Positions 1 to 47,687 of a DNA stretch of 47,687 nt are shown in pieces. A program made the translations under genes and the position numbers. This stretch comes from Thermoleophilaceae bacterium (GTDB lineage: Bacteria; Actinomycetota; Thermoleophilia; Solirubrobacterales; Thermoleophilaceae), in NCBI GenBank assembly GCA_040901445.1, contig JBBDYQ010000005.1, positions 1-47,687 on the forward strand. Direction: 5' to 3'. The number at the start of each line of letters is the position of its first letter. Within the stretch, counting starts at the first letter, position 1. The notes under the pieces are model-generated. The model was not told the origin of the DNA and made no database searches. It saw only the letters and a program-made list of their open reading frames with translations.

Positions 1-39
1 CGAACCCCAGCTGAAAAGATGGCGGAACTGTTGCGTTGA
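1..39 (+). CDS. 3' end of a truncated upstream gene (possible)
   Basis: Frame 1 is open from the window edge and ends with TGA at 37-39, giving a 12-residue tail ending in EKMAELLR. The composition looks like an ordinary helical protein terminus. Only 12 codons are visible, so this could be chance; no function can be given. Confidence 0.3.
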   Translation, partial: RTPAEKMAELLR

Positions 40-127
40 CCGCCTGAAGCCGCCGTGCCCTATCCAGGACAGTGGGGCTGCCCGACTAGCCTGGAGCGGG
101 GCCCACCGTCGTCCTCCGCCTCCGTCC

Positions 128-1003
128 ATGTCCCCCTCCGTACAGATCGGCCTGCTGCTCGCGCTCGCGACCGCGTTCACGTCGATCGTCGGCTTTCTCT
201 ACAAGCACCGCGGTGCGGTGCTCGCGCCGGACGTGGAGTGGCGCCGGCCCGTGCGCAGCTCGCTGGCCCTGTTCGGGTCGGGCTGGTACACGCTCGGGAT
301 CGTGGTGGCCATGTGCTCGTGGGGCTTCCACGTGGCGGCGCTCGCGCTCGCGCCCATCTCGCTGGTGCAGTCGGTCATCGCGGGCGGGCTCGTGCTGCTC
401 ACGGTGGTGGCGGACCGCCTGTTCGGCTTCCACGTCACCCGCCGCGAGTGGATCGGGGTGGCGCTCACCGCGGCCGGTCTCGCCTTCCTCGCGGCCACGC
501 TGGACGGAGCCGCGGACGAGGCGCACAACGACTGGTCCGCGGGCACGCTGACCGCGTGGGTCGCCGCCGGCGCGGCCCTCGGCACGGCTGCGGCGGTGTT
601 CGCGGTGCGGGCCCTGCACGGGGAGGGCTCGGGCACGCTGCTGGGGCTCTCCGCCGGTCTGCTCTGGGGCGCGTCCGACGTCTCGATCAAGGCGCTCAGC
701 GCGGAGCTCGACGGTGGCGCCGGGGCGGTGCTGCTCCACCCGCTCGCCGCCACGATCCTGCTGCTGTCGCTGATCGGGCTGCTCGTGTCCGCCCGCAGCC
801 TCCAGCTCGGCCGCGCCGTGCCGGTCATCGCGGTCACGAGCGCGGCGGCGAACATCTGGACGATCGCCTCCGGCCCGGTGGTGTTCGGCGAGCCGCTGCC
901 CGAGGAGCCGCTGGCCCTCGTGCTTCGTCTGCTCGCCTTCGCGCTCGTGATCACGGCTGCGGCCCTCACGCCGCCGCCGGTGCGCGCCGCCCAAGCGGCG
1001 TAA
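128..1003 (+). CDS. DMT/EamA-like multi-pass membrane protein
   Basis: This 291-residue protein is almost entirely hydrophobic, with roughly nine to ten membrane-spanning segments arranged as two similar halves, as in the drug/metabolite transporter superfamily. The stretch PISLVQSVIAGGLVLLTVVA followed by a short basic loop and WIGVALTAAGLAFL is typical of the EamA/NIPA-like fold. The substrate cannot be read from the sequence; export of small metabolites or divalent cation transport are both known in the superfamily. It is followed after 18 bases by a CtaG-like gene on the same strand, so co-transcription is possible. The start is the ATG just before SPSVQIG; no strong ribosome binding site is visible. 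Confidence 0.7.
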   Translation: MSPSVQIGLLLALATAFTSIVGFLYKHRGAVLAPDVEWRRPVRSSLALFGSGWYTLGIVVAMCSWGFHVAALALAPISLVQSVIAGGLVLLTVVADRLFGFHVTRREWIGVALTAAGLAFLAATLDGAADEAHNDWSAGTLTAWVAAGAALGTAAAVFAVRALHGEGSGTLLGLSAGLLWGASDVSIKALSAELDGGAGAVLLHPLAATILLLSLIGLLVSARSLQLGRAVPVIAVTSAAANIWTIASGPVVFGEPLPEEPLALVLRLLAFALVITAAALTPPPVRAAQAA

Positions 1004-1021
1004 GCGCGACAATCGGCGGCG

Positions 1022-1843
1022 GTGCGCCTGTCCTTCGACCCTGCCGTGATCCTGCTCCTCGCCGGCGCGGCGGCGCTGTATGTCCGGGCGCTGGCGATCC
1101 TCGCCGAGCGGGGCCAGGAGGTATCGCGGCTCCAGCAGGCGGCCTGGTGGGCGGGTCTGTCGCTCACCGCGATCGCCCTGGTGGGGCCATTTGACTCCTA
1201 CGGGGAAGAGTCGATGAGCGCCCACATGGCGCAGCACCTGCTCGTGGCCGACCTCGCCGCGCCGCTGCTGCTGGTGGGGCTTCGCACCCCGGTGCTGTTC
1301 TTCTACCTCCCGCGTGCGGTGCTCGTGCCGCTCGCGCGCTCGCGCCTGCGCGGGTGGTTTCGCCGCCTGCGGCAGCCGCTCGTGGCGATCGGCGTGTACG
1401 TGGCGGTGCTGTACGTCTGGCATGTGCCCGTCCTGTTCGAGGGGGCGCTGCGCAACGACCTGCTGCACGCTCTTCAGCACGAGTCGTTCGTGCTCGCCGC
1501 CGTGCTCGTCTGGTGGCCCGTGCTCGAGCCCAAGCGCGGGCGGCTGCGCGGCGAGCTGTGGAAGGCGGCGCATATCGTGGGCGCGCGCTTCGCGGGCATG
1601 TTCCTGGGGATGTTCTTCATCATCGCGTCGACCCCGATCTACGCCGGCTGGTACGGGGAGGGGGAGCGGATCTTCGGCCTGTCGGCGCTCACCGACCAGC
1701 AGTTGGCGGGCGCGATGATGCTGTTCCTCGACTTCGCCCTCATGCTGTTCGCCGTGGCGTTCTTCTTCTTCCGCTCCGCCCAGGACCACGACCTGGCCGA
1801 GGCGCGCGAGCGCGCCGGCGAGCGCGAGGCGGCGCTGCGCTGA
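1022..1843 (+). CDS. ctaG: CtaG-type cytochrome c oxidase assembly membrane protein
   Basis: The 273-residue protein has about seven membrane segments and the histidine-bearing helices typical of the caa3-type CtaG family: SAHMAQHLLVADLAAPLLLV near residue 65 and WHVPVLFEGALRN...HALQHESF near residues 137-160. The family is known to help insert copper or otherwise mature the CuA/CuB centres of haem-copper oxidases; the exact role here is inferred from family membership. Start is GTG. Its TGA overlaps the ATG of the next gene (ATGA-type overlap at 1841-1845), so the two are probably translationally coupled. No oxidase subunits are in the window. The C-terminus is a short charged cytoplasmic tail. 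Confidence 0.75.
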   Translation: MRLSFDPAVILLLAGAAALYVRALAILAERGQEVSRLQQAAWWAGLSLTAIALVGPFDSYGEESMSAHMAQHLLVADLAAPLLLVGLRTPVLFFYLPRAVLVPLARSRLRGWFRRLRQPLVAIGVYVAVLYVWHVPVLFEGALRNDLLHALQHESFVLAAVLVWWPVLEPKRGRLRGELWKAAHIVGARFAGMFLGMFFIIASTPIYAGWYGEGERIFGLSALTDQQLAGAMMLFLDFALMLFAVAFFFFRSAQDHDLAEARERAGEREAALR

Positions 1844-2349
1844 TGCGCCGGGCCCTCGCGCTCCTCGCGATCGGGGCCGCGCTCGGCTCCGCCGGCTGCG
1901 ATCTGGGCGGCGGAGAGGACGACGACGCCGGTGCGCCGCCCGACCGCAGCCCCGTTCCACCCTCGGCCGATCACGCCGACCGGGCCCGCCCGGACGCGGA
2001 CGCCAGCGACCGCGAGGTCATCGACGGTTGGGTGAAAGCCGTGGCCGGGCGCCGCTACGAGCGCGCGGCGGCCTACTTCGCCCCCAACGCGGTTGTGGAG
2101 CAGGCGGGGGAGATCCGGCTGCGCACGCGCAGCGACGCGATCGCGTTCAACCGCAGCCTCCCCTGCAGCGCGGAGCTCACCGACGTCGAGGACGAGGGCG
2201 GCACGTCGCTCGCGGCCTTCCGGCTGCTCCCCGGCGCCGGCGGCCCCTGCGAGGGCTCGGCGCGCGTGCGCTTCACCATTCGCGACGGCCTCATCCGCGA
2301 GTGGCGCCAACTTCCGGAGCCCGCGGCGCCGCAGGGCGACGAGGCGTAG
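1843..2349 (+). CDS. Small lipoprotein with NTF2/SnoaL-like domain
   Basis: The 168-residue product begins with a type II signal peptide: hydrophobic ALALLAIGAALGS followed by lipobox-like SAGC, so Cys20 is the predicted lipidated residue. A disordered Asp/Pro-rich linker (to about residue 60) leads into a compact domain beginning EVIDGWVKAVAGRRYERAAAYFA and ending in RVRFTIRDGLIREWRQL, which reads like an NTF2/SnoaL-type cone fold (helix pair, then beta strands with a final WRQ strand). Two Cys residues in the domain (SLPCSAEL and GGPCEGSA) could form a disulphide outside the membrane. Its ATG overlaps the ctaG stop, suggesting coupled expression. Its ligand or partner is unknown. Confidence 0.7.
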   Translation: MRRALALLAIGAALGSAGCDLGGGEDDDAGAPPDRSPVPPSADHADRARPDADASDREVIDGWVKAVAGRRYERAAAYFAPNAVVEQAGEIRLRTRSDAIAFNRSLPCSAELTDVEDEGGTSLAAFRLLPGAGGPCEGSARVRFTIRDGLIREWRQLPEPAAPQGDEA

Positions 2350-2382
2350 GGCCGGCGGCGGGCCGGCGCCTCCGGGCGGCTA

Positions 2383-2407
2383 GTCTACGGCGCGTTCACC
2401 CGTAGAC
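2383..2407. promoter_or_regulatory. Inverted repeat in the pspA leader
   Basis: GTCTACGG at 2383-2390 is exactly repeated in inverted form as CCGTAGAC at 2400-2407, with a 9-base spacer. It sits between the end of the lipoprotein gene and the Shine-Dalgarno sequence of pspA (GAGGAGG, from 2409). It could be an operator for a dimeric regulator or an RNA hairpin next to the ribosome binding site. A TAGTCT hexamer (2381-2386) overlapping its left arm could be a -10 element. Confidence 0.5.
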
Positions 2408-2422
2408 CGAGGAGGAGCCGCA

Positions 2423-3181
2423 ATGCCAGGCCTGGCCGGTCGCATGTCCACCGTCATCAAGGCGAAGATCTCGAAGATGCTCGACCGTGCCGAGGACCCC
2501 TCCGAGACCCTCGATTACGGCTATCAGAAGCAGCTCGAGCTGCTGCAGAACGTGAAGAAGGGGATCGCCGACGTCGTCACGTCGAAGAAGCGCCTCCAGA
2601 TGCAGTCGCAGAAGCTCGAGCAGCAGGTGGTCAAGCTCGACACCCAAGCGCGCCAGGCGCTCTCGCAGGGGCGCGAGGACCTGGCGCGCACCGCGCTCGA
2701 GCGCAAGAACGTCACCCAGACCGAGCTGCAGTCGCTCGACAGCCAGGTGACCCAGCTCGAGCAGCAGCAGGACCAGCTCACCGAGAACGAGAAGAAGCTG
2801 CGCGCGAAGATCGAGGCCTTCCGGAGCAAGAAGGAGGTCATCAAGGCGCAGTACTCCGCCGCCGAGGCGCAGGTGCGGATCTCCGAGGCCGCCAACGGCG
2901 TGGGCGAGGAGATGGCCGATCTCGGCCTCGCCATCCAGCGTGCCGAGCAGAAGACCGAGGACATGAAGGCGCGCTCCCAGGCCGTGCAGGAGCTCGAGGC
3001 CGCCGGCACGTTCGAGGACCTCGGCCAGCTCGGCTCCGGCGGGGACGACATCGACCGCGAGCTCGCGCAGCTCAGCTCCGGCACGCAGGTGGACGACGAG
3101 ATGGCCAAGATGAAGGCCGAGCTCGGCTCCGGGAGCGAGACTCCTCAGCAGCTCGGCGACGGCGGAAAGGAGCAGGCGTGA
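2423..3181 (+). CDS. pspA: PspA/IM30 phage-shock protein A
   Basis: This 252-residue protein is a PspA/IM30/ESCRT-III superfamily member: an N-terminal amphipathic stretch (GRMSTVIKAKISKMLDRAED) that would touch membrane, then a long, almost uninterrupted coiled coil (residues about 30-185) rich in Gln, Glu, Lys and Ala, followed by an acidic/glycine-rich tail with little structure. Family members polymerise on stressed membranes and help keep the envelope intact. The strong Shine-Dalgarno GAGGAGG lies 7-13 bases before the ATG. The gene overlaps pspAA by four bases. The tail beyond residue 190 is an actinobacterial-style extension. Identification is firm from fold, length and neighbour. Confidence 0.93.
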   Translation: MPGLAGRMSTVIKAKISKMLDRAEDPSETLDYGYQKQLELLQNVKKGIADVVTSKKRLQMQSQKLEQQVVKLDTQARQALSQGREDLARTALERKNVTQTELQSLDSQVTQLEQQQDQLTENEKKLRAKIEAFRSKKEVIKAQYSAAEAQVRISEAANGVGEEMADLGLAIQRAEQKTEDMKARSQAVQELEAAGTFEDLGQLGSGGDDIDRELAQLSSGTQVDDEMAKMKAELGSGSETPQQLGDGGKEQA

Positions 3182-3456
3182 TCGTCCGGATCTCGAGCGA
3201 GGGGCAGTTCCGGCTGCCCGACGGCGACGCGGAGCGTCTCAACGAGATGGACAACGAGGCCGTGGCCGCCGTCGAGGCCGGCGACGAGGAGCGCTTCCGC
3301 TCCCTCTGGGATCAGATGCTCGCGCTGGTGGCGGCGGACGGCAAGGAGCTGGGGGACGACGAGCTCGAGGAGTCCGACGTGATCCTGCCCCCGCGTGACA
3401 TCAGCTTCGAGGAGGCGCAGGGGGAGTTCACGGGGGAAGGGCTCATCCCGGATTAG
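3178..3456 (+). CDS. pspAA: PspA-associated protein PspAA
   Basis: The 92-residue acidic protein starts at a GTG overlapping the pspA stop (GTGA). It begins MIVRISSEGQFRLPDGDAERLNEMD and has a helical middle (VAAVEAGDEERFRSLWDQMLALV), the pattern of the small PspAA family encoded immediately after pspA in many Actinobacteria and Archaea. The family is thought to work with PspA in envelope stress; its biochemical role is not established. The ending DISFEEAQGEFTGEGLIPD matches the conserved tail of the family as I know it. Its TAG stop shares bases with the stop codon of the convergent c-di-GMP gene. Confidence 0.85.
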   Translation: MIVRISSEGQFRLPDGDAERLNEMDNEAVAAVEAGDEERFRSLWDQMLALVAADGKELGDDELEESDVILPPRDISFEEAQGEFTGEGLIPD

Positions 3457-6353
3457 TGACCGGCCCGGCTTTGCCGGGCCTCCAGTTCGGAGAGCAGCGC
3501 CTTGACAGTCGCGGGGTCGAACTGCGATCCCGCGTGGCGGCGCAGCTCCGCCTCGGCGTCCGCACGCGGCAGCGCTGCCCGGTAGGGGCGGTCCGAGGTC
3601 ATCGCGTGCCAGGCGTCGCAGACGGCGATCACGCGCGCGCCGGGCGCGATGGCCTCGCCGGCCAGGCCGTCCGGGTAGCCCGCGCCGTCCCAGCGCTCGT
3701 GGGACGAGCGCACGAGCGGCGCCACGCCCGTGAGGAAGGGGATGCGCTCCAGCATCTGCGCGCCCACAACCACGTGCTGCTTCATCTCCTCGTACTCCGC
3801 CGCATCGAGCGGGCCCGGCTTGGTGAGCACCTCGGTGCGCACCGCGACCTTGCCGACGTCGTGCATGAGGCCGGCGTAGCCCACCAGCCGGCACGCGGCA
3901 TCGTCCAGCCCGAGGCGGTGTGCAACGGCCACCGCGAGCTCGGCGACGTCGGCATGGCCCGCCGTGTAGAGGTCCTTGGCCTCGAGCGCGTCGCAGAGCA
4001 CGGCGATGGTCGTGGTGAACGCGCCCTCGAGGCTCGCGTGCAGCTCGCTGCGGTGCAGCGCGGCGCCCATGTGGGCGGCCACCGCCTCGGCGAGCAGCAG
4101 GTCGTTGGCGTCGAACGCGCCCACGCGCGTGTCCTCGAGGTTGAGCACGCCCCAGACGCGGCTGCCCACCCGGATCGGCACCGCGAGCTCGGAGCGCAGG
4201 CGGGTGTGGACGGCCGGATCGAGGAAGTCTGGACCGAGGTGGTCGGGGTCGAGCTCGGCGTCGTCCACCAGCGCGGGCCGGCCGCTGCGCACCACGCGGC
4301 CGAGGACACCACGGTCGAGCGGCTGGGTCCAGGACGCCACGGCCACCTCGCGGGCGAGCGGCCCGGCCCCGGCGTCCACGCGCAGCACGCCGTCGTCGCC
4401 CACCTTCAGCACGCAGGCCAGGACGTAGCCGAGCGAGCGGTCGAGCTCGCGCACTGTCGCGCGGGCTATGTCGGCGGGGTCGAGCAGGTCGGTGAGCCGG
4501 TGCGCGAGGCGGTTGACCACGGCCAGGCGGCGCTCGCCCGGCGGGGCGGGGCCGGCGGCGCGCCGGTCGCCGTCCTTGCGCGCCTTGGCGGAGTACAGGC
4601 TGCCGTCGGCGTGAGCGAGCAGGACGTCCTTGCTGCCGCCGTCGTCGGGCCATACCGCCGTGCCCACCGAGGCGCTCGTACGCGCGTCGACGGAGTCCAC
4701 GGCGGCGGTCACGCGCTCGGCCACCTCGCAGGCATCGTCGTGGCCGGCGCCGGGCAGGATGACCGCGAACTCGTCACCGCCTACGCGGAAGGCCACGTCC
4801 GAGCTGCGGCAGGCGCCCTCGATCGCGCGCGCCACGTGGCGCAGCACCCGGTCGCCCGCAGCGTGGCCGCTCTCGTCGTTGACGGACTTGAAGCCGTCGA
4901 GGTCCACCAGGAGCACGGCGAGCCTGCCCTCGTGGCGGCGCAACCGGTCGAGCTCCTCACCGATGCGCTCGTGGAAGTCGCGGTGGTTGCGCAGCCCGGT
5001 CAGCGCGTCGCGGCTGGCGAGCGCCTCCTGCGCCTCGTACAGGCGGGCGTTCTCGAGCGCGACGGCCGCCTGGGTCGCGTAAGCCTGGAGCTGGTCCACG
5101 TCGCGGGGGAGGAACGTCCGTCGTTGGGCGCCCAAGGCCACCAGCAGCCCCAGCGTCCGGCCGCGGTACACGAGCGGGGCCGCGCACAGCGAGCCCACGC
5201 TCATGCGCGGGTGGTCGGGGAGGCGGGCGAGCTCAGGCACGCAGCCGACGTCGTCCACGAGCGCCGGCTCCTCGACGTCCCTCGCCTCGGCCCGAGCCCA
5301 CGCCTCGAGCGCAGCCACCACCTCGGGCGGCAGGCCGGAGGAGCTCTGGCAGCGCGGCCCGCCGGGCTCGTCCACGAGCAGAGCGAACTCCTTCCCGCCC
5401 ACGGCGTCGCGGCCGTTCGCCGTGATCTTCGCCAGCACGTCCTCGAGCCTCAGCTCCGAGACCAGGTCCTTCAGCGAGTCCGACAGCCGCTCGCCGCTCT
5501 CGAGATGGTCCTCGAGCTCGGCCTCGAGCCGGCGCCAGCGGGCCCGGCGCGCTCGGATCTCGGTTGCGCCGGCGAACCCGGCCGCGCCGAGCGCCGCGCC
5601 GGCGCCGAACGGGACCAGGGCGGGGGAAAGCAGGGCGCTACCGCCGAAAGCGACCGCCCCGGCCATGCCGGACAGCACCAGCGAGCGTGTGCGGCTGGGT
5701 TCCCAAGCGATGTCGTAGACGCACGGGCCGCCGCCGCTGCGGGCGCCGCAGCGCGCGTGGCTGATGCGCGCCTTGGGCAGGCCGAACAGGCCAGGGGCGC
5801 ATGCCAGGAGGCCCTGCGTGTAGTCGCAGTCCAGCGGGTGGATCGGGCCGTCGCCGGCATCGCGGAACGCCACGCGGGCACTGGTCGGGCGCAGCTCGAC
5901 CAGGTCCATGGTGTGGACGGTGCTGAACTTCGCGTTGGCCCGCACAACGTTCTTGTAGAGCAGCCGCGGCGAGCCGAGCGCGCGCAGCGCGACCTTCAGG
6001 CCGGTGGCCACCTGCAGATCGAGCGCCGCCTCGCCCATGCGGCGGGTGGCCTGCGGATCGTCGAGCACGTCCGCCAGGGCCTCGAACAGGCGGACCTTCA
6101 GGGCATAGGAGAACCAGGAGCCCTCGTCGCGCAGCTCCGCCTCGCGGTCGACCGCTCCGGCCCGGCGCAGGAGGTCGTCAACGGCAGCTCGTCCCGCCGC
6201 GCGCTCGAGGTAGGTGAGCAGCAGCAGCGACGTCATGCCGCTGGTCTCGCGTGGCTCCGGCCGGGGGGTGGAGGGCAGGCGCCGCGCCGCGCCGGAGTCC
6301 ACCCCCGCCTCGACGGGGTCCGGCGCCTTGAGGGTGGATCGCTCGTCGGACAT
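3453..6353 (-). CDS. Membrane-linked GAF-GGDEF-GAF-HD-GYP c-di-GMP protein
   Basis: This 966-residue protein carries both c-di-GMP synthesis and degradation modules. Reading order: disordered N-terminus (1-40); a helical unassigned sensory region (about 41-225) ending in a Cys-x8-Cys stretch; a hydrophobic pair likely to cross or touch the membrane (about 226-270); GAF-like domain (about 300-445); GGDEF domain with DALTGLRNHRDF and an intact RVGGDEFAVIL active site; second GAF-like domain with AVPIRVGSRVWGVLNLED; and C-terminal HD-GYP with HDVGK and HERWDGAGYPDGL. Both catalytic signatures are intact, so a bifunctional or switchable enzyme is inferred. It separates pspA-pspAA from pspAB-htpX. 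Alternative: one of the two domains acts only as a sensor. Confidence 0.88.
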   Translation of the reverse strand: MSDERSTLKAPDPVEAGVDSGAARRLPSTPRPEPRETSGMTSLLLLTYLERAAGRAAVDDLLRRAGAVDREAELRDEGSWFSYALKVRLFEALADVLDDPQATRRMGEAALDLQVATGLKVALRALGSPRLLYKNVVRANAKFSTVHTMDLVELRPTSARVAFRDAGDGPIHPLDCDYTQGLLACAPGLFGLPKARISHARCGARSGGGPCVYDIAWEPSRTRSLVLSGMAGAVAFGGSALLSPALVPFGAGAALGAAGFAGATEIRARRARWRRLEAELEDHLESGERLSDSLKDLVSELRLEDVLAKITANGRDAVGGKEFALLVDEPGGPRCQSSSGLPPEVVAALEAWARAEARDVEEPALVDDVGCVPELARLPDHPRMSVGSLCAAPLVYRGRTLGLLVALGAQRRTFLPRDVDQLQAYATQAAVALENARLYEAQEALASRDALTGLRNHRDFHERIGEELDRLRRHEGRLAVLLVDLDGFKSVNDESGHAAGDRVLRHVARAIEGACRSSDVAFRVGGDEFAVILPGAGHDDACEVAERVTAAVDSVDARTSASVGTAVWPDDGGSKDVLLAHADGSLYSAKARKDGDRRAAGPAPPGERRLAVVNRLAHRLTDLLDPADIARATVRELDRSLGYVLACVLKVGDDGVLRVDAGAGPLAREVAVASWTQPLDRGVLGRVVRSGRPALVDDAELDPDHLGPDFLDPAVHTRLRSELAVPIRVGSRVWGVLNLEDTRVGAFDANDLLLAEAVAAHMGAALHRSELHASLEGAFTTTIAVLCDALEAKDLYTAGHADVAELAVAVAHRLGLDDAACRLVGYAGLMHDVGKVAVRTEVLTKPGPLDAAEYEEMKQHVVVGAQMLERIPFLTGVAPLVRSSHERWDGAGYPDGLAGEAIAPGARVIAVCDAWHAMTSDRPYRAALPRADAEAELRRHAGSQFDPATVKALLSELEARQSRAGH
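3462..3480. terminator. Perfect hairpin inside the 3' end of the c-di-GMP gene
   Basis: GGCCCGGC (3462-3469), a three-base TTT loop, then GCCGGGCC (3473-3480) form a perfect 8-bp stem. It lies just past the shared stop codons of pspAA and the convergent GGDEF/HD-GYP gene, and inside the last codons of the latter. No U-tract follows in either direction, but the position suits transcription termination or RNA 3'-end protection for pspA-pspAA. Confidence 0.55.
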
Positions 6354-6424
6354 GCCTGCCTAGGGCATCATCGGCGCGTCCGGATGACCCCTTTAGGGGT
6401 CGGGCGGCCCGGATGCTCGATTGC

Positions 6425-6997
6425 CTAGAGGGGGATTTCCCAGAGCGGGAACCAGCGCTCGACCTCGGGCTCGATCGGCAGCTCGGGGCCTATCTGGGCC
6501 TTGAGCTGCAGCTCGCGCTCGGTGTTGCGCTGCTTCTCCCCCGGAGCGGGGACGAACGGGTAGAAGGAACCTCGCTTGAAGTTGTAGATGACGTGGATCG
6601 GCCGGCCCTCCTCCTCGAACGAGAAGACGGCGCACAGGAGGCGATCGCCGTAGCCGCCGCCCTGAAGCTGGGTGGAGACGGTGTTGAGCGACACGACCAG
6701 GTCCTCGAAGTCGGCGTCGCGCAGGATCACCCAGCGGTAGCCGAACTCGTCGGTGGCTTCCTCGACCTTCGTACCCGTGTCCTCCGCGGAGCCGCGGATG
6801 AGCTCGTTGGTCTCGGTCAGTATCTCCTTGAAGTCGGCGGTGGCGATCGCCTGGAAGACGATGCCAGCGACCCCGCGGTGCTTGAGCCCGACCCCGACCT
6901 CGAGCGTGATCTGCGCCGTGGTCATCGCGAACAGCCGGTCGGCCGCGGGCGCCTTGAGCTTGCGGCCGCCGCCCAGGAGAGCGTCGAGGAATCCCAC
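6425..6997 (-). CDS. pspAB: PspA-associated protein PspAB
   Basis: The 190-residue soluble protein begins MGFLDALLGGGRKLKAPAAD and ends PIEPEVERWFPLWEIPL; together with internal DEFGYRWVILRDADFEDLVVS and YGDRLLCAVFSF these are hallmarks of the PspAB family, found with pspA and htpX in Actinobacteria. No enzymatic motif is apparent. The start codon follows the htpX stop by one base, so the two form a tight operon on the minus strand. By association it should take part in membrane-stress control together with PspA, PspAA and the HtpX protease; this is inference from neighbourhood and known gene clustering. Confidence 0.85.
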   Translation of the reverse strand: MGFLDALLGGGRKLKAPAADRLFAMTTAQITLEVGVGLKHRGVAGIVFQAIATADFKEILTETNELIRGSAEDTGTKVEEATDEFGYRWVILRDADFEDLVVSLNTVSTQLQGGGYGDRLLCAVFSFEEEGRPIHVIYNFKRGSFYPFVPAPGEKQRNTERELQLKAQIGPELPIEPEVERWFPLWEIPL

Positions 6998-6998
6998 G

Positions 6999-7892
6999 CT
7001 AGACGGTGGGCGCCTGGAGCTGCGCCTCGAGCTCGTTGAGCCGCTCGATCCGCTTCTCCATCGGCGGGTGCGTGGAGAACAGCGTCTGGATGGTGCCCTT
7101 CACGCTCGTGGGGACGATGAAGAACGCGTTCATCTGGCCCGCCGTGCGCAGGTCCTGCGTGGGCACCCGCTGCATCTGGCCCGAGATCTTCATGAGCGCC
7201 GACGACAGTGCGCTGGGCCGCCCGGTGATCAGCGAGGCGCCACGGTCGGCGGTGAACTCGCGGTAGCGCGACAGGGCCAGCATCAGGAAGAACGAGATGA
7301 TGTAGACGAGGAACGAGACGAGGAAGATCACGAGGCCGGCCGGGCTGTCGTCGTCGCCGGAGCCGAAGAAGAGCGCGAACTGGCTGATCATCGACGCCAT
7401 CGAGGCGAAGAAGCTCGCGAGCGTCATGATCAGCACGTCCCGGTTCTTCACGTGCGAGAGCTCGTGCGCCATGACCCCCTCGAGCTCGTGCGGCTCGAGC
7501 GTGCGCATGATCCCGGTGGTGGCGCACACCACGGCGCTCTTCTTCGAGCGGCCCATGGCGAACGCGTTGGGCACGTCGGTGTCCGCCACGGCGATCTTCG
7601 GCTTGGGCAGGTCGGCCTGGATGCAGAGCCGCTCGATCATCGCGTGCAGCCCCGGGGCCTCCTCGGGGGAGACCTCGCGGGCGCCCATGGCCCGCAGCGC
7701 GATCTTGTCCGACAGGAACAGCTGCGCGGCCAGCAGCCCGCCGATGACCACGAGCATGATGCCGAAGCCGGCGCCGGCGGCCAGCAGCACGCCGACGAAG
7801 CCCACGTAGAGCAGGCCGAGGAGGAACATCGTGAGGAGCATCCGGGCCTGCAGACCGGTGTCCCGCCCGAAGGAGGTGCGTGTGCGTGCCAT
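6999..7892 (-). CDS. htpX: HtpX-type M48 membrane zinc metalloprotease
   Basis: The 297-residue protein has the M48B arrangement: two N-terminal membrane helices (about 15-60), catalytic motif H143-E-L-S-H147 in GVMAHELSHVKNRDVLI, two further membrane helices (about 155-205) and the downstream FTADRGASLITG motif that supplies the third zinc ligand. HtpX proteases degrade misfolded or damaged inner-membrane proteins. The C-terminus (STHPPMEKRIERLNELE) is the conserved HtpX ending. It is the first gene of the htpX-pspAB pair. The upstream region (7893-8101) is shared with a divergent peptidoglycan hydrolase gene whose leader is a riboswitch. Confidence 0.92.
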   Translation of the reverse strand: MARTRTSFGRDTGLQARMLLTMFLLGLLYVGFVGVLLAAGAGFGIMLVVIGGLLAAQLFLSDKIALRAMGAREVSPEEAPGLHAMIERLCIQADLPKPKIAVADTDVPNAFAMGRSKKSAVVCATTGIMRTLEPHELEGVMAHELSHVKNRDVLIMTLASFFASMASMISQFALFFGSGDDDSPAGLVIFLVSFLVYIISFFLMLALSRYREFTADRGASLITGRPSALSSALMKISGQMQRVPTQDLRTAGQMNAFFIVPTSVKGTIQTLFSTHPPMEKRIERLNELEAQLQAPTV

Positions 7893-7947
7893 TGGCAGGG
7901 ATTCTTGCAGAGGGAGGATTCGGGCTCCTCACGCCCGACGGGTCTGC

Positions 7948-7953
7948 TACTCT
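7948..7953 (+). promoter_or_regulatory. Candidate -10 element of the riboswitch transcript
   Basis: TACTCT at 7948-7953 matches the TAnnnT pattern and would place the transcription start close to 7959-7960, which is the first base of the riboswitch P1 stem. No good -35 box is visible. The call rests on the spacing to the riboswitch. Confidence 0.4.
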
Positions 7954-7958
7954 CTCGC

Positions 7959-8096
7959 GGTCCTCATTGCCGAATTGCCCTGCATAACGAGGGTAAACGG
8001 GGGACCCACCCAGAGGGGGCGAATCGCCGTCAAGAGCACGGTGTAGCGCAAGAAGGCGCGAGCCCGTCAGCTAACCCCGTAGGCGTCTCGAGGACC
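7959..8096 (+). promoter_or_regulatory. Cyclic di-AMP (ydaO/yuaA) riboswitch
   Basis: The leader contains the sequence hallmarks of the ydaO/yuaA class: GGTAAACGGGGGACCCA at 7992-8008, then GGGGGCGAATCGCC from 8015, and AGCCCGTCAGCTAACCCCGT at 8061-8080 followed by AGGCGTC. The ends close with a perfect 7-bp P1 stem, GGTCCTC at 7959-7965 pairing with GAGGACC at 8090-8096. The class binds cyclic di-AMP and commonly controls cell-wall hydrolases and osmolyte genes. Here the only plausible Shine-Dalgarno of the M23 gene (GAGGA, 8090-8094, seven bases before ATG) is part of the P1 3' strand, so ligand-stabilised P1 should block translation. Confidence 0.93.
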
Positions 8097-8101
8097 ACAC
8101 C

Positions 8102-9292
8102 ATGAGACGACGCTTCTGGGTTTCCATAACCCTCGGCCTTTCGGCCTACCTGCTCCTGCCCCTGCCGGGGTTGTCCGCTCCCCTGTCCGAGCGCATCGGC
8201 CGGGCGCAGGACAAGGTGGAGAGCAAGAAGTACAAGGAGCACGTCCTCTCCAAGACCATCGCCGGCCAGAACGTGCAGATCCGCGGCCTCCAGGGCGAGA
8301 TCCGCGGGCTGCAGGACCGCCAGAACCGCATCCAGGGCTCGCTCGACGACAAGCGGGCCGAGCTGATCGACGTGCGCGACAAGCTCGAGGTGGCCAAGAA
8401 GCGGCTCGCCGAGCTCAAGGAGGACCTCGGGGTCGCCGAGGGCGCCCTCGGCGCGCGGCTCGTGGAGATCTACAAGGCCGACGAGCCCGACGCGCTCACC
8501 GTCGTGCTTCACGCCGACGGCTTCGGCGACCTGCTGGAGCGGGCGGAGTTCCTCGACCGCGTCTCCGACCAGGATCAGCGCATCGTGACGCGGGTCCGCG
8601 AGCTGAAGGCGGCCGCGAAGAAGCAGGCCAAGGAGCTCGGCGTGCTCGAGCGGCGCGTCGAGGAGGCGGCCGACGCCATCCTCGCGCGCCGGAACGAGGT
8701 GGCTGCGGTGCGCGGGCGGATCGTGGAGTCGCGCGACGAGCTCCAGGGCGCACGCAACGACCGCAGGGAGACGCTCTCCCACGTGCGCTCCAGCCGCGTG
8801 CGCCTGGAGGGCGACCTGCGTGCGATGGAGGCCGAGCAGGAACGCGTCCGCAATGCGCTGCTCGAAGCCCAGAACGGAGGCGGCGGACGCGGAGGCGGCG
8901 GCGGCGCCGGTCCTGTCCGGCGCGGCTCCGGCCGTCTGATCTGGCCCGTCAACGGTCCCGTGGTGTCGCCCTTCGGGCAGCGCTGGGGCCGCCTGCACGC
9001 AGGCATCGACATCGCCGTGCCGTCGGGCACGCCCATCCGCGCGGCCGACTCCGGCTCGGTCGTGCTCGCCGGCTGGACCGGCGGCTACGGCAACTACGTC
9101 TGCATCCAGCACACGTCGAACCTGTCCACGTGCTACGCCCACCTCTCGAGCTACGGCACCTCGCGCGGCGCCTCGGTGCGGCAGGGGCAGACCATCGGCT
9201 CGGTGGGCTGCACGGGCCACTGCTTCGGCGACCACCTGCATTTCGAGACGCGGGTGAACGGTTCGCCCGTGAGCCCGATGGGCTACCTGTAG
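8102..9292 (+). CDS. Secreted coiled-coil M23 peptidoglycan endopeptidase (EnvC-like)
   Basis: The 396-residue protein has an N-terminal signal peptide (RRFWVSITLGLSAYLLLPLPGLSA), a long coiled coil (about residues 28-255) interrupted by the conserved LVEIYKADEPDALTVVLHAD segment, a glycine-rich linker (about 258-275) and a C-terminal LytM/M23 domain. Zinc ligands are visible as H299-x3-D303 (HAGID) and H378-L-H380 (HLHFE). Such proteins cut peptide cross-links in the wall or activate other hydrolases. Two cysteine pairs in the M23 domain (VCIQ/STCY, GCTGHC) suggest disulphides. Expression is under the cyclic di-AMP riboswitch, linking wall cleavage to turgor/wall signalling. lgt follows after 20 bases. 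Confidence 0.92.
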   Translation: MRRRFWVSITLGLSAYLLLPLPGLSAPLSERIGRAQDKVESKKYKEHVLSKTIAGQNVQIRGLQGEIRGLQDRQNRIQGSLDDKRAELIDVRDKLEVAKKRLAELKEDLGVAEGALGARLVEIYKADEPDALTVVLHADGFGDLLERAEFLDRVSDQDQRIVTRVRELKAAAKKQAKELGVLERRVEEAADAILARRNEVAAVRGRIVESRDELQGARNDRRETLSHVRSSRVRLEGDLRAMEAEQERVRNALLEAQNGGGGRGGGGGAGPVRRGSGRLIWPVNGPVVSPFGQRWGRLHAGIDIAVPSGTPIRAADSGSVVLAGWTGGYGNYVCIQHTSNLSTCYAHLSSYGTSRGASVRQGQTIGSVGCTGHCFGDHLHFETRVNGSPVSPMGYL

Positions 9293-9312
9293 GCCTGTAG
9301 GGTCCGGGCCGC

Positions 9313-10071
9313 TTGCAGCCCGAGATCTCGATCGGACCGCTGGACCTGCAGACCTTCGGGATCTGCTTCGCGCTCGCCTTCCTGGGCGCCGGCGCGCTCC
9401 TGGCGCGGCGCTTCTCCGAGCTCGGGCGGCCCGTGGACTGGGCATACGAGATGGGCTTCGCCGCCCTCATCGGCGGGCTGGTGGGCTCGCGGGTGGACTT
9501 CCTGATCCAGAACTACGACGAGGTTTCGGACGACTTCCTCGGCAACCTCCTCTCGGGCTCGGGGCTGGTGTGGTTCGGGGGCCTGATCGGCGGCGCCGCG
9601 GGCGTGGTCATCTGGGCGTGGCGGCGTGATTACGTGAACCTGCATCTGCTCGACGTCTTCGCGCCCGCCGGCGCGCTCGGCTACGCCATCGGGCGCGTGG
9701 GCTGCCAGCTCTCCGGCGACGGCGACTACGGCCAGCCGTGGGACGGGCCCTGGGCCATGGCGTACCCCGAGGGCACGGTGGCCACCGACGTCCCCGTCCA
9801 CCCCACCCCGATCTACGAGACGCTGGCCATGGGCCTCCTCGCGCTGCTGCTCTGGCGCCTGCGCGACCGGCTGCGCCCCGGCGCCCTGTTCGCCCTCTTC
9901 CTGGTGCTGCACGGCATCGAGCGGCTGCTGGTGGAGTTCATCCGCCGCAACGACGAGCTGGCGCTCGGGCTCACACTGGCGCAGCTCTTCAGCGTGGCGA
10001 TGATCGCCGCCGGGGCGGCGCTGCTGGTGCGCTGGCGCCGTGACGACGGCAGCCTCGCGGCCCTTCGCTAA
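9313..10071 (+). CDS. lgt: Prolipoprotein diacylglyceryl transferase
   Basis: The 252-residue polytopic membrane protein has the Lgt layout: about seven membrane segments, the ring of conserved polar residues in LGYAIGRVGCQLSGDGDYG (the Lgt signature GRxGC-xxxGDxxG near residue 137) and HPTPIYETLA, plus a late HGIERLLVEFIRR segment. It transfers diacylglycerol from phosphatidylglycerol to the lipobox cysteine of prolipoproteins, several of which are encoded nearby (1843, 39244). The start is taken as TTG at 9313 because it gives the usual N-terminus (IGPLDLQTFGICFALA). It probably shares a transcript with the M23 gene. The stop TAA overlaps the stop of the convergent permease gene. Confidence 0.92.
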   Translation: MQPEISIGPLDLQTFGICFALAFLGAGALLARRFSELGRPVDWAYEMGFAALIGGLVGSRVDFLIQNYDEVSDDFLGNLLSGSGLVWFGGLIGGAAGVVIWAWRRDYVNLHLLDVFAPAGALGYAIGRVGCQLSGDGDYGQPWDGPWAMAYPEGTVATDVPVHPTPIYETLAMGLLALLLWRLRDRLRPGALFALFLVLHGIERLLVEFIRRNDELALGLTLAQLFSVAMIAAGAALLVRWRRDDGSLAALR

Positions 10072-10895
10072 CCCGATGCGGCAAACGGCCGCGGCATGGA
10101 CCCGATCGCGGCGGCGGCGCAGAGCGCCAGCGCGACTGCGCCGCCGGCCGCGATGCTCAGGTGGTGGGAGGCGTACAGGCCCGCCACGCCCGCGGCCACC
10201 GCAACGAGCGCGCCCGCGCCCATGGCGGCGGCGGGTGTGCGCGCGTGGCGGCGCACCGCGATCGCGGGCGCCACGAGCACCGCGAGCACCAGCAGGTTGC
10301 CCAGGCCGCGGGCTCCAATCGCCACGGTGGCTGCGAGCAGCACGAGCAGCGCCAGCCGCACCGCGCCGGCGCGCAGGCCGAGCGCGGCCGCGCCGCGGCC
10401 GTCGAAGGCCACCGCGGTGAGCGGACGGTGGAGCGCGACCAGGGCCGCCGCTCCGGCCAGCGTGAGCGCGGCGGTGGCCGCGACGTCGCCGCCGGTGGCT
10501 GCGAGCGGGTCACCGAACAGCAGGTCGCCCAGCCGCGGCGGCACGTCGGGCGCGAAGGCGAGGAGACCGCCCAGGCCGAGCAGGCCGGTGACCACCACCG
10601 CCGTGGCCGTGTCCGGGCCCGTGCGCTCGTCCTTCGCGACGGCGGTGAGGAGGATGACGGCCGCCAGGATGCCTCCGGCCGCCCCCAGCAGCAGCGGGAA
10701 GCCCACCACGGCGGCGAGCACGAGCCCCGGCAGCAGTCCGTGCGCCAGCGACTCGGCGCCGTAGGTGAGGCCGTATCGCAGCACCCAGAAGCCGAGCGCG
10801 CCGCCCAGCGCCCCTAGCAGCACGACCTCGGCGAGCGCCCGCTGGCCGATGCCCGATCGCCACGGGTCCAGCAGGGCGTCGGCGACCGCCTCCAT
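10068..10895 (-). CDS. Metal ABC transporter permease, second subunit (ZnuB/MntB type)
   Basis: The 275-residue hydrophobic protein has about eight to nine membrane segments and typical ABC-3 family features: YGAESLAHGLLPGLVLA near the N-terminus, DLLFGDPLA, and the coupling region LLVLAVLVAPAIAVRRHARTPAAAMGAGA. The family imports zinc, manganese or iron. The ATG overlaps the ATPase stop by four bases (ATGA), so the gene is the third in the operon permease-ATPase-permease. I rejected the longer open frame upstream, which would run through the ATPase gene. With the other permease this suggests a heterodimeric channel. Confidence 0.88.
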   Translation of the reverse strand: MEAVADALLDPWRSGIGQRALAEVVLLGALGGALGFWVLRYGLTYGAESLAHGLLPGLVLAAVVGFPLLLGAAGGILAAVILLTAVAKDERTGPDTATAVVVTGLLGLGGLLAFAPDVPPRLGDLLFGDPLAATGGDVAATAALTLAGAAALVALHRPLTAVAFDGRGAAALGLRAGAVRLALLVLLAATVAIGARGLGNLLVLAVLVAPAIAVRRHARTPAAAMGAGALVAVAAGVAGLYASHHLSIAAGGAVALALCAAAAIGSMPRPFAASG

Positions 10896-11644
10896 CAGTG
10901 ATCGTGGTGCTGCACCGCGATCGCCCGCACGGGGCCGTCCTCGCCCTCGAGCACCACGATCTCGCTGCCGTAGGTGGCCTCGAGCGTGGCGCGCCCGAGA
11001 CACTCTGCCGGGGGACCGTAGGCCACCTGGCGGCGGTTGAGGCAGAGCACGCGGTCGAAGGCCCGGGCGCCCTGGATGTCGTGGGTCGAGACCAGCAGCG
11101 TGCGCCCCTCGGCTTTCAGCCGGTGAAACAGCGTTCCGATGGCCTCGGCGCTCGCCTGGTCCACCCCGGCCAGCGGCTCGTCGAGGAGCAGCACCGTGGC
11201 GTCCTGCACGAGCGCGCGGGCCAGCAGGACCCGCTGGCGCTGGCCGCCGGAGAGCTCGCCGAAGCGCGTGCCCGCCAGGTCCGCCAGCCCGACCAGCTGG
11301 AGAGCGTCCCGCGCGGCGTCGCGGTCGGACCGGCGCGGCGGGCGCCACCATCCGCCCCTCGCGAGCGAGCCCATCAGCGCCACGTCCAGCGCGCTGGCCG
11401 GGAAGTCGAGCCGGGTGCGCTCGGTCTGGGCCACGTATGCCACGGGGCGCGCGAGCGATGCGCTGCCGGCCAGCGGCGGCAGCTCGCCCAGCAGTGCGCG
11501 GAAGAGGGTGGTCTTGCCGCCGCCGTTGGGCCCGAGCACGCCCACGGACTCGCCCGCGCCCGCGGCGAAGTCCACGGCCTCGATGGCCCGACGGCCGCCG
11601 TAGCCTGCCGCGAGGCCGCGCGCCTCGACGGTGGCCGGCCTCAC
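10895..11644 (-). CDS. Metal ABC transporter ATP-binding protein (ZnuC type)
   Basis: The 249-residue ATPase has all nucleotide-binding motifs: Walker A GPNGGGKTT, Q-loop in VAYVAQTERTRLDFP, signature LSGGQRQRVLLARAL, Walker B TVLLLDEPLAGVD and switch histidine STHD. The short A-loop region (EARGLAAGYGGRRAIEAVDF) and size fit the ZnuC/MntA-type family that energises ABC-3 permeases. The GTG start at 11644 overlaps the TGA of the first permease (GTGA), and the stop overlaps the second permease start, giving full translational coupling. The C-terminal QHHDH is histidine-rich and might bind metal. The substrate is inferred from the adjacent Fur/Zur gene and box. Confidence 0.92.
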   Translation of the reverse strand: MRPATVEARGLAAGYGGRRAIEAVDFAAGAGESVGVLGPNGGGKTTLFRALLGELPPLAGSASLARPVAYVAQTERTRLDFPASALDVALMGSLARGGWWRPPRRSDRDAARDALQLVGLADLAGTRFGELSGGQRQRVLLARALVQDATVLLLDEPLAGVDQASAEAIGTLFHRLKAEGRTLLVSTHDIQGARAFDRVLCLNRRQVAYGPPAECLGRATLEATYGSEIVVLEGEDGPVRAIAVQHHDH

Positions 11645-12453
11645 CTCCTGCTCCAGACCGTCACGGCTGCGTACACCGCCGCGCCGAGGGTGGCCACTGC
11701 GGGTCCCGGTGAGACGTCGAGCCAGTAGGCGAGATAGAGCCCGAGCACGCCCTCGGCGACGGCCAGCGCCACGCTCAGCGCGAGCAGGGCTCCGACCCGG
11801 CGTGTGAGCAGCCTGGCCGTGGCCGCCGGCACGATGAAGACCGCGGCGACCAGCAGCGCGCCCACCGCCGGCAGCGCCGCCACCACGGCGAGCGCCACGA
11901 GCAGGAGCAGCGCTGCGTCCGCGCGCCGGGACGGGATGCCGAGCGCGCGGCTGCCGGCGGGGTCGAATCCGGTGGCGAACCACGCTCGGCCGAGCATGCC
12001 CGTGGCCGCGACGGCGGCCACGGCGGCCGCGCCGCTCGCCGCCACGTCAGACCCCTCGACCCCGACGAGCGTGCCGAACAGCAGCCGGTCCACTCCCGCG
12101 CCGGATTCGAGCACGTCGCTGGCCAGCACCACCCCGAGCGCGAGCGCCCCCACCAGCAGGAGGCCGGTGGCCGCGCCGTCACCGCCGGCGCCGCGGCCGG
12201 ACCGGCCCGTGCGCTCCACGCCGCCCGTATAGCCCAGGGCCACCGCGGCGCCCGCGAGCTGAGGGGCGATGCCGGCGGCGTCGGCCACCACGAGCCCGGG
12301 GAAGGTGGCGGTGCCCACCGCGTGGGTGAAGAAGGCCAGCTCGCGCAGCACGATCCACGTGCCCAGCAGCCCGCCCGCGACTCCGAGGAGCGCGAGCTCG
12401 GCGAGCGCGGTGCGCATGAACGGCAGGTCGAGCGCGTCGAACGGGGACGGCAT
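11641..12453 (-). CDS. Metal ABC transporter permease, first subunit (ZnuB type)
   Basis: The 270-residue ABC-3 family permease has about eight membrane helices, with the conserved start FMRTALAELALLGVAGGLLGTWIVLRELAFFTHAVGTATFPGLVVA and the late ALPAVGALLVAAVFIVPAATARLLTRR coupling segment. It is the promoter-proximal gene of the minus-strand importer operon. A central glycine-rich loop (TGGVERTGRSGRGAGGDG) is longer than usual. No substrate-binding lipoprotein (ZnuA) gene lies in or near the operon, so the binding protein must be encoded elsewhere. The start codon is 37 bases from the divergent Fur/Zur start, with a Fur-type box in between. Confidence 0.88.
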   Translation of the reverse strand: MPSPFDALDLPFMRTALAELALLGVAGGLLGTWIVLRELAFFTHAVGTATFPGLVVADAAGIAPQLAGAAVALGYTGGVERTGRSGRGAGGDGAATGLLLVGALALGVVLASDVLESGAGVDRLLFGTLVGVEGSDVAASGAAAVAAVAATGMLGRAWFATGFDPAGSRALGIPSRRADAALLLLVALAVVAALPAVGALLVAAVFIVPAATARLLTRRVGALLALSVALAVAEGVLGLYLAYWLDVSPGPAVATLGAAVYAAVTVWSRR

Positions 12454-12468
12454 GTCGCCATCCTAGAT

Positions 12469-12484
12469 GAGAAGGATTATCGTT
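12469..12484. promoter_or_regulatory. Fur/Zur-type operator between importer and regulator
   Basis: GAGAAGGATTATCGTT at 12469-12484 matches 13 of 16 positions of the classical Fur-family core GATAATGATTATCATT. It occupies the 37-base gap between the divergent permease and regulator starts and overlaps GATTAT (12475-12480), a plausible -10 hexamer for the regulator. This supports metal-dependent control of both directions. Confidence 0.72.
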
Positions 12485-12490
12485 ACCGCC

Positions 12491-12862
12491 ATGAGCCGCC
12501 GCACCGAGCAGCGCCGCGCGATCGTGGACGCCCTCGAGGGCAGCCCGCGCGCGCTCACCGCGCAGGAGCTTCACGATCGCGTGGAGGGCGTGGGGCTCGC
12601 CACCGTCTACCGCAACCTCCAGCGCCTCGCGGACCAGGGGGTGGCCGACACGCTGCGCCGCGAGAACGGTGAACTGGCCTTCCTCCTCTGCGGCGGCGGG
12701 CACCACCATCACCTCACCTGCCGGATCTGCGGACGCGTCGAGCGGGTACGCGACTGCCGCCTCGACGGCTGGGCCGCCTCCGTGGCGCGCGAGCACGGCT
12801 TCAGCGACGTGGAGCATCGCGCCGAGCTCCTAGGCGTATGTTCGAGTTGCGGCTCGCGCTGA
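12491..12862 (+). CDS. zur: Fur-family metalloregulator, probably Zur
   Basis: The 123-residue protein has the Fur layout: N-terminal winged helix (RRTEQRRAIVDALEGSPRALTAQELHDRV...LATVYRNLQRLADQGV), then the dimerisation/metal domain with GGGHHHHLTCRICGRVE and a final CSSCG. The structural zinc site is given by C77-x2-C80 and C117-x2-C120. I prefer ATG 12491 because an upstream in-frame ATG (12467) would put the operator inside the coding region. Pairing with a divergent ZnuBC-like importer favours zinc sensing (Zur), but Fur or Mur roles cannot be excluded from sequence alone. A -10-like GATTAT ten bases upstream suggests a leaderless, autoregulated transcript. Confidence 0.85.
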   Translation: MSRRTEQRRAIVDALEGSPRALTAQELHDRVEGVGLATVYRNLQRLADQGVADTLRRENGELAFLLCGGGHHHHLTCRICGRVERVRDCRLDGWAASVAREHGFSDVEHRAELLGVCSSCGSR

Positions 12863-12880
12863 TCCGGGAATCATCCGGGG

Positions 12881-13426
12881 GTGAGGTCACGGACGGCCTA
12901 CCCGGCGGCTGCCGTCGCAGCGCTGCTCCTGCTCGCCGCGGGAGTGAGCGGCGTGGTGTTCGCCGGCGGGCGGCTGGCCTACGACGCCTGGCCGGACGCC
13001 CCCGCGCCCGACCAGCCGAAGCGGGTGGAGCCGCTGCGCGGCCGGCTCGCGCCGGCGCTCGGCGAGGATGCTCCCGTGCCGAGGCGGCCGCTGGGCCCGC
13101 GCCCGTCCGCCCGCCCGCCGGGATCGCCTCCCGCCGCGCCGCCCCGGGCCGCTCCGGCCCCCCGGGCGGGCCCGTCTCCGCCCGCACGCCCAAGGCGGAG
13201 GCGTCCCGGCCACCCGATCCCGCCGCGGCCTGCGCCCCGGACCCCGGTGCCGGCCCCGGTCCCGGCCCCGGCACCCGTGCCTGCGCCGCCAGCCGCCCAG
13301 CCCTCCCCGCCGGCCGCCGGCGGGGAGGCGCCGGTTGTGCGCATGCCCGTCAAAATGAAGAAGAAGCGGGCCGGCGCCGGCCCGAAGCAGAAGGACAAGA
13401 AGCCAAAGGGCAGCGGACGCCAGTGA
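12881..13426 (+). CDS. Membrane-anchored Pro/Ala-rich low-complexity protein
   Basis: The 181-residue product (GTG start) has an N-terminal membrane anchor (AAAVAALLLLAAGVSGVVFAGG), then WPDAPAPDQPKRV, a long proline/alanine/arginine-rich extracytoplasmic stretch (about residues 70-155) and a strongly basic end with clustered Lys (MPVKMKKKRAG...KQKDKKPKGSG). No catalytic domain is visible. The N-terminus resembles that of the next gene (MR-x2-AY... then WP and APD), so the two look like diverged tandem paralogues. The basic tail could bind wall polymers or nucleic acid; this is a guess. The frame choice is supported by the shared N-terminal pattern; overlapping frames lack it. Confidence 0.55.
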   Translation: MRSRTAYPAAAVAALLLLAAGVSGVVFAGGRLAYDAWPDAPAPDQPKRVEPLRGRLAPALGEDAPVPRRPLGPRPSARPPGSPPAAPPRAAPAPRAGPSPPARPRRRRPGHPIPPRPAPRTPVPAPVPAPAPVPAPPAAQPSPPAAGGEAPVVRMPVKMKKKRAGAGPKQKDKKPKGSGRQ

Positions 13427-13490
13427 ACGCAAAGTCGTACATCCGTCGGAATATGCATGCCCGGCGGAACTTCGGTCGATAATCACCCGA

Positions 13491-14132
13491 ATGCGCGCGA
13501 CCCGGGCATATCTGGCGAGCCTCGGCACCACCGGGCTGCTCGTGCTGGCCGCATTCGTGATCCTCATCGCCGCCAGCGCGCTGCTGGCCTTCAACGGCTG
13601 GCCGGGCGAGGAGGCCCCCGACCGGGCCACGCCCGTGCTGATCGACCCGGGGCGCGACCTGGCTCCCGCCGGGGGCCCGCTGCAGGTGGCCGCCGAGGCG
13701 GCCGAAGCGGCGGACGACGTTGCCTCGGTCCCCGTGCCTGCACCCGCCGGCGACGGCGGCGGCGACGGTCCCTCCGGCGGCGGTCCCGACGACGGCTCGC
13801 CCGGCGACCCGGGCGACCGCGGGCCCGGAGGCGGCACGCCCGGCACGCCCTCCGACCCCTCGCCGCCAGGTGGCGGTGGCGGCGACACGCCGGAGCCGCC
13901 CGCTGGCGGCGGCGGTGTCGCCCTCCCCGGTGGCGGCACGCTTCTCCCCCGCGGCGACGTGAGCCTCACGGACGGCCTCGCCGACGGCGTGGAGTCGGCC
14001 ACGGCCTTCCTCGGCACCGACACCGTCTCGCAGCTCAGCCCGGAGCTGGGCGCGGTGGTCACCGGCACCGGCCAGGTGCTCACCGACCTCGTGCGCGCCC
14101 TCGACGGCGCGCCAGCGCCTGCGCGCCGCTAG
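13491..14132 (+). CDS. Membrane-anchored Gly/Pro-rich protein, paralogue of previous gene
   Basis: The 213-residue protein has a membrane anchor at residues about 12-37 (GTTGLLVLAAFVILIAASALLAF), followed by NGWPGEEAPDRATPVLIDPG, a Gly/Asp/Pro-rich low-complexity region (about 75-150), and a more ordered C-terminal segment (VSLTDGLADGVESATAFLGTD...LGAVVTGTGQVLTDLVRAL) that looks helical. No known domain is recognised. A GATAAT hexamer at 13478-13483 lies seven bases before the ATG with no ribosome binding site, pointing to a leaderless transcript. The stop TAG shares bases with the stop of the convergent hydrolase. Likely an extracytoplasmic, wall-facing protein. Confidence 0.6.
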   Translation: MRATRAYLASLGTTGLLVLAAFVILIAASALLAFNGWPGEEAPDRATPVLIDPGRDLAPAGGPLQVAAEAAEAADDVASVPVPAPAGDGGGDGPSGGGPDDGSPGDPGDRGPGGGTPGTPSDPSPPGGGGGDTPEPPAGGGGVALPGGGTLLPRGDVSLTDGLADGVESATAFLGTDTVSQLSPELGAVVTGTGQVLTDLVRALDGAPAPARR

Positions 14133-14842
14133 CAGCCGGCCCGCGCCGCCGCAGCGCGGCGGATGAAGCGCAGCGACTCGCCCTGCAGCTCCGCGTCGTG
14201 CTGCAGCGAGCGGTGGTGCCCGCCGGGAAGGACGAGCAGGCGCTTGGGCTCGCCCGCCGCGGCGTGCAGCTCCTGCGAGACGGTCCACGGCACCTTCTCG
14301 TCCCCGCGGGCGTGCAGAAGCAGCAGCGCCGTGTGCGGTGAGAGGGCGGCCACGGCGCCCGCCATGTCCAGCGTGGCCAGCCACGGCTCGCAGGCGGCCG
14401 TGTCGCAATCGAAGCCGTCGAGGTCGCCGGAGCGCAGGCCGCGCAGGAGATGGTCGGGCGGCGCGGGGCAGATCGCGACGACCGCGGCGACGTCCGGCTC
14501 CAGGGCCGCTGCGAAGATGGCCTGGAAGCCGCCCATGCTCGATCCGCGGATCCCCACGGCCGGCGCGTGCTCGCGCAACAGGGCGCACATGGCGAGCACG
14601 TCGTCGAACGCCCCGGGTCCGAAGCGACCCTCCGAGCGCCCGTGGCCGCGGGCGTCGAATGCAAGCGCGGCGACCCCGCTGGCCCGCGCCGCGCGCCCGA
14701 AGTCGAAGTGGCTCTCCTTCGCCGATCCGGCCCCGTGGAGGATCACGACGCCGCATTCCGGCTCGCCCTCGGGCAGGAAGAGCGCGCAGCTCAGGCCGTC
14801 GTGCGTGCCGAGCAGAGGGGGGGCCGGCGTCTCGTGCTTCAT
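14129..14842 (-). CDS. Alpha/beta hydrolase (dienelactone hydrolase/serine peptidase-like)
   Basis: The 237-residue protein fits a minimal alpha/beta hydrolase: oxyanion region VVILHGAGSAKESHF, ALAFDARGHGRSEG strand, nucleophile elbow GSSMGG (the first visible catalytic Ser), acid-bearing strand LLLLHARGDEKVPW, and catalytic His in LPGGHHRSLQHD. No cap domain is evident. The substrate is unknown. The start is chosen at MKHETPAPPLLGTHDG; the longer open frame upstream runs antisense through lysA and is rejected. Its start codon lies only 15 bases from the divergent lysA start, and the CATAAT promoter-like hexamer for lysA overlaps this start codon. Confidence 0.82.
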   Translation of the reverse strand: MKHETPAPPLLGTHDGLSCALFLPEGEPECGVVILHGAGSAKESHFDFGRAARASGVAALAFDARGHGRSEGRFGPGAFDDVLAMCALLREHAPAVGIRGSSMGGFQAIFAAALEPDVAAVVAICPAPPDHLLRGLRSGDLDGFDCDTAACEPWLATLDMAGAVAALSPHTALLLLHARGDEKVPWTVSQELHAAAGEPKRLLVLPGGHHRSLQHDAELQGESLRFIRRAAAARAGC

Positions 14843-14845
14843 AAT
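14840..14845 (+). promoter_or_regulatory. Candidate -10 of lysA overlapping the divergent start codon
   Basis: CATAAT at 14840-14845 is twelve bases before the lysA ATG. Its first three bases are the reverse complement of the hydrolase start codon. ATCGG at 14844-14848 and CCGAT at 14852-14856 form a small inverted repeat in the same 15-base gap. No lysA Shine-Dalgarno is visible, so a leaderless or nearly leaderless start is inferred. Confidence 0.4.
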
Positions 14846-14857
14846 CGGCGCCCGATC

Positions 14858-16096
14858 ATGGCAGCCGTGAGCACGCTCCCGCAGGTCTTCCCCGCAGGGT
14901 CCCGCCTGAACGAGGCCGGGCGCCTCGAGGTGGGGGGCTGCGACGTGCTCGAGCTGGCGCGCGAGTTCGGCACCCCCGCCTACGTGTACGCGGAGGACGA
15001 CATGCGCGGGCGGGCGCGCGCGTTCACGGAGGCTTTTCGGGCGCGCACCGAGCGCTTCGAGATCGTCTACGCCAGCAAGGCGTTCCCCTGCACGGCCGCG
15101 TACCGGCTGTTCGCCGCGGAGGGCCTGTCGTGCGACGTGGCCTCGGGCGGGGAGCTGCACCTGGCGTTGCGCGGCGGGTTCGATCCCGCACGCATCTACT
15201 TCCACGGCAACAACAAGAGCGAGGCCGAGCTGCGCTACGCGGTGGAGCAGAGGGTGGGGGTGATCGTGGCCGACTCGTTCGACGAGCTCGAGCGCCTCGA
15301 GCGCATCGCTCCGGGCCGGCGGGTCCTGCTGCGGGTCACGCCCGGCATCAAGGCCTCCACCCACTCCTATATCTCCACGGGGCAGGTGGACTCGAAGTTC
15401 GGCTTCGGCCTCGATGACGTGCCGCGCGCGATCGAGTCCATCCGCACCCTCGAGCTGTGCGGCGTGCACGCCCACATCGGCTCCCAGATCTTCGAGCTCG
15501 AGCCGTTCGAGAAGCTCGCCGAGGTGCTCGGCGAGATCGGCGACTACCCGTTGCTCAACCTCGGCGGCGGGCTGGGCATCGCCTACGCCTACGACGATGC
15601 GCCGCCGAGCGTCGAGGAGTTCGCCGAGGCGCTGCTCAAGCGCGCCCCGGAGGGCGTGACGGTGCTCTGCGAGCCGGGCCGCGCGCTCACGGGCAATGCG
15701 GGCGTCACCATCTACAGCGTCGGCACAGTGAAGGAGATCCCGGGTGTGCGCACCTACGTGGCGGTGGACGGCGGCATGTCCGACAACCTGCGCCCCATGC
15801 TCTACGACGCCCGCTACGAGGCCGAGATCGCCGACCGCTTCGGTGGGGACACGGTCTGCACGATCGCCGGCATGCACTGCGAGTCCGGGGACATCCTGGT
15901 GCGCGACGCCACGCTGAGCGACCCCAGGCCGGGCGACGTGCTCGTGATCCCCGCCACGGGCGCGTACGGCCACGCCATGGCCAACAACTACAACGCCGTG
16001 CCGCGCCCGCCGGTGATCTTCTGCAAGGACGGCGACGCCCGGGTCGTCGTGCGCCGTGAAACGTACGAGGACCTCGCCGCCCGTGACCTCGTTTAG
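14858..16096 (+). CDS. lysA: Diaminopimelate decarboxylase
   Basis: The 412-residue enzyme is a fold-III PLP decarboxylase making L-lysine from meso-diaminopimelate. Visible features: the PLP lysine in IVYASKAFPC, HGNNKSEAELRYAV, GVHAHIGSQIFE, the phosphate-binding NLGGGLGIAY, CEPGRALTGNAGV, and the second-subunit active-site segment AGMHCESGDILVRDATL, then GAYGHAMANNYN. Length is normal. It opens a four-gene aspartate-family run (lysA-hom-thrC-thrB), and its 3' end overlaps hom by 14 bases. The chosen ATG is the only good candidate before the conserved LEVGGCDVLELAREFGTPAYVY. Identification is firm. Confidence 0.95.
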   Translation: MAAVSTLPQVFPAGSRLNEAGRLEVGGCDVLELAREFGTPAYVYAEDDMRGRARAFTEAFRARTERFEIVYASKAFPCTAAYRLFAAEGLSCDVASGGELHLALRGGFDPARIYFHGNNKSEAELRYAVEQRVGVIVADSFDELERLERIAPGRRVLLRVTPGIKASTHSYISTGQVDSKFGFGLDDVPRAIESIRTLELCGVHAHIGSQIFELEPFEKLAEVLGEIGDYPLLNLGGGLGIAYAYDDAPPSVEEFAEALLKRAPEGVTVLCEPGRALTGNAGVTIYSVGTVKEIPGVRTYVAVDGGMSDNLRPMLYDARYEAEIADRFGGDTVCTIAGMHCESGDILVRDATLSDPRPGDVLVIPATGAYGHAMANNYNAVPRPPVIFCKDGDARVVVRRETYEDLAARDLV

Positions 16097-17315
16097 CGTC
16101 GGCCTCCTCGGCCACGGGACGGTCGGGGCGGCGTTCCACTCGCTGCTGGAGGCGCGCGCGGACGCGATCGCCGGAGAGGCGGGCCTGCGGCCGGAGCTGT
16201 CGGGCATCCTCACCCGCAGCCGCGGCGACTTCGAGGACATCCTGGAGCGCAGCGACCTGGTGGTGGAGCTGATGGGCGGCACCGAGCCCGCGCGCGAATA
16301 CGTGCTGCGCGCGATGACGGCCGGCAAGCACGTGGTGACCGCCAACAAGCAGCTGCTCTCCCAGCACGGGGAGGAGCTGTACTCCGCGGCGCGCGATGCG
16401 GGCGTCCAGCTGCGCTTCGAGGCGGCCGTCGCGGGCGTGGTGCCGGTCATCCGCGTGATCCACGAGACGCTGGCCGCCGCCCACATCGACCGGGTGCACG
16501 GGATCGTGAACGGCACCACCAACTTCATCCTCACCGAGATGGCGCGCACCGGCGCGTCCTACGAGGAGGCCCTGGCCGACGCGCAGCGGCTGGGCTACGC
16601 CGAGGCCGACCCCACCGAGGACGTGACCGGCAAGGACGCCGCGGCCAAGATGGCCATCCTCGCGCGGCTGGCGTTCGGTGCCCCCGTCCTGCTCGACGAC
16701 GTGCCGCACGAGGGGATCGAGCACGTCACCGCCGATGACATCGCCTACGCGAGGGAGCTCGGGCTCTCGCTCAAGCTCATCGGCAGCGCGGAGCGCATCA
16801 ACGGCGGCGTGTCCGTGCGCGTGTATCCGGCCTTCCTCTACGGGGAGCACCCGCTGGCGTCGGTCAACGGCGCCTTCAACGCCGTCACGATCGAGTCGCC
16901 CGCGATCACGGAGATCACGCTGTCGGGCCCGGGGGCGGGCGGCTCGCAGACGGCGTCCGCGGTGCTCGGGGACGTGATCTCGGCCATGATCCCGCCGCCC
17001 ACGCTGCCGGCGCTGGCCGGCCGGCTCGAGCTCGTCACCGATGTGCAGTCCGCCTTCTACCTCCACATGGAGGTGGCCGACCGGCCCGGCGTGCTGGCCG
17101 AGGTGGCCGCCGTCCTGGGCAGTCACGGCGTGTCGGTCAAGTCGCTGGTCCAGCACGGGCTGGCGGAGGACGCGCGGCTGGTGATGGTCATGCACCCGGT
17201 GCTGGAGTCCGTATTCGCCACCGCGGTCGAGCAGATCGCGGCGCTCGAGTTCATGCGCTCGCGCCCGCGGGTGATCCGTGTGATCGAAGAGCATTTCGAA
17301 GGGGCCCCGGGCTGA
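16083..17315 (+). CDS. hom: Homoserine dehydrogenase with ACT domain
   Basis: The 410-residue enzyme reduces aspartate semialdehyde to homoserine with NAD(P)H. It has the N-terminal Rossmann motif [12 protein letters not shown], the [15 protein letters not shown] segment, the signature [14 protein letters not shown], catalytic Lys in [20 protein letters not shown], and a C-terminal ACT regulatory domain (about residues 335-410; [28 protein letters not shown]) that in the family binds threonine for feedback control. I place the start at the GTG within the end of lysA (16083), giving a 14-base overlap; further upstream codons in frame look like translated lysA antiframe. It is followed without a gap by thrC. 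Confidence 0.94.
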
Positions 17316-18307
17316 GTCTCTGGCGCTACCGCGACCGGCTGCCGGTGGACCCGCTCGTCACCCTCGATGAGGGGGACACGCCGCTGGTGCCGGCGCCCGC
17401 GCTGGCCGAGCGCAGTGGCTGCGAGGTCTGGCTCAAGCTCGAGGGCGCCAATCCCACGGGGTCGTTCAAGGACCGCGGCATGACGGTGGCGGTGTCGGCG
17501 GCCGTGTCGGAGGGCGCCGAGGCCGTGGTGTGCGCGTCCACCGGCAACACGGCCGCCAGCGCCGCTGCCTACGCCGCGCGGGCGGGCAGGCGCTGCGCCG
17601 TGATCGTGCCGGAGGGCAAGATCGCCACCGGCAAGCTCGCCCAGGCGCTGGTGCACGGCGCGCGGGTGGTGGCGCTGCAGGGCAACTTCGACCAGGCGCT
17701 CACGCTCGTGCGAGAGCTGGTGGAGCGCCAGCCGATCTCGCTCGTCAACTCCGTCAACGAGTACCGGATCGAGGGGCAGAAGACGGGCGCGTTCGAGGTC
17801 TGCGACGCCCTGGGCGACGCTCCAGACGTGCTCTGCATCCCGGTGGGCAACGCGGGCAACATCAGCGCCTGGTGGCGCGGCTTCACCGAGTACGCCGTGG
17901 CGCCGCGCATGTACGGCTTCCAGGCTGCGGGCGCGGCGCCGCTCGTGCACGGCGCGCCGGTGGAGTCGCCCGAGACCGTGGCGTCCGCCATCCGCATCGG
18001 CAAGCCGGCCCGCTGGGAGGACGCCATGGACGCGGTCACCTCGTCGCGCGGCGAGATCCGCGCCGTCACGGACGAGGAGATCCTCGATGCCTGGTCGTTC
18101 CTCGGGGCGAACGAGGGCGTGTTCTGCGAGCCGGCCTCGGCGGCGTCGGTCGCGGGGCTGCTCAAGTACGGCGCCGAGGGCCGCGTGGTCTGTGTGCTCA
18201 CCGGCCACGGGCTCAAGGACCCGGACACCGCGCTCGGCCGTGCCGCGCCCGTCATCCCGTGCGATCCGTCGATCGACGCGGTGGAAGCGGCGGTGCTCGG
18301 CTCGTGA
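17312..18307 (+). CDS. thrC: Threonine synthase (probable CTG start)
   Basis: This PLP enzyme converts O-phosphohomoserine to threonine. Motifs: PLP lysine in [34 protein letters not shown], and glycine-rich [16 protein letters not shown] conventional GTG at 17345 would give 320 residues but cut off YRDRLPV, which is conserved in other actinobacterial threonine synthases. No ATG, GTG or TTG occurs further upstream in frame, but CTG at 17312 does; it overlaps the hom stop (CTGA) and has GAAGG nine bases before it, giving 331 residues and the N-terminus [11 protein letters not shown]. The C-terminus is coupled to thrB by a GTGA overlap. Identity is firm; the start is inferred. Confidence 0.93.
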
Positions 18308-19155
18308 GGCGCCACAGGCTCGTGCGCGTGCCCGCCAGCTCGGCCAACCTCGGCCCGGGCTACGACGCCCTGGCTGCGGCGCTCTCCCTCCACCTCGAGC
18401 TGGAGGTGGAGGAGACCGGCGAGTTCTTCGTGCACTCCGACATCGAGGGCACGCCGGGCGATCGCTCCAACCTCTGCGTAAGGGCCTTCGAGGCCCTCCA
18501 CCCGGCCGACGGGCTCACGTTCCAGATCCGCTCGCAGATCCCGCTCGCGGCCGGGCTCGGCTCGTCGGCGGCGTGCATCGTCGCGGGGCTCACGGCGGCG
18601 GACCACCTCTACGAGCTGGACGCGCCGATCTTCGAGGTCGCGCGCGAGCTCGAGGGCCACCCGGACAACGTGGCGGCGGCCATCCTCGGGGGCTTCGTGG
18701 TGTGCGCCGGCGACGAGCCCGCCCGCTTCGACCCCACGCCCGGGCTGGAGGGCGTGATCGTCATCCCGCCCGAGCAGGTGGCCACCGCCGACGCCCGCGC
18801 GGCCCTCCCCGCCGAGGTGCCGATTGCCGACGCCGTGCACAACGCCGCCCACACCGCGCTGCTCATCCTGGGCCTTGCAGGCGGCGACCTCGACCTCGTG
18901 GCCCGCGGCCTGGACGACCGCATCCACCAGCCGCGCCGGGAGCACCTCTACCCGCGCTCGATGGAGCTCGTGCGGCGCGCCCGCGACCTGGGCGCGATCG
19001 GAGCCACGATCTCGGGCGCCGGCCCCACCGTCCTGTTCTGGACCCACTGGGACACCACCGCGGGGCTCGTGCAGCAACTCCACGAGGAGGCGCCCGACTG
19101 CGACGTCAGCCGGGTGCAGTTCCAGCCGGCCGGGGCCGACGTGCGAGAGCTGTGA
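18304..19155 (+). CDS. thrB: Homoserine kinase
   Basis: The 283-residue GHMP-family kinase phosphorylates homoserine for threonine synthase. It has the substrate motif [19 protein letters not shown] at the N-terminus, the ATP-binding [16 protein letters not shown] (GHMP motif 2), [13 protein letters not shown], and the C-terminal [14 protein letters not shown] motif 3. The GTG start overlaps the thrC stop by four bases, making hom-thrC-thrB a tightly coupled unit. An internal GTG 18 bases later is an alternative start. The NUDIX gene follows after a few bases and may be part of the same transcript. Confidence 0.94.
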
Positions 19156-19170
19156 CGACCTGTGCCCAGT

Positions 19171-19545
19171 ATGGGTGAGCCGCTCGTCGAGGCCGCCGGG
19201 GGAGTGGTCGCCCAGGGCGGGCGCATCGCCGTGGTCCACCGGCCGCGCTACGACGACTGGACCCTGCCCAAGGGCAAGCTCGACCCGGGCGAGGACTTCG
19301 AGCAGGCGGCGCTGCGTGAGGTGCTCGAGGAGACAGGCCTGGAGTGCCGCATCGTGGAGGAGCTCGGCTCCACGCGCTACGTCGACTCCAAGCACCGGCC
19401 GAAGGTCGTGCGCTACTTCCGCATGGAGGTGGCCGGCGGCGAGTTCGCCGTCAACGACGAGGTGGACGAGCTGCGCTGGCTCTCGCCGGAAGAGGCACGC
19501 GCGCTGCTCACCTACGTGCGCGACCGCGAGCTGGTCACGGGCTGA
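19171..19545 (+). CDS. NUDIX hydrolase (MutT/Ap4A-type)
   Basis: The product of about 124 residues contains a complete Nudix box, G-x5-E-x7-REVLEETGL, starting at GKLDPGEDFEQAAL, with the preceding WTLPKG segment typical of MutT/diadenosine-polyphosphate hydrolases. The glutamates of REVLEE bind the catalytic metal. The substrate cannot be told. Start alternatives are GTG 19162 and ATG 19171; I prefer the ATG, which gives MGEPLVEAAGGVVAQGG. The gene runs behind thrB. Its last bases overlap the end of the convergent amidase gene by 11 bases. Confidence 0.88.
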   Translation: MGEPLVEAAGGVVAQGGRIAVVHRPRYDDWTLPKGKLDPGEDFEQAALREVLEETGLECRIVEELGSTRYVDSKHRPKVVRYFRMEVAGGEFAVNDEVDELRWLSPEEARALLTYVRDRELVTG

Positions 19546-20968
19546 GCGCCGCGGGTGACAGGCGGCCCGCCCACGGCCGCGCCTCCTCGAGCTGGGCGGC
19601 CAGCGCAAGCAGCACGCCCTCGCCGAGCGGCGGGCCCACGATCTGCACCGCCAGCGGCAGGCCGTCGTCGCCGTGGAACAGCGGCAGCGAGATGGCGGGC
19701 TGGCCGGTGACGTTCCAGATAGCGGTGTAGGGCGTGAACTCGCCGGACTTGCGGAACTCGCCCCAGGGGTCGTCCGAGGACGGGTCGAGAGCGCCGATCT
19801 CCAGCGGGCGGCGCGCGAGCGCGGGGGTGAGCACCACGTCCCAGTCCGCGCACCACGCGACTATGCGGCGCGCTTCGCGCTGGAGCGTGCCGAGCGCCAG
19901 GAGGTAGTCGGTGGCGTCGAGCTCGCGCCCGCGCTCATAGAGCGCCCACGTCAGGGCCTCGACGTCCTCGGGCGCCGGGTCGCGTCCTGCCAGCTTGCCG
20001 CCGAGCGCGACGCCCGTGGCGATGTTGCCCGCCCAGATCCGCGTGAAGGCGTGGAACAGGTCGCGGCCCGGATAGGGCGGTGTGGTCTCCTCCACCGTGT
20101 GGCCCAGCGACTCGAGCAGCTCGGCGGCCTGGCGGGCGGCGGCGGTGCAGGCCGGGTCCACGCCGGTCTCCAGCAGCGGCGGGGTGAGCGCGAGGGCCAC
20201 GCGCAGGGGCCCTGGGCGGCGCCCCGCGCTGTGCGCGTAGGGCTCGGGCGGCGGCGGGGCCCAGGTGGCGTCGCCGGGCTCGTAGCCCGCCATCACGTCG
20301 AGGGCCGCGGCGCTGTCGGCCACCGTGCGGGCCAGCACGCCGTCGACGGCCAGGAACGAGTCCCCCGACTCGGGGCCGCGGCTCACGCGCCCGCGCGACG
20401 GCTTGAGCCCGACCAGCCCGCAGCACGCCGCGGGGATGCGGATGGACCCGCCTCCGTCTGAGCCCTGGGCGATCGGCACCATGCCGGCGGCCACCGCGGC
20501 GCCCGCGCCGCCGGAGGAGCCGCCGGGCGTGCGCGAGGGGTCCCAGGGGTTGCGCGTGGGCCCGAAGCGGCGCGGCTCGGTGACGGGCAGGATGCCCAGC
20601 TCGGGCGAGTTGGTGCGGCCGCAGAGCACGAAGCCGGCGTCGCGCAGGCGCTTGACGGCGAAGGTGTCGTACCGGGGGATGAAGTCGCCGTAGAGGTCGG
20701 AGGCCATCGTGCACGGCGCGCCCTTCTGGGGGTTGAGCTCCTTGATGGCGGTGGGCACGCCGGCGAAGGGGCGCGGGTCGGCGGGCCCGATGGCGTCCGC
20801 GGCGGCCAGGGCGCCCTCGGGGTCCAGCCATGTGAACGCGTTCAGCTTCGGGTCGGCCGCCTCGATCCGCGCGAGCGCCGCCTCGGTGAGCTCGCGCGCC
20901 GACAGCTCGCCCGCGCGCACGAGCCCGGCCAGCTCGACGGCGGGACGCAGGAGCAGGTCGGCGGGCAC
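19535..20968 (-). CDS. Amidase-signature family amidohydrolase
   Basis: The 477-residue enzyme has the amidase signature core: Lys in GVPTAIKELNPQKG, the serine-rich TPGGSSGGAGAAVAAGMVPIAQGSDGGGSIRIPAACCGLVGLKPS loop (shown in parts: GGSSGGAGAAVAAG and QGSDGGGSIRIPAACCG) that supplies cis-Ser and nucleophile Ser, and the C-terminal GQPAISLPL and LPLAVQIVGPPLGEG motifs. The Ser-Ser-Lys triad is intact. The start is GTG. The substrate is unknown; the family includes aryl and alkyl amidases and 6-aminohexanoate-cyclic-dimer-type hydrolases. GatA of the tRNA amidotransferase is unlikely because gatB/gatC are absent. It faces the NUDIX gene with an 11-base overlap. Confidence 0.88.
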   Translation of the reverse strand: MPADLLLRPAVELAGLVRAGELSARELTEAALARIEAADPKLNAFTWLDPEGALAAADAIGPADPRPFAGVPTAIKELNPQKGAPCTMASDLYGDFIPRYDTFAVKRLRDAGFVLCGRTNSPELGILPVTEPRRFGPTRNPWDPSRTPGGSSGGAGAAVAAGMVPIAQGSDGGGSIRIPAACCGLVGLKPSRGRVSRGPESGDSFLAVDGVLARTVADSAAALDVMAGYEPGDATWAPPPPEPYAHSAGRRPGPLRVALALTPPLLETGVDPACTAAARQAAELLESLGHTVEETTPPYPGRDLFHAFTRIWAGNIATGVALGGKLAGRDPAPEDVEALTWALYERGRELDATDYLLALGTLQREARRIVAWCADWDVVLTPALARRPLEIGALDPSSDDPWGEFRKSGEFTPYTAIWNVTGQPAISLPLFHGDDGLPLAVQIVGPPLGEGVLLALAAQLEEARPWAGRLSPAALSP

Positions 20969-21044
20969 GGGCGCAAGACTACGCGCCCGCGCCCGCGGCT
21001 CCCTACGCGACGGCGTACCTGGCCGCGGCGAGGTTGGTGCGCGA

Positions 21045-21836
21045 TCAGGCCGGGACGAGCTCCGCGCGCAGGGCCGCCAGCCGCTCGCGCTCTGCGCCGA
21101 AGCCCGTGCGGGCCAGCACCTCGTCGGCGAGCGAGAGGTAGTCGGCGCCCAGCCGGGGCCGGTAGTCGAGGATCGACACCGCCCGCTCGGCCGACTCGGC
21201 GTAGCGGATGGACTGGCGGATGGCGGTGTCGAAGACCTTGCCGTCGAAGCGCTCGCGCAGCTGATCGAGCGCCTCGCGCGAGTGGACCGTGCGCATGTCG
21301 GCGATGTTGAGGAACACGCCGAGCCATTCGAGGTCGGGGTGGAGCGAGTCCTTGGCCAGCTCGATCACCTCGAGCGCCTGCTCCACGCCCTGCATGGCGA
21401 AGTACTGTGCCTCCGCGGACAGCAGCGCGTAGTCGGCCGCCACCAGCGCGTTCACGGTCAGCAGCCCGAGCGAGGGCGGGCAGTCGAGCAGCACGATGTC
21501 GTAGCGGCGCTTGACCTCGCGCAGCGCACGCTTGAGGGTGAGCTCGCGGCCCATCTTGCCCCCGAGCACGAGCTCCGCCTCCGCGAGCCCGAGGTTGGCG
21601 GGGATGATGCCCTCGTACACCGCATCCAGCGCGCGGACGCGCCCGGCGAGCACGTCCGCCAGGGTGGGGTCTGCGTCGCTCGGGACGTCGAAGTAGTCGG
21701 ACAGGTTGCCCTGCGGGTCGACGTCCACGGCGAGCACCTCGAGCTCCAGCCGCCGGAACACGTCCACGAGCGTGCGCACCGTCGTCGTCTTGCCCGTGCC
21801 GCCCTTCTGGGAGAGGATCGCGATCGTGGCCGCCAC
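21045..21836 (-). CDS. ParA/Soj-type ATPase (orphan)
   Basis: The 263-residue P-loop ATPase has a deviant Walker A KGGTGKTTTVRTL (ParA/MinD class, signature Lys present), VDVDPQGNLSDYF, Walker B-like YDIVLLDCPPSLGLLTVNAL and the ParA-like QYFAMQGVEQALEVIELAK segment. Members position DNA or large cargoes by ATP-driven dimerisation on the nucleoid. There is no ParB gene or evident parS nearby, so it is not a standard chromosome partition locus. It lies eight bases downstream of a patatin gene on the same strand and probably shares its transcript. The start is the GTG before AATIAILSQKGG. Confidence 0.86.
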   Translation of the reverse strand: MAATIAILSQKGGTGKTTTVRTLVDVFRRLELEVLAVDVDPQGNLSDYFDVPSDADPTLADVLAGRVRALDAVYEGIIPANLGLAEAELVLGGKMGRELTLKRALREVKRRYDIVLLDCPPSLGLLTVNALVAADYALLSAEAQYFAMQGVEQALEVIELAKDSLHPDLEWLGVFLNIADMRTVHSREALDQLRERFDGKVFDTAIRQSIRYAESAERAVSILDYRPRLGADYLSLADEVLARTGFGAERERLAALRAELVPA

Positions 21837-21844
21837 GGCGGCGA

Positions 21845-22771
21845 CTATACGACCAGCCGCCGGGCCAGGTCGTCGAGCTCCGCCGCGCGCTCCGCCACGA
21901 GCCCCTCGCCCTCCCGGACGAGCGCGCGGATGTTGGCCTCGCTCGCGTCGTCCAGCTCGCCGCTCGCCTCGCCGAGACGCGTCTGGAAGCGGGCGTAGCG
22001 GTCCTCCGGGAGGAGCTGGCGCAGCTGGTAGTCCACGCTGTCGCTGGCCCCGTCGAAGATCACGTCGATCAGCGGCCGCACCCACTCCAGGCTGCCCCAG
22101 CCGCGCGCGTCCTCGTAGCGGATCGGCTCGGTGAGCTCGCCGGTGCCGAGCGAGACGAGGAGGGTGTCCCCCTCCGGGCGATGCCGGCGGACCTCGGCGT
22201 AGGCGACCATCGCCGGGTTGGCCGCGTAGACGCCGCCGTCGATCAGCGCGAGGTCGCCCACTCGCACCGGCTCGAAGTACGTGGGCGCCGCCGAGGTGGC
22301 CAGCCCGGCGAGCGCCATCGGCGCGTCGTGCTTCGGGTCCGTGCGCGCGCGCGCCGACTTGAACATGTGCGGTCGCCGCTCCTCCAGGGCGTAGGTGGTG
22401 ACGAGCACGTCGGTGAGCGCCTCGCTGAGGCGCGTGTCGCCGAGGTAGTCGTCCAGCGCGCGCTCGAGCGGCTTCAGCGGATAGCGCTCGTCGAGCAGGC
22501 CGCCCAGCGACAGGATCCTGCGCTTGAGCGAGCGCGAGAAGATGCGGGGCCCCTCCTCCACGTAGAGGTCGACGAGCTCGGCCGCCGGGCGCGGGTTGGG
22601 GCGGGTGAGGGCCAGCGCGAGCAACCCGCCGGTGGAGGTGCCGGCGATCAGCTCGAAGAGACCGGCGGTCGGGCGGCCGGTGCGCTCCTCCAGGTCGGCG
22701 AGCACGAGCGCGGGGATGATCCCGCGCATCCCGCCGCCGTCGATCGCCAGGACGTTCACGCGCTCGGCCAC
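21845..22771 (-). CDS. Patatin-like phospholipase
   Basis: The 308-residue enzyme has the complete patatin catalytic set: oxyanion-hole loop LAIDGGGMRGIIPALVL, nucleophile elbow AGTSTGGLLALAL (Ser of G-x-S-x-G), and catalytic Asp in ALIDGGVYAANP. Patatins cleave acyl chains from phospholipids. The N-terminus resembles the CapV/cellular phospholipase type. The C-terminal 60 residues are helical and charged. GTG 22771 is chosen; GTG 22759 is an alternative. It precedes the ParA gene by eight bases. No CD-NTase is adjacent, so it does not look like a CBASS effector. The divergent epimerase starts 37 bases away. Confidence 0.87.
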   Translation of the reverse strand: MAERVNVLAIDGGGMRGIIPALVLADLEERTGRPTAGLFELIAGTSTGGLLALALTRPNPRPAAELVDLYVEEGPRIFSRSLKRRILSLGGLLDERYPLKPLERALDDYLGDTRLSEALTDVLVTTYALEERRPHMFKSARARTDPKHDAPMALAGLATSAAPTYFEPVRVGDLALIDGGVYAANPAMVAYAEVRRHRPEGDTLLVSLGTGELTEPIRYEDARGWGSLEWVRPLIDVIFDGASDSVDYQLRQLLPEDRYARFQTRLGEASGELDDASEANIRALVREGEGLVAERAAELDDLARRLVV

Positions 22772-22780
22772 GGCAGGAGT

Positions 22781-22800
22781 CCTACCCGCCGAGGGGTAGG
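22781..22800. promoter_or_regulatory. Inverted repeat between divergent patatin and epimerase genes
   Basis: CCTACCC (22781-22787) and GGGTAGG (22794-22800) form a perfect 7-bp inverted repeat with a six-base spacer, occupying most of the 37-base gap between two divergent start codons. TAGGCT at 22797-22802, six bases before the epimerase ATG, may be a -10 element. An operator function is inferred. Confidence 0.4.
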
Positions 22801-22808
22801 CTCCGCAC

Positions 22809-23705
22809 ATGCGCGTGCTCGTTACCGGCGCGAGCGGCTTCCTCGGCCGCGCCGTCTGCGCCGAGCTGATCGGCCGGGGTAACGAGGTGGCCGCGCTCGT
22901 CCGCCGCCCCGGCTCCGAGCCGGATCGCACGCGGGCGGTGGCCGGCGATCTCACCGACGCCGAGGCGCTGGCCGCCGCGCTCGCCGCGGCCGAGCCCGAC
23001 TGCGTGGTGCACCTCGCCGCCGAGATCGCCACCCAGCGAGACGCCCGCCGGATCGAGGAGGTCAACGTGGAGGGCACGCGGCGCCTGCTCGACGCCTGCC
23101 GCGCGGCCGGCTCGCCCCGCTTCCTGTTCGCCTCCACCGTCGTCACCGGCGACGCGCAGGGCGAGCTCCTGGACGAAGGGTCCATCCTGCCGGTGGAGAC
23201 CGTCTACGGACGCTCGAAGCAGCAGGGGGAGGAGCTGGTGCGGGAGTCGGGGCTGGAGGCGGTGGTCATCCGCCCGTCGCACGTCTACGGGCCGGGCGGC
23301 TGGTTTGCGAGCGACATCGTCGCGCGGCTGCGCCAGCCGGGGCGCTTCGTGGTCGTGGGCTCCGGCGACAACCTCTGGGACGTCGTGCACGTCGATGACG
23401 TCGCCCGGGCGATGGCGGACGCCGCGGAGAGGGCGCCGGCCGGAAGCACCTACCACGTGGTGGACGACGTGCCCATCCGCTACCGCGACTTCCTCGCCCT
23501 CACCGCGGAGGCGCTCGGGCTCGGGCCGCCCCGCGGCGTGCCGGCCTGGCTGGCGCGGATCGCCGCGGGCCGTGACCCGGTGGCCGCGGTCCTGCGCTCC
23601 GCCCGCTCCTCGAACGCGCGGATCAAGGAGGAGCTGGGGTGGGAGCCGCGCTTCGAGAGCGCACGCGAGGGCGTGCCGGACGCCGTGGCCGGCCTGCCCG
23701 ACTGA
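22809..23705 (+). CDS. NAD(P)-dependent epimerase/dehydratase (extended SDR)
   Basis: The 298-residue protein is an extended short-chain dehydrogenase: N-terminal Rossmann motif VTGASGFLGRAVCAEL, DLTDAEAL, VVHLAAEIATQ, active-site Tyr-x3-Lys in VYGRSKQQGEELV, VIRPSHVYGPGG and WDVVHVDDVARAM. The family acts on nucleotide sugars, sterols or flavonoid-like substrates; the overall pattern is close to 3-beta-hydroxysteroid dehydrogenase/epimerase types, which would suit the lipid-related neighbours, but the substrate is not proven. The start codon has no Shine-Dalgarno and a -10-like TAGGCT six bases upstream. It ends three bases from the convergent MMPL gene. Confidence 0.85.
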   Translation: MRVLVTGASGFLGRAVCAELIGRGNEVAALVRRPGSEPDRTRAVAGDLTDAEALAAALAAAEPDCVVHLAAEIATQRDARRIEEVNVEGTRRLLDACRAAGSPRFLFASTVVTGDAQGELLDEGSILPVETVYGRSKQQGEELVRESGLEAVVIRPSHVYGPGGWFASDIVARLRQPGRFVVVGSGDNLWDVVHVDDVARAMADAAERAPAGSTYHVVDDVPIRYRDFLALTAEALGLGPPRGVPAWLARIAAGRDPVAAVLRSARSSNARIKEELGWEPRFESAREGVPDAVAGLPD

Positions 23706-23708
23706 CCG

Positions 23709-25997
23709 TCAGGCCGGGGGCGTCGGCGGGAGCTTGCCGGCGGCGGCCTGCGCCAGCGGCCCCCCCGGCGCGCCCGTCGCGGGAGGACCAGGCGGTGCCG
23801 GCGGCCGGTCGCTCAGGCGCGACGGCCACCACGAGCGCTCGCCCACCAGCCGAACGATGGCCGGGACCATGATCGTGCGGACGAGGAAGGTGTCGATCAG
23901 CACGCCCAGCGCGACGGCGATGCCCATCTCCACGAGGATCGTGATCGGGATCGAGGCGAGCGCGGCGAACGTCCCCGCGAGGATGATGCCGGCGCTGGTG
24001 ATCACGGGTCCCGTGGCGGCGAGCGCCCGCAGCACCCCCTCGTGCGTGCCGTGCACGCGCGACTCCTCGCGCACGCGGTCCATGAGGAAGATGTTGTAGT
24101 CCACGCCGAGCGCGACCAGGAACATGAATGCGAAGGTGGGCAGCTGCGGGTCGTAGCCGGTCTCCCCGAGCACCACCTCGAAGAGCACCAGCGAGATGCC
24201 GAGCGTCCCGAAGAAGGACACGATCACCGTGCCGATCAGATACAGGGGCGCGACCACCGCGCGCAGCAGCAGCATGAGGATCACGAGGATCACGAGCAGG
24301 ATCACGGGCACCACGAGCTGGAGGTCGCGCTGGGCGGTCTCGCGCAGGTCGAGCTGGGCGGCGGACGTCTCCCCCACGAGGCCGCGCAGGTCGGGGCCGA
24401 GGTCGGCGATGGCGTCGCGCATCACCACCACGCGGTCGAGGGCGGCGTTCTCGTACGGGTCGTCCTCGAACGTGTAGTTGAGCGAGACGACCCGCCCGTC
24501 GGTGGACTCGTCGGGGGCGCCGGCGACGCCGGCCACTCCCTCGATGCCGTCCAGCCGTTGCATGACCTCGGCCACGTCCGCCTCGCGCACCGGCCCGTCG
24601 CCGCGTTCCACGAGCACGCTGAGCGGGGCGAGCGCGCCGGCGGGGAAGCTCTCGGCGAGCTGGTCGAAGCCGCGCGTGGAGTCCACGTCGCTGCGGAACT
24701 GCGCGAGGAAGTCCCCGGACGACTCGTAGCTCGTGAGCCCGATCGCGCCGATGCCGAGCGCCACGACCGAGACGGCGAGCGCAAGGCCCGGGCGGCGCAG
24801 CACCCGGCCGCCCACGCGCCGCCAGATGCCCTCGCGCTCGCGGACCGACGGGTGGCGGTCCTCGAGCTTCGTCGGGAGCGTGAGCGGCCCCAGGCCGGGC
24901 AGGAGCTGCGGCTGCGCCGGCTGCTCGGGCCGGTACTCGACGAGCTTGCGGCTGGGCCAGAAGCCGCGCCGGCCGACGATCGCGAGCAGTGCCGGGAGCA
25001 GCGTGAGCCCGGCGGCCAGCACGAGCACGATGCCGATCGCGTTGATGGGGCCGAGGTTCCGCGTGGAGCCCAGGTCGGCCACGAGCAGCGCCAGCAGCGC
25101 CGCGGCCACGGTGAGCCCGCTTGCCGTCATGGCCGGGGCCGCCCGCGGGAGCGCGGCGCGCAGCGCCTCGTGATGGTCCTCGGTGCGGCGCAGCTGCTCC
25201 GCGTAGCGCGCCACCAGCAGCAGGCAGTAGTCGGTGCCGGCGCCGAACATGAGGACGAGGAGCAGCGCGGTGGCCACGTCGGTCACCTGCAGCCCGCCGT
25301 CGGCCAGGAGGTAGACGATGCCGCCGGCGACGCCGTAGGCGAATCCCACCGTCGTGAGCGGGACGAGCGCGATCAGCGGCGAGCGGTAGATCGCGATCAG
25401 CAGCCCGAGCACGAGGAACGCGGTCACGAACAGCAGGCGCGTCTCGCCGCGCTCGAACTCCGACTCGAAGTCCACCTCCAACGCCGCGTCCCCCGTGACG
25501 TTCACCGCGAGCCCGTCGCGCTCGCCGATGCCCACGATCTCGCGGATCTCCTCCACCGGCCCCTCGAGCTCGGCCGGGTCGTCGGTGGGGAAGCCGATCG
25601 AGGTGAGCGCGGTGTCGCCCTCCTCCGACACGAGCCCCGGCGGGGCCATCGGCGCGAAGCCGGCGAAGGGCTCGCCGGTGGAGCCCTCGACCTGCGCGAG
25701 CCGCTCGGCGTCCGCCAGCGTGCGCCGCTGGTCGGCCTCGGTGAGCCCTCCGTCGCGGTGGTATACGACGAGGGCCGAGCGGCGGGGCGGGTCGCCGCGC
25801 GGGAAGCGCTCCTTCAGCAGGTCCGCGACCTGGCGGCTCTGGGTGGCCTCGGGCAGCGAGCTGGCGTCGTCGTCCACGGTGACGTCGGCGAGCTTGCCCT
25901 GGAGCGGCCCGAACACGCCCACCAGCACGAGCCAGCAGACGAGCACCACCCACTTGGATCGCCGCCCGGTGGCGACGCGCGCGAGGAGTCCGAACAT
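23709..25997 (-). CDS. MMPL/RND-family lipid-type exporter
   Basis: The 762-residue membrane protein has the MMPL layout: one N-terminal transmembrane helix (WVVLVCWLVLVGVFGPL), a large extracytoplasmic domain (about residues 35-170), five helices with MFGAGTDYCLLLVARYAEQL (the DxxY proton-relay region), then a repeat of helix, periplasmic domain (about 425-560) and helices with FMFLVALGVDYNIFLMDRVREE. Mycobacterial members export lipids and siderophores by proton motive force. The C-terminus is short and proline-rich, without a large cytoplasmic domain. It is divergent from the GMC oxidase gene (78-base gap), which suggests, without proving, a related lipid substrate. Confidence 0.9.
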   Translation of the reverse strand: MFGLLARVATGRRSKWVVLVCWLVLVGVFGPLQGKLADVTVDDDASSLPEATQSRQVADLLKERFPRGDPPRRSALVVYHRDGGLTEADQRRTLADAERLAQVEGSTGEPFAGFAPMAPPGLVSEEGDTALTSIGFPTDDPAELEGPVEEIREIVGIGERDGLAVNVTGDAALEVDFESEFERGETRLLFVTAFLVLGLLIAIYRSPLIALVPLTTVGFAYGVAGGIVYLLADGGLQVTDVATALLLVLMFGAGTDYCLLLVARYAEQLRRTEDHHEALRAALPRAAPAMTASGLTVAAALLALLVADLGSTRNLGPINAIGIVLVLAAGLTLLPALLAIVGRRGFWPSRKLVEYRPEQPAQPQLLPGLGPLTLPTKLEDRHPSVREREGIWRRVGGRVLRRPGLALAVSVVALGIGAIGLTSYESSGDFLAQFRSDVDSTRGFDQLAESFPAGALAPLSVLVERGDGPVREADVAEVMQRLDGIEGVAGVAGAPDESTDGRVVSLNYTFEDDPYENAALDRVVVMRDAIADLGPDLRGLVGETSAAQLDLRETAQRDLQLVVPVILLVILVILMLLLRAVVAPLYLIGTVIVSFFGTLGISLVLFEVVLGETGYDPQLPTFAFMFLVALGVDYNIFLMDRVREESRVHGTHEGVLRALAATGPVITSAGIILAGTFAALASIPITILVEMGIAVALGVLIDTFLVRTIMVPAIVRLVGERSWWPSRLSDRPPAPPGPPATGAPGGPLAQAAAGKLPPTPPA

Positions 25998-26075
25998 GCC
26001 TGCCCATGCTCTCCGCGGGCAACCGGGGCGTCAAGTCCGTTGCGGCACCGTAAGGGACGGGTTAGGTTGCCGGGG

Positions 26076-27815
26076 ATGGGCTCGCCAGCGCAGCACTTCG
26101 ACGCGGTGGTGGTCGGCTCCGGCTTCGGCGGGTCGGTGGCCACCTACCGCCTGGCCGAGGCGGGACGGACCGTGTGCCTGCTCGAACGCGGCGGGCCGTA
26201 CCCTCCGGGCTCGTTCCCGCGCACGCCGACGCAGATGCGCACGAACTTCTGGGATCCGACGCAGGGCCTCTTCGGCCTGTTCGACTTCTGGTCGTTCGCC
26301 GGCCTCGACGTGCTGGTGTCGAGCGGCCTGGGGGGCGGCTCGCTGATCTACGCGAACGTGCTGCTGCGCAAGGACGAGGCGTGGTTCGCGCGCGAGGACA
26401 CCAGCGGCGCCGGCCGCGAGTACTGGCCGGTCACGCGCGCGGACCTCGACCCGCACTACGACCGGGTCGAGGCCATGCTCGCGCCGCAGAGCTACCCCAT
26501 GGAGCACGAGCCCTACGCGAGCACGCCGAAGACGCGCGCCTTCCTCGACGCCGCCCGGCGGGCCGGGCGCGAGGCCTTCCATCCGCCGCTCAACGTGCTC
26601 TTCGGCAACGAGGGGGAGGCCCCGGTGCCGGGCACGCCGATCGTCGAGCACGAGCCCAACCTGCACGGGGCGCCGCGCTTCACCTGCCGGCTCACGGGCG
26701 AGTGCGACCTGGGCTGCAACTACGGCAGCAAGAACTCGCTCGACTTCACGTATCTGTCCGCCGCCGCCCGGCTGGGCGCGGACATCCGCACGGGCTGCGA
26801 GGCGCGGGTGATCGAGCCCCGCCCGGAGGGGGGCTACACGGTCCGCTACATCGCCTACGACCCCGATGCCGACGGCGAGGCGGTGGACCTCTTCGACCCC
26901 GCGCGCGTCTCGCACACGCTCACCTGCGACCGGCTCGTGCTCGCCGCCGGCACGCTCGGCACGGTGAGGCTGCTGCTGCGCAACCGCGCAGCCTTCCCCC
27001 GCCTGAGCCGCCGGCTCGGGACCCGCTTCTGCGGCAACGGCGACCTGCTCACCTTCGCCCTGAAGTGCAGTGAGGAGCGCGACGGCCGGCGGGTGCCGCG
27101 CACGGTCGACCCCACCTACGGCCCGGTGATCACGAGCGCGATCCGCTACGCCGACGAGAACGAGGGGGCCGAGGGGCGCGGCTTCTACATCGAGGACGGC
27201 GGCTTCCCGGCGTTCGCCACATGGCTCATCCAGGCGGCGGAGATGCCGGGCGACATGTGGCGGTTCCGGCACACGCTGGCGCGTCTCCTCAGGGAGCGCC
27301 TGCGCCGCGACCGCTACCGCCACACGGGGCGCAGCGCGATGCTGGCGGCGCTGTTCGGCTCAGCCGAGATGTCCGCCGGGCTGCTGCCGATGCTGGGCAT
27401 GGGCCGCGACGTGCCGGACGGGCGGATGTACCTGCGCCACAACCATCTGCGTGTGGACTGGCGCAAGGGCAGGCCCGGGCGCCTGTCCCGCCAGGGCCGC
27501 TCGAGCCCCTACTTCGAGCGTCTCCGCGACGCCTGCCACGAGCTCGCGGACGCGCTCGGAGCCGAGTTCCGCGACGCCCCGCTCTGGTTCCTCAGTCGCG
27601 TCATCACCGTCCATCCGCTGGGCGGCTGCCCGATGGGCCGCCACGAGGGCGAGGGTGTCGTGGACGCCTGGGGCGAGGCTTTCGGGCATCCTGGGCTCCA
27701 TGTGGTGGACGGCGCGATGATGCCCGGGCCGGTGGGGGCCAATCCGAGTCTGACGATTGCCGCGCTCTCCGACCGGGCGGCCGACCGCATCCTGGAAAGG
27801 GAGCGGCCCGCGTGA
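26076..27815 (+). CDS. GMC oxidoreductase, cholesterol-oxidase-like
   Basis: The 579-residue flavoenzyme begins with the FAD-binding Rossmann motif VVVGSGFGGSVATYRLAEAG and carries SSGLGGGSLIYANVLLRKD, CRLTGECDLGCNYGSKNSLDFTYL, LAAGTLGTVRLLL, and the C-terminal active site HPLGGCPMGRHEGEGVVD...VVDGAMMPGPVGANPSLTIAAL with the His and Asn expected for GMC alcohol oxidation. The pattern is close to class I cholesterol oxidase and ChoD-like enzymes. A TAGGTT -10-like hexamer lies seven bases before ATG, so transcription may be leaderless. Its stop overlaps the start of the next gene (GTGA). The long open frame upstream is antisense to MMPL and was not used. Confidence 0.9.
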   Translation: MGSPAQHFDAVVVGSGFGGSVATYRLAEAGRTVCLLERGGPYPPGSFPRTPTQMRTNFWDPTQGLFGLFDFWSFAGLDVLVSSGLGGGSLIYANVLLRKDEAWFAREDTSGAGREYWPVTRADLDPHYDRVEAMLAPQSYPMEHEPYASTPKTRAFLDAARRAGREAFHPPLNVLFGNEGEAPVPGTPIVEHEPNLHGAPRFTCRLTGECDLGCNYGSKNSLDFTYLSAAARLGADIRTGCEARVIEPRPEGGYTVRYIAYDPDADGEAVDLFDPARVSHTLTCDRLVLAAGTLGTVRLLLRNRAAFPRLSRRLGTRFCGNGDLLTFALKCSEERDGRRVPRTVDPTYGPVITSAIRYADENEGAEGRGFYIEDGGFPAFATWLIQAAEMPGDMWRFRHTLARLLRERLRRDRYRHTGRSAMLAALFGSAEMSAGLLPMLGMGRDVPDGRMYLRHNHLRVDWRKGRPGRLSRQGRSSPYFERLRDACHELADALGAEFRDAPLWFLSRVITVHPLGGCPMGRHEGEGVVDAWGEAFGHPGLHVVDGAMMPGPVGANPSLTIAALSDRAADRILERERPA

Positions 27816-28450
27816 GCGGCGTGGCGTTCACCGAGGAGATGCGCGGCCACGCATGCTTCGGCGAGGGCGACTTCGCGCGCGGGCACGCCGAGGGCCGCGA
27901 GTCCGACACCGAGCTCATGTTTCACCTGACGATCGAGATCCCCGACGCGGCGGACCTGGCGGCGGACGCCCCGGCCACCGGCTGGGTGGGCTGCCACGCG
28001 CTCGGCGGGCGGCGCGAGGTCGAGCGCGGCGTCTTCAACTGCTTCGTGGACGCGGCCGACCCGGACGCGCGGAAGAACATGCTGTACCGGCTCTGGTTCA
28101 GCGACGGGGTGGGGCGCCCGCTCACACTCGCCGGCTTCAAGGTGATCGCCGACGGCGGGGCGCTCGACGTGTGGCCTGACACGTCCACGCTCTACACCCG
28201 GGTGCGGCGCGGCCACCTCGAGGCGCACGAGGACGAGGGCGCGGAGCTCGTGGCGGCGGGCATCCTCCACATCCGCAAGCGCGACTTCGCCCGCCAGCTC
28301 ACCACGTTCCGGGGCCGGGGCGACATGCGCGGCGACCGGGCAGCCGCCCTGGCGCGCTTCAACATGGGGTTCGCGGGCCAGCTGTGGGACGTCTACGGCG
28401 GTAGCGGCGCCGTGCGCCGGCGCCGGGCGCGGCAGGTCACACCGGGCTGA
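27812..28450 (+). CDS. Stand-alone GMC/lipase-associated domain protein
   Basis: The 212-residue soluble protein is translationally coupled to the GMC oxidase (GTGA overlap). It starts VAFTEEMRGHACFGEGDF and has LMFHLTIEIPDAADL, GWVGCHALGGRREVERGVFNCFVD, NMLYRLWFSDGVGRPLTLAGFKVI and WPDTSTLYTRV. The same pattern, in the same order, forms the C-terminal half of the patatin encoded convergently at 28437-29894 (there YRLHFHDGDGRPLTLAG). From family knowledge, a similar all-beta segment lies between the oxidase and alpha/beta hydrolase parts of large actinobacterial GMC fusion proteins. Function is unknown; lipid binding or enzyme pairing is inferred. The 3' end overlaps the patatin gene by 14 bases. 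Confidence 0.7.
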   Translation: MSGVAFTEEMRGHACFGEGDFARGHAEGRESDTELMFHLTIEIPDAADLAADAPATGWVGCHALGGRREVERGVFNCFVDAADPDARKNMLYRLWFSDGVGRPLTLAGFKVIADGGALDVWPDTSTLYTRVRRGHLEAHEDEGAELVAAGILHIRKRDFARQLTTFRGRGDMRGDRAAALARFNMGFAGQLWDVYGGSGAVRRRRARQVTPG

Positions 28451-29894
28451 CCGGCAGCAGGCGCCCGGCGTGGGCGTCCCAGAGCCCGCCGACCCACAGC
28501 AGACCAAGGCGGCGGAGCGCGGCGGAGCGGCCGCCCGGCCCTTCCGCCTGCAGCGAGCGCAGCTGGCCCAGCACGCCGGCGGCGCCGAGGCGCACCAGCC
28601 CCTCGGCCTGCAGCTCGGCGCCCTCGGCGCCGGCGTCGACGTGGCCGCTGACGATCCGCAGGCGCAAGGTGCCCGCCTGGCGCAGGACTCCACGCTCCAC
28701 GCGCCGTTCCCCCGCCAGCGTGAGCGGCCGGCCGTCTCCGTCGTGGAAGTGCAGGCGGTAGCGCACGCGCTTGCGCCGGAAGTCCCCGTCGTCGGCCAGC
28801 ACCTCGACCTCGCCGTCCTCGATCGGGCGCGCGCCGCCGAGCAGCGGGCTCTCCACCTCGCCGGACACCCGGGCGGCGTGGTCCAGGTCGGCGATGAACG
28901 CGTCGAGGTCGTCGATGTCCACCCGCAGTCCCAGCTTCAGCGGCGACCCGTCGTCGAGCGAGCCGGTCAGCCGCTCGTCGAAGCGCACGCGCGCCCCGGG
29001 CTCCCGCGGGCGCGACGGCGCCGGAGTCAGCGCGATCCCCTCCTCGGCGCACCACTCACGCGCCGCTGCCACGCCCCGCTCGACCGCCTGCGTGAAGCGG
29101 TCGGGGTTCATGTTGAGGAGGTAGTGGAGCGGCACCTCCGCGCGCAGGAGCTTCACCTCGATGGGGCGCCCGAACTCGCCCGCCTCCCCCCGCTCGAGCG
29201 CCGCGTTGCTCTCCTCGATCCGGCGCAGGATGCGGCGGAAGTGACCGTTGGCCGCCGTCTCGATGATCCCGAAGTAGTTGCCGAGGAAGCCTCCGCGCCA
29301 CTCGCTCAGCTCGCTGACGGTCCAGATCGCCCAGATCTCGTCGGCGCCCCGCCGGATCGCCTCCTCCACGTTCGCGTCGGAGATGTAGACCGCGTCGATG
29401 TAGGTGTCGCCGTCCACCTGCACCGGCGGGAACCACATCGGCAGCGACACGCATGAGACGAGCAGGTCCTCTGTGAGGCGGCCGGGGGTGATCACGTCGA
29501 GCTCGTGGCGGCTGAAGTTGTAGGTGTTGAACGTGGCCTCGAGCCGCGAGGAGCGGATCGCGTCGAGGTCGAGCCCCCAGTGGGGGAAGATCCGCTCGCG
29601 CAGCGCGCCCAGGCTCGTCATCGACTCGCCCGTCAGGGGCCGCATGAAGGCGCGCCAGTTGGGCTGGACCATGCGGTGGGCCGGCAGGCCGCGCCAGTTG
29701 TCGGCGACGTCGGTCCCGCTCATCCCCTGGCACAGCATCGCGAGGTTGAAGACGCCGCCGCTGGCCCCGTCCACATGGTCGAACTCGAGCCCCGCCTCGT
29801 CGAGCCACACCTGGAGCACGCCCGCCTGCAGGGCGACCTTGAGGCCGCCGCCCGCGAGGATCAGCGAGCGCCGTCTCTCGCCCGGAGCCGTCAT
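28437..29894 (-). CDS. Patatin-like lipase fused to GMC-associated domain
   Basis: The 485-residue protein has an N-terminal patatin domain (about 1-300) and a C-terminal domain (about 305-485) homologous to the neighbouring 212-residue protein. Patatin features are LILAGGGLKVALQAGVLQVW (oxyanion loop) and GASGGVFNLAML (nucleophile Ser in G-x-S-x-G). The Asp motif reads YIDAVYISDANV, so the usual DGG/DGA is DA; the Asp itself is kept. The C-terminal part contains RVRYRLHFHDGDGRPLTLAGE and GHVDAGAEGAELQAEGLV, matching the stand-alone protein. It converges on the GMC operon with a 14-base overlap. Predicted to be cytoplasmic, acting on lipid esters. Confidence 0.8.
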   Translation of the reverse strand: MTAPGERRRSLILAGGGLKVALQAGVLQVWLDEAGLEFDHVDGASGGVFNLAMLCQGMSGTDVADNWRGLPAHRMVQPNWRAFMRPLTGESMTSLGALRERIFPHWGLDLDAIRSSRLEATFNTYNFSRHELDVITPGRLTEDLLVSCVSLPMWFPPVQVDGDTYIDAVYISDANVEEAIRRGADEIWAIWTVSELSEWRGGFLGNYFGIIETAANGHFRRILRRIEESNAALERGEAGEFGRPIEVKLLRAEVPLHYLLNMNPDRFTQAVERGVAAAREWCAEEGIALTPAPSRPREPGARVRFDERLTGSLDDGSPLKLGLRVDIDDLDAFIADLDHAARVSGEVESPLLGGARPIEDGEVEVLADDGDFRRKRVRYRLHFHDGDGRPLTLAGERRVERGVLRQAGTLRLRIVSGHVDAGAEGAELQAEGLVRLGAAGVLGQLRSLQAEGPGGRSAALRRLGLLWVGGLWDAHAGRLLPVSPV

Positions 29895-29947
29895 GCGGCG
29901 ACTCTAACGCAGGTCCCCCGTGCCCTAAGATCGCCGCCGGAGCCAGG

Positions 29948-30691
29948 ATGGGGCAACCCCGACGTAAGCCAACAGAGCGCGAGGCCTTGCGGCGCCGGCT
30001 GCCGGTGTCCGCCGCTGCACGCCGGAGGACCCGCCTGCTCGGCGCCTTCGCCGGGTCGAGCGTCGTCATCCTGTTCGGCGCCGAGGCGGTGCGGGTGTGG
30101 CGCCTCGGAACGCTCCCGCTCACCCGTGGCGACACCGACTCCCTGGTGAGGCGGCGCTGGACTCCGCGCCAGGTCTTCCGGGTCCTGCGCGAGGGCTACC
30201 GGATGAGCGCGACCCGCGAGAACGCCATCTTCACCATGGCCGGCTCGTTCGTGCTCACCTTCGGGATCACGCGCGGGATCACGTACTCGATCCGCACCCG
30301 CGGCGGCCTGGGGCCGATCCGCGACATCAGGACGCGGTCGGGTCGCCACATCCACCACTTCCTCCCCGGCATGGTGCTGGCGATGCTCGCCGGCGGCACG
30401 GCGATCGCGTCGAGCGGAGAGGAGCCCAAGCGCTGGCTCGCGCTGCCGTTCGGCACGGGCATCGCGCTCGTGCTCGACGAGGCCGCCCTTCTGCTCGAGC
30501 TCGAGGACGTCTACTGGTCCGAGGAGGGAGTGCTCAGCGTGCACGCCGCGTTCGCGGCGCTCGGCCTGCTGGCGGCGCTCGCCTACGCCTCGCGCGTGGT
30601 GCGGGCCGGACGACCGAGCCTCGAGGTGGACTGGGAGACCGCCGCGCGCGCGTTCGACCACCTGCAGATGCTGCCCGGGCACGAACGCTGA
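29948..30691 (+). CDS. Actinobacterial integral membrane protein, unknown function
   Basis: The 247-residue protein has a basic N-terminus, a first hydrophobic helix (LLGAFAGSSVVILFGAEAVRV), a middle of membrane segments with the striking motif GRHIHHFLPGMVLAMLAGG, and GTGIALVLDEAALLLELEDVYWSEEG. The conserved HIHHF histidines and the DEAALLLELEDVYW acidic helix could form an intramembrane metal site; I know this pattern from uncharacterised actinobacterial membrane proteins. No enzyme function is assigned. TAAGAT just upstream may be the -10. The gene ends 15 bases before a palindromic repeat element. Confidence 0.65.
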   Translation: MGQPRRKPTEREALRRRLPVSAAARRRTRLLGAFAGSSVVILFGAEAVRVWRLGTLPLTRGDTDSLVRRRWTPRQVFRVLREGYRMSATRENAIFTMAGSFVLTFGITRGITYSIRTRGGLGPIRDIRTRSGRHIHHFLPGMVLAMLAGGTAIASSGEEPKRWLALPFGTGIALVLDEAALLLELEDVYWSEEGVLSVHAAFAALGLLAALAYASRVVRAGRPSLEVDWETAARAFDHLQMLPGHER

Positions 30692-30705
30692 GGGCGGCGG
30701 TCTAG

Positions 30706-30868
30706 GAGGCTGTCTCAGAACCCCGGGTGTGCGGCTGGCATGCGCCGGATCAAGCGGGGCAAGGACGCAGGATCCCGGGCAATGCAGAGCATTGGCGGGG
30801 TCCGAGGACGCAGCATCCGCGCCGATCCGCCGCCGCCAGACGTGCGCGGGGGGTTCTGAGACAGCCTC
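30706..30868. repeat. Whole-element palindrome R1 between convergent genes
   Basis: This 163-bp element has perfect 19-bp terminal inverted repeats: GAGGCTGTCTCAGAACCCC at 30706-30724 and its reverse complement at 30850-30868. The core ATGCAGAGCAT (30782-30792) is exactly central (76 bases on each side) and is itself a 4-bp stem with AGA loop. The remaining arms are also largely complementary (for example CTGGC and CGGATC recur in register), so the RNA or single strand could fold into one long imperfect hairpin. It ends at the stop codon of the selenoprotein-like gene. A second copy-like element lies at 40648-40812. Confidence 0.85.
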
Positions 30869-31428
30869 TAAGAGGCGCCCGCGCGGACCGCCTCGAGGAT
30901 GGCCTCCAGGGACGGGTTGTCCGCCGGGTCGGCGTTGTAGTGCGCGAGCACCACCGCTCCGCCGCGGGCCACCACGAACGTGCCGGGACGCTGGGCGTGG
31001 GGGTCGGGCTTGCCCGGAGCGCCGCCCGTGCGCACCGCCTTCAGGAAGCTCAGCGCGACCTTCGGGCTGACGTAGTCGCGCGCCTGGCCGCGGTCGAGCC
31101 CCACGGCACGGTAGGCGTCGCGCTGCGGGTCGGCGAGGCAGTCGAAGGGCACGTCACGCCGGTTGCAGTAGTTGCGGGTGGGCTGGGCGCGGTACTGGAA
31201 GACGGCCACGATGTCGCCGCCGGCGGCCCGGATCTCATCCTCTGCCCGGCCCAACTGGACCAGGTGCTCCTTGCAGAACGGTCAGCCGAAGTGGCGCATG
31301 AACGCGATCACGAGCGACGAGCTCGTCCAGCGATCGCTGAGCGCCACGGGGCCGTCGACGGACTCCACCTCGAGGGTGGGGAACGGATCGCCTTGCGCGA
31401 GTTGCGGGGCGGTGACTTCGCGTGCCAT
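30868..31428 (-). CDS. Peroxiredoxin-like redox protein, predicted selenoprotein (Sec49)
   Basis: Reading through one in-frame TGA (31284-31282) gives a 186-residue thioredoxin-fold protein starting MAREVTAPQLAQGDPFPTLE. The TGA falls in VIAFMRHFG-U-PFCKEHLVQL, precisely where AhpC/TSA-like 'redoxin' proteins have the first Cys of C-P-F-C. Coding style and homology-like pattern continue on both sides in the same frame, so an ordinary nonsense mutation is unlikely. The second Cys (52) is kept, giving a UxxC redox motif. It resembles SelL-related redox proteins. A candidate SECIS hairpin lies directly downstream. Conventional calling would start at TTG 31254 and lose the active site. It is divergent from gltB. 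Confidence 0.8.
31252..31284 (-). promoter_or_regulatory. Sec TGA codon and candidate bacterial SECIS hairpin
   Basis: In mRNA sense, UGA is at 31284-31282. Fifteen bases later CACCU (31266-31262), loop GGUCC (31261-31257) and AGUUG (31256-31252) can form a stem with one C/U mismatch; further out GG can pair with CC after a small internal loop. The GGUC-containing loop 21-25 bases after UGA closely parallels the SelB-binding loop of E. coli fdhF (GGUCU at a similar distance). Folding was done by eye. Confidence 0.6.
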
Positions 31429-31454
31429 GCAGCGATCCTAACCGGCCGCGGGCG

Positions 31455-31460
31455 TACACT
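31455..31460 (+). promoter_or_regulatory. Candidate -10 of gltB
   Basis: TACACT at 31455-31460, within the 92-base gap between the divergent selenoprotein-like and gltB genes, fits TAnnnT and leaves a leader of roughly 50 bases that ends in the Shine-Dalgarno GAGGAGGA. No -35 is clear. Confidence 0.35.
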
Positions 31461-31520
31461 GAGATCTCCACCCGTCGCGCGCCCGCTCGGAGAAGGCGCG
31501 GATCCCGAGGAGGAAGCCAC

Positions 31521-34500
31521 ATGCGGTACGTGTCCACGCGGGCGTATCGTCCGCTCCGCCGGCCCCGCACGGTCGAGGATCGCGACGCCTGCGCGCTGTT
31601 CGCCCAGGTGCGAAGGGACGCCACCCCCTCGCATGAGCCCGTGGAGGCGGCGCTGGCCGCACTGCGAGCCATGCTGCACCGCGCCGGCAACGTGGACGGC
31701 CAGGGCGACGGCTGCGGGCTGCTGCTCGACATCCCGCGCCGGATCTGGTCCGAGGAGGTGCGCGCCGGCGGCCACGCGCCCGAGCTCGCTCTCGACCCGT
31801 CGTTCTGCGTGGCGCACCTCTTCCTCGCACGCGGGCGCGACGTGGCGGAGCTGCAGGCGGCGGCGCGCGAGCTCATGGCCCGCTCGGGGTTGCGGGTGCT
31901 CGCCGAGCGCACCGACGCCGTGGACCACACGGCCCTCGGCCACGCCGCGCGTGAGGAGGAGCCGGTCTTCTGGCAGGTGGCCGGGGTGATCGAGGAGGAG
32001 CGGCTCTGCTTCGAGCTCACCCCGGCGCTCGAGGAGCTGGGCCTGCACGTGGCATCGCTCTCGACGTCCACCTGCGTCTACAAGGTCATGGGCGACCCCG
32101 CCGTGTTGGGCGCCTACTTCCCCGACCTCTCCGATCCCCGGGCGGAGACCGCCGCGGTACTCGGCCACAACCGCTACTCCACCAACACGTGGCCGTCGTT
32201 CGAGCGCGTGCAGCCGTTCGGCGTGCTCGGCCACAACGGGGAGATCAACACGGTCGCCAAGCTGCGCCAGGAGGCGCGGATGCTCGAGGTTCCGCTTCCC
32301 CCGGGAGGCTCGGACTCGCAGGACCTCAACCGCGTGGTGGAGGCCCTGATCCACCGCGGCGGGCTGTCGCTGGTCGAGGCGCTGGAGCTCGTGCTGCCGC
32401 CGATCGTGAACGAGGTCAAGGGCATGCCGGAGGAGCTGCGCGGCTTCTCCATGTACCTGCGCCAGGCCTTCGGCCCGTTCGCCCAGGGGCCCGTCGCGCT
32501 GCTGGCTCGCCACGGCGACGAGTGCGTGTTCTCCGTCGACGCCCTGGGCCTGCGGCCGCTCTGGCTGGTGGAGACGCGCGACGCGTTCTGCTTCAGCTCG
32601 GAGCCGGGCGTGGTGGCGCTGGAGGACTGCGTCGCCGACCCGCGCCCGCTCGCGCCGGGGGAGAAGGTGGCGGTGCAGATCGACCGCGGCCGGCACCGCG
32701 CCCGCCTGCGTCCCCACCACGAGCTCCAGCGCCTGGCCGCGGAGCGCTGGCTGGCCCGGGCGGGGGGCCCCACGTTCGCCGGCTACACGCGCGCGATCCC
32801 CACCGGCGGGCCGCGCGAGGGCGCGGAGATCCCGGGCTATGCGAGCGCGGGCCCGTCCGAGCCGGTGCGGGTGGAGCAGCGGGTGCTGGGCGGCCTGGGC
32901 TGGCAGCAGCAGGACATGAAGCTCGTGCAGCAGATGGCCAACACCGGGCAGGAGCCGATCGGCTCGCTGGGCTACGACGGTCCCCTGGCCTGCCTGTCGC
33001 CCGGGCGCGAGAACCTGGCCGACTACTTCAAGGAGTCGGTGGCGGTGGTCACCAACCCGGCGATCGACCGCGAGCGCGAGGTGGAGCACTTCTCGTGCAG
33101 GGCGGTGTTCGGCCACCGTCCCGGGGCGCGCGCCCTCGATCCCGAGCCGCGCACGGTGGAGATCGCCTTCCCGATCGTGCTGGGCGGCCACCACGACCTC
33201 GCCCCGCTGTCCGACCGCGACTACCGCGGCGTGGCGCGCGAGCACAAGACCTACCTGCTCGAGGACCTGTGGGAGGAGTTCCGGGGTCGCGCGAGCGTGC
33301 TCGACATCTCCTGCCTCGAGGCCGAGACCACCGAGGGTGCGGTGGTGCGCCTGAGGCAGGAGGCCGCCCAGGCGGTGCGCGGCGGCGCCGAGCTGGTGGT
33401 GCTCTCCGATCGCACCGCCTTCGAGGGCGACCGCCGCTACCTCGACCCCCACCTGGCGCTGTCGGCGGTGGACGCCGCCCTGCGCGAGCACTGGGTGGAG
33501 CCGGGCGAGCCCGGCCTGCGGCGGCGCTGCGGCGTGGTGCTGCGCAGCGGCGCGGTGCGCAACGTGCACGACGTGATGCTCGCGCTCGGCCTGGGGGCCG
33601 ACGGCGTGTGCCCGTACGTGCTGGTGGAGGTGGCGTGCATGGACGACTACCGCGCGGACATCGGCAACCTCTGCTCCGCGCTGCGCAAGGGCATCGAGAA
33701 GGTCATCTCGACGATCGGCATCCACGAGGTGCGCGGCTACGCGCGGCTGTTCTCCTCGATCGGGCTCAGGCCGGAGCTGCAGGCCATCTTCGAGACTCCC
33801 GGCTACGGGGGCTCGGACGCCGGCGGCACGGGCTTCGCCGAGCTCGACGCCGATGCCGCGGAGCGCCGCCGCATCCTCTCCGGCGAGGGCGAGGACGCCA
33901 AGCCGGCCAAGACGTTCCGCTTCTACCCCAAGGTCTACAAGGCGGCCATCGCGGCGGCCAACGGCACGGCGCCCTATGACGAGTACTCGCAGCGCGTGCG
34001 CGAGCTGGAGCTCGAGCACCCCATCTCGCTGCGCCACATCCTCGACCTGAAGTCCGACCGCCCGCCGTCGAAGAAGGCGTCAGACCCCTCCGTGGGCGGC
34101 CACTCCTATCCGCTCGTGATCTCGTCCATGAGCTTCGGGTCGCAGGGCGAGGTGGCGTACCGCGCGTATGCCGAGGCGGCCAAGCGGGCCGACATCGTGG
34201 CGATGAACGGCGAGGGCGGCGAGATCCAGGACATGTACGGCCGGTACCCGCGCTGGCGCGGCCAGCAGGTGGCCTCGGGCCGCTTCGGGGTGACCAGCGA
34301 GATGATCAACTCGTCCTACCTGGTGGAGATCAAGATCGGCCAGGGGGCCAAGCCGGGGGAGGGCGGCCACCTGCCCGCGCGCAAGGTCACGGAGAAGGTG
34401 GCGCAGGCGCGCAACGCGTCGCCGGGCACCGACCTGATCTCGCCGTCGAACAACCACGACCTGTACTCGATCGAGGACCTCGCGGAGCTCATCGACGAGC

Positions 34501-36041
34501 TGAAGACGGCCAACCCGGACGTGCGCGTGTCGGTGAAGGTGCCGGTGGTGCCCAACATCGGCACGATCGGAGTGGGCATCGCCAAGGCGGGCGCCGACAT
34601 CGTCACGCTGTCGGGCTTCGAGGGCGGCACGGGCGCGGCGCGCACCCACGCGCTGCGCCACGTGGGCCTGCCGTCGGACATCGGCACCCGGGCCGTGCAC
34701 CTCGCGCTGATGGAGGCGGGCGTGCGCGACCGCGTGGAGATCTGGGCCGACGGCGGCTACCGCCACGGCTGGGAAGTGGTCAAGCTCCACTGCCTGGGCG
34801 CCAACCGCGTGGGCTTCGGCACGCTCGCGATGGTCTCGCTGGGCTGCACGATCTGCCGGGGCTGTCAGCTCGACACCTGCCATGTGGGCATCGCCACCCA
34901 GATCGAGACGATCGAGGAGGCCGAGCTCAAGGGGCTGAAGAAGTTCACCCCGCAGGAGTACGAGCGCGCCGCCGAGAGCTGCGCCCGCTTCTTCACGGCG
35001 ATGGGGGAGGAGGTCGCCTCGATCTGCGCCTCGCTGGGATACGAGCGCGCGCAGGACCTGGTGGGCCGCTCGGACCTGCTCGTGCAGGCGCGCGCGGCCG
35101 ACCGCGTCGACGTGGCCGGCCTCATCCGCCCGCTCGAGGAGTTCGTCGAGCTCGAGCCGCTCGACCTGCCGCGCCCGGCGGACGAGCGCGCCGAGCCCGA
35201 CCTGGTGCTCGCGCGGCCGATCCGGATGCCGGCCGACCCGCGCGGCACGCGTGTGCTCGGCACGGGCGCCGCGGGACAGCTGGCGCGCGGCCGGATCGCG
35301 GGCACGCTGCCGGCCGGGTCGGCGGCCGGGGCAACCGAGCAGCTGCGCTTCGCCTCCGGCGGCCAGGGGCTCGCCGCGTTCAACGTCCACGGCCTGGACG
35401 TCACGGTTGAGGGCGTCGCCCAGGACGGGGCCGCCAAGGCCATGCTCGGCGGCAAGGTGGCGGTGATGAAGGGCGTGGGCGCGAGCGAGCGGCGCGTGGG
35501 CGGCTCCGTGGGCAAGTCGTTCGCGTACGGCGCCCAGCGCGGCCGGCTGTTCGTGCAGGGCGACGCCGACTCGCGCTTCTGCATCCGTCTCTCGGGCGCG
35601 GACGTGGTGGTGGGCGGAGAGCCCGCGGAGCCGCTGCGCGACGAGCTCGGCTGCGTGGCCGACCGCGCGAACCTCAAGGGCTTCGCGTTCGAGTACATGA
35701 CTGCGGGCCGCGCCGTGGTGCTGGGCGACCCCGGCCCGTGGTTCTGCGCCGGCCAGACCGGCGGGCGCGTCTATCTCCGGCTGGATCCCGCGCGCGGCCT
35801 GGACCGCGAGGCGCTCGAGCGCCGCCGCGGCAAGGGGGCGAAGGTGGAGCTGGTGGAGCTCGACGCCGAGGGCGAGGCCGACGTGCGCGAGCTGCTCGGC
35901 GGCTACGCGGACGAGCTGCGCGCGACCGACCAGGCGGACGAGGCGGAACGCGTCCTCGCGCTTGCGCGGGATGCCGCGCGCCACTTCCTCATGTCCATCC
36001 CTCAGGCCGGGCAGACCGACCCGTCGGTGTCCACGGAGTAG
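31521..36041 (+). CDS. gltB: Glutamate synthase large subunit
   Basis: The 1506-residue protein has the GltB order: a 23-residue propeptide, then Cys24 (DACALFAQV) as the N-terminal glutamine-amidotransferase nucleophile; class II amidotransferase domain with GHNRYSTNTWPSFERVQPF and GHNGEINT; central domain; FMN synthase domain with SPSNNHDLYSIEDL, SVKVPVVPNIGTIGVGIAKAGAD, GFEGGTGAARTHALRHVG; 3Fe-4S cysteines in CTICRGCQLDTCHVGIATQ; and the C-terminal beta-helix (VEGVAQDGAAKAMLGGKVAV). It makes two glutamates from glutamine and 2-oxoglutarate. A small subunit gene (gltD) is absent next to it, unlike usual gltBD operons. Shine-Dalgarno GAGGAGGA precedes the ATG; a strong terminator follows. 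Confidence 0.94.
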   Translation: MRYVSTRAYRPLRRPRTVEDRDACALFAQVRRDATPSHEPVEAALAALRAMLHRAGNVDGQGDGCGLLLDIPRRIWSEEVRAGGHAPELALDPSFCVAHLFLARGRDVAELQAAARELMARSGLRVLAERTDAVDHTALGHAAREEEPVFWQVAGVIEEERLCFELTPALEELGLHVASLSTSTCVYKVMGDPAVLGAYFPDLSDPRAETAAVLGHNRYSTNTWPSFERVQPFGVLGHNGEINTVAKLRQEARMLEVPLPPGGSDSQDLNRVVEALIHRGGLSLVEALELVLPPIVNEVKGMPEELRGFSMYLRQAFGPFAQGPVALLARHGDECVFSVDALGLRPLWLVETRDAFCFSSEPGVVALEDCVADPRPLAPGEKVAVQIDRGRHRARLRPHHELQRLAAERWLARAGGPTFAGYTRAIPTGGPREGAEIPGYASAGPSEPVRVEQRVLGGLGWQQQDMKLVQQMANTGQEPIGSLGYDGPLACLSPGRENLADYFKESVAVVTNPAIDREREVEHFSCRAVFGHRPGARALDPEPRTVEIAFPIVLGGHHDLAPLSDRDYRGVAREHKTYLLEDLWEEFRGRASVLDISCLEAETTEGAVVRLRQEAAQAVRGGAELVVLSDRTAFEGDRRYLDPHLALSAVDAALREHWVEPGEPGLRRRCGVVLRSGAVRNVHDVMLALGLGADGVCPYVLVEVACMDDYRADIGNLCSALRKGIEKVISTIGIHEVRGYARLFSSIGLRPELQAIFETPGYGGSDAGGTGFAELDADAAERRRILSGEGEDAKPAKTFRFYPKVYKAAIAAANGTAPYDEYSQRVRELELEHPISLRHILDLKSDRPPSKKASDPSVGGHSYPLVISSMSFGSQGEVAYRAYAEAAKRADIVAMNGEGGEIQDMYGRYPRWRGQQVASGRFGVTSEMINSSYLVEIKIGQGAKPGEGGHLPARKVTEKVAQARNASPGTDLISPSNNHDLYSIEDLAELIDELKTANPDVRVSVKVPVVPNIGTIGVGIAKAGADIVTLSGFEGGTGAARTHALRHVGLPSDIGTRAVHLALMEAGVRDRVEIWADGGYRHGWEVVKLHCLGANRVGFGTLAMVSLGCTICRGCQLDTCHVGIATQIETIEEAELKGLKKFTPQEYERAAESCARFFTAMGEEVASICASLGYERAQDLVGRSDLLVQARAADRVDVAGLIRPLEEFVELEPLDLPRPADERAEPDLVLARPIRMPADPRGTRVLGTGAAGQLARGRIAGTLPAGSAAGATEQLRFASGGQGLAAFNVHGLDVTVEGVAQDGAAKAMLGGKVAVMKGVGASERRVGGSVGKSFAYGAQRGRLFVQGDADSRFCIRLSGADVVVGGEPAEPLRDELGCVADRANLKGFAFEYMTAGRAVVLGDPGPWFCAGQTGGRVYLRLDPARGLDREALERRRGKGAKVELVELDAEGEADVRELLGGYADELRATDQADEAERVLALARDAARHFLMSIPQAGQTDPSVSTE

Positions 36042-36085
36042 CTGCGGGTAGTCCTCCGCGCGGGGCCGCGGTTCTGTGAGACGCG

Positions 36086-36112
36086 ACGGGCCCGCCATCC
36101 TGGCGGGCCCGT
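36086..36112. terminator. Strong hairpin after gltB
   Basis: ACGGGCCCGCCA at 36086-36097 and TGGCGGGCCCGT at 36101-36112 form a perfect 12-bp GC-rich stem with a TCC loop. It lies between the gltB stop and the stop of the convergent membrane protein gene (36143), so it likely ends transcription from both sides, although no U-tract follows. Confidence 0.75.
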
Positions 36113-36142
36113 GGGTGAGCTTCGTGCCCCGGGGCGGCGGCG

Positions 36143-37042
36143 CTACGGACGGCCGCCCGGCACGCCCTCGGGCGGGCCGCCCGGCGTGCCCTCGGGCTTG
36201 CCGCGCGGCGTGCCGGCCGGCGGGCCGCCCTGGCCCTGGGGCTCGTCCGCATCGGGCTCGGGGGTCGCGGGCGGACCCGGGTTGCCGTCGCGCTGGGCCT
36301 GCTCGCGGGCGTGCTGGCGGGCGCGCTCGGAGGTCTCCTCGCCGAACTGGCGCCGCTGCTCGGGCGTGGCGTTGCGCTGCTCCTGGGCGCGCTCGGAGGT
36401 CTCGCGGCCGAACTCGCGGCCCGCGGAGTCGCCGGAGCCGTTCTCCTCGCCGGCTTCCGAGCTTCCGCGGTTCTCCTCGGCGCGGGCGCGGCCCTCGGCG
36501 GAGCGCTCCTCGCCCCGCGCCTGGCCCTGCTCGCCGCGCTCACAGGCGCCGCGGGCCTCCTCGGGCAGCGGCATGCCGCGGGCGGCCTCGGCCACGCGGT
36601 GGCCGAACGCGCAGTCGCGCTCGGAAGGCGGCGTGGCGTCGATGATCGCCTGGACCTCCTCGGAGCGGCCGCGGTCGGCGGGCTCGCCGTCGTCCTGGTT
36701 GGGCAGGCTCACGCCTGCGCGGTCGAAGGCGTCGGACGCGGGGTCCGGCAGGTTCACGCCGGCCACGGCCAGGCTGGCTGTCGCCAGCAGCAGGGCGCCG
36801 GTGGCGGCGCCGAGGCGAACGGCGATTCGGGTGGGAAGCATGCTTCTCCTCGTTCGGGTGGGGGTCGGCGGGTGGGTTGCCGGGCGCTCGCTCGCCATGG
36901 CGGCGAGGAGGTGCTCGCGCAGCTCCGGCCGCGGCTCCTGCACGTAGGTCGCCCGCGCATGCGCGAGCAGCTCGGCGAGCTCCTCCTCACCCTCCACGGA
37001 GCGGCCTGCCAGCAGGCGGTCGATATCGCGGTCGTCGAGCAT
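36143..37042 (-). CDS. Membrane-anchored partner of the sigma factor (anti-sigma-like)
   Basis: The 299-residue protein has a cytoplasmic N-terminus (MLDDRDIDRLLAGRS...LREHLLAAMASERP), one membrane helix (VRLGAATGALLLATASLAVAG, about residues 76-96) and a long, charged extracytoplasmic region. That region contains a twice-repeated FG-x-ETSERA motif and ends in a Gly/Pro-rich tail (PRGKPEGTPGGPPEGVPGG). It starts seven bases after the sigma-factor stop, as anti-sigma genes usually do, but lacks the HxxxCxxC zinc motif, so the role is inferred from position and topology only. ATG 37042 is preferred over TTG 37063, which overlaps the sigma gene. Confidence 0.62.
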   Translation of the reverse strand: MLDDRDIDRLLAGRSVEGEEELAELLAHARATYVQEPRPELREHLLAAMASERPATHPPTPTRTRRSMLPTRIAVRLGAATGALLLATASLAVAGVNLPDPASDAFDRAGVSLPNQDDGEPADRGRSEEVQAIIDATPPSERDCAFGHRVAEAARGMPLPEEARGACERGEQGQARGEERSAEGRARAEENRGSSEAGEENGSGDSAGREFGRETSERAQEQRNATPEQRRQFGEETSERARQHAREQAQRDGNPGPPATPEPDADEPQGQGGPPAGTPRGKPEGTPGGPPEGVPGGRP

Positions 37043-37049
37043 CTCGCCC

Positions 37050-37622
37050 TTACAGCGCCCCAAGGGACGAAAGGGTTACGGCCCCCCGTTCGAGGGCGCG
37101 CCGGGCAGCGGCCAGGCCCCGTCGCTGCAGCTGCTTCACCGCGCCGGCGGAGCGCCCGCTCAGCTCGGCCACCTGCTCGACGGTGAGATCGCCGAACAGG
37201 CGCAGCAGCAGCACGTCGCGCTGGTCGGCCGACAGCTGCGCAAGCACGCTCCGCACGCGCTCGGCGTCGATGCGGCCGAGCGCCTCCTCGGCGGCGTCTG
37301 GCGCCGGCGGTCCCGGTTCGCCGGGATCGGCGTGGGGATCGACGGGCCGGCGGGCGCGCCGCCGTCGCTCGTCGAGCAGCCGGTTGCGGGCGATCCTGAA
37401 CGCCCAGGCTCGGAACTCGCCCTCGCCCCCGTCGAAGCGGGGCAGGTCGCGCACGACCTGAAGCAGCGTCTCGGCCAGCACGTCCTCGGGCTCCGCCGCG
37501 CCGCGTGCGCGCAGGTAGCCGAGCAGGGCGGGCGCGAGCTCGTCGTGGATCGCCGCCCAGGCGGAGTCCCCGCCGGCGCGGGCCGCGGCCAGGACGGACG
37601 GGAAGGTCGGGCCGAATGCCAC
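37050..37622 (-). CDS. ECF-type RNA polymerase sigma factor
   Basis: The 190-residue protein has sigma region 2 (LAPALLGYLRARGAAEPEDVLAETLLQVVRDLPRFDGGEGEFRAWAFRIARNRLLDE, read in parts) with the core-binding/-10 recognition helix FRAWAFRIARNRLLDERRRR, a variable Pro-rich linker, and region 4 (LSADQRDVLLLRLFGDLTVEQVAELSGRSAGAVKQLQRRGLAAAR in parts) forming a helix-turn-helix. Region 3 is missing, as in group IV sigma factors. The adjacent downstream gene encodes a one-helix membrane protein that probably controls it. It would redirect transcription in response to an envelope signal; target promoters are unknown. Confidence 0.9.
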   Translation of the reverse strand: MAFGPTFPSVLAAARAGGDSAWAAIHDELAPALLGYLRARGAAEPEDVLAETLLQVVRDLPRFDGGEGEFRAWAFRIARNRLLDERRRRARRPVDPHADPGEPGPPAPDAAEEALGRIDAERVRSVLAQLSADQRDVLLLRLFGDLTVEQVAELSGRSAGAVKQLQRRGLAAARRALERGAVTLSSLGAL

Positions 37623-37670
37623 CTACGTCCTGCAACGCGTGGGCTGCCCGTAAGTCGGGTGGTTTCGTGA

Positions 37671-37696
37671 CGAGGGCCCCGTTGCCGGGGCCCTCG
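37671..37696 (-). terminator. Hairpin downstream of the FHA gene
   Basis: CGAGGGCCCC (37671-37680) pairs with GGGGCCCTCG (37687-37696); one further G-C pair leaves a TTGC loop. It lies 30 bases after the FHA gene stop on the minus strand and before the sigma-factor gene, separating the two transcription units. Confidence 0.65.
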
Positions 37697-37725
37697 ATCC
37701 TCCCTCGGCCGTGCGGCGAGCGCCG

Positions 37726-38295
37726 CTAGCCCACCGCGAGATTCCCGCGGGCCGCCTCGGCCTCGCGGTCATCGGTGAGGCTGATGAAGTACAGCCGGAA
37801 GCGTCCGATGGCGATCTCGTCGCCGTCGCCGAGCTCATGCCAGTCGACACGGTCTCCGTTGAGGAAGACGCCGTTGAGGCTGCGGTCGTCGAGGATGCGG
37901 GCGGTGCCGTCCTGCCGATGGATGAGCGCGTGCCGCCTCGACACCGTGGGGTCGTCGAAGCGCACCTGCGCGGAGAGGCTGCGGCCGAGACGGGTCCACT
38001 CGTCCTCGAGCACGACGACGGTGATCTTGTCGCCCGCCGCGAACGCGACGTACTCACCCGGGTCTTCGAGCGAGTCGCGCGTCTCGTCGAGCCAGTCCGG
38101 CGACTCGACCTCCGTCGTGGACGGCTCGTCGAGCATCTCGGCAAAGCCGAAGAGCGACGATCGCTTGAAGCTCGCCGACCCGCAGTGGGGGCAAGCCGGG
38201 ATCTCGTCGCGTTCGTGAAGAGCGACCGCGAAACCGCAGTCCTCACATCGGAAGGAGCCCGCGCCCGCAAGGGTTCCGGCGCTGAAGGCTTCCAT
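37726..38295 (-). CDS. Zinc-ribbon plus FHA-domain protein
   Basis: The 189-residue protein joins an N-terminal zinc ribbon (FRCEDCGFAVALHERDEIPACPHCGSASF, two CxxC pairs seen in parts CEDC and CPHC) to a C-terminal FHA domain (about 75-180). FHA landmarks are LGRSLSAQVRFDDPTVSRRHALI and LDDRSLNGVFLNGDRV, with the GR, SRRH and N residues that contact phosphothreonine. It probably recognises a protein phosphorylated by a Ser/Thr kinase; the ribbon could dock to nucleic acid or protein. No kinase is encoded nearby. The gene is transcribed away from the small CxxC protein gene at 38397. Confidence 0.85.
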   Translation of the reverse strand: MEAFSAGTLAGAGSFRCEDCGFAVALHERDEIPACPHCGSASFKRSSLFGFAEMLDEPSTTEVESPDWLDETRDSLEDPGEYVAFAAGDKITVVVLEDEWTRLGRSLSAQVRFDDPTVSRRHALIHRQDGTARILDDRSLNGVFLNGDRVDWHELGDGDEIAIGRFRLYFISLTDDREAEAARGNLAVG

Positions 38296-38396
38296 CTCTC
38301 ACTCCTGTTCGGGGGTTGTGCGGATCGTAGCGAAGCCCTCCTGGGCCCACAAGACCGCCGGCAGGTATTACCCGGGCCCCGGCGAAAAAATGCGCC

Positions 38397-38645
38397 ATGC
38401 CCGACCTCGCCGGCTTCCTGCTCCGCAAGAGCCTCCACGCGCCCAGTCCCCACGAGCGCCGCTGCTCCGCCTGCGAGCGCAGCCCGGTTCCGGGTGAGCT
38501 CCTCTCGGTGTTCGCGGGCGAGCGCATGCTCTGCGCGCTGTGCGTCACCGGCCTGCCGGAGGCCGAGCGCGAGCCGCTGCGGCGCGAGCGCGTCCACGCG
38601 AGCTCCCGCCAGCTCGCGGTGGGCAAGGTCGCCCGCGCGGCCTGA
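38397..38645 (+). CDS. Small protein with two CxxC pairs
   Basis: The 82-residue protein has CSAC near residue 23 and CALC near residue 47, separated by 20 residues (ERSPVPGELLSVFAGERMLC), a likely treble-clef or zinc-ribbon-like site, and a basic C-terminus (ERVHASSRQLAVGKVARA). It is probably a small zinc protein; no function is known. It lies 101 bases from the divergent FHA gene, which also has a zinc ribbon. The reading frame is supported by the regular cysteine spacing. The next gene starts 45 bases after it on the same strand. Confidence 0.6.
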   Translation: MPDLAGFLLRKSLHAPSPHERRCSACERSPVPGELLSVFAGERMLCALCVTGLPEAEREPLRRERVHASSRQLAVGKVARAA

Positions 38646-38689
38646 GCTCCGGACCTCCGAGCCGGGGGCCGCATAGAATCGGGCGCCCC

Positions 38690-39217
38690 GTGCGCCCCGT
38701 CACCGTCCACGCCGTCATCTCCGCCCCGCGCGAGGAGATCTTCGACCTGATCGCCGACCTGTCGCGGCGGCCGGCCTGGACGGACCACTGGCTGCGGGAC
38801 TTCCGCCTGGCTCGCGCCAACCCCGTCGGACTGGGGGCGGCCGCCCGCTTCTTCGTGCACCCGCCGCTGCGCCCGCGCGTGTGGGCCGAGATCTCGATCG
38901 CCGAGGCCGACCGGCCCCGGCGCCTGGTGGAGGAGGGCCGCACCGGCCGCATCGGCCGCTCCCGTCTCGCCGCGGTCTACGAGCTGAGCTCGGCCGGACC
39001 GGGTGCCACGCGCGTATCCCTGACGACATGGACCGAGCCCGGTCATCCGATGGACGCGCTCAAGGAGGCCATCGGCGTCCGCGGCTGGCTCCGGCGCCAG
39101 TCCAAGACGGCGCTCGGGCGCCTGCGCGCGGTGTTCGAGAATCCGCCGAAGGGGCAGCTCGCCCGCGTCGACCTCGCCGGCTGGGAACCGCTCAAGAAGG
39201 CTCGATTCGGCGCGTAG
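38690..39217 (+). CDS. SRPBCC/START-like protein (polyketide cyclase/dehydrase type)
   Basis: The 175-residue protein starts VTVHAVISAPREEIFDLIADLSRRPAWTDHW, the typical opening strand and helix of the SRPBCC lipid/ligand-binding cavity fold, continues with beta strands (GLGAAARFFVHPPLRPRVWAEISI, VYELSSAGPGATRVSLTTWTEP) and a long C-terminal helix (WLRRQSKTALGRLRAVFE). Ligand is unknown; family members bind hydrophobic small molecules or lipids. TAGAAT at 38674-38679 lies ten bases before the GTG with no Shine-Dalgarno, suggesting a leaderless transcript. The longer upstream open frame overlaps the CxxC gene and was not used. Confidence 0.72.
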   Translation: MRPVTVHAVISAPREEIFDLIADLSRRPAWTDHWLRDFRLARANPVGLGAAARFFVHPPLRPRVWAEISIAEADRPRRLVEEGRTGRIGRSRLAAVYELSSAGPGATRVSLTTWTEPGHPMDALKEAIGVRGWLRRQSKTALGRLRAVFENPPKGQLARVDLAGWEPLKKARFGA

Positions 39218-39243
39218 ACGAGACGGTTAGACTTCCGCGCCCG

Positions 39244-39849
39244 ATGGACCGGACCCGCCCCCTCAAGGCCCTGATCCTCGCCCTCGCGCTTGGCGCCGGC
39301 ATGCTCGCCGGCTGCGGCGCCGAGGACGAGGGGACGGCGGGCGAGCGGGCCGCGGCGTCGTCGGACGCGGACGAAGCTCACCGCGAGGGCCTCGCCTTCC
39401 CGCTCGGCGGGCTCGAGTACAACGTCTACATCACCCGTCAGCTCAACCTCCGCCTGCCGGAGGACAAGGCCTACTACAACGGGCCCGACGCGCCGGCCGG
39501 GTCCGCGTACTACGGCGTCTTCCTCGAGGTCTGCAACCGCGAGCAGGACGGGGAGCCGCGCCGGTCGGCGGAGCGCTTCACCATCCACGACACCCAGGGC
39601 AACGAGTTCGAGCCGGTCGAGCTCGAGGAGACGAATCCGTTCGCCTACCAGCCCGGTGTGGTGGAGCCCGGGCAGTGCGTCCCGGCCAAGGGCAGCATCC
39701 CGCAGCTCGGCCCCACGGGCGGCGCCCTGCTGATGTTCGAGCTGCCGCAGGAGGCCACCGAGAACCGGCCGCTCGAGCTCGAGATCAGCGGCGGGTTCGA
39801 CGTCCTGGAATCCGAGCGCGAGACGCTCGCGTTCGAGCTCGACATCTAG
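39244..39849 (+). CDS. Lipoprotein with DUF4352-like immunoglobulin-type domain
   Basis: The 201-residue protein has a signal peptide (LKALILALALGAGMLAG) and lipobox GMLAGC, so Cys24 is predicted to be lipidated by Lgt (encoded at 9313). After an acidic linker comes a beta-rich domain with VYITRQLNLRLPEDKAYYNG, GVFLEVCNREQDG, FTIHDTQGNEFEPVEL, NPFAYQPGVVEPGQCVPAKG and MFELPQEATENRPLELEI, resembling the DUF4352-type Ig-like fold of secreted proteins. The two Cys (in EVCN and GQCV) could make a disulphide. TAGACT at 39228-39233, ten bases before ATG, fits a leaderless promoter. Function unknown. Confidence 0.72.
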   Translation: MDRTRPLKALILALALGAGMLAGCGAEDEGTAGERAAASSDADEAHREGLAFPLGGLEYNVYITRQLNLRLPEDKAYYNGPDAPAGSAYYGVFLEVCNREQDGEPRRSAERFTIHDTQGNEFEPVELEETNPFAYQPGVVEPGQCVPAKGSIPQLGPTGGALLMFELPQEATENRPLELEISGGFDVLESERETLAFELDI

Positions 39850-39870
39850 GCTTTCGCGGGCGGACGCCCC

Positions 39871-40650
39871 GTGACCATGGAGAGCCGAGGGAACTGGAAG
39901 CGGATCGCCGAGGCGGCTCGGCGGATGGAGCGCCACCCCCGGCTGGTGCGGGCGGCGCGCCGCGGCCGTTCGATGCTGCCAGGCGACAGTCGCTATGGCG
40001 ACCCGCTCTCCACCGCGCAGCGGCGCGCCCCCCAGGTGGCCGCGCGCCAGCTCGCCGAGATCACGGCCGAGTCGCCGGGTGTGCTGCGTGAGCTCGGGCT
40101 GGGCGCCCTGCAGGTGTGGCAGGAGCTGTCCGAGGTGCAGGGCCGCGGGCGCGGCGACGCGGAGGTGGCGATCGTGTTCACGGACCTGGTGGGCTTCTCG
40201 AGCTGGACGCTCGAGGCGGGCGACACGCTCGCACTCGAGCTGCTGCGCGACGTCGGCGAGGCGATCGAGCCCCCGATCGTCGACCACGGGGGCCAGATCG
40301 TGAAGCGGCTGGGCGACGGGCTCATGGCGGCCTTCGCCGACGCCCAGGACTCCGTCGACGCCGTGCTCGAGGCCGGCAGGCGCCTGGGGGAGGTCGAGAG
40401 CGGCGACTACCGGCCGCAGATGAGGGCCGGCATCCACCTGGGCCGGCCGCGCCGGCTCGGAGGGGACCTCCTCGGCGTGGACGTGAACATCGCCGCGCGG
40501 CTCGCGGACGCCGCGTCCGCGGGCGAGGTGCTCGTCTCGGACAGGGTGCTCGAGCGGATCGACGCGGAGGGCCTCGAGGTCAAGCGCCGCCGCCGCTTCA
40601 AGGCCAAGGGCGCGCCGAAGGATCTGACGGCGCACGCAATTCTCGGTTAG
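39871..40650 (+). CDS. Class III adenylate/guanylate cyclase
   Basis: The 259-residue protein has a helical N-terminal regulatory region (about 1-95; RRAPQVAARQLAEITAESPGVLRELG) and a class III catalytic domain with every expected residue: metal Asp in VAIVFTDLVGFSSW, Lys and second metal Asp in VKRLGDGLMAAF, and the GGDLLGVDVNIAARLADAA stretch supplying the base-recognition Asp, and transition-state Asn and Arg. The Lys/Asp pair favours ATP, hence cAMP. The N-terminal part is reminiscent of the autoinhibitory region of the mycobacterial cyclase Rv1264; that link is by eye. Start GTG. The TAG stop is also the left end of the palindromic repeat R2. Confidence 0.88.
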   Translation: MTMESRGNWKRIAEAARRMERHPRLVRAARRGRSMLPGDSRYGDPLSTAQRRAPQVAARQLAEITAESPGVLRELGLGALQVWQELSEVQGRGRGDAEVAIVFTDLVGFSSWTLEAGDTLALELLRDVGEAIEPPIVDHGGQIVKRLGDGLMAAFADAQDSVDAVLEAGRRLGEVESGDYRPQMRAGIHLGRPRRLGGDLLGVDVNIAARLADAASAGEVLVSDRVLERIDAEGLEVKRRRRFKAKGAPKDLTAHAILG

Positions 40651-40812
40651 TACGCGTGTCCGGAAGTTCCGCGTGGAATCCGGCGAGGGGCTGGGCGTGA
40701 CTGACGTTGGACGCGGGATGAGTCGATGCAGAGCATCGGCGATTCCCGCGGCCGGCGTCAGGCGCGTCCAGACGCCGCCGGTTCCCGCCGGAACTTGCGG
40801 ATGCGTGTACTA
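40648..40812. repeat. Whole-element palindrome R2 between convergent genes
   Basis: This 165-bp element runs from the stop codon of the cyclase (TAG 40648-40650) to that of the convergent penicillin-binding protein (40810-40812). Its ends, TAGTACGCGTGTCCGGAAGT and the reverse complement TAGTACACGCATCCGCAAGT, match at 16 of 20 positions and continue as TTCCG. The core ATGCAGAGCAT (40726-40736) is central (78 and 76 bases to the ends). Inner arms also pair well (CTGACG and CGCGGGA recur in register). It shares the core and the flank GACGCRGGAT with R1 at 30706, so both belong to one dispersed family. Confidence 0.82.
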
Positions 40813-42510
40813 GCCCCGGAGCCCGGCCTGCAGCACGATCTTCGCCGCGGGCGCCGCGGTGTCTCCGCCCGCCCCGTTGCGCACCAGCAGCACCGTCACG
40901 GCCAGCTCCGGCCGGCGCGACGGCGCGTAGGCGGTGAACCACGCGTCGGTGTCGTACCCCGGCGGCTTGGGCGGAGCGTCGGGATCCCGCTCCTCGCCGT
41001 CCTCGTCGTCGGTCGTGTCCTCGAGCTCGGCCGTGCCGGTCTTGCCCGCCACCTTCACCGGGGCGAGGGAGGCCAGCCGGCCCGTGCCGGACTCGACCAC
41101 GCCGATCATCAGCCTCTCGAGGGTGCGCGCCACCGAGCGGCTGGTGACGCGCTCCCCGGCGGGAGTGCCCTCCACGGGCAGCACGGTGGGCGTGCGCCGG
41201 ACGCCCTCGGAGGCCACGGTCTGGGCCACCGACGCCATCAGCAGCGGGGTGACCAGCAGGCGGCCCTGGCCGATGGCCGAGGCTCCCAGCTCGAGGGGCG
41301 AGCCGATGTCGCCCGCCTCGGGCATCGTGCTCGGCGCGGCCCCGGCCAGGCTGGGCTCGGCGTTGAAGCCGTACCGCTCCGCGGTGGCCACCAGCTTCTC
41401 GGCGCCGATCCGGATGCCGAGCGGTGCGAAGACCGAGTTGCACGAGTGGGCGAAGCTGTTCTCGAACGTGCCGCCGCAGCTCTCGCCGTTCGCGTTCTCG
41501 AGGTCCACGCCGTCGATGACCGCCTTCGTCTCCACCGGGAAGCGGGTGGAGGACTCCACCAGGTCCTCCTCCAGCGCGGCGGTGGTGGTGATGATCTTGA
41601 AGATCGAGCCAGGTGGCTGGGGGGCGGAGAAGGCGATGCCCGCCAGCGCACGCACCTCGGCCGTGCGCGCGTCGAGCGCGGCGATGCCGCCGAGGCGCCC
41701 ACCGAGCGCCTGCACGGCGGCCGCCTGCACGTCCACGTCGATGGTGGTGCGCACCGCCTCGGCCGCCTTCGGCTCGGACTGACCCAGCACGCGCCCCCCG
41801 GCCAGCAGGGTCCCGCCGGGAGTGCCGGCCAGCTCCTCCTCGAGGATGCGCTCCAGGCCGGTGCGACCGATCGGGGTGCCCTCCGGGAAGCCGCGTGCGA
41901 ACAGCGCGCGCTCCTCGTCGGGCGTCGCCGCCGGGGCCAGCTGCCCGACGATGTTGGTGGCCGTCGCGCCGAGCGGCGTGGAGCGCGCGTCCGCCGGGCC
42001 CTCCGCCAGCACCTGGCCGTCGCGCGCGAGGATGCCGGCCCGCGGTGGGGCCTCGGTGCGCCGCGACAGGGTCGAGCCCGGCGGCATGCCGGGAAGCACG
42101 AGGTCGGGGCGCCAGTCCAGCGCGCCGTCCGCGACCGGCAGCACGAGGTCGCCGCTGATCGTGCCGAAGGCGCGCGTGGTGATCACGGACGGGATGCGCA
42201 CGCCGTCGCCGTCCTCCTCCGGCTCGCCCGTGCTCACCGAGACGATCGTGGCCAGGCCGCGCGCCTCCGAGTAGGCGCGGCCCAGCTCCTGCACGCTCAC
42301 CCGCTCGCGGGCGCCCGGGGTGAACAGGCCGTGCATGCGCTCGTAGTCGCGGTCCGCCCAGGCTTCGGCGAACTCGCGGCCCGCCCGCTCACCGTCGGAG
42401 TCGCCGAGGGCTGCGACGGCGAGGCCGGCCACCAGCGCGGCCCCCGCCAGCCCGGCGAGCGCCGGCAGCCCGTGCCGGACCAGCCGCTGCCTCCGCGTGG
42501 TCGCCTCCAT
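40810..42510 (-). CDS. Class B penicillin-binding protein with MecA-N/NTF2-like domain
   Basis: The 566-residue transpeptidase has an N-terminal membrane anchor (LPALAGLAGAALVAGLAVAAL), a MecA-N/NTF2-like domain (about 45-140; GREFAEAWADRDYERMHGLFTPGARERVS), a dimerisation-type region (about 150-265), and a transpeptidase domain with S302-I-F-K305 (nucleophile Ser), S356-C-N358 and K490-T-G492. All three penicillin-interacting motifs are intact. It cross-links peptidoglycan outside the membrane. An acidic insertion (EDTTDDEDGEERDPDAPPKPPG) follows KTG. It is a PBP2a/MecA-like architecture, also common in Actinobacteria without drug resistance. The start is the ATG before EATTRRQRL; it is divergent from the MarP-like gene. 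Confidence 0.9.
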   Translation of the reverse strand: MEATTRRQRLVRHGLPALAGLAGAALVAGLAVAALGDSDGERAGREFAEAWADRDYERMHGLFTPGARERVSVQELGRAYSEARGLATIVSVSTGEPEEDGDGVRIPSVITTRAFGTISGDLVLPVADGALDWRPDLVLPGMPPGSTLSRRTEAPPRAGILARDGQVLAEGPADARSTPLGATATNIVGQLAPAATPDEERALFARGFPEGTPIGRTGLERILEEELAGTPGGTLLAGGRVLGQSEPKAAEAVRTTIDVDVQAAAVQALGGRLGGIAALDARTAEVRALAGIAFSAPQPPGSIFKIITTTAALEEDLVESSTRFPVETKAVIDGVDLENANGESCGGTFENSFAHSCNSVFAPLGIRIGAEKLVATAERYGFNAEPSLAGAAPSTMPEAGDIGSPLELGASAIGQGRLLVTPLLMASVAQTVASEGVRRTPTVLPVEGTPAGERVTSRSVARTLERLMIGVVESGTGRLASLAPVKVAGKTGTAELEDTTDDEDGEERDPDAPPKPPGYDTDAWFTAYAPSRRPELAVTVLLVRNGAGGDTAAPAAKIVLQAGLRG

Positions 42511-42540
42511 CCACGGGGAGGGTAGGGGTCGGGCGATAGG

Positions 42541-43698
42541 GTGCGCCGCTCCGTGACGCCCGTCGACTGGATCATCGTCGGTTTCATCCTGCTCATGGCC
42601 CTCTGGGGCTACGCGCAGGGGCTCATCGTCGGAGCGCTGTCCCTCGTCGGCTTCGCGGGCGGCGCGTTCCTGGGGGCGCGGCTCGGGCCGCTGCTGCTGG
42701 AGGAGGGGTCCAGCTCGCCCTATGCGCCTCTGTTCGCGCTCATGGGCGCCCTGCTCATCGGGGGGCTCCTGGCCTCCGGCCTCGAGGTCCTGGGCTTCCA
42801 CCTGCGCCACCGCCTCGGCGACCGCCTCGGAGTGCTGGACGGCGCCGGCGGCGCCGTGCTCATCGCCTGCCTGGGGCTCGGCATCGCGTGGATCCTCGGG
42901 GCCGTGGCGCTTCAGACGCCGGGAGCGCGGGAGCTGCGGGGCGACATCCAGCGCTCGGCGATCCTCAGCGCGCTCAACGAGACTCTGCCGCCCTCGGGGC
43001 CCCTCCTCAACGCCCTCGCGCGCTTCGATCCCTTCCCGGAGATCGACGGCCCGAGTCCGGACGTCAGCCCGCCGGACTCCAGGATCGCGCGCGACCCGGA
43101 GGTGCGGGACGCGGCCGCGAGCGTGGTGAAGGTGCTGGGCACGGCGTGCGGCCTCGGCGTGCAGGGGTCGGGATGGGTGGCCGGCGACGGCGTGGTGGTG
43201 ACCAACGCGCACGTGGTCGCCGGGCAGGACGACACCACCGTGCAGATCGGCGGCGAGGGCCCGCGCCACGACGCGCAGGCGATCTGGTTCGACGCTCGCA
43301 ACGACCTCGCGATCCTGCGCGCGTCGGGCGTCTCCGGCACCCCGGCGCTGAGCCTGGACGTCGACGAGGACGCCGGCACGTCGGCGGCCATCCTCGGCTT
43401 CCCCGAGAACGGGCCCTACACGGTGGCCCCCGGGCGCCTGGGGGAGACCACCACGGTGCGCACCCAGGACGCATACGGGCGCGGGCCGGTGGAGCGGCGG
43501 ATCACGCTCGTGCGCGGCGAGGTGCGCTCGGGCAACTCAGGCGGGCCGGTGGTGGACGCCCAGGGTGAGGTGGTGACCACGATCTTCGCCGCCACCACCA
43601 ACGGCTCGGAATCGGGCTTCGGAGTGCCCGACTCGATCGTCGCCGACGCGCTCGCCCAGGCGTCCGAGCCAGTGGACACCGGGCCCTGCACACGCTGA
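42541..43698 (+). CDS. MarP-like membrane serine protease (CvpA + trypsin fold)
   Basis: The 385-residue protein has an N-terminal CvpA/colicin-V-production-like region with four membrane helices (DWIIVGFILLMALWGYAQGL to LIACLGLGIAWILGAVAL), a linker, and a chymotrypsin-like protease domain with catalytic triad H224 (VVTNAHVVAG), D255 (ARNDLAIL) and S333 (SGNSGGPVVD). This matches mycobacterial MarP, an envelope protease needed in acid and oxidative stress that cleaves a peptidoglycan hydrolase. Cys143-type residues around GTACGLG could form a disulphide. The GTG start 30 bases from the divergent PBP gene is used; a GTG four codons later is an alternative. Placement beside a PBP supports a cell-wall role. 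Confidence 0.87.
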   Translation: MRRSVTPVDWIIVGFILLMALWGYAQGLIVGALSLVGFAGGAFLGARLGPLLLEEGSSSPYAPLFALMGALLIGGLLASGLEVLGFHLRHRLGDRLGVLDGAGGAVLIACLGLGIAWILGAVALQTPGARELRGDIQRSAILSALNETLPPSGPLLNALARFDPFPEIDGPSPDVSPPDSRIARDPEVRDAAASVVKVLGTACGLGVQGSGWVAGDGVVVTNAHVVAGQDDTTVQIGGEGPRHDAQAIWFDARNDLAILRASGVSGTPALSLDVDEDAGTSAAILGFPENGPYTVAPGRLGETTTVRTQDAYGRGPVERRITLVRGEVRSGNSGGPVVDAQGEVVTTIFAATTNGSESGFGVPDSIVADALAQASEPVDTGPCTR

Positions 43699-43710
43699 GG
43701 CGAGCGTGAG

Positions 43711-45183
43711 TCAGCGCCGTACACCGATCGCGGGGGCCGCGGTCCAGCGGCCGTCCACGTCGCGCTCCAGGCGGTACTCGCCGCCCGGGTCCACGGCGAT
43801 CACGCGCTCGGCGTAGCCGGCGGCGTCGGTCTCGAACGGTTCGCCCACGGGCGTGAAGCCGTCGCCCTCGCGGCGCGCGATCCGCACCCGCTCGGGCTCG
43901 GCGGCGTCGCGCACGTGGACCCAGAAGGAAACCCCGCCCGGCGCGACGCGGGCGTCGAGGGACAGCGTGAAGGCGCGCTCCGCGGGCTTGGGACGGCCGT
44001 CGGGGAAGCGCAGGCCGGACTGGTAGTCGCCCCAGCGCTCGCGCGCCGTGTCGCCGTCGCGCGGGCCGAGGTCACGCAGCAGGAACTGGGCGAAGCTGGC
44101 CACGCCGTCGGTCTCCGAGGCCACCCGGTCGGCGGCCGGCAGCCAGCGCGCCTGCTGCTCGGTGCTGGTGGGCTGCAGCGGGTCGGGCGGGTCGGTCTCG
44201 TAGCCGTACTCGGTGACGAACACCGGCAGCGACTGCCGGAAGCGGCCGGCGGCGTGCAGGCGCCGCAGCAGGTCCACGAGGCGGGAGAGGTCGGCCATGC
44301 GCACGTTGTCGGGCCGCGGGTCGGGCTCCCACGGCGCCAGCCCGAGCGAGTAGGGGTGGTGGGAGAAGCCGTCGCCCGGCAGCTGCTCGAAGCCCTCGCA
44401 CTCGGGGCGCTCGAGCGTTTGCAGGTCGGCGTCGACGCACGCCATCTCGCGCACGAAGCGCAGCGGCGGCACGCCGTCGTCCTCCGCGTCGGGCTCGTAG
44501 GAGCCGAGCGCCGCCAGGGCGCCGATCAGCACGAGCGCGCCGGAGTGCTCGCGCACGCGCGGGACTGCGGCCTCCAGCATCTCCCGGTAGAGGTGGGGAG
44601 ACGCCGCCATCCAGTCGCCGTCCGCTCGTCGCCACTGCGGCATGAGGAAGACCTTGAAGTTCGGCTCGTTCCAGATCGTGAACGCCGTGACGTCCGGGTA
44701 GCGCCGGGCCACCGCCTCCGCGAAGTCCGCGTAGGCGGCGGCATCGACCCCGTAGCGCTGGCGGCCGGGCTCGCGAGACGCGCGGCTCACCGCCCAGCGC
44801 GGCGCCCAGAAGCCGATGTCGAGGTTCACGGACATGCCGCGCTCGCGCGCCATCGACACGACCCGGTCCAGCGACGCCCAGGCGCCCTCGGGATAGGCGT
44901 CCGGGTGGGTGGCGTCGAATTCCGGGCGCCGGCGCGACCGCGGCTGCGGTGCGATCGCCGACCAGCCGGCGGTCACCCGCACCCAGTCCACGCCCAGGTC
45001 GCGGAGGGTGTCGAGCGTCGCGGCCACCTGCTCGGGCGGGCGGTGCAGCAGCTCGGCGTCGTCCTGGAGCACGGTGGGCAGCTCCGCGGCCGCGGGCTCG
45101 TCCTCGCCGCCCGAGAGCAACGAGGCGGCGATCGCGCTCAGCACGAGGACAGCGGCCAGAAGGGTCAGCGAGCGGGCGCGCAT
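43711..45183 (-). CDS. Secreted clan GH-A glycoside hydrolase
   Basis: The 490-residue protein has a signal/anchor segment (LTLLAAVLVLSAIAASLLSGG), a (beta/alpha)8 catalytic domain (about 45-395) and a C-terminal beta-sandwich-like domain (about 405-490; FWVHVRDAAEPERVRIARREG). Acid/base Glu173 lies in FTIWNEPNFKVF and nucleophile Glu325 in VFVTEYGYETDPP, on strands 4 and 7 as in clan GH-A (GH5/GH39-like). Exact family and sugar substrate are not clear. Cysteines in MACVDADLQTLERPECEG suggest a disulphide. The ATG 45183 is chosen because it gives a clean signal peptide; the start is 22 bases from the divergent lysyl-oxidase-like gene. Confidence 0.82.
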   Translation of the reverse strand: MRARSLTLLAAVLVLSAIAASLLSGGEDEPAAAELPTVLQDDAELLHRPPEQVAATLDTLRDLGVDWVRVTAGWSAIAPQPRSRRRPEFDATHPDAYPEGAWASLDRVVSMARERGMSVNLDIGFWAPRWAVSRASREPGRQRYGVDAAAYADFAEAVARRYPDVTAFTIWNEPNFKVFLMPQWRRADGDWMAASPHLYREMLEAAVPRVREHSGALVLIGALAALGSYEPDAEDDGVPPLRFVREMACVDADLQTLERPECEGFEQLPGDGFSHHPYSLGLAPWEPDPRPDNVRMADLSRLVDLLRRLHAAGRFRQSLPVFVTEYGYETDPPDPLQPTSTEQQARWLPAADRVASETDGVASFAQFLLRDLGPRDGDTARERWGDYQSGLRFPDGRPKPAERAFTLSLDARVAPGGVSFWVHVRDAAEPERVRIARREGDGFTPVGEPFETDAAGYAERVIAVDPGGEYRLERDVDGRWTAAPAIGVRR

Positions 45184-45205
45184 TCGTGTGGCATCATCGA
45201 GCACC

Positions 45206-46039
45206 GTGACCCCGGGCCGCGCATCTCTCGCGCTCGCGGCGGCCGGCTCGCTCGTCGCTGCGGTGCTGGCCGTGGGCGCCGGGGCACAGACGCCGACGGA
45301 GCCCGAGGACCCCAATCCCTGCCTCGGGGAGGAGGCCGCCGAGCTGCTCTGCCCCGACCTGCGCATGGCGCGCCCGTCCGACATCCGCATCGACCGGCGC
45401 ACCCGCCGCGGGCGCCGGCTGCTGCGCATGCGTAACTCCATCGACAGCGTCGGCCTCGGGCCGGCCTCGCTGCGAGGCCGCCGCGACGGCCGCAAGACCA
45501 TGCACGCCTACCAGGTCATCGAGCGTGCACGCGGGGGGCGCAAGCTGGTGCGCACGGGCGCGCGCCTCTACTGGCAGCCCGTCCCCGGCCAGGGCCGCTA
45601 CTGGAAGTTCGCGGACGCCGCCCGCTTCGAGCTGTGGAAGCTCGATCGCGGCATGCGCAAGCAGAAGCTCGTGCGCACCGGCCCGAAGCAGAACTACTGC
45701 CTGCGCGACCTCGAGCGCACCCGCCGCTCGCGTCGCTCCCCTCGCCGGCGGGTGTACCCGGCGTGCAGCCAGGACCGCGACAAGCGGGCGGTGACGCTCG
45801 GCACGTCGGTGGGCTGGTCGGACATCTATCCCGCGAGCTACCACCAGAACTGGATCGACGTCACCGGCGTGCCGCGGGGGCGCTACCTCGTCGTCCAGGG
45901 GGCCGACCCGAAGAACGGGATCTGGGAGCTCGACGAGGACAACAACCAGGCGGAGGTCGTCGTCTGGCTGCCCTCGGGAAAGGTGATGGAAGAGCGCTCG
46001 GAGCGGCGGCGCCGGCGCGACCCGGATCCCTACCGGTGA
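45206..46039 (+). CDS. Secreted lysyl-oxidase-like protein lacking copper ligands
   Basis: The 277-residue protein has a signal peptide (LALAAAGSLVAAVLAVGAGAQ) and the lysyl-oxidase pattern: CPDLRMARPSDIRID, RLLRMRNSIDSVG, RLYWQPVPGQGRYWKFADAARFELWKL, and a very typical end VGWSDIYPASYHQNWIDVTGVPRGRYLVVQGADPKNGIWELDEDNNQAEVVV (seen in parts). In active lysyl oxidases the copper site reads H-W-H-F-H; here the aligned residues are Y132-W-K134-F-A136, so the copper ligands are gone. It is therefore probably a structural or binding relative. Cysteines (about five) could form disulphides. The GTG start yields the signal peptide. It overlaps the next gene's 3' end by 10 bases. Confidence 0.78.
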   Translation: MTPGRASLALAAAGSLVAAVLAVGAGAQTPTEPEDPNPCLGEEAAELLCPDLRMARPSDIRIDRRTRRGRRLLRMRNSIDSVGLGPASLRGRRDGRKTMHAYQVIERARGGRKLVRTGARLYWQPVPGQGRYWKFADAARFELWKLDRGMRKQKLVRTGPKQNYCLRDLERTRRSRRSPRRRVYPACSQDRDKRAVTLGTSVGWSDIYPASYHQNWIDVTGVPRGRYLVVQGADPKNGIWELDEDNNQAEVVVWLPSGKVMEERSERRRRRDPDPYR

Positions 46040-46257
46040 CGCACGCGCTCGCGCATCGCCCCGCCGAATCCGGCGGCGACCGCGGAGACCAGTGAGGCCA
46101 GCACCATCCCGGCGAGCAGCTCGTCGCCGTCCTCCAGTCGCAGCTGCTGGATCAGCAGCGTGACGCCCAGCGCGAGGAACGCGGCCGCCGCGAACGCGGG
46201 GTGGCCGATCCAGAGCCCGATCAGGAACGGAAGCAGCAGCGTGGCCACGGCGCTCAT
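46030..46257 (-). CDS. Small two-to-three-helix membrane protein
   Basis: The 75-residue protein is hydrophobic, with helices at about 4-14 (VATLLLPFLIGLWIG), 17-32 (FAAAAFLALGVTLLI) and 45-65 (LLAGMVLASLVSAVAAGFGG), ending in a basic tail. No function is recognised. The ATG overlaps the TetR-fusion gene stop (ATGA), which indicates translational coupling and a joint transcript. Its 3' end overlaps that of the lysyl-oxidase-like gene by 10 bases. It is not a known toxin or antitoxin by sequence; a membrane partner of the regulator is possible but unproven. Confidence 0.6.
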   Translation of the reverse strand: MSAVATLLLPFLIGLWIGHPAFAAAAFLALGVTLLIQQLRLEDGDELLAGMVLASLVSAVAAGFGGAMRERVRHR

Positions 46258-47561
46258 CGCGCCGTCTCCAGGATGTCGACGGCCGTCCACAGGGCCTCCT
46301 GCACGCTCACGTCTCCCAGGCCCTTGACCTGGAGGGCCGCGAGGGCGATGCGCTCGGTGCCGTGGCCGGGCTCGCAGTCGGTGGCGCGGTCGCCGAACAG
46401 CACGGCCACGGGGCGGAGGCGATCGGCGATCACGGCCTCACCGGGGGCAAGCTCGCGCCCGTCGCCGCCCAGCCGGTCGCCGGCGGCCGCGTGGCGCAGC
46501 GAGAGCGTGCCCTCGAGGGCGTCCGCGTCGAAGGCCAGCACCGGCACGCCGGTTTCGAGCGCTGCAACGAGCAGGGCGTCGGCGGGCAGCGCGCGGCTCT
46601 CGAGGCCGTCGGCCGCCAGGCGCTGGAGCGCGGCCTCCTCCACCGGGTCGTGGGCGGTGGCCGGGTCGATGCCCAGGCGGCGGACGAACACCCGGTACGC
46701 CCAGGGCGTGGACTCGTCGCGGGCTCCGGTGGCGCGGGCGCCGGTGAGCCGCTCGCGCATCGCGCGCAGGCGGCGGGCCACGGCGGCCGGGGTACGCCCC
46801 GGCGAGGCATCCACCGTGGCCGTCCACAGCGCCAGCTCGGGGAACTCGGCACGCAGGTCGTGGGCCACGGGCTCGCGGCGCAGCGCCAGGCCCCGGCCGC
46901 GGGCGGGGGCGGGGGCGGGCCGGGCGGGGGAGGTCTCGAGGATCGCGCGCACCACGTCGCTCGAGTCGCGCGCGGACTCGGTGGCCAGCCCGCCGAGCAC
47001 GATGCGCAGGCCGGCCTCGATCACACCGCGTAGCCGCGACTCGTCGGCGCGGCCGCCGAGCGCGAGCATCCCGAGCCAGGCCGACCACAGGAAGCCGGCG
47101 GCGTGGCGGGCGTTGAGCGGCCGCACCTCGCCCTTGCGCACAGCGGCCTCCACGAGGGCGGCGGTGCGCCGCTCCTGATCGGCCAGATGTGCGGCTACCC
47201 GCTCGCTCTCGCGCGCGCGCACGAGCAGCCGGAGCTGCCCGGGCTGCTCGCGGCCGAAGCGCGCCAGGCGGCCGGCGGTGTCCAGCAGCTGCTCGAGGGC
47301 CGGCAGGTCCGTGTCGCGACCCTCGTCCATGTAGAGCGCGTGCAGCTCGAGGGCGCGGTCGGTGAGCGCCTGCTCCAGCCCCTCCTTGCTTCCGAAATGG
47401 TTGTAGATCGAGCCCACGGCCACGTCGGCGTCGGCGGCGATCTCGTCCACGCGCAGCTCCTCGTCGCCCAGGCGGCGCTCCGCGGCGTCGAGGATCGCGG
47501 CGACCGTGCGCGCCTTCCTGCGCTGTCCACGGCCGCTAGGAACGGGGGTCAGGTCTTGCAT
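46254..47561 (-). CDS. TetR-type regulator fused to a B3/B4 (PheT-like) domain
   Basis: The 435-residue protein begins with a TetR DNA-binding domain (RRKARTVAAILDAAERRLGDEELRVDEIAADADVAVGSIYNHFGSKEGL, in parts, residues about 15-65) and a TetR ligand-type helical domain to about 200. After a Pro/Ala linker (SPARPAPAPARG) follows a domain (about 225-430) whose pattern FPELALWTATVD, ESTPWAYRVFVRRLGIDPATAHDPVEEAALQRLA, ALETGVPVLAFDADAL, AVLFGDRATDCEP matches the B3/B4 tRNA-editing-like fold of phenylalanyl-tRNA synthetase beta chains. The fusion is unusual. A perfect palindrome lies ten bases upstream of its start, between it and the divergent partial gene. Confidence 0.8.
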   Translation of the reverse strand: MQDLTPVPSGRGQRRKARTVAAILDAAERRLGDEELRVDEIAADADVAVGSIYNHFGSKEGLEQALTDRALELHALYMDEGRDTDLPALEQLLDTAGRLARFGREQPGQLRLLVRARESERVAAHLADQERRTAALVEAAVRKGEVRPLNARHAAGFLWSAWLGMLALGGRADESRLRGVIEAGLRIVLGGLATESARDSSDVVRAILETSPARPAPAPARGRGLALRREPVAHDLRAEFPELALWTATVDASPGRTPAAVARRLRAMRERLTGARATGARDESTPWAYRVFVRRLGIDPATAHDPVEEAALQRLAADGLESRALPADALLVAALETGVPVLAFDADALEGTLSLRHAAAGDRLGGDGRELAPGEAVIADRLRPVAVLFGDRATDCEPGHGTERIALAALQVKGLGDVSVQEALWTAVDILETAR

Positions 47562-47570
47562 TGCAACACT

Positions 47571-47606
47571 GAATCTTGACTCACGCTCATAAATGAGTCA
47601 AGATTC
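47571..47606. promoter_or_regulatory. 13-bp perfect inverted repeat, likely TetR operator
   Basis: GAATCTTGACTCA (47571-47583) and TGAGTCAAGATTC (47594-47606) are exact reverse complements separated by ten bases. The element lies between the start of the TetR-fusion gene (47561) and the ATG of the gene at the right edge (47621), so it would let the regulator control both directions. The left arm also contains TTGACT, a good -35 for rightward transcription. Confidence 0.85.
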
Positions 47607-47620
47607 ATTTCTGAGGAGCC

Positions 47621-47687
47621 ATGGTACGCGCGGTTGCCGACAGAGCCTTTCTGCCTACCAAGAACCTGCTTGAGCAGGTTGGCGACA
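47621..47687 (+). CDS. Truncated gene at the right edge
   Basis: ATG at 47621 opens a frame running off the window: MVRAVADRAFLPTKNLLEQV and on. AGGAG sits just before the start codon (two bases away, rather close). The opening resembles the cytoplasmic N-terminus of MlaE/YrbE-type ABC permeases that head mce operons, which are often controlled by TetR proteins, but 22 residues are too few for a firm call. Confidence 0.5.
   Translation, partial: MVRAVADRAFLPTKNLLEQVGD

What the first reader, a model, noticed from the sequence alone, without database searches (positions are those of the whole stretch)
30868..31428. Hidden selenoprotein: TGA in place of the first redox Cys of a peroxiredoxin-like protein
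With TGA read as Sec, one continuous frame of 186 residues from ATG 31428 gives MRHFG-U-PFC-KEHL, a UxxC motif exactly at the family's CxxC. The sequence before and after the TGA is coding in the same frame, and a hairpin with a GGUCC loop lies 16-30 bases after the UGA, much like the E. coli fdhF SECIS. Gene finders would report a truncated protein from 31254 without the active site.
Basis: partly seen in the sequence, partly recalled or inferred. Interest (0 to 1): 0.85.

Follow-up and report, generated by a model that had tools for sequence, protein, structure and literature searches.

The report
Genuine selenocysteine gene, SelL-like redox protein
The in-frame TGA is almost certainly read as selenocysteine, giving a peroxiredoxin-like (SelL-related) redox enzyme that ordinary gene finders would cut short; it is a well-supported new example of a known kind of protein.

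Summary
The frame 31428-30868 (- strand) is open except for TGA at 31284-31282. Read as Sec it gives a 186-residue protein with RHFG-U-PFC, above NCBI's cut-off for "SelL-related redox protein" (NF040769). The genome holds selA, selB, selD and tRNA-Sec (UCA), and a Sec-type formate dehydrogenase-like gene. Two paralogues and homologues across the order carry TGA at the same codon; others have Cys. All 11 TGA-form genomes that are at least 90% complete have selA. An 8-bp hairpin with an AGUU loop (31264-31245) fits the published bacterial SECIS model. In 22 Sec forms it is 97% paired, with two-sided changes at six of eight pairs; in 18 Cys homologues 51%, near shuffle level. The loop's Leu codon is TTG in 22 of 22 Sec forms, against 2% elsewhere in these genes. 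The fold is peroxiredoxin-like; the likely role is a thiol peroxidase or oxidoreductase with Sec49 attacking and Cys52 resolving. Sec insertion itself is inferred; no protein data exist here.

The parts
30868..31428 (-). selL-like gene: 186-residue UxxC selenoprotein (ATG 31428, stop TAG 30870-30868)
   Evidence: Continuous frame with TGA=Sec; NF040769 SelL_rel_redox 130 bits, cut-off 120; Pfam AhpC-TSA_2, Redoxin and AhpC-TSA all above gathering scores; AGGA 7 nt before the ATG
31282..31284 (-). Sec-encoding UGA codon, residue 49, first position of the UxxC motif
   Evidence: Same codon is TGA in 28 distinct sequences (window included) and TGC/TGT in 18
31273..31275 (-). codon of Cys52, the partner of Sec in UPFC
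   Evidence: Invariant Cys in alignment A1
31245..31264 (-). bacterial SECIS hairpin: CCUGGUCC-AGUU-GGGCCGGG; apical loop at 31256-31253, 25 nt after the UGA
   Evidence: 8/8 pairs, -13.3 kcal/mol; 97.2% paired with two-sided changes at 6 of 8 pairs in 22 Sec forms; 50.7%, near shuffle level, in 18 Cys forms; fits the bSECIS model of PMC13188914
31252..31254 (-). Leu59 codon TTG, whose first two bases are in the SECIS loop; also the false start of the truncated ORF 31254-30868
   Evidence: TTG in 22/22 Sec forms with Leu there, 2.2% of Leu codons elsewhere in these genes; truncated ORF

Best explanation
The gene encodes a SelL-related, peroxiredoxin-fold selenoprotein. SelB carrying Sec-tRNA-Sec (anticodon UCA) binds the AGUU-loop hairpin in the mRNA just downstream of the UGA and inserts Sec at residue 49. 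Sec49 sits just before the first helix after the central strand, where the reactive residue of thioredoxin-fold enzymes lies. It most likely attacks a peroxide or disulfide substrate and is then resolved by Cys52 through a selenenylsulfide, to be re-reduced by a cellular thiol system. Shown here by computation: frame, conservation, machinery, SECIS covariation, fold. Inferred: actual Sec insertion, substrate, reductant.
For: Frame and motif. selA 474 bits, selB 331 bits, selD 380 bits, tRNA-Sec 68.7 bits with anticodon UCA, all above cut-offs. Two TGA paralogues in the same genome (57% and 32% identical) and TGA homologues across the order; Cys at that column in the others. 21 of 25 TGA-form genomes have selA, the 4 without being 68-87% complete assemblies, against 5 of 12 Cys-only genomes (Fisher p = 0.018; completeness). 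SECIS covariation in Sec forms only. A second kind of Sec gene in the genome: formate dehydrogenase-like, with UH motif and a hairpin with AGU loop. Structure model pLDDT 83, peroxiredoxin fold, helix 50-61 right after Sec49.
Against: No protein-level data. Four TGA-form genomes of the order lack a detected selA, though their assemblies are incomplete. Sequences are related by descent, so P values that assume independence are overstated. For the window gene alone, 3% of synonymous recodings would also form all eight pairs, so the SECIS case rests on the comparison.
Confidence: 0.97

Rival explanations
1. Pseudogene or sequencing error: a Cys codon mutated to a stop, leaving a dead or mis-sequenced gene.
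For: A single TGA differs from TGC/TGT by one base; Cys homologues exist.
Against: The same TGA recurs at the same codon in 27 other sequences from many assemblies, two of them paralogues in the same genome; a covarying SECIS follows it only in the TGA forms.
Confidence: 0.01
2. Ordinary short gene: translation stops at the TGA or starts at TTG 31254, and the protein is 128 aa without the active site.
For: A mechanical ORF of 128 aa exists.
Against: The sequence before the TGA is conserved as protein, with the motif RH(F/Y)G. The putative TTG start is the Leu59 codon inside the SECIS loop.
Confidence: 0.01
3. TGA is read as another residue (Trp, Cys or Gly) by a variant code or by simple readthrough.
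For: The frame is open under any reading of TGA.
Against: Homologues have Cys, not Trp or Gly, at this column; the genome has the full Sec machinery; a specific SECIS hairpin is conserved.
Confidence: 0.01

Closest known systems
SelL-related redox protein family (NCBIfam NF040769)
   Same: Scores 130 bits against a cut-off of 120 over residues 16-180; paralogues and homologues match too.
   Different: This copy uses Sec at the first CxxC position; other members found here use Cys.
Selenoprotein L (SelL) of aquatic eukaryotes
   Same: Prx-like family with Sec in the redox motif (PMC2398784, calls SelL a Prx-like protein; the UxxU motif is from general knowledge).
   Different: UxxC here rather than UxxU; bacterial gene with its SECIS inside the coding region.
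Prx-like UxxC selenoproteins of bacteria (PF00578, PF08534; PMC13188914 Table 1, PMC2398784)
   Same: Peroxiredoxin-like domain with UxxC.
   Different: Whether any catalogued entry is this subfamily could not be tested; NF040769 is not among the domain ids of that table.
Human prostamide/prostaglandin F synthase (PDB 9us9/9usa)
   Same: Best sequence match among solved structures (E 7e-21); its CxxC aligns with the UxxC.
   Different: Cys, not Sec; eukaryotic; only distant similarity.

Membership tests
Bacterial selenoprotein gene | In-frame UGA aligned with a redox Cys of homologues | tested here: met
Bacterial selenoprotein gene | Genome encodes SelA, SelB, SelD and tRNA-Sec | tested here: met
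Bacterial selenoprotein gene | bSECIS: apical loop 3-9 nt, upper stem 4-16 bp, G in first two loop positions, 16-37 nt from UGA, MFE at or below -7.5 kcal/mol (PMC13188914) | tested here: met
   Loop AGUU (G second), stem 8 bp, spacing 25 nt, -13.3 kcal/mol; covariation
Bacterial selenoprotein gene | Sec present in the protein | not testable with these tools
   Needs mass spectrometry or 75Se labelling
SelL-related redox protein NF040769 | Score above the curated cut-off (120 bits) | tested here: met
   130 bits with Cys in place of Sec
Selenoprotein L (eukaryotic SelL) | UxxU motif (from general knowledge) | tested here: not met
   Motif is UxxC
Peroxiredoxin fold | Thioredoxin-like fold with the reactive residue at the start of the first helix after the central strand | tested here: met
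   Model pLDDT 83; helix 50-61 follows residue 49; top PDB matches are peroxiredoxins
Peroxiredoxin (enzyme) | Peroxidase activity | not testable with these tools
   Needs an assay

The most novel reading that the evidence does not exclude
The bacterial SelL-related family is a selenoprotein family that the 2026 catalogue does not list under this name, spread through a whole bacterial order. It has two different SECIS designs: AGUU-loop 8-bp hairpins in the main group, and ACCUC-GUG-GAGGU-type hairpins in the ULPC group. Sec and Cys exchange repeatedly, with the hairpin decaying after each loss.
Probability: 0.5. Interest if true: 0.5.

Novelty: new member of a known kind. Interest (0 to 1): 0.42.

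Why it matters
Standard annotation would truncate this enzyme and lose its active site, and the same would happen to its two paralogues here and to homologues across the order. The Sec/Cys pairs with and without the hairpin make a good natural test set for how SECIS elements arise and decay, and for SECIS prediction in GC-rich genomes.

Tried and rejected
A hairpin of that general kind does fit the ULPC subfamily instead. A WhiB search meant to help place the organism found no match, so the taxon remains unnamed. The genome-contig scan from the single protein gave only four distant Cys homologues. Automatic strand and frame choice mis-framed some relatives; they were redone by motif with the stated strands. 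Paper searches for the NCBI family name and for Sec in Solirubrobacter, a guess at the group, found nothing.

Full report
Observation. On the minus strand, ATG 31428 (with AGGA 7 nt before it) opens a frame that runs to TAG at 30868 with one interruption, TGA at 31284-31282. With TGA read as Sec the product is 186 residues long and holds MRHFG-U-PFC-KEH at residues 44-55. A gene finder that reads TGA as stop sees only 30868-31254 (128 aa, TTG start), which lacks the motif.

Family. The protein matches NF040769 (SelL-related redox protein) above its curated cut-off and the Pfam peroxiredoxin families. The best match by sequence to a solved structure is human prostamide/prostaglandin F synthase, whose CxxC aligns with the UxxC. 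A model built from the window protein (Cys for Sec) and four public homologues (pLDDT 83) has a peroxiredoxin fold, with a helix beginning at residue 50, directly after Sec49.

Machinery. The window lies in a 3.54-Mb, 25-contig genome. It holds selA and selB next to each other (C15), selD (C2, a Cys form: GCACK) and a tRNA-Sec of 68.7 bits with anticodon UCA. It also has a formate dehydrogenase-like gene with TGA at the UH position, followed by an 8-bp hairpin with an AGU loop. So Sec very probably is in use in this genome apart from the gene in question.

Comparative evidence. Two further genes of the family in the same genome (57% and 32% identical) have TGA at the same codon. Over the order (232 genomes held), I could line up 28 distinct TGA forms, the window's included, and, with four public homologues, 18 Cys forms; the TGA is at this codon each time. 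Of 25 genomes with a TGA form, 21 have selA; the four that do not are 68-87% complete. All 11 TGA-form genomes that are at least 90% complete have it. Of 12 genomes with only Cys forms among clear homologues, 5 have selA.

SECIS. Starting 17 nt after the UGA lies the hairpin CCUGGUCC-AGUU-GGGCCGGG (31264-31245), loop 25 nt after the UGA. It meets each numeric criterion of the published bSECIS model (PMC13188914). On 22 Sec forms 97.2% of cells pair, six of eight pairs show changes on both sides, no shuffle of 500 reaches the pairing or covariation score, and sliding the partner by 1-3 columns destroys it. On 18 Cys forms pairing is 50.7%, close to the shuffled mean of 46.4%. Synonymous recoding, which keeps the protein, gives 6.0 of 8 pairs on average against 7.8 observed in Sec forms; Cys forms do not differ from their recodings. 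For the window gene alone 3% of recodings would form all eight pairs, so the weight comes from the comparison. The Leu59 codon that supplies the loop UU is TTG in all 22 Sec forms with Leu, although TTG is 2.2% of Leu codons elsewhere in these genes. Sec forms with a ULPC motif have another hairpin (ACCUC-GUG-GAGGU type).

Mechanism. SelB delivers Sec-tRNA to the UGA with help of the hairpin (established for bacteria; inferred here). Sec49 would attack the substrate and Cys52 resolve it. Substrate and reductant are not known. Context gives no clue: the neighbours are glutamate synthase on the opposite strand and a patatin-like phospholipase.

Novelty. Prx-like UxxC selenoproteins and SelL are known kinds. 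The 2026 review table does not list NF040769 by name, but similar entries exist, so I call it a new member of a known kind.

Noticed in passing
30701-30873: A 39-nt inverted repeat (79% complementary, 95 nt between arms) whose outer end overlaps the stop codon of the Sec gene; the core GAGGCTGTCTCAGAACCCC also occurs as an inverted pair at G000:C1:145453-145513. Looks like a small mobile or terminator-like element.
   Followed up: partly
L111 (G000:C10:4164-4910, - strand): Formate dehydrogenase-like gene with in-frame TGA at the UH position and an 8-bp hairpin with loop AGU after it: another selenoprotein gene of this genome.
   Followed up: partly
L049 (G000:C2:85285-85815) and L057 (G000:C2:157739-158221): Two paralogous SelL-related selenoprotein genes, both with TGA and AGUU-loop SECIS.
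   Followed up: yes
L039, L051, L092, L094, L096: ULPC-motif subfamily with a different SECIS hairpin, loop GUG, GUC or GGUCG-like, about 21 nt after the UGA.
   Followed up: partly
L031 (G021:C37:16195-16692): Cys form in a selA-positive genome that still keeps 7 of 8 hairpin pairs but has loop AGCU: looks like a recent Sec-to-Cys change.
   Followed up: no
L030 (G010:C315:7082-7628): Close Cys-form relative with a frameshift just after the motif, in a 74%-complete assembly; real or an assembly error.
   Followed up: no
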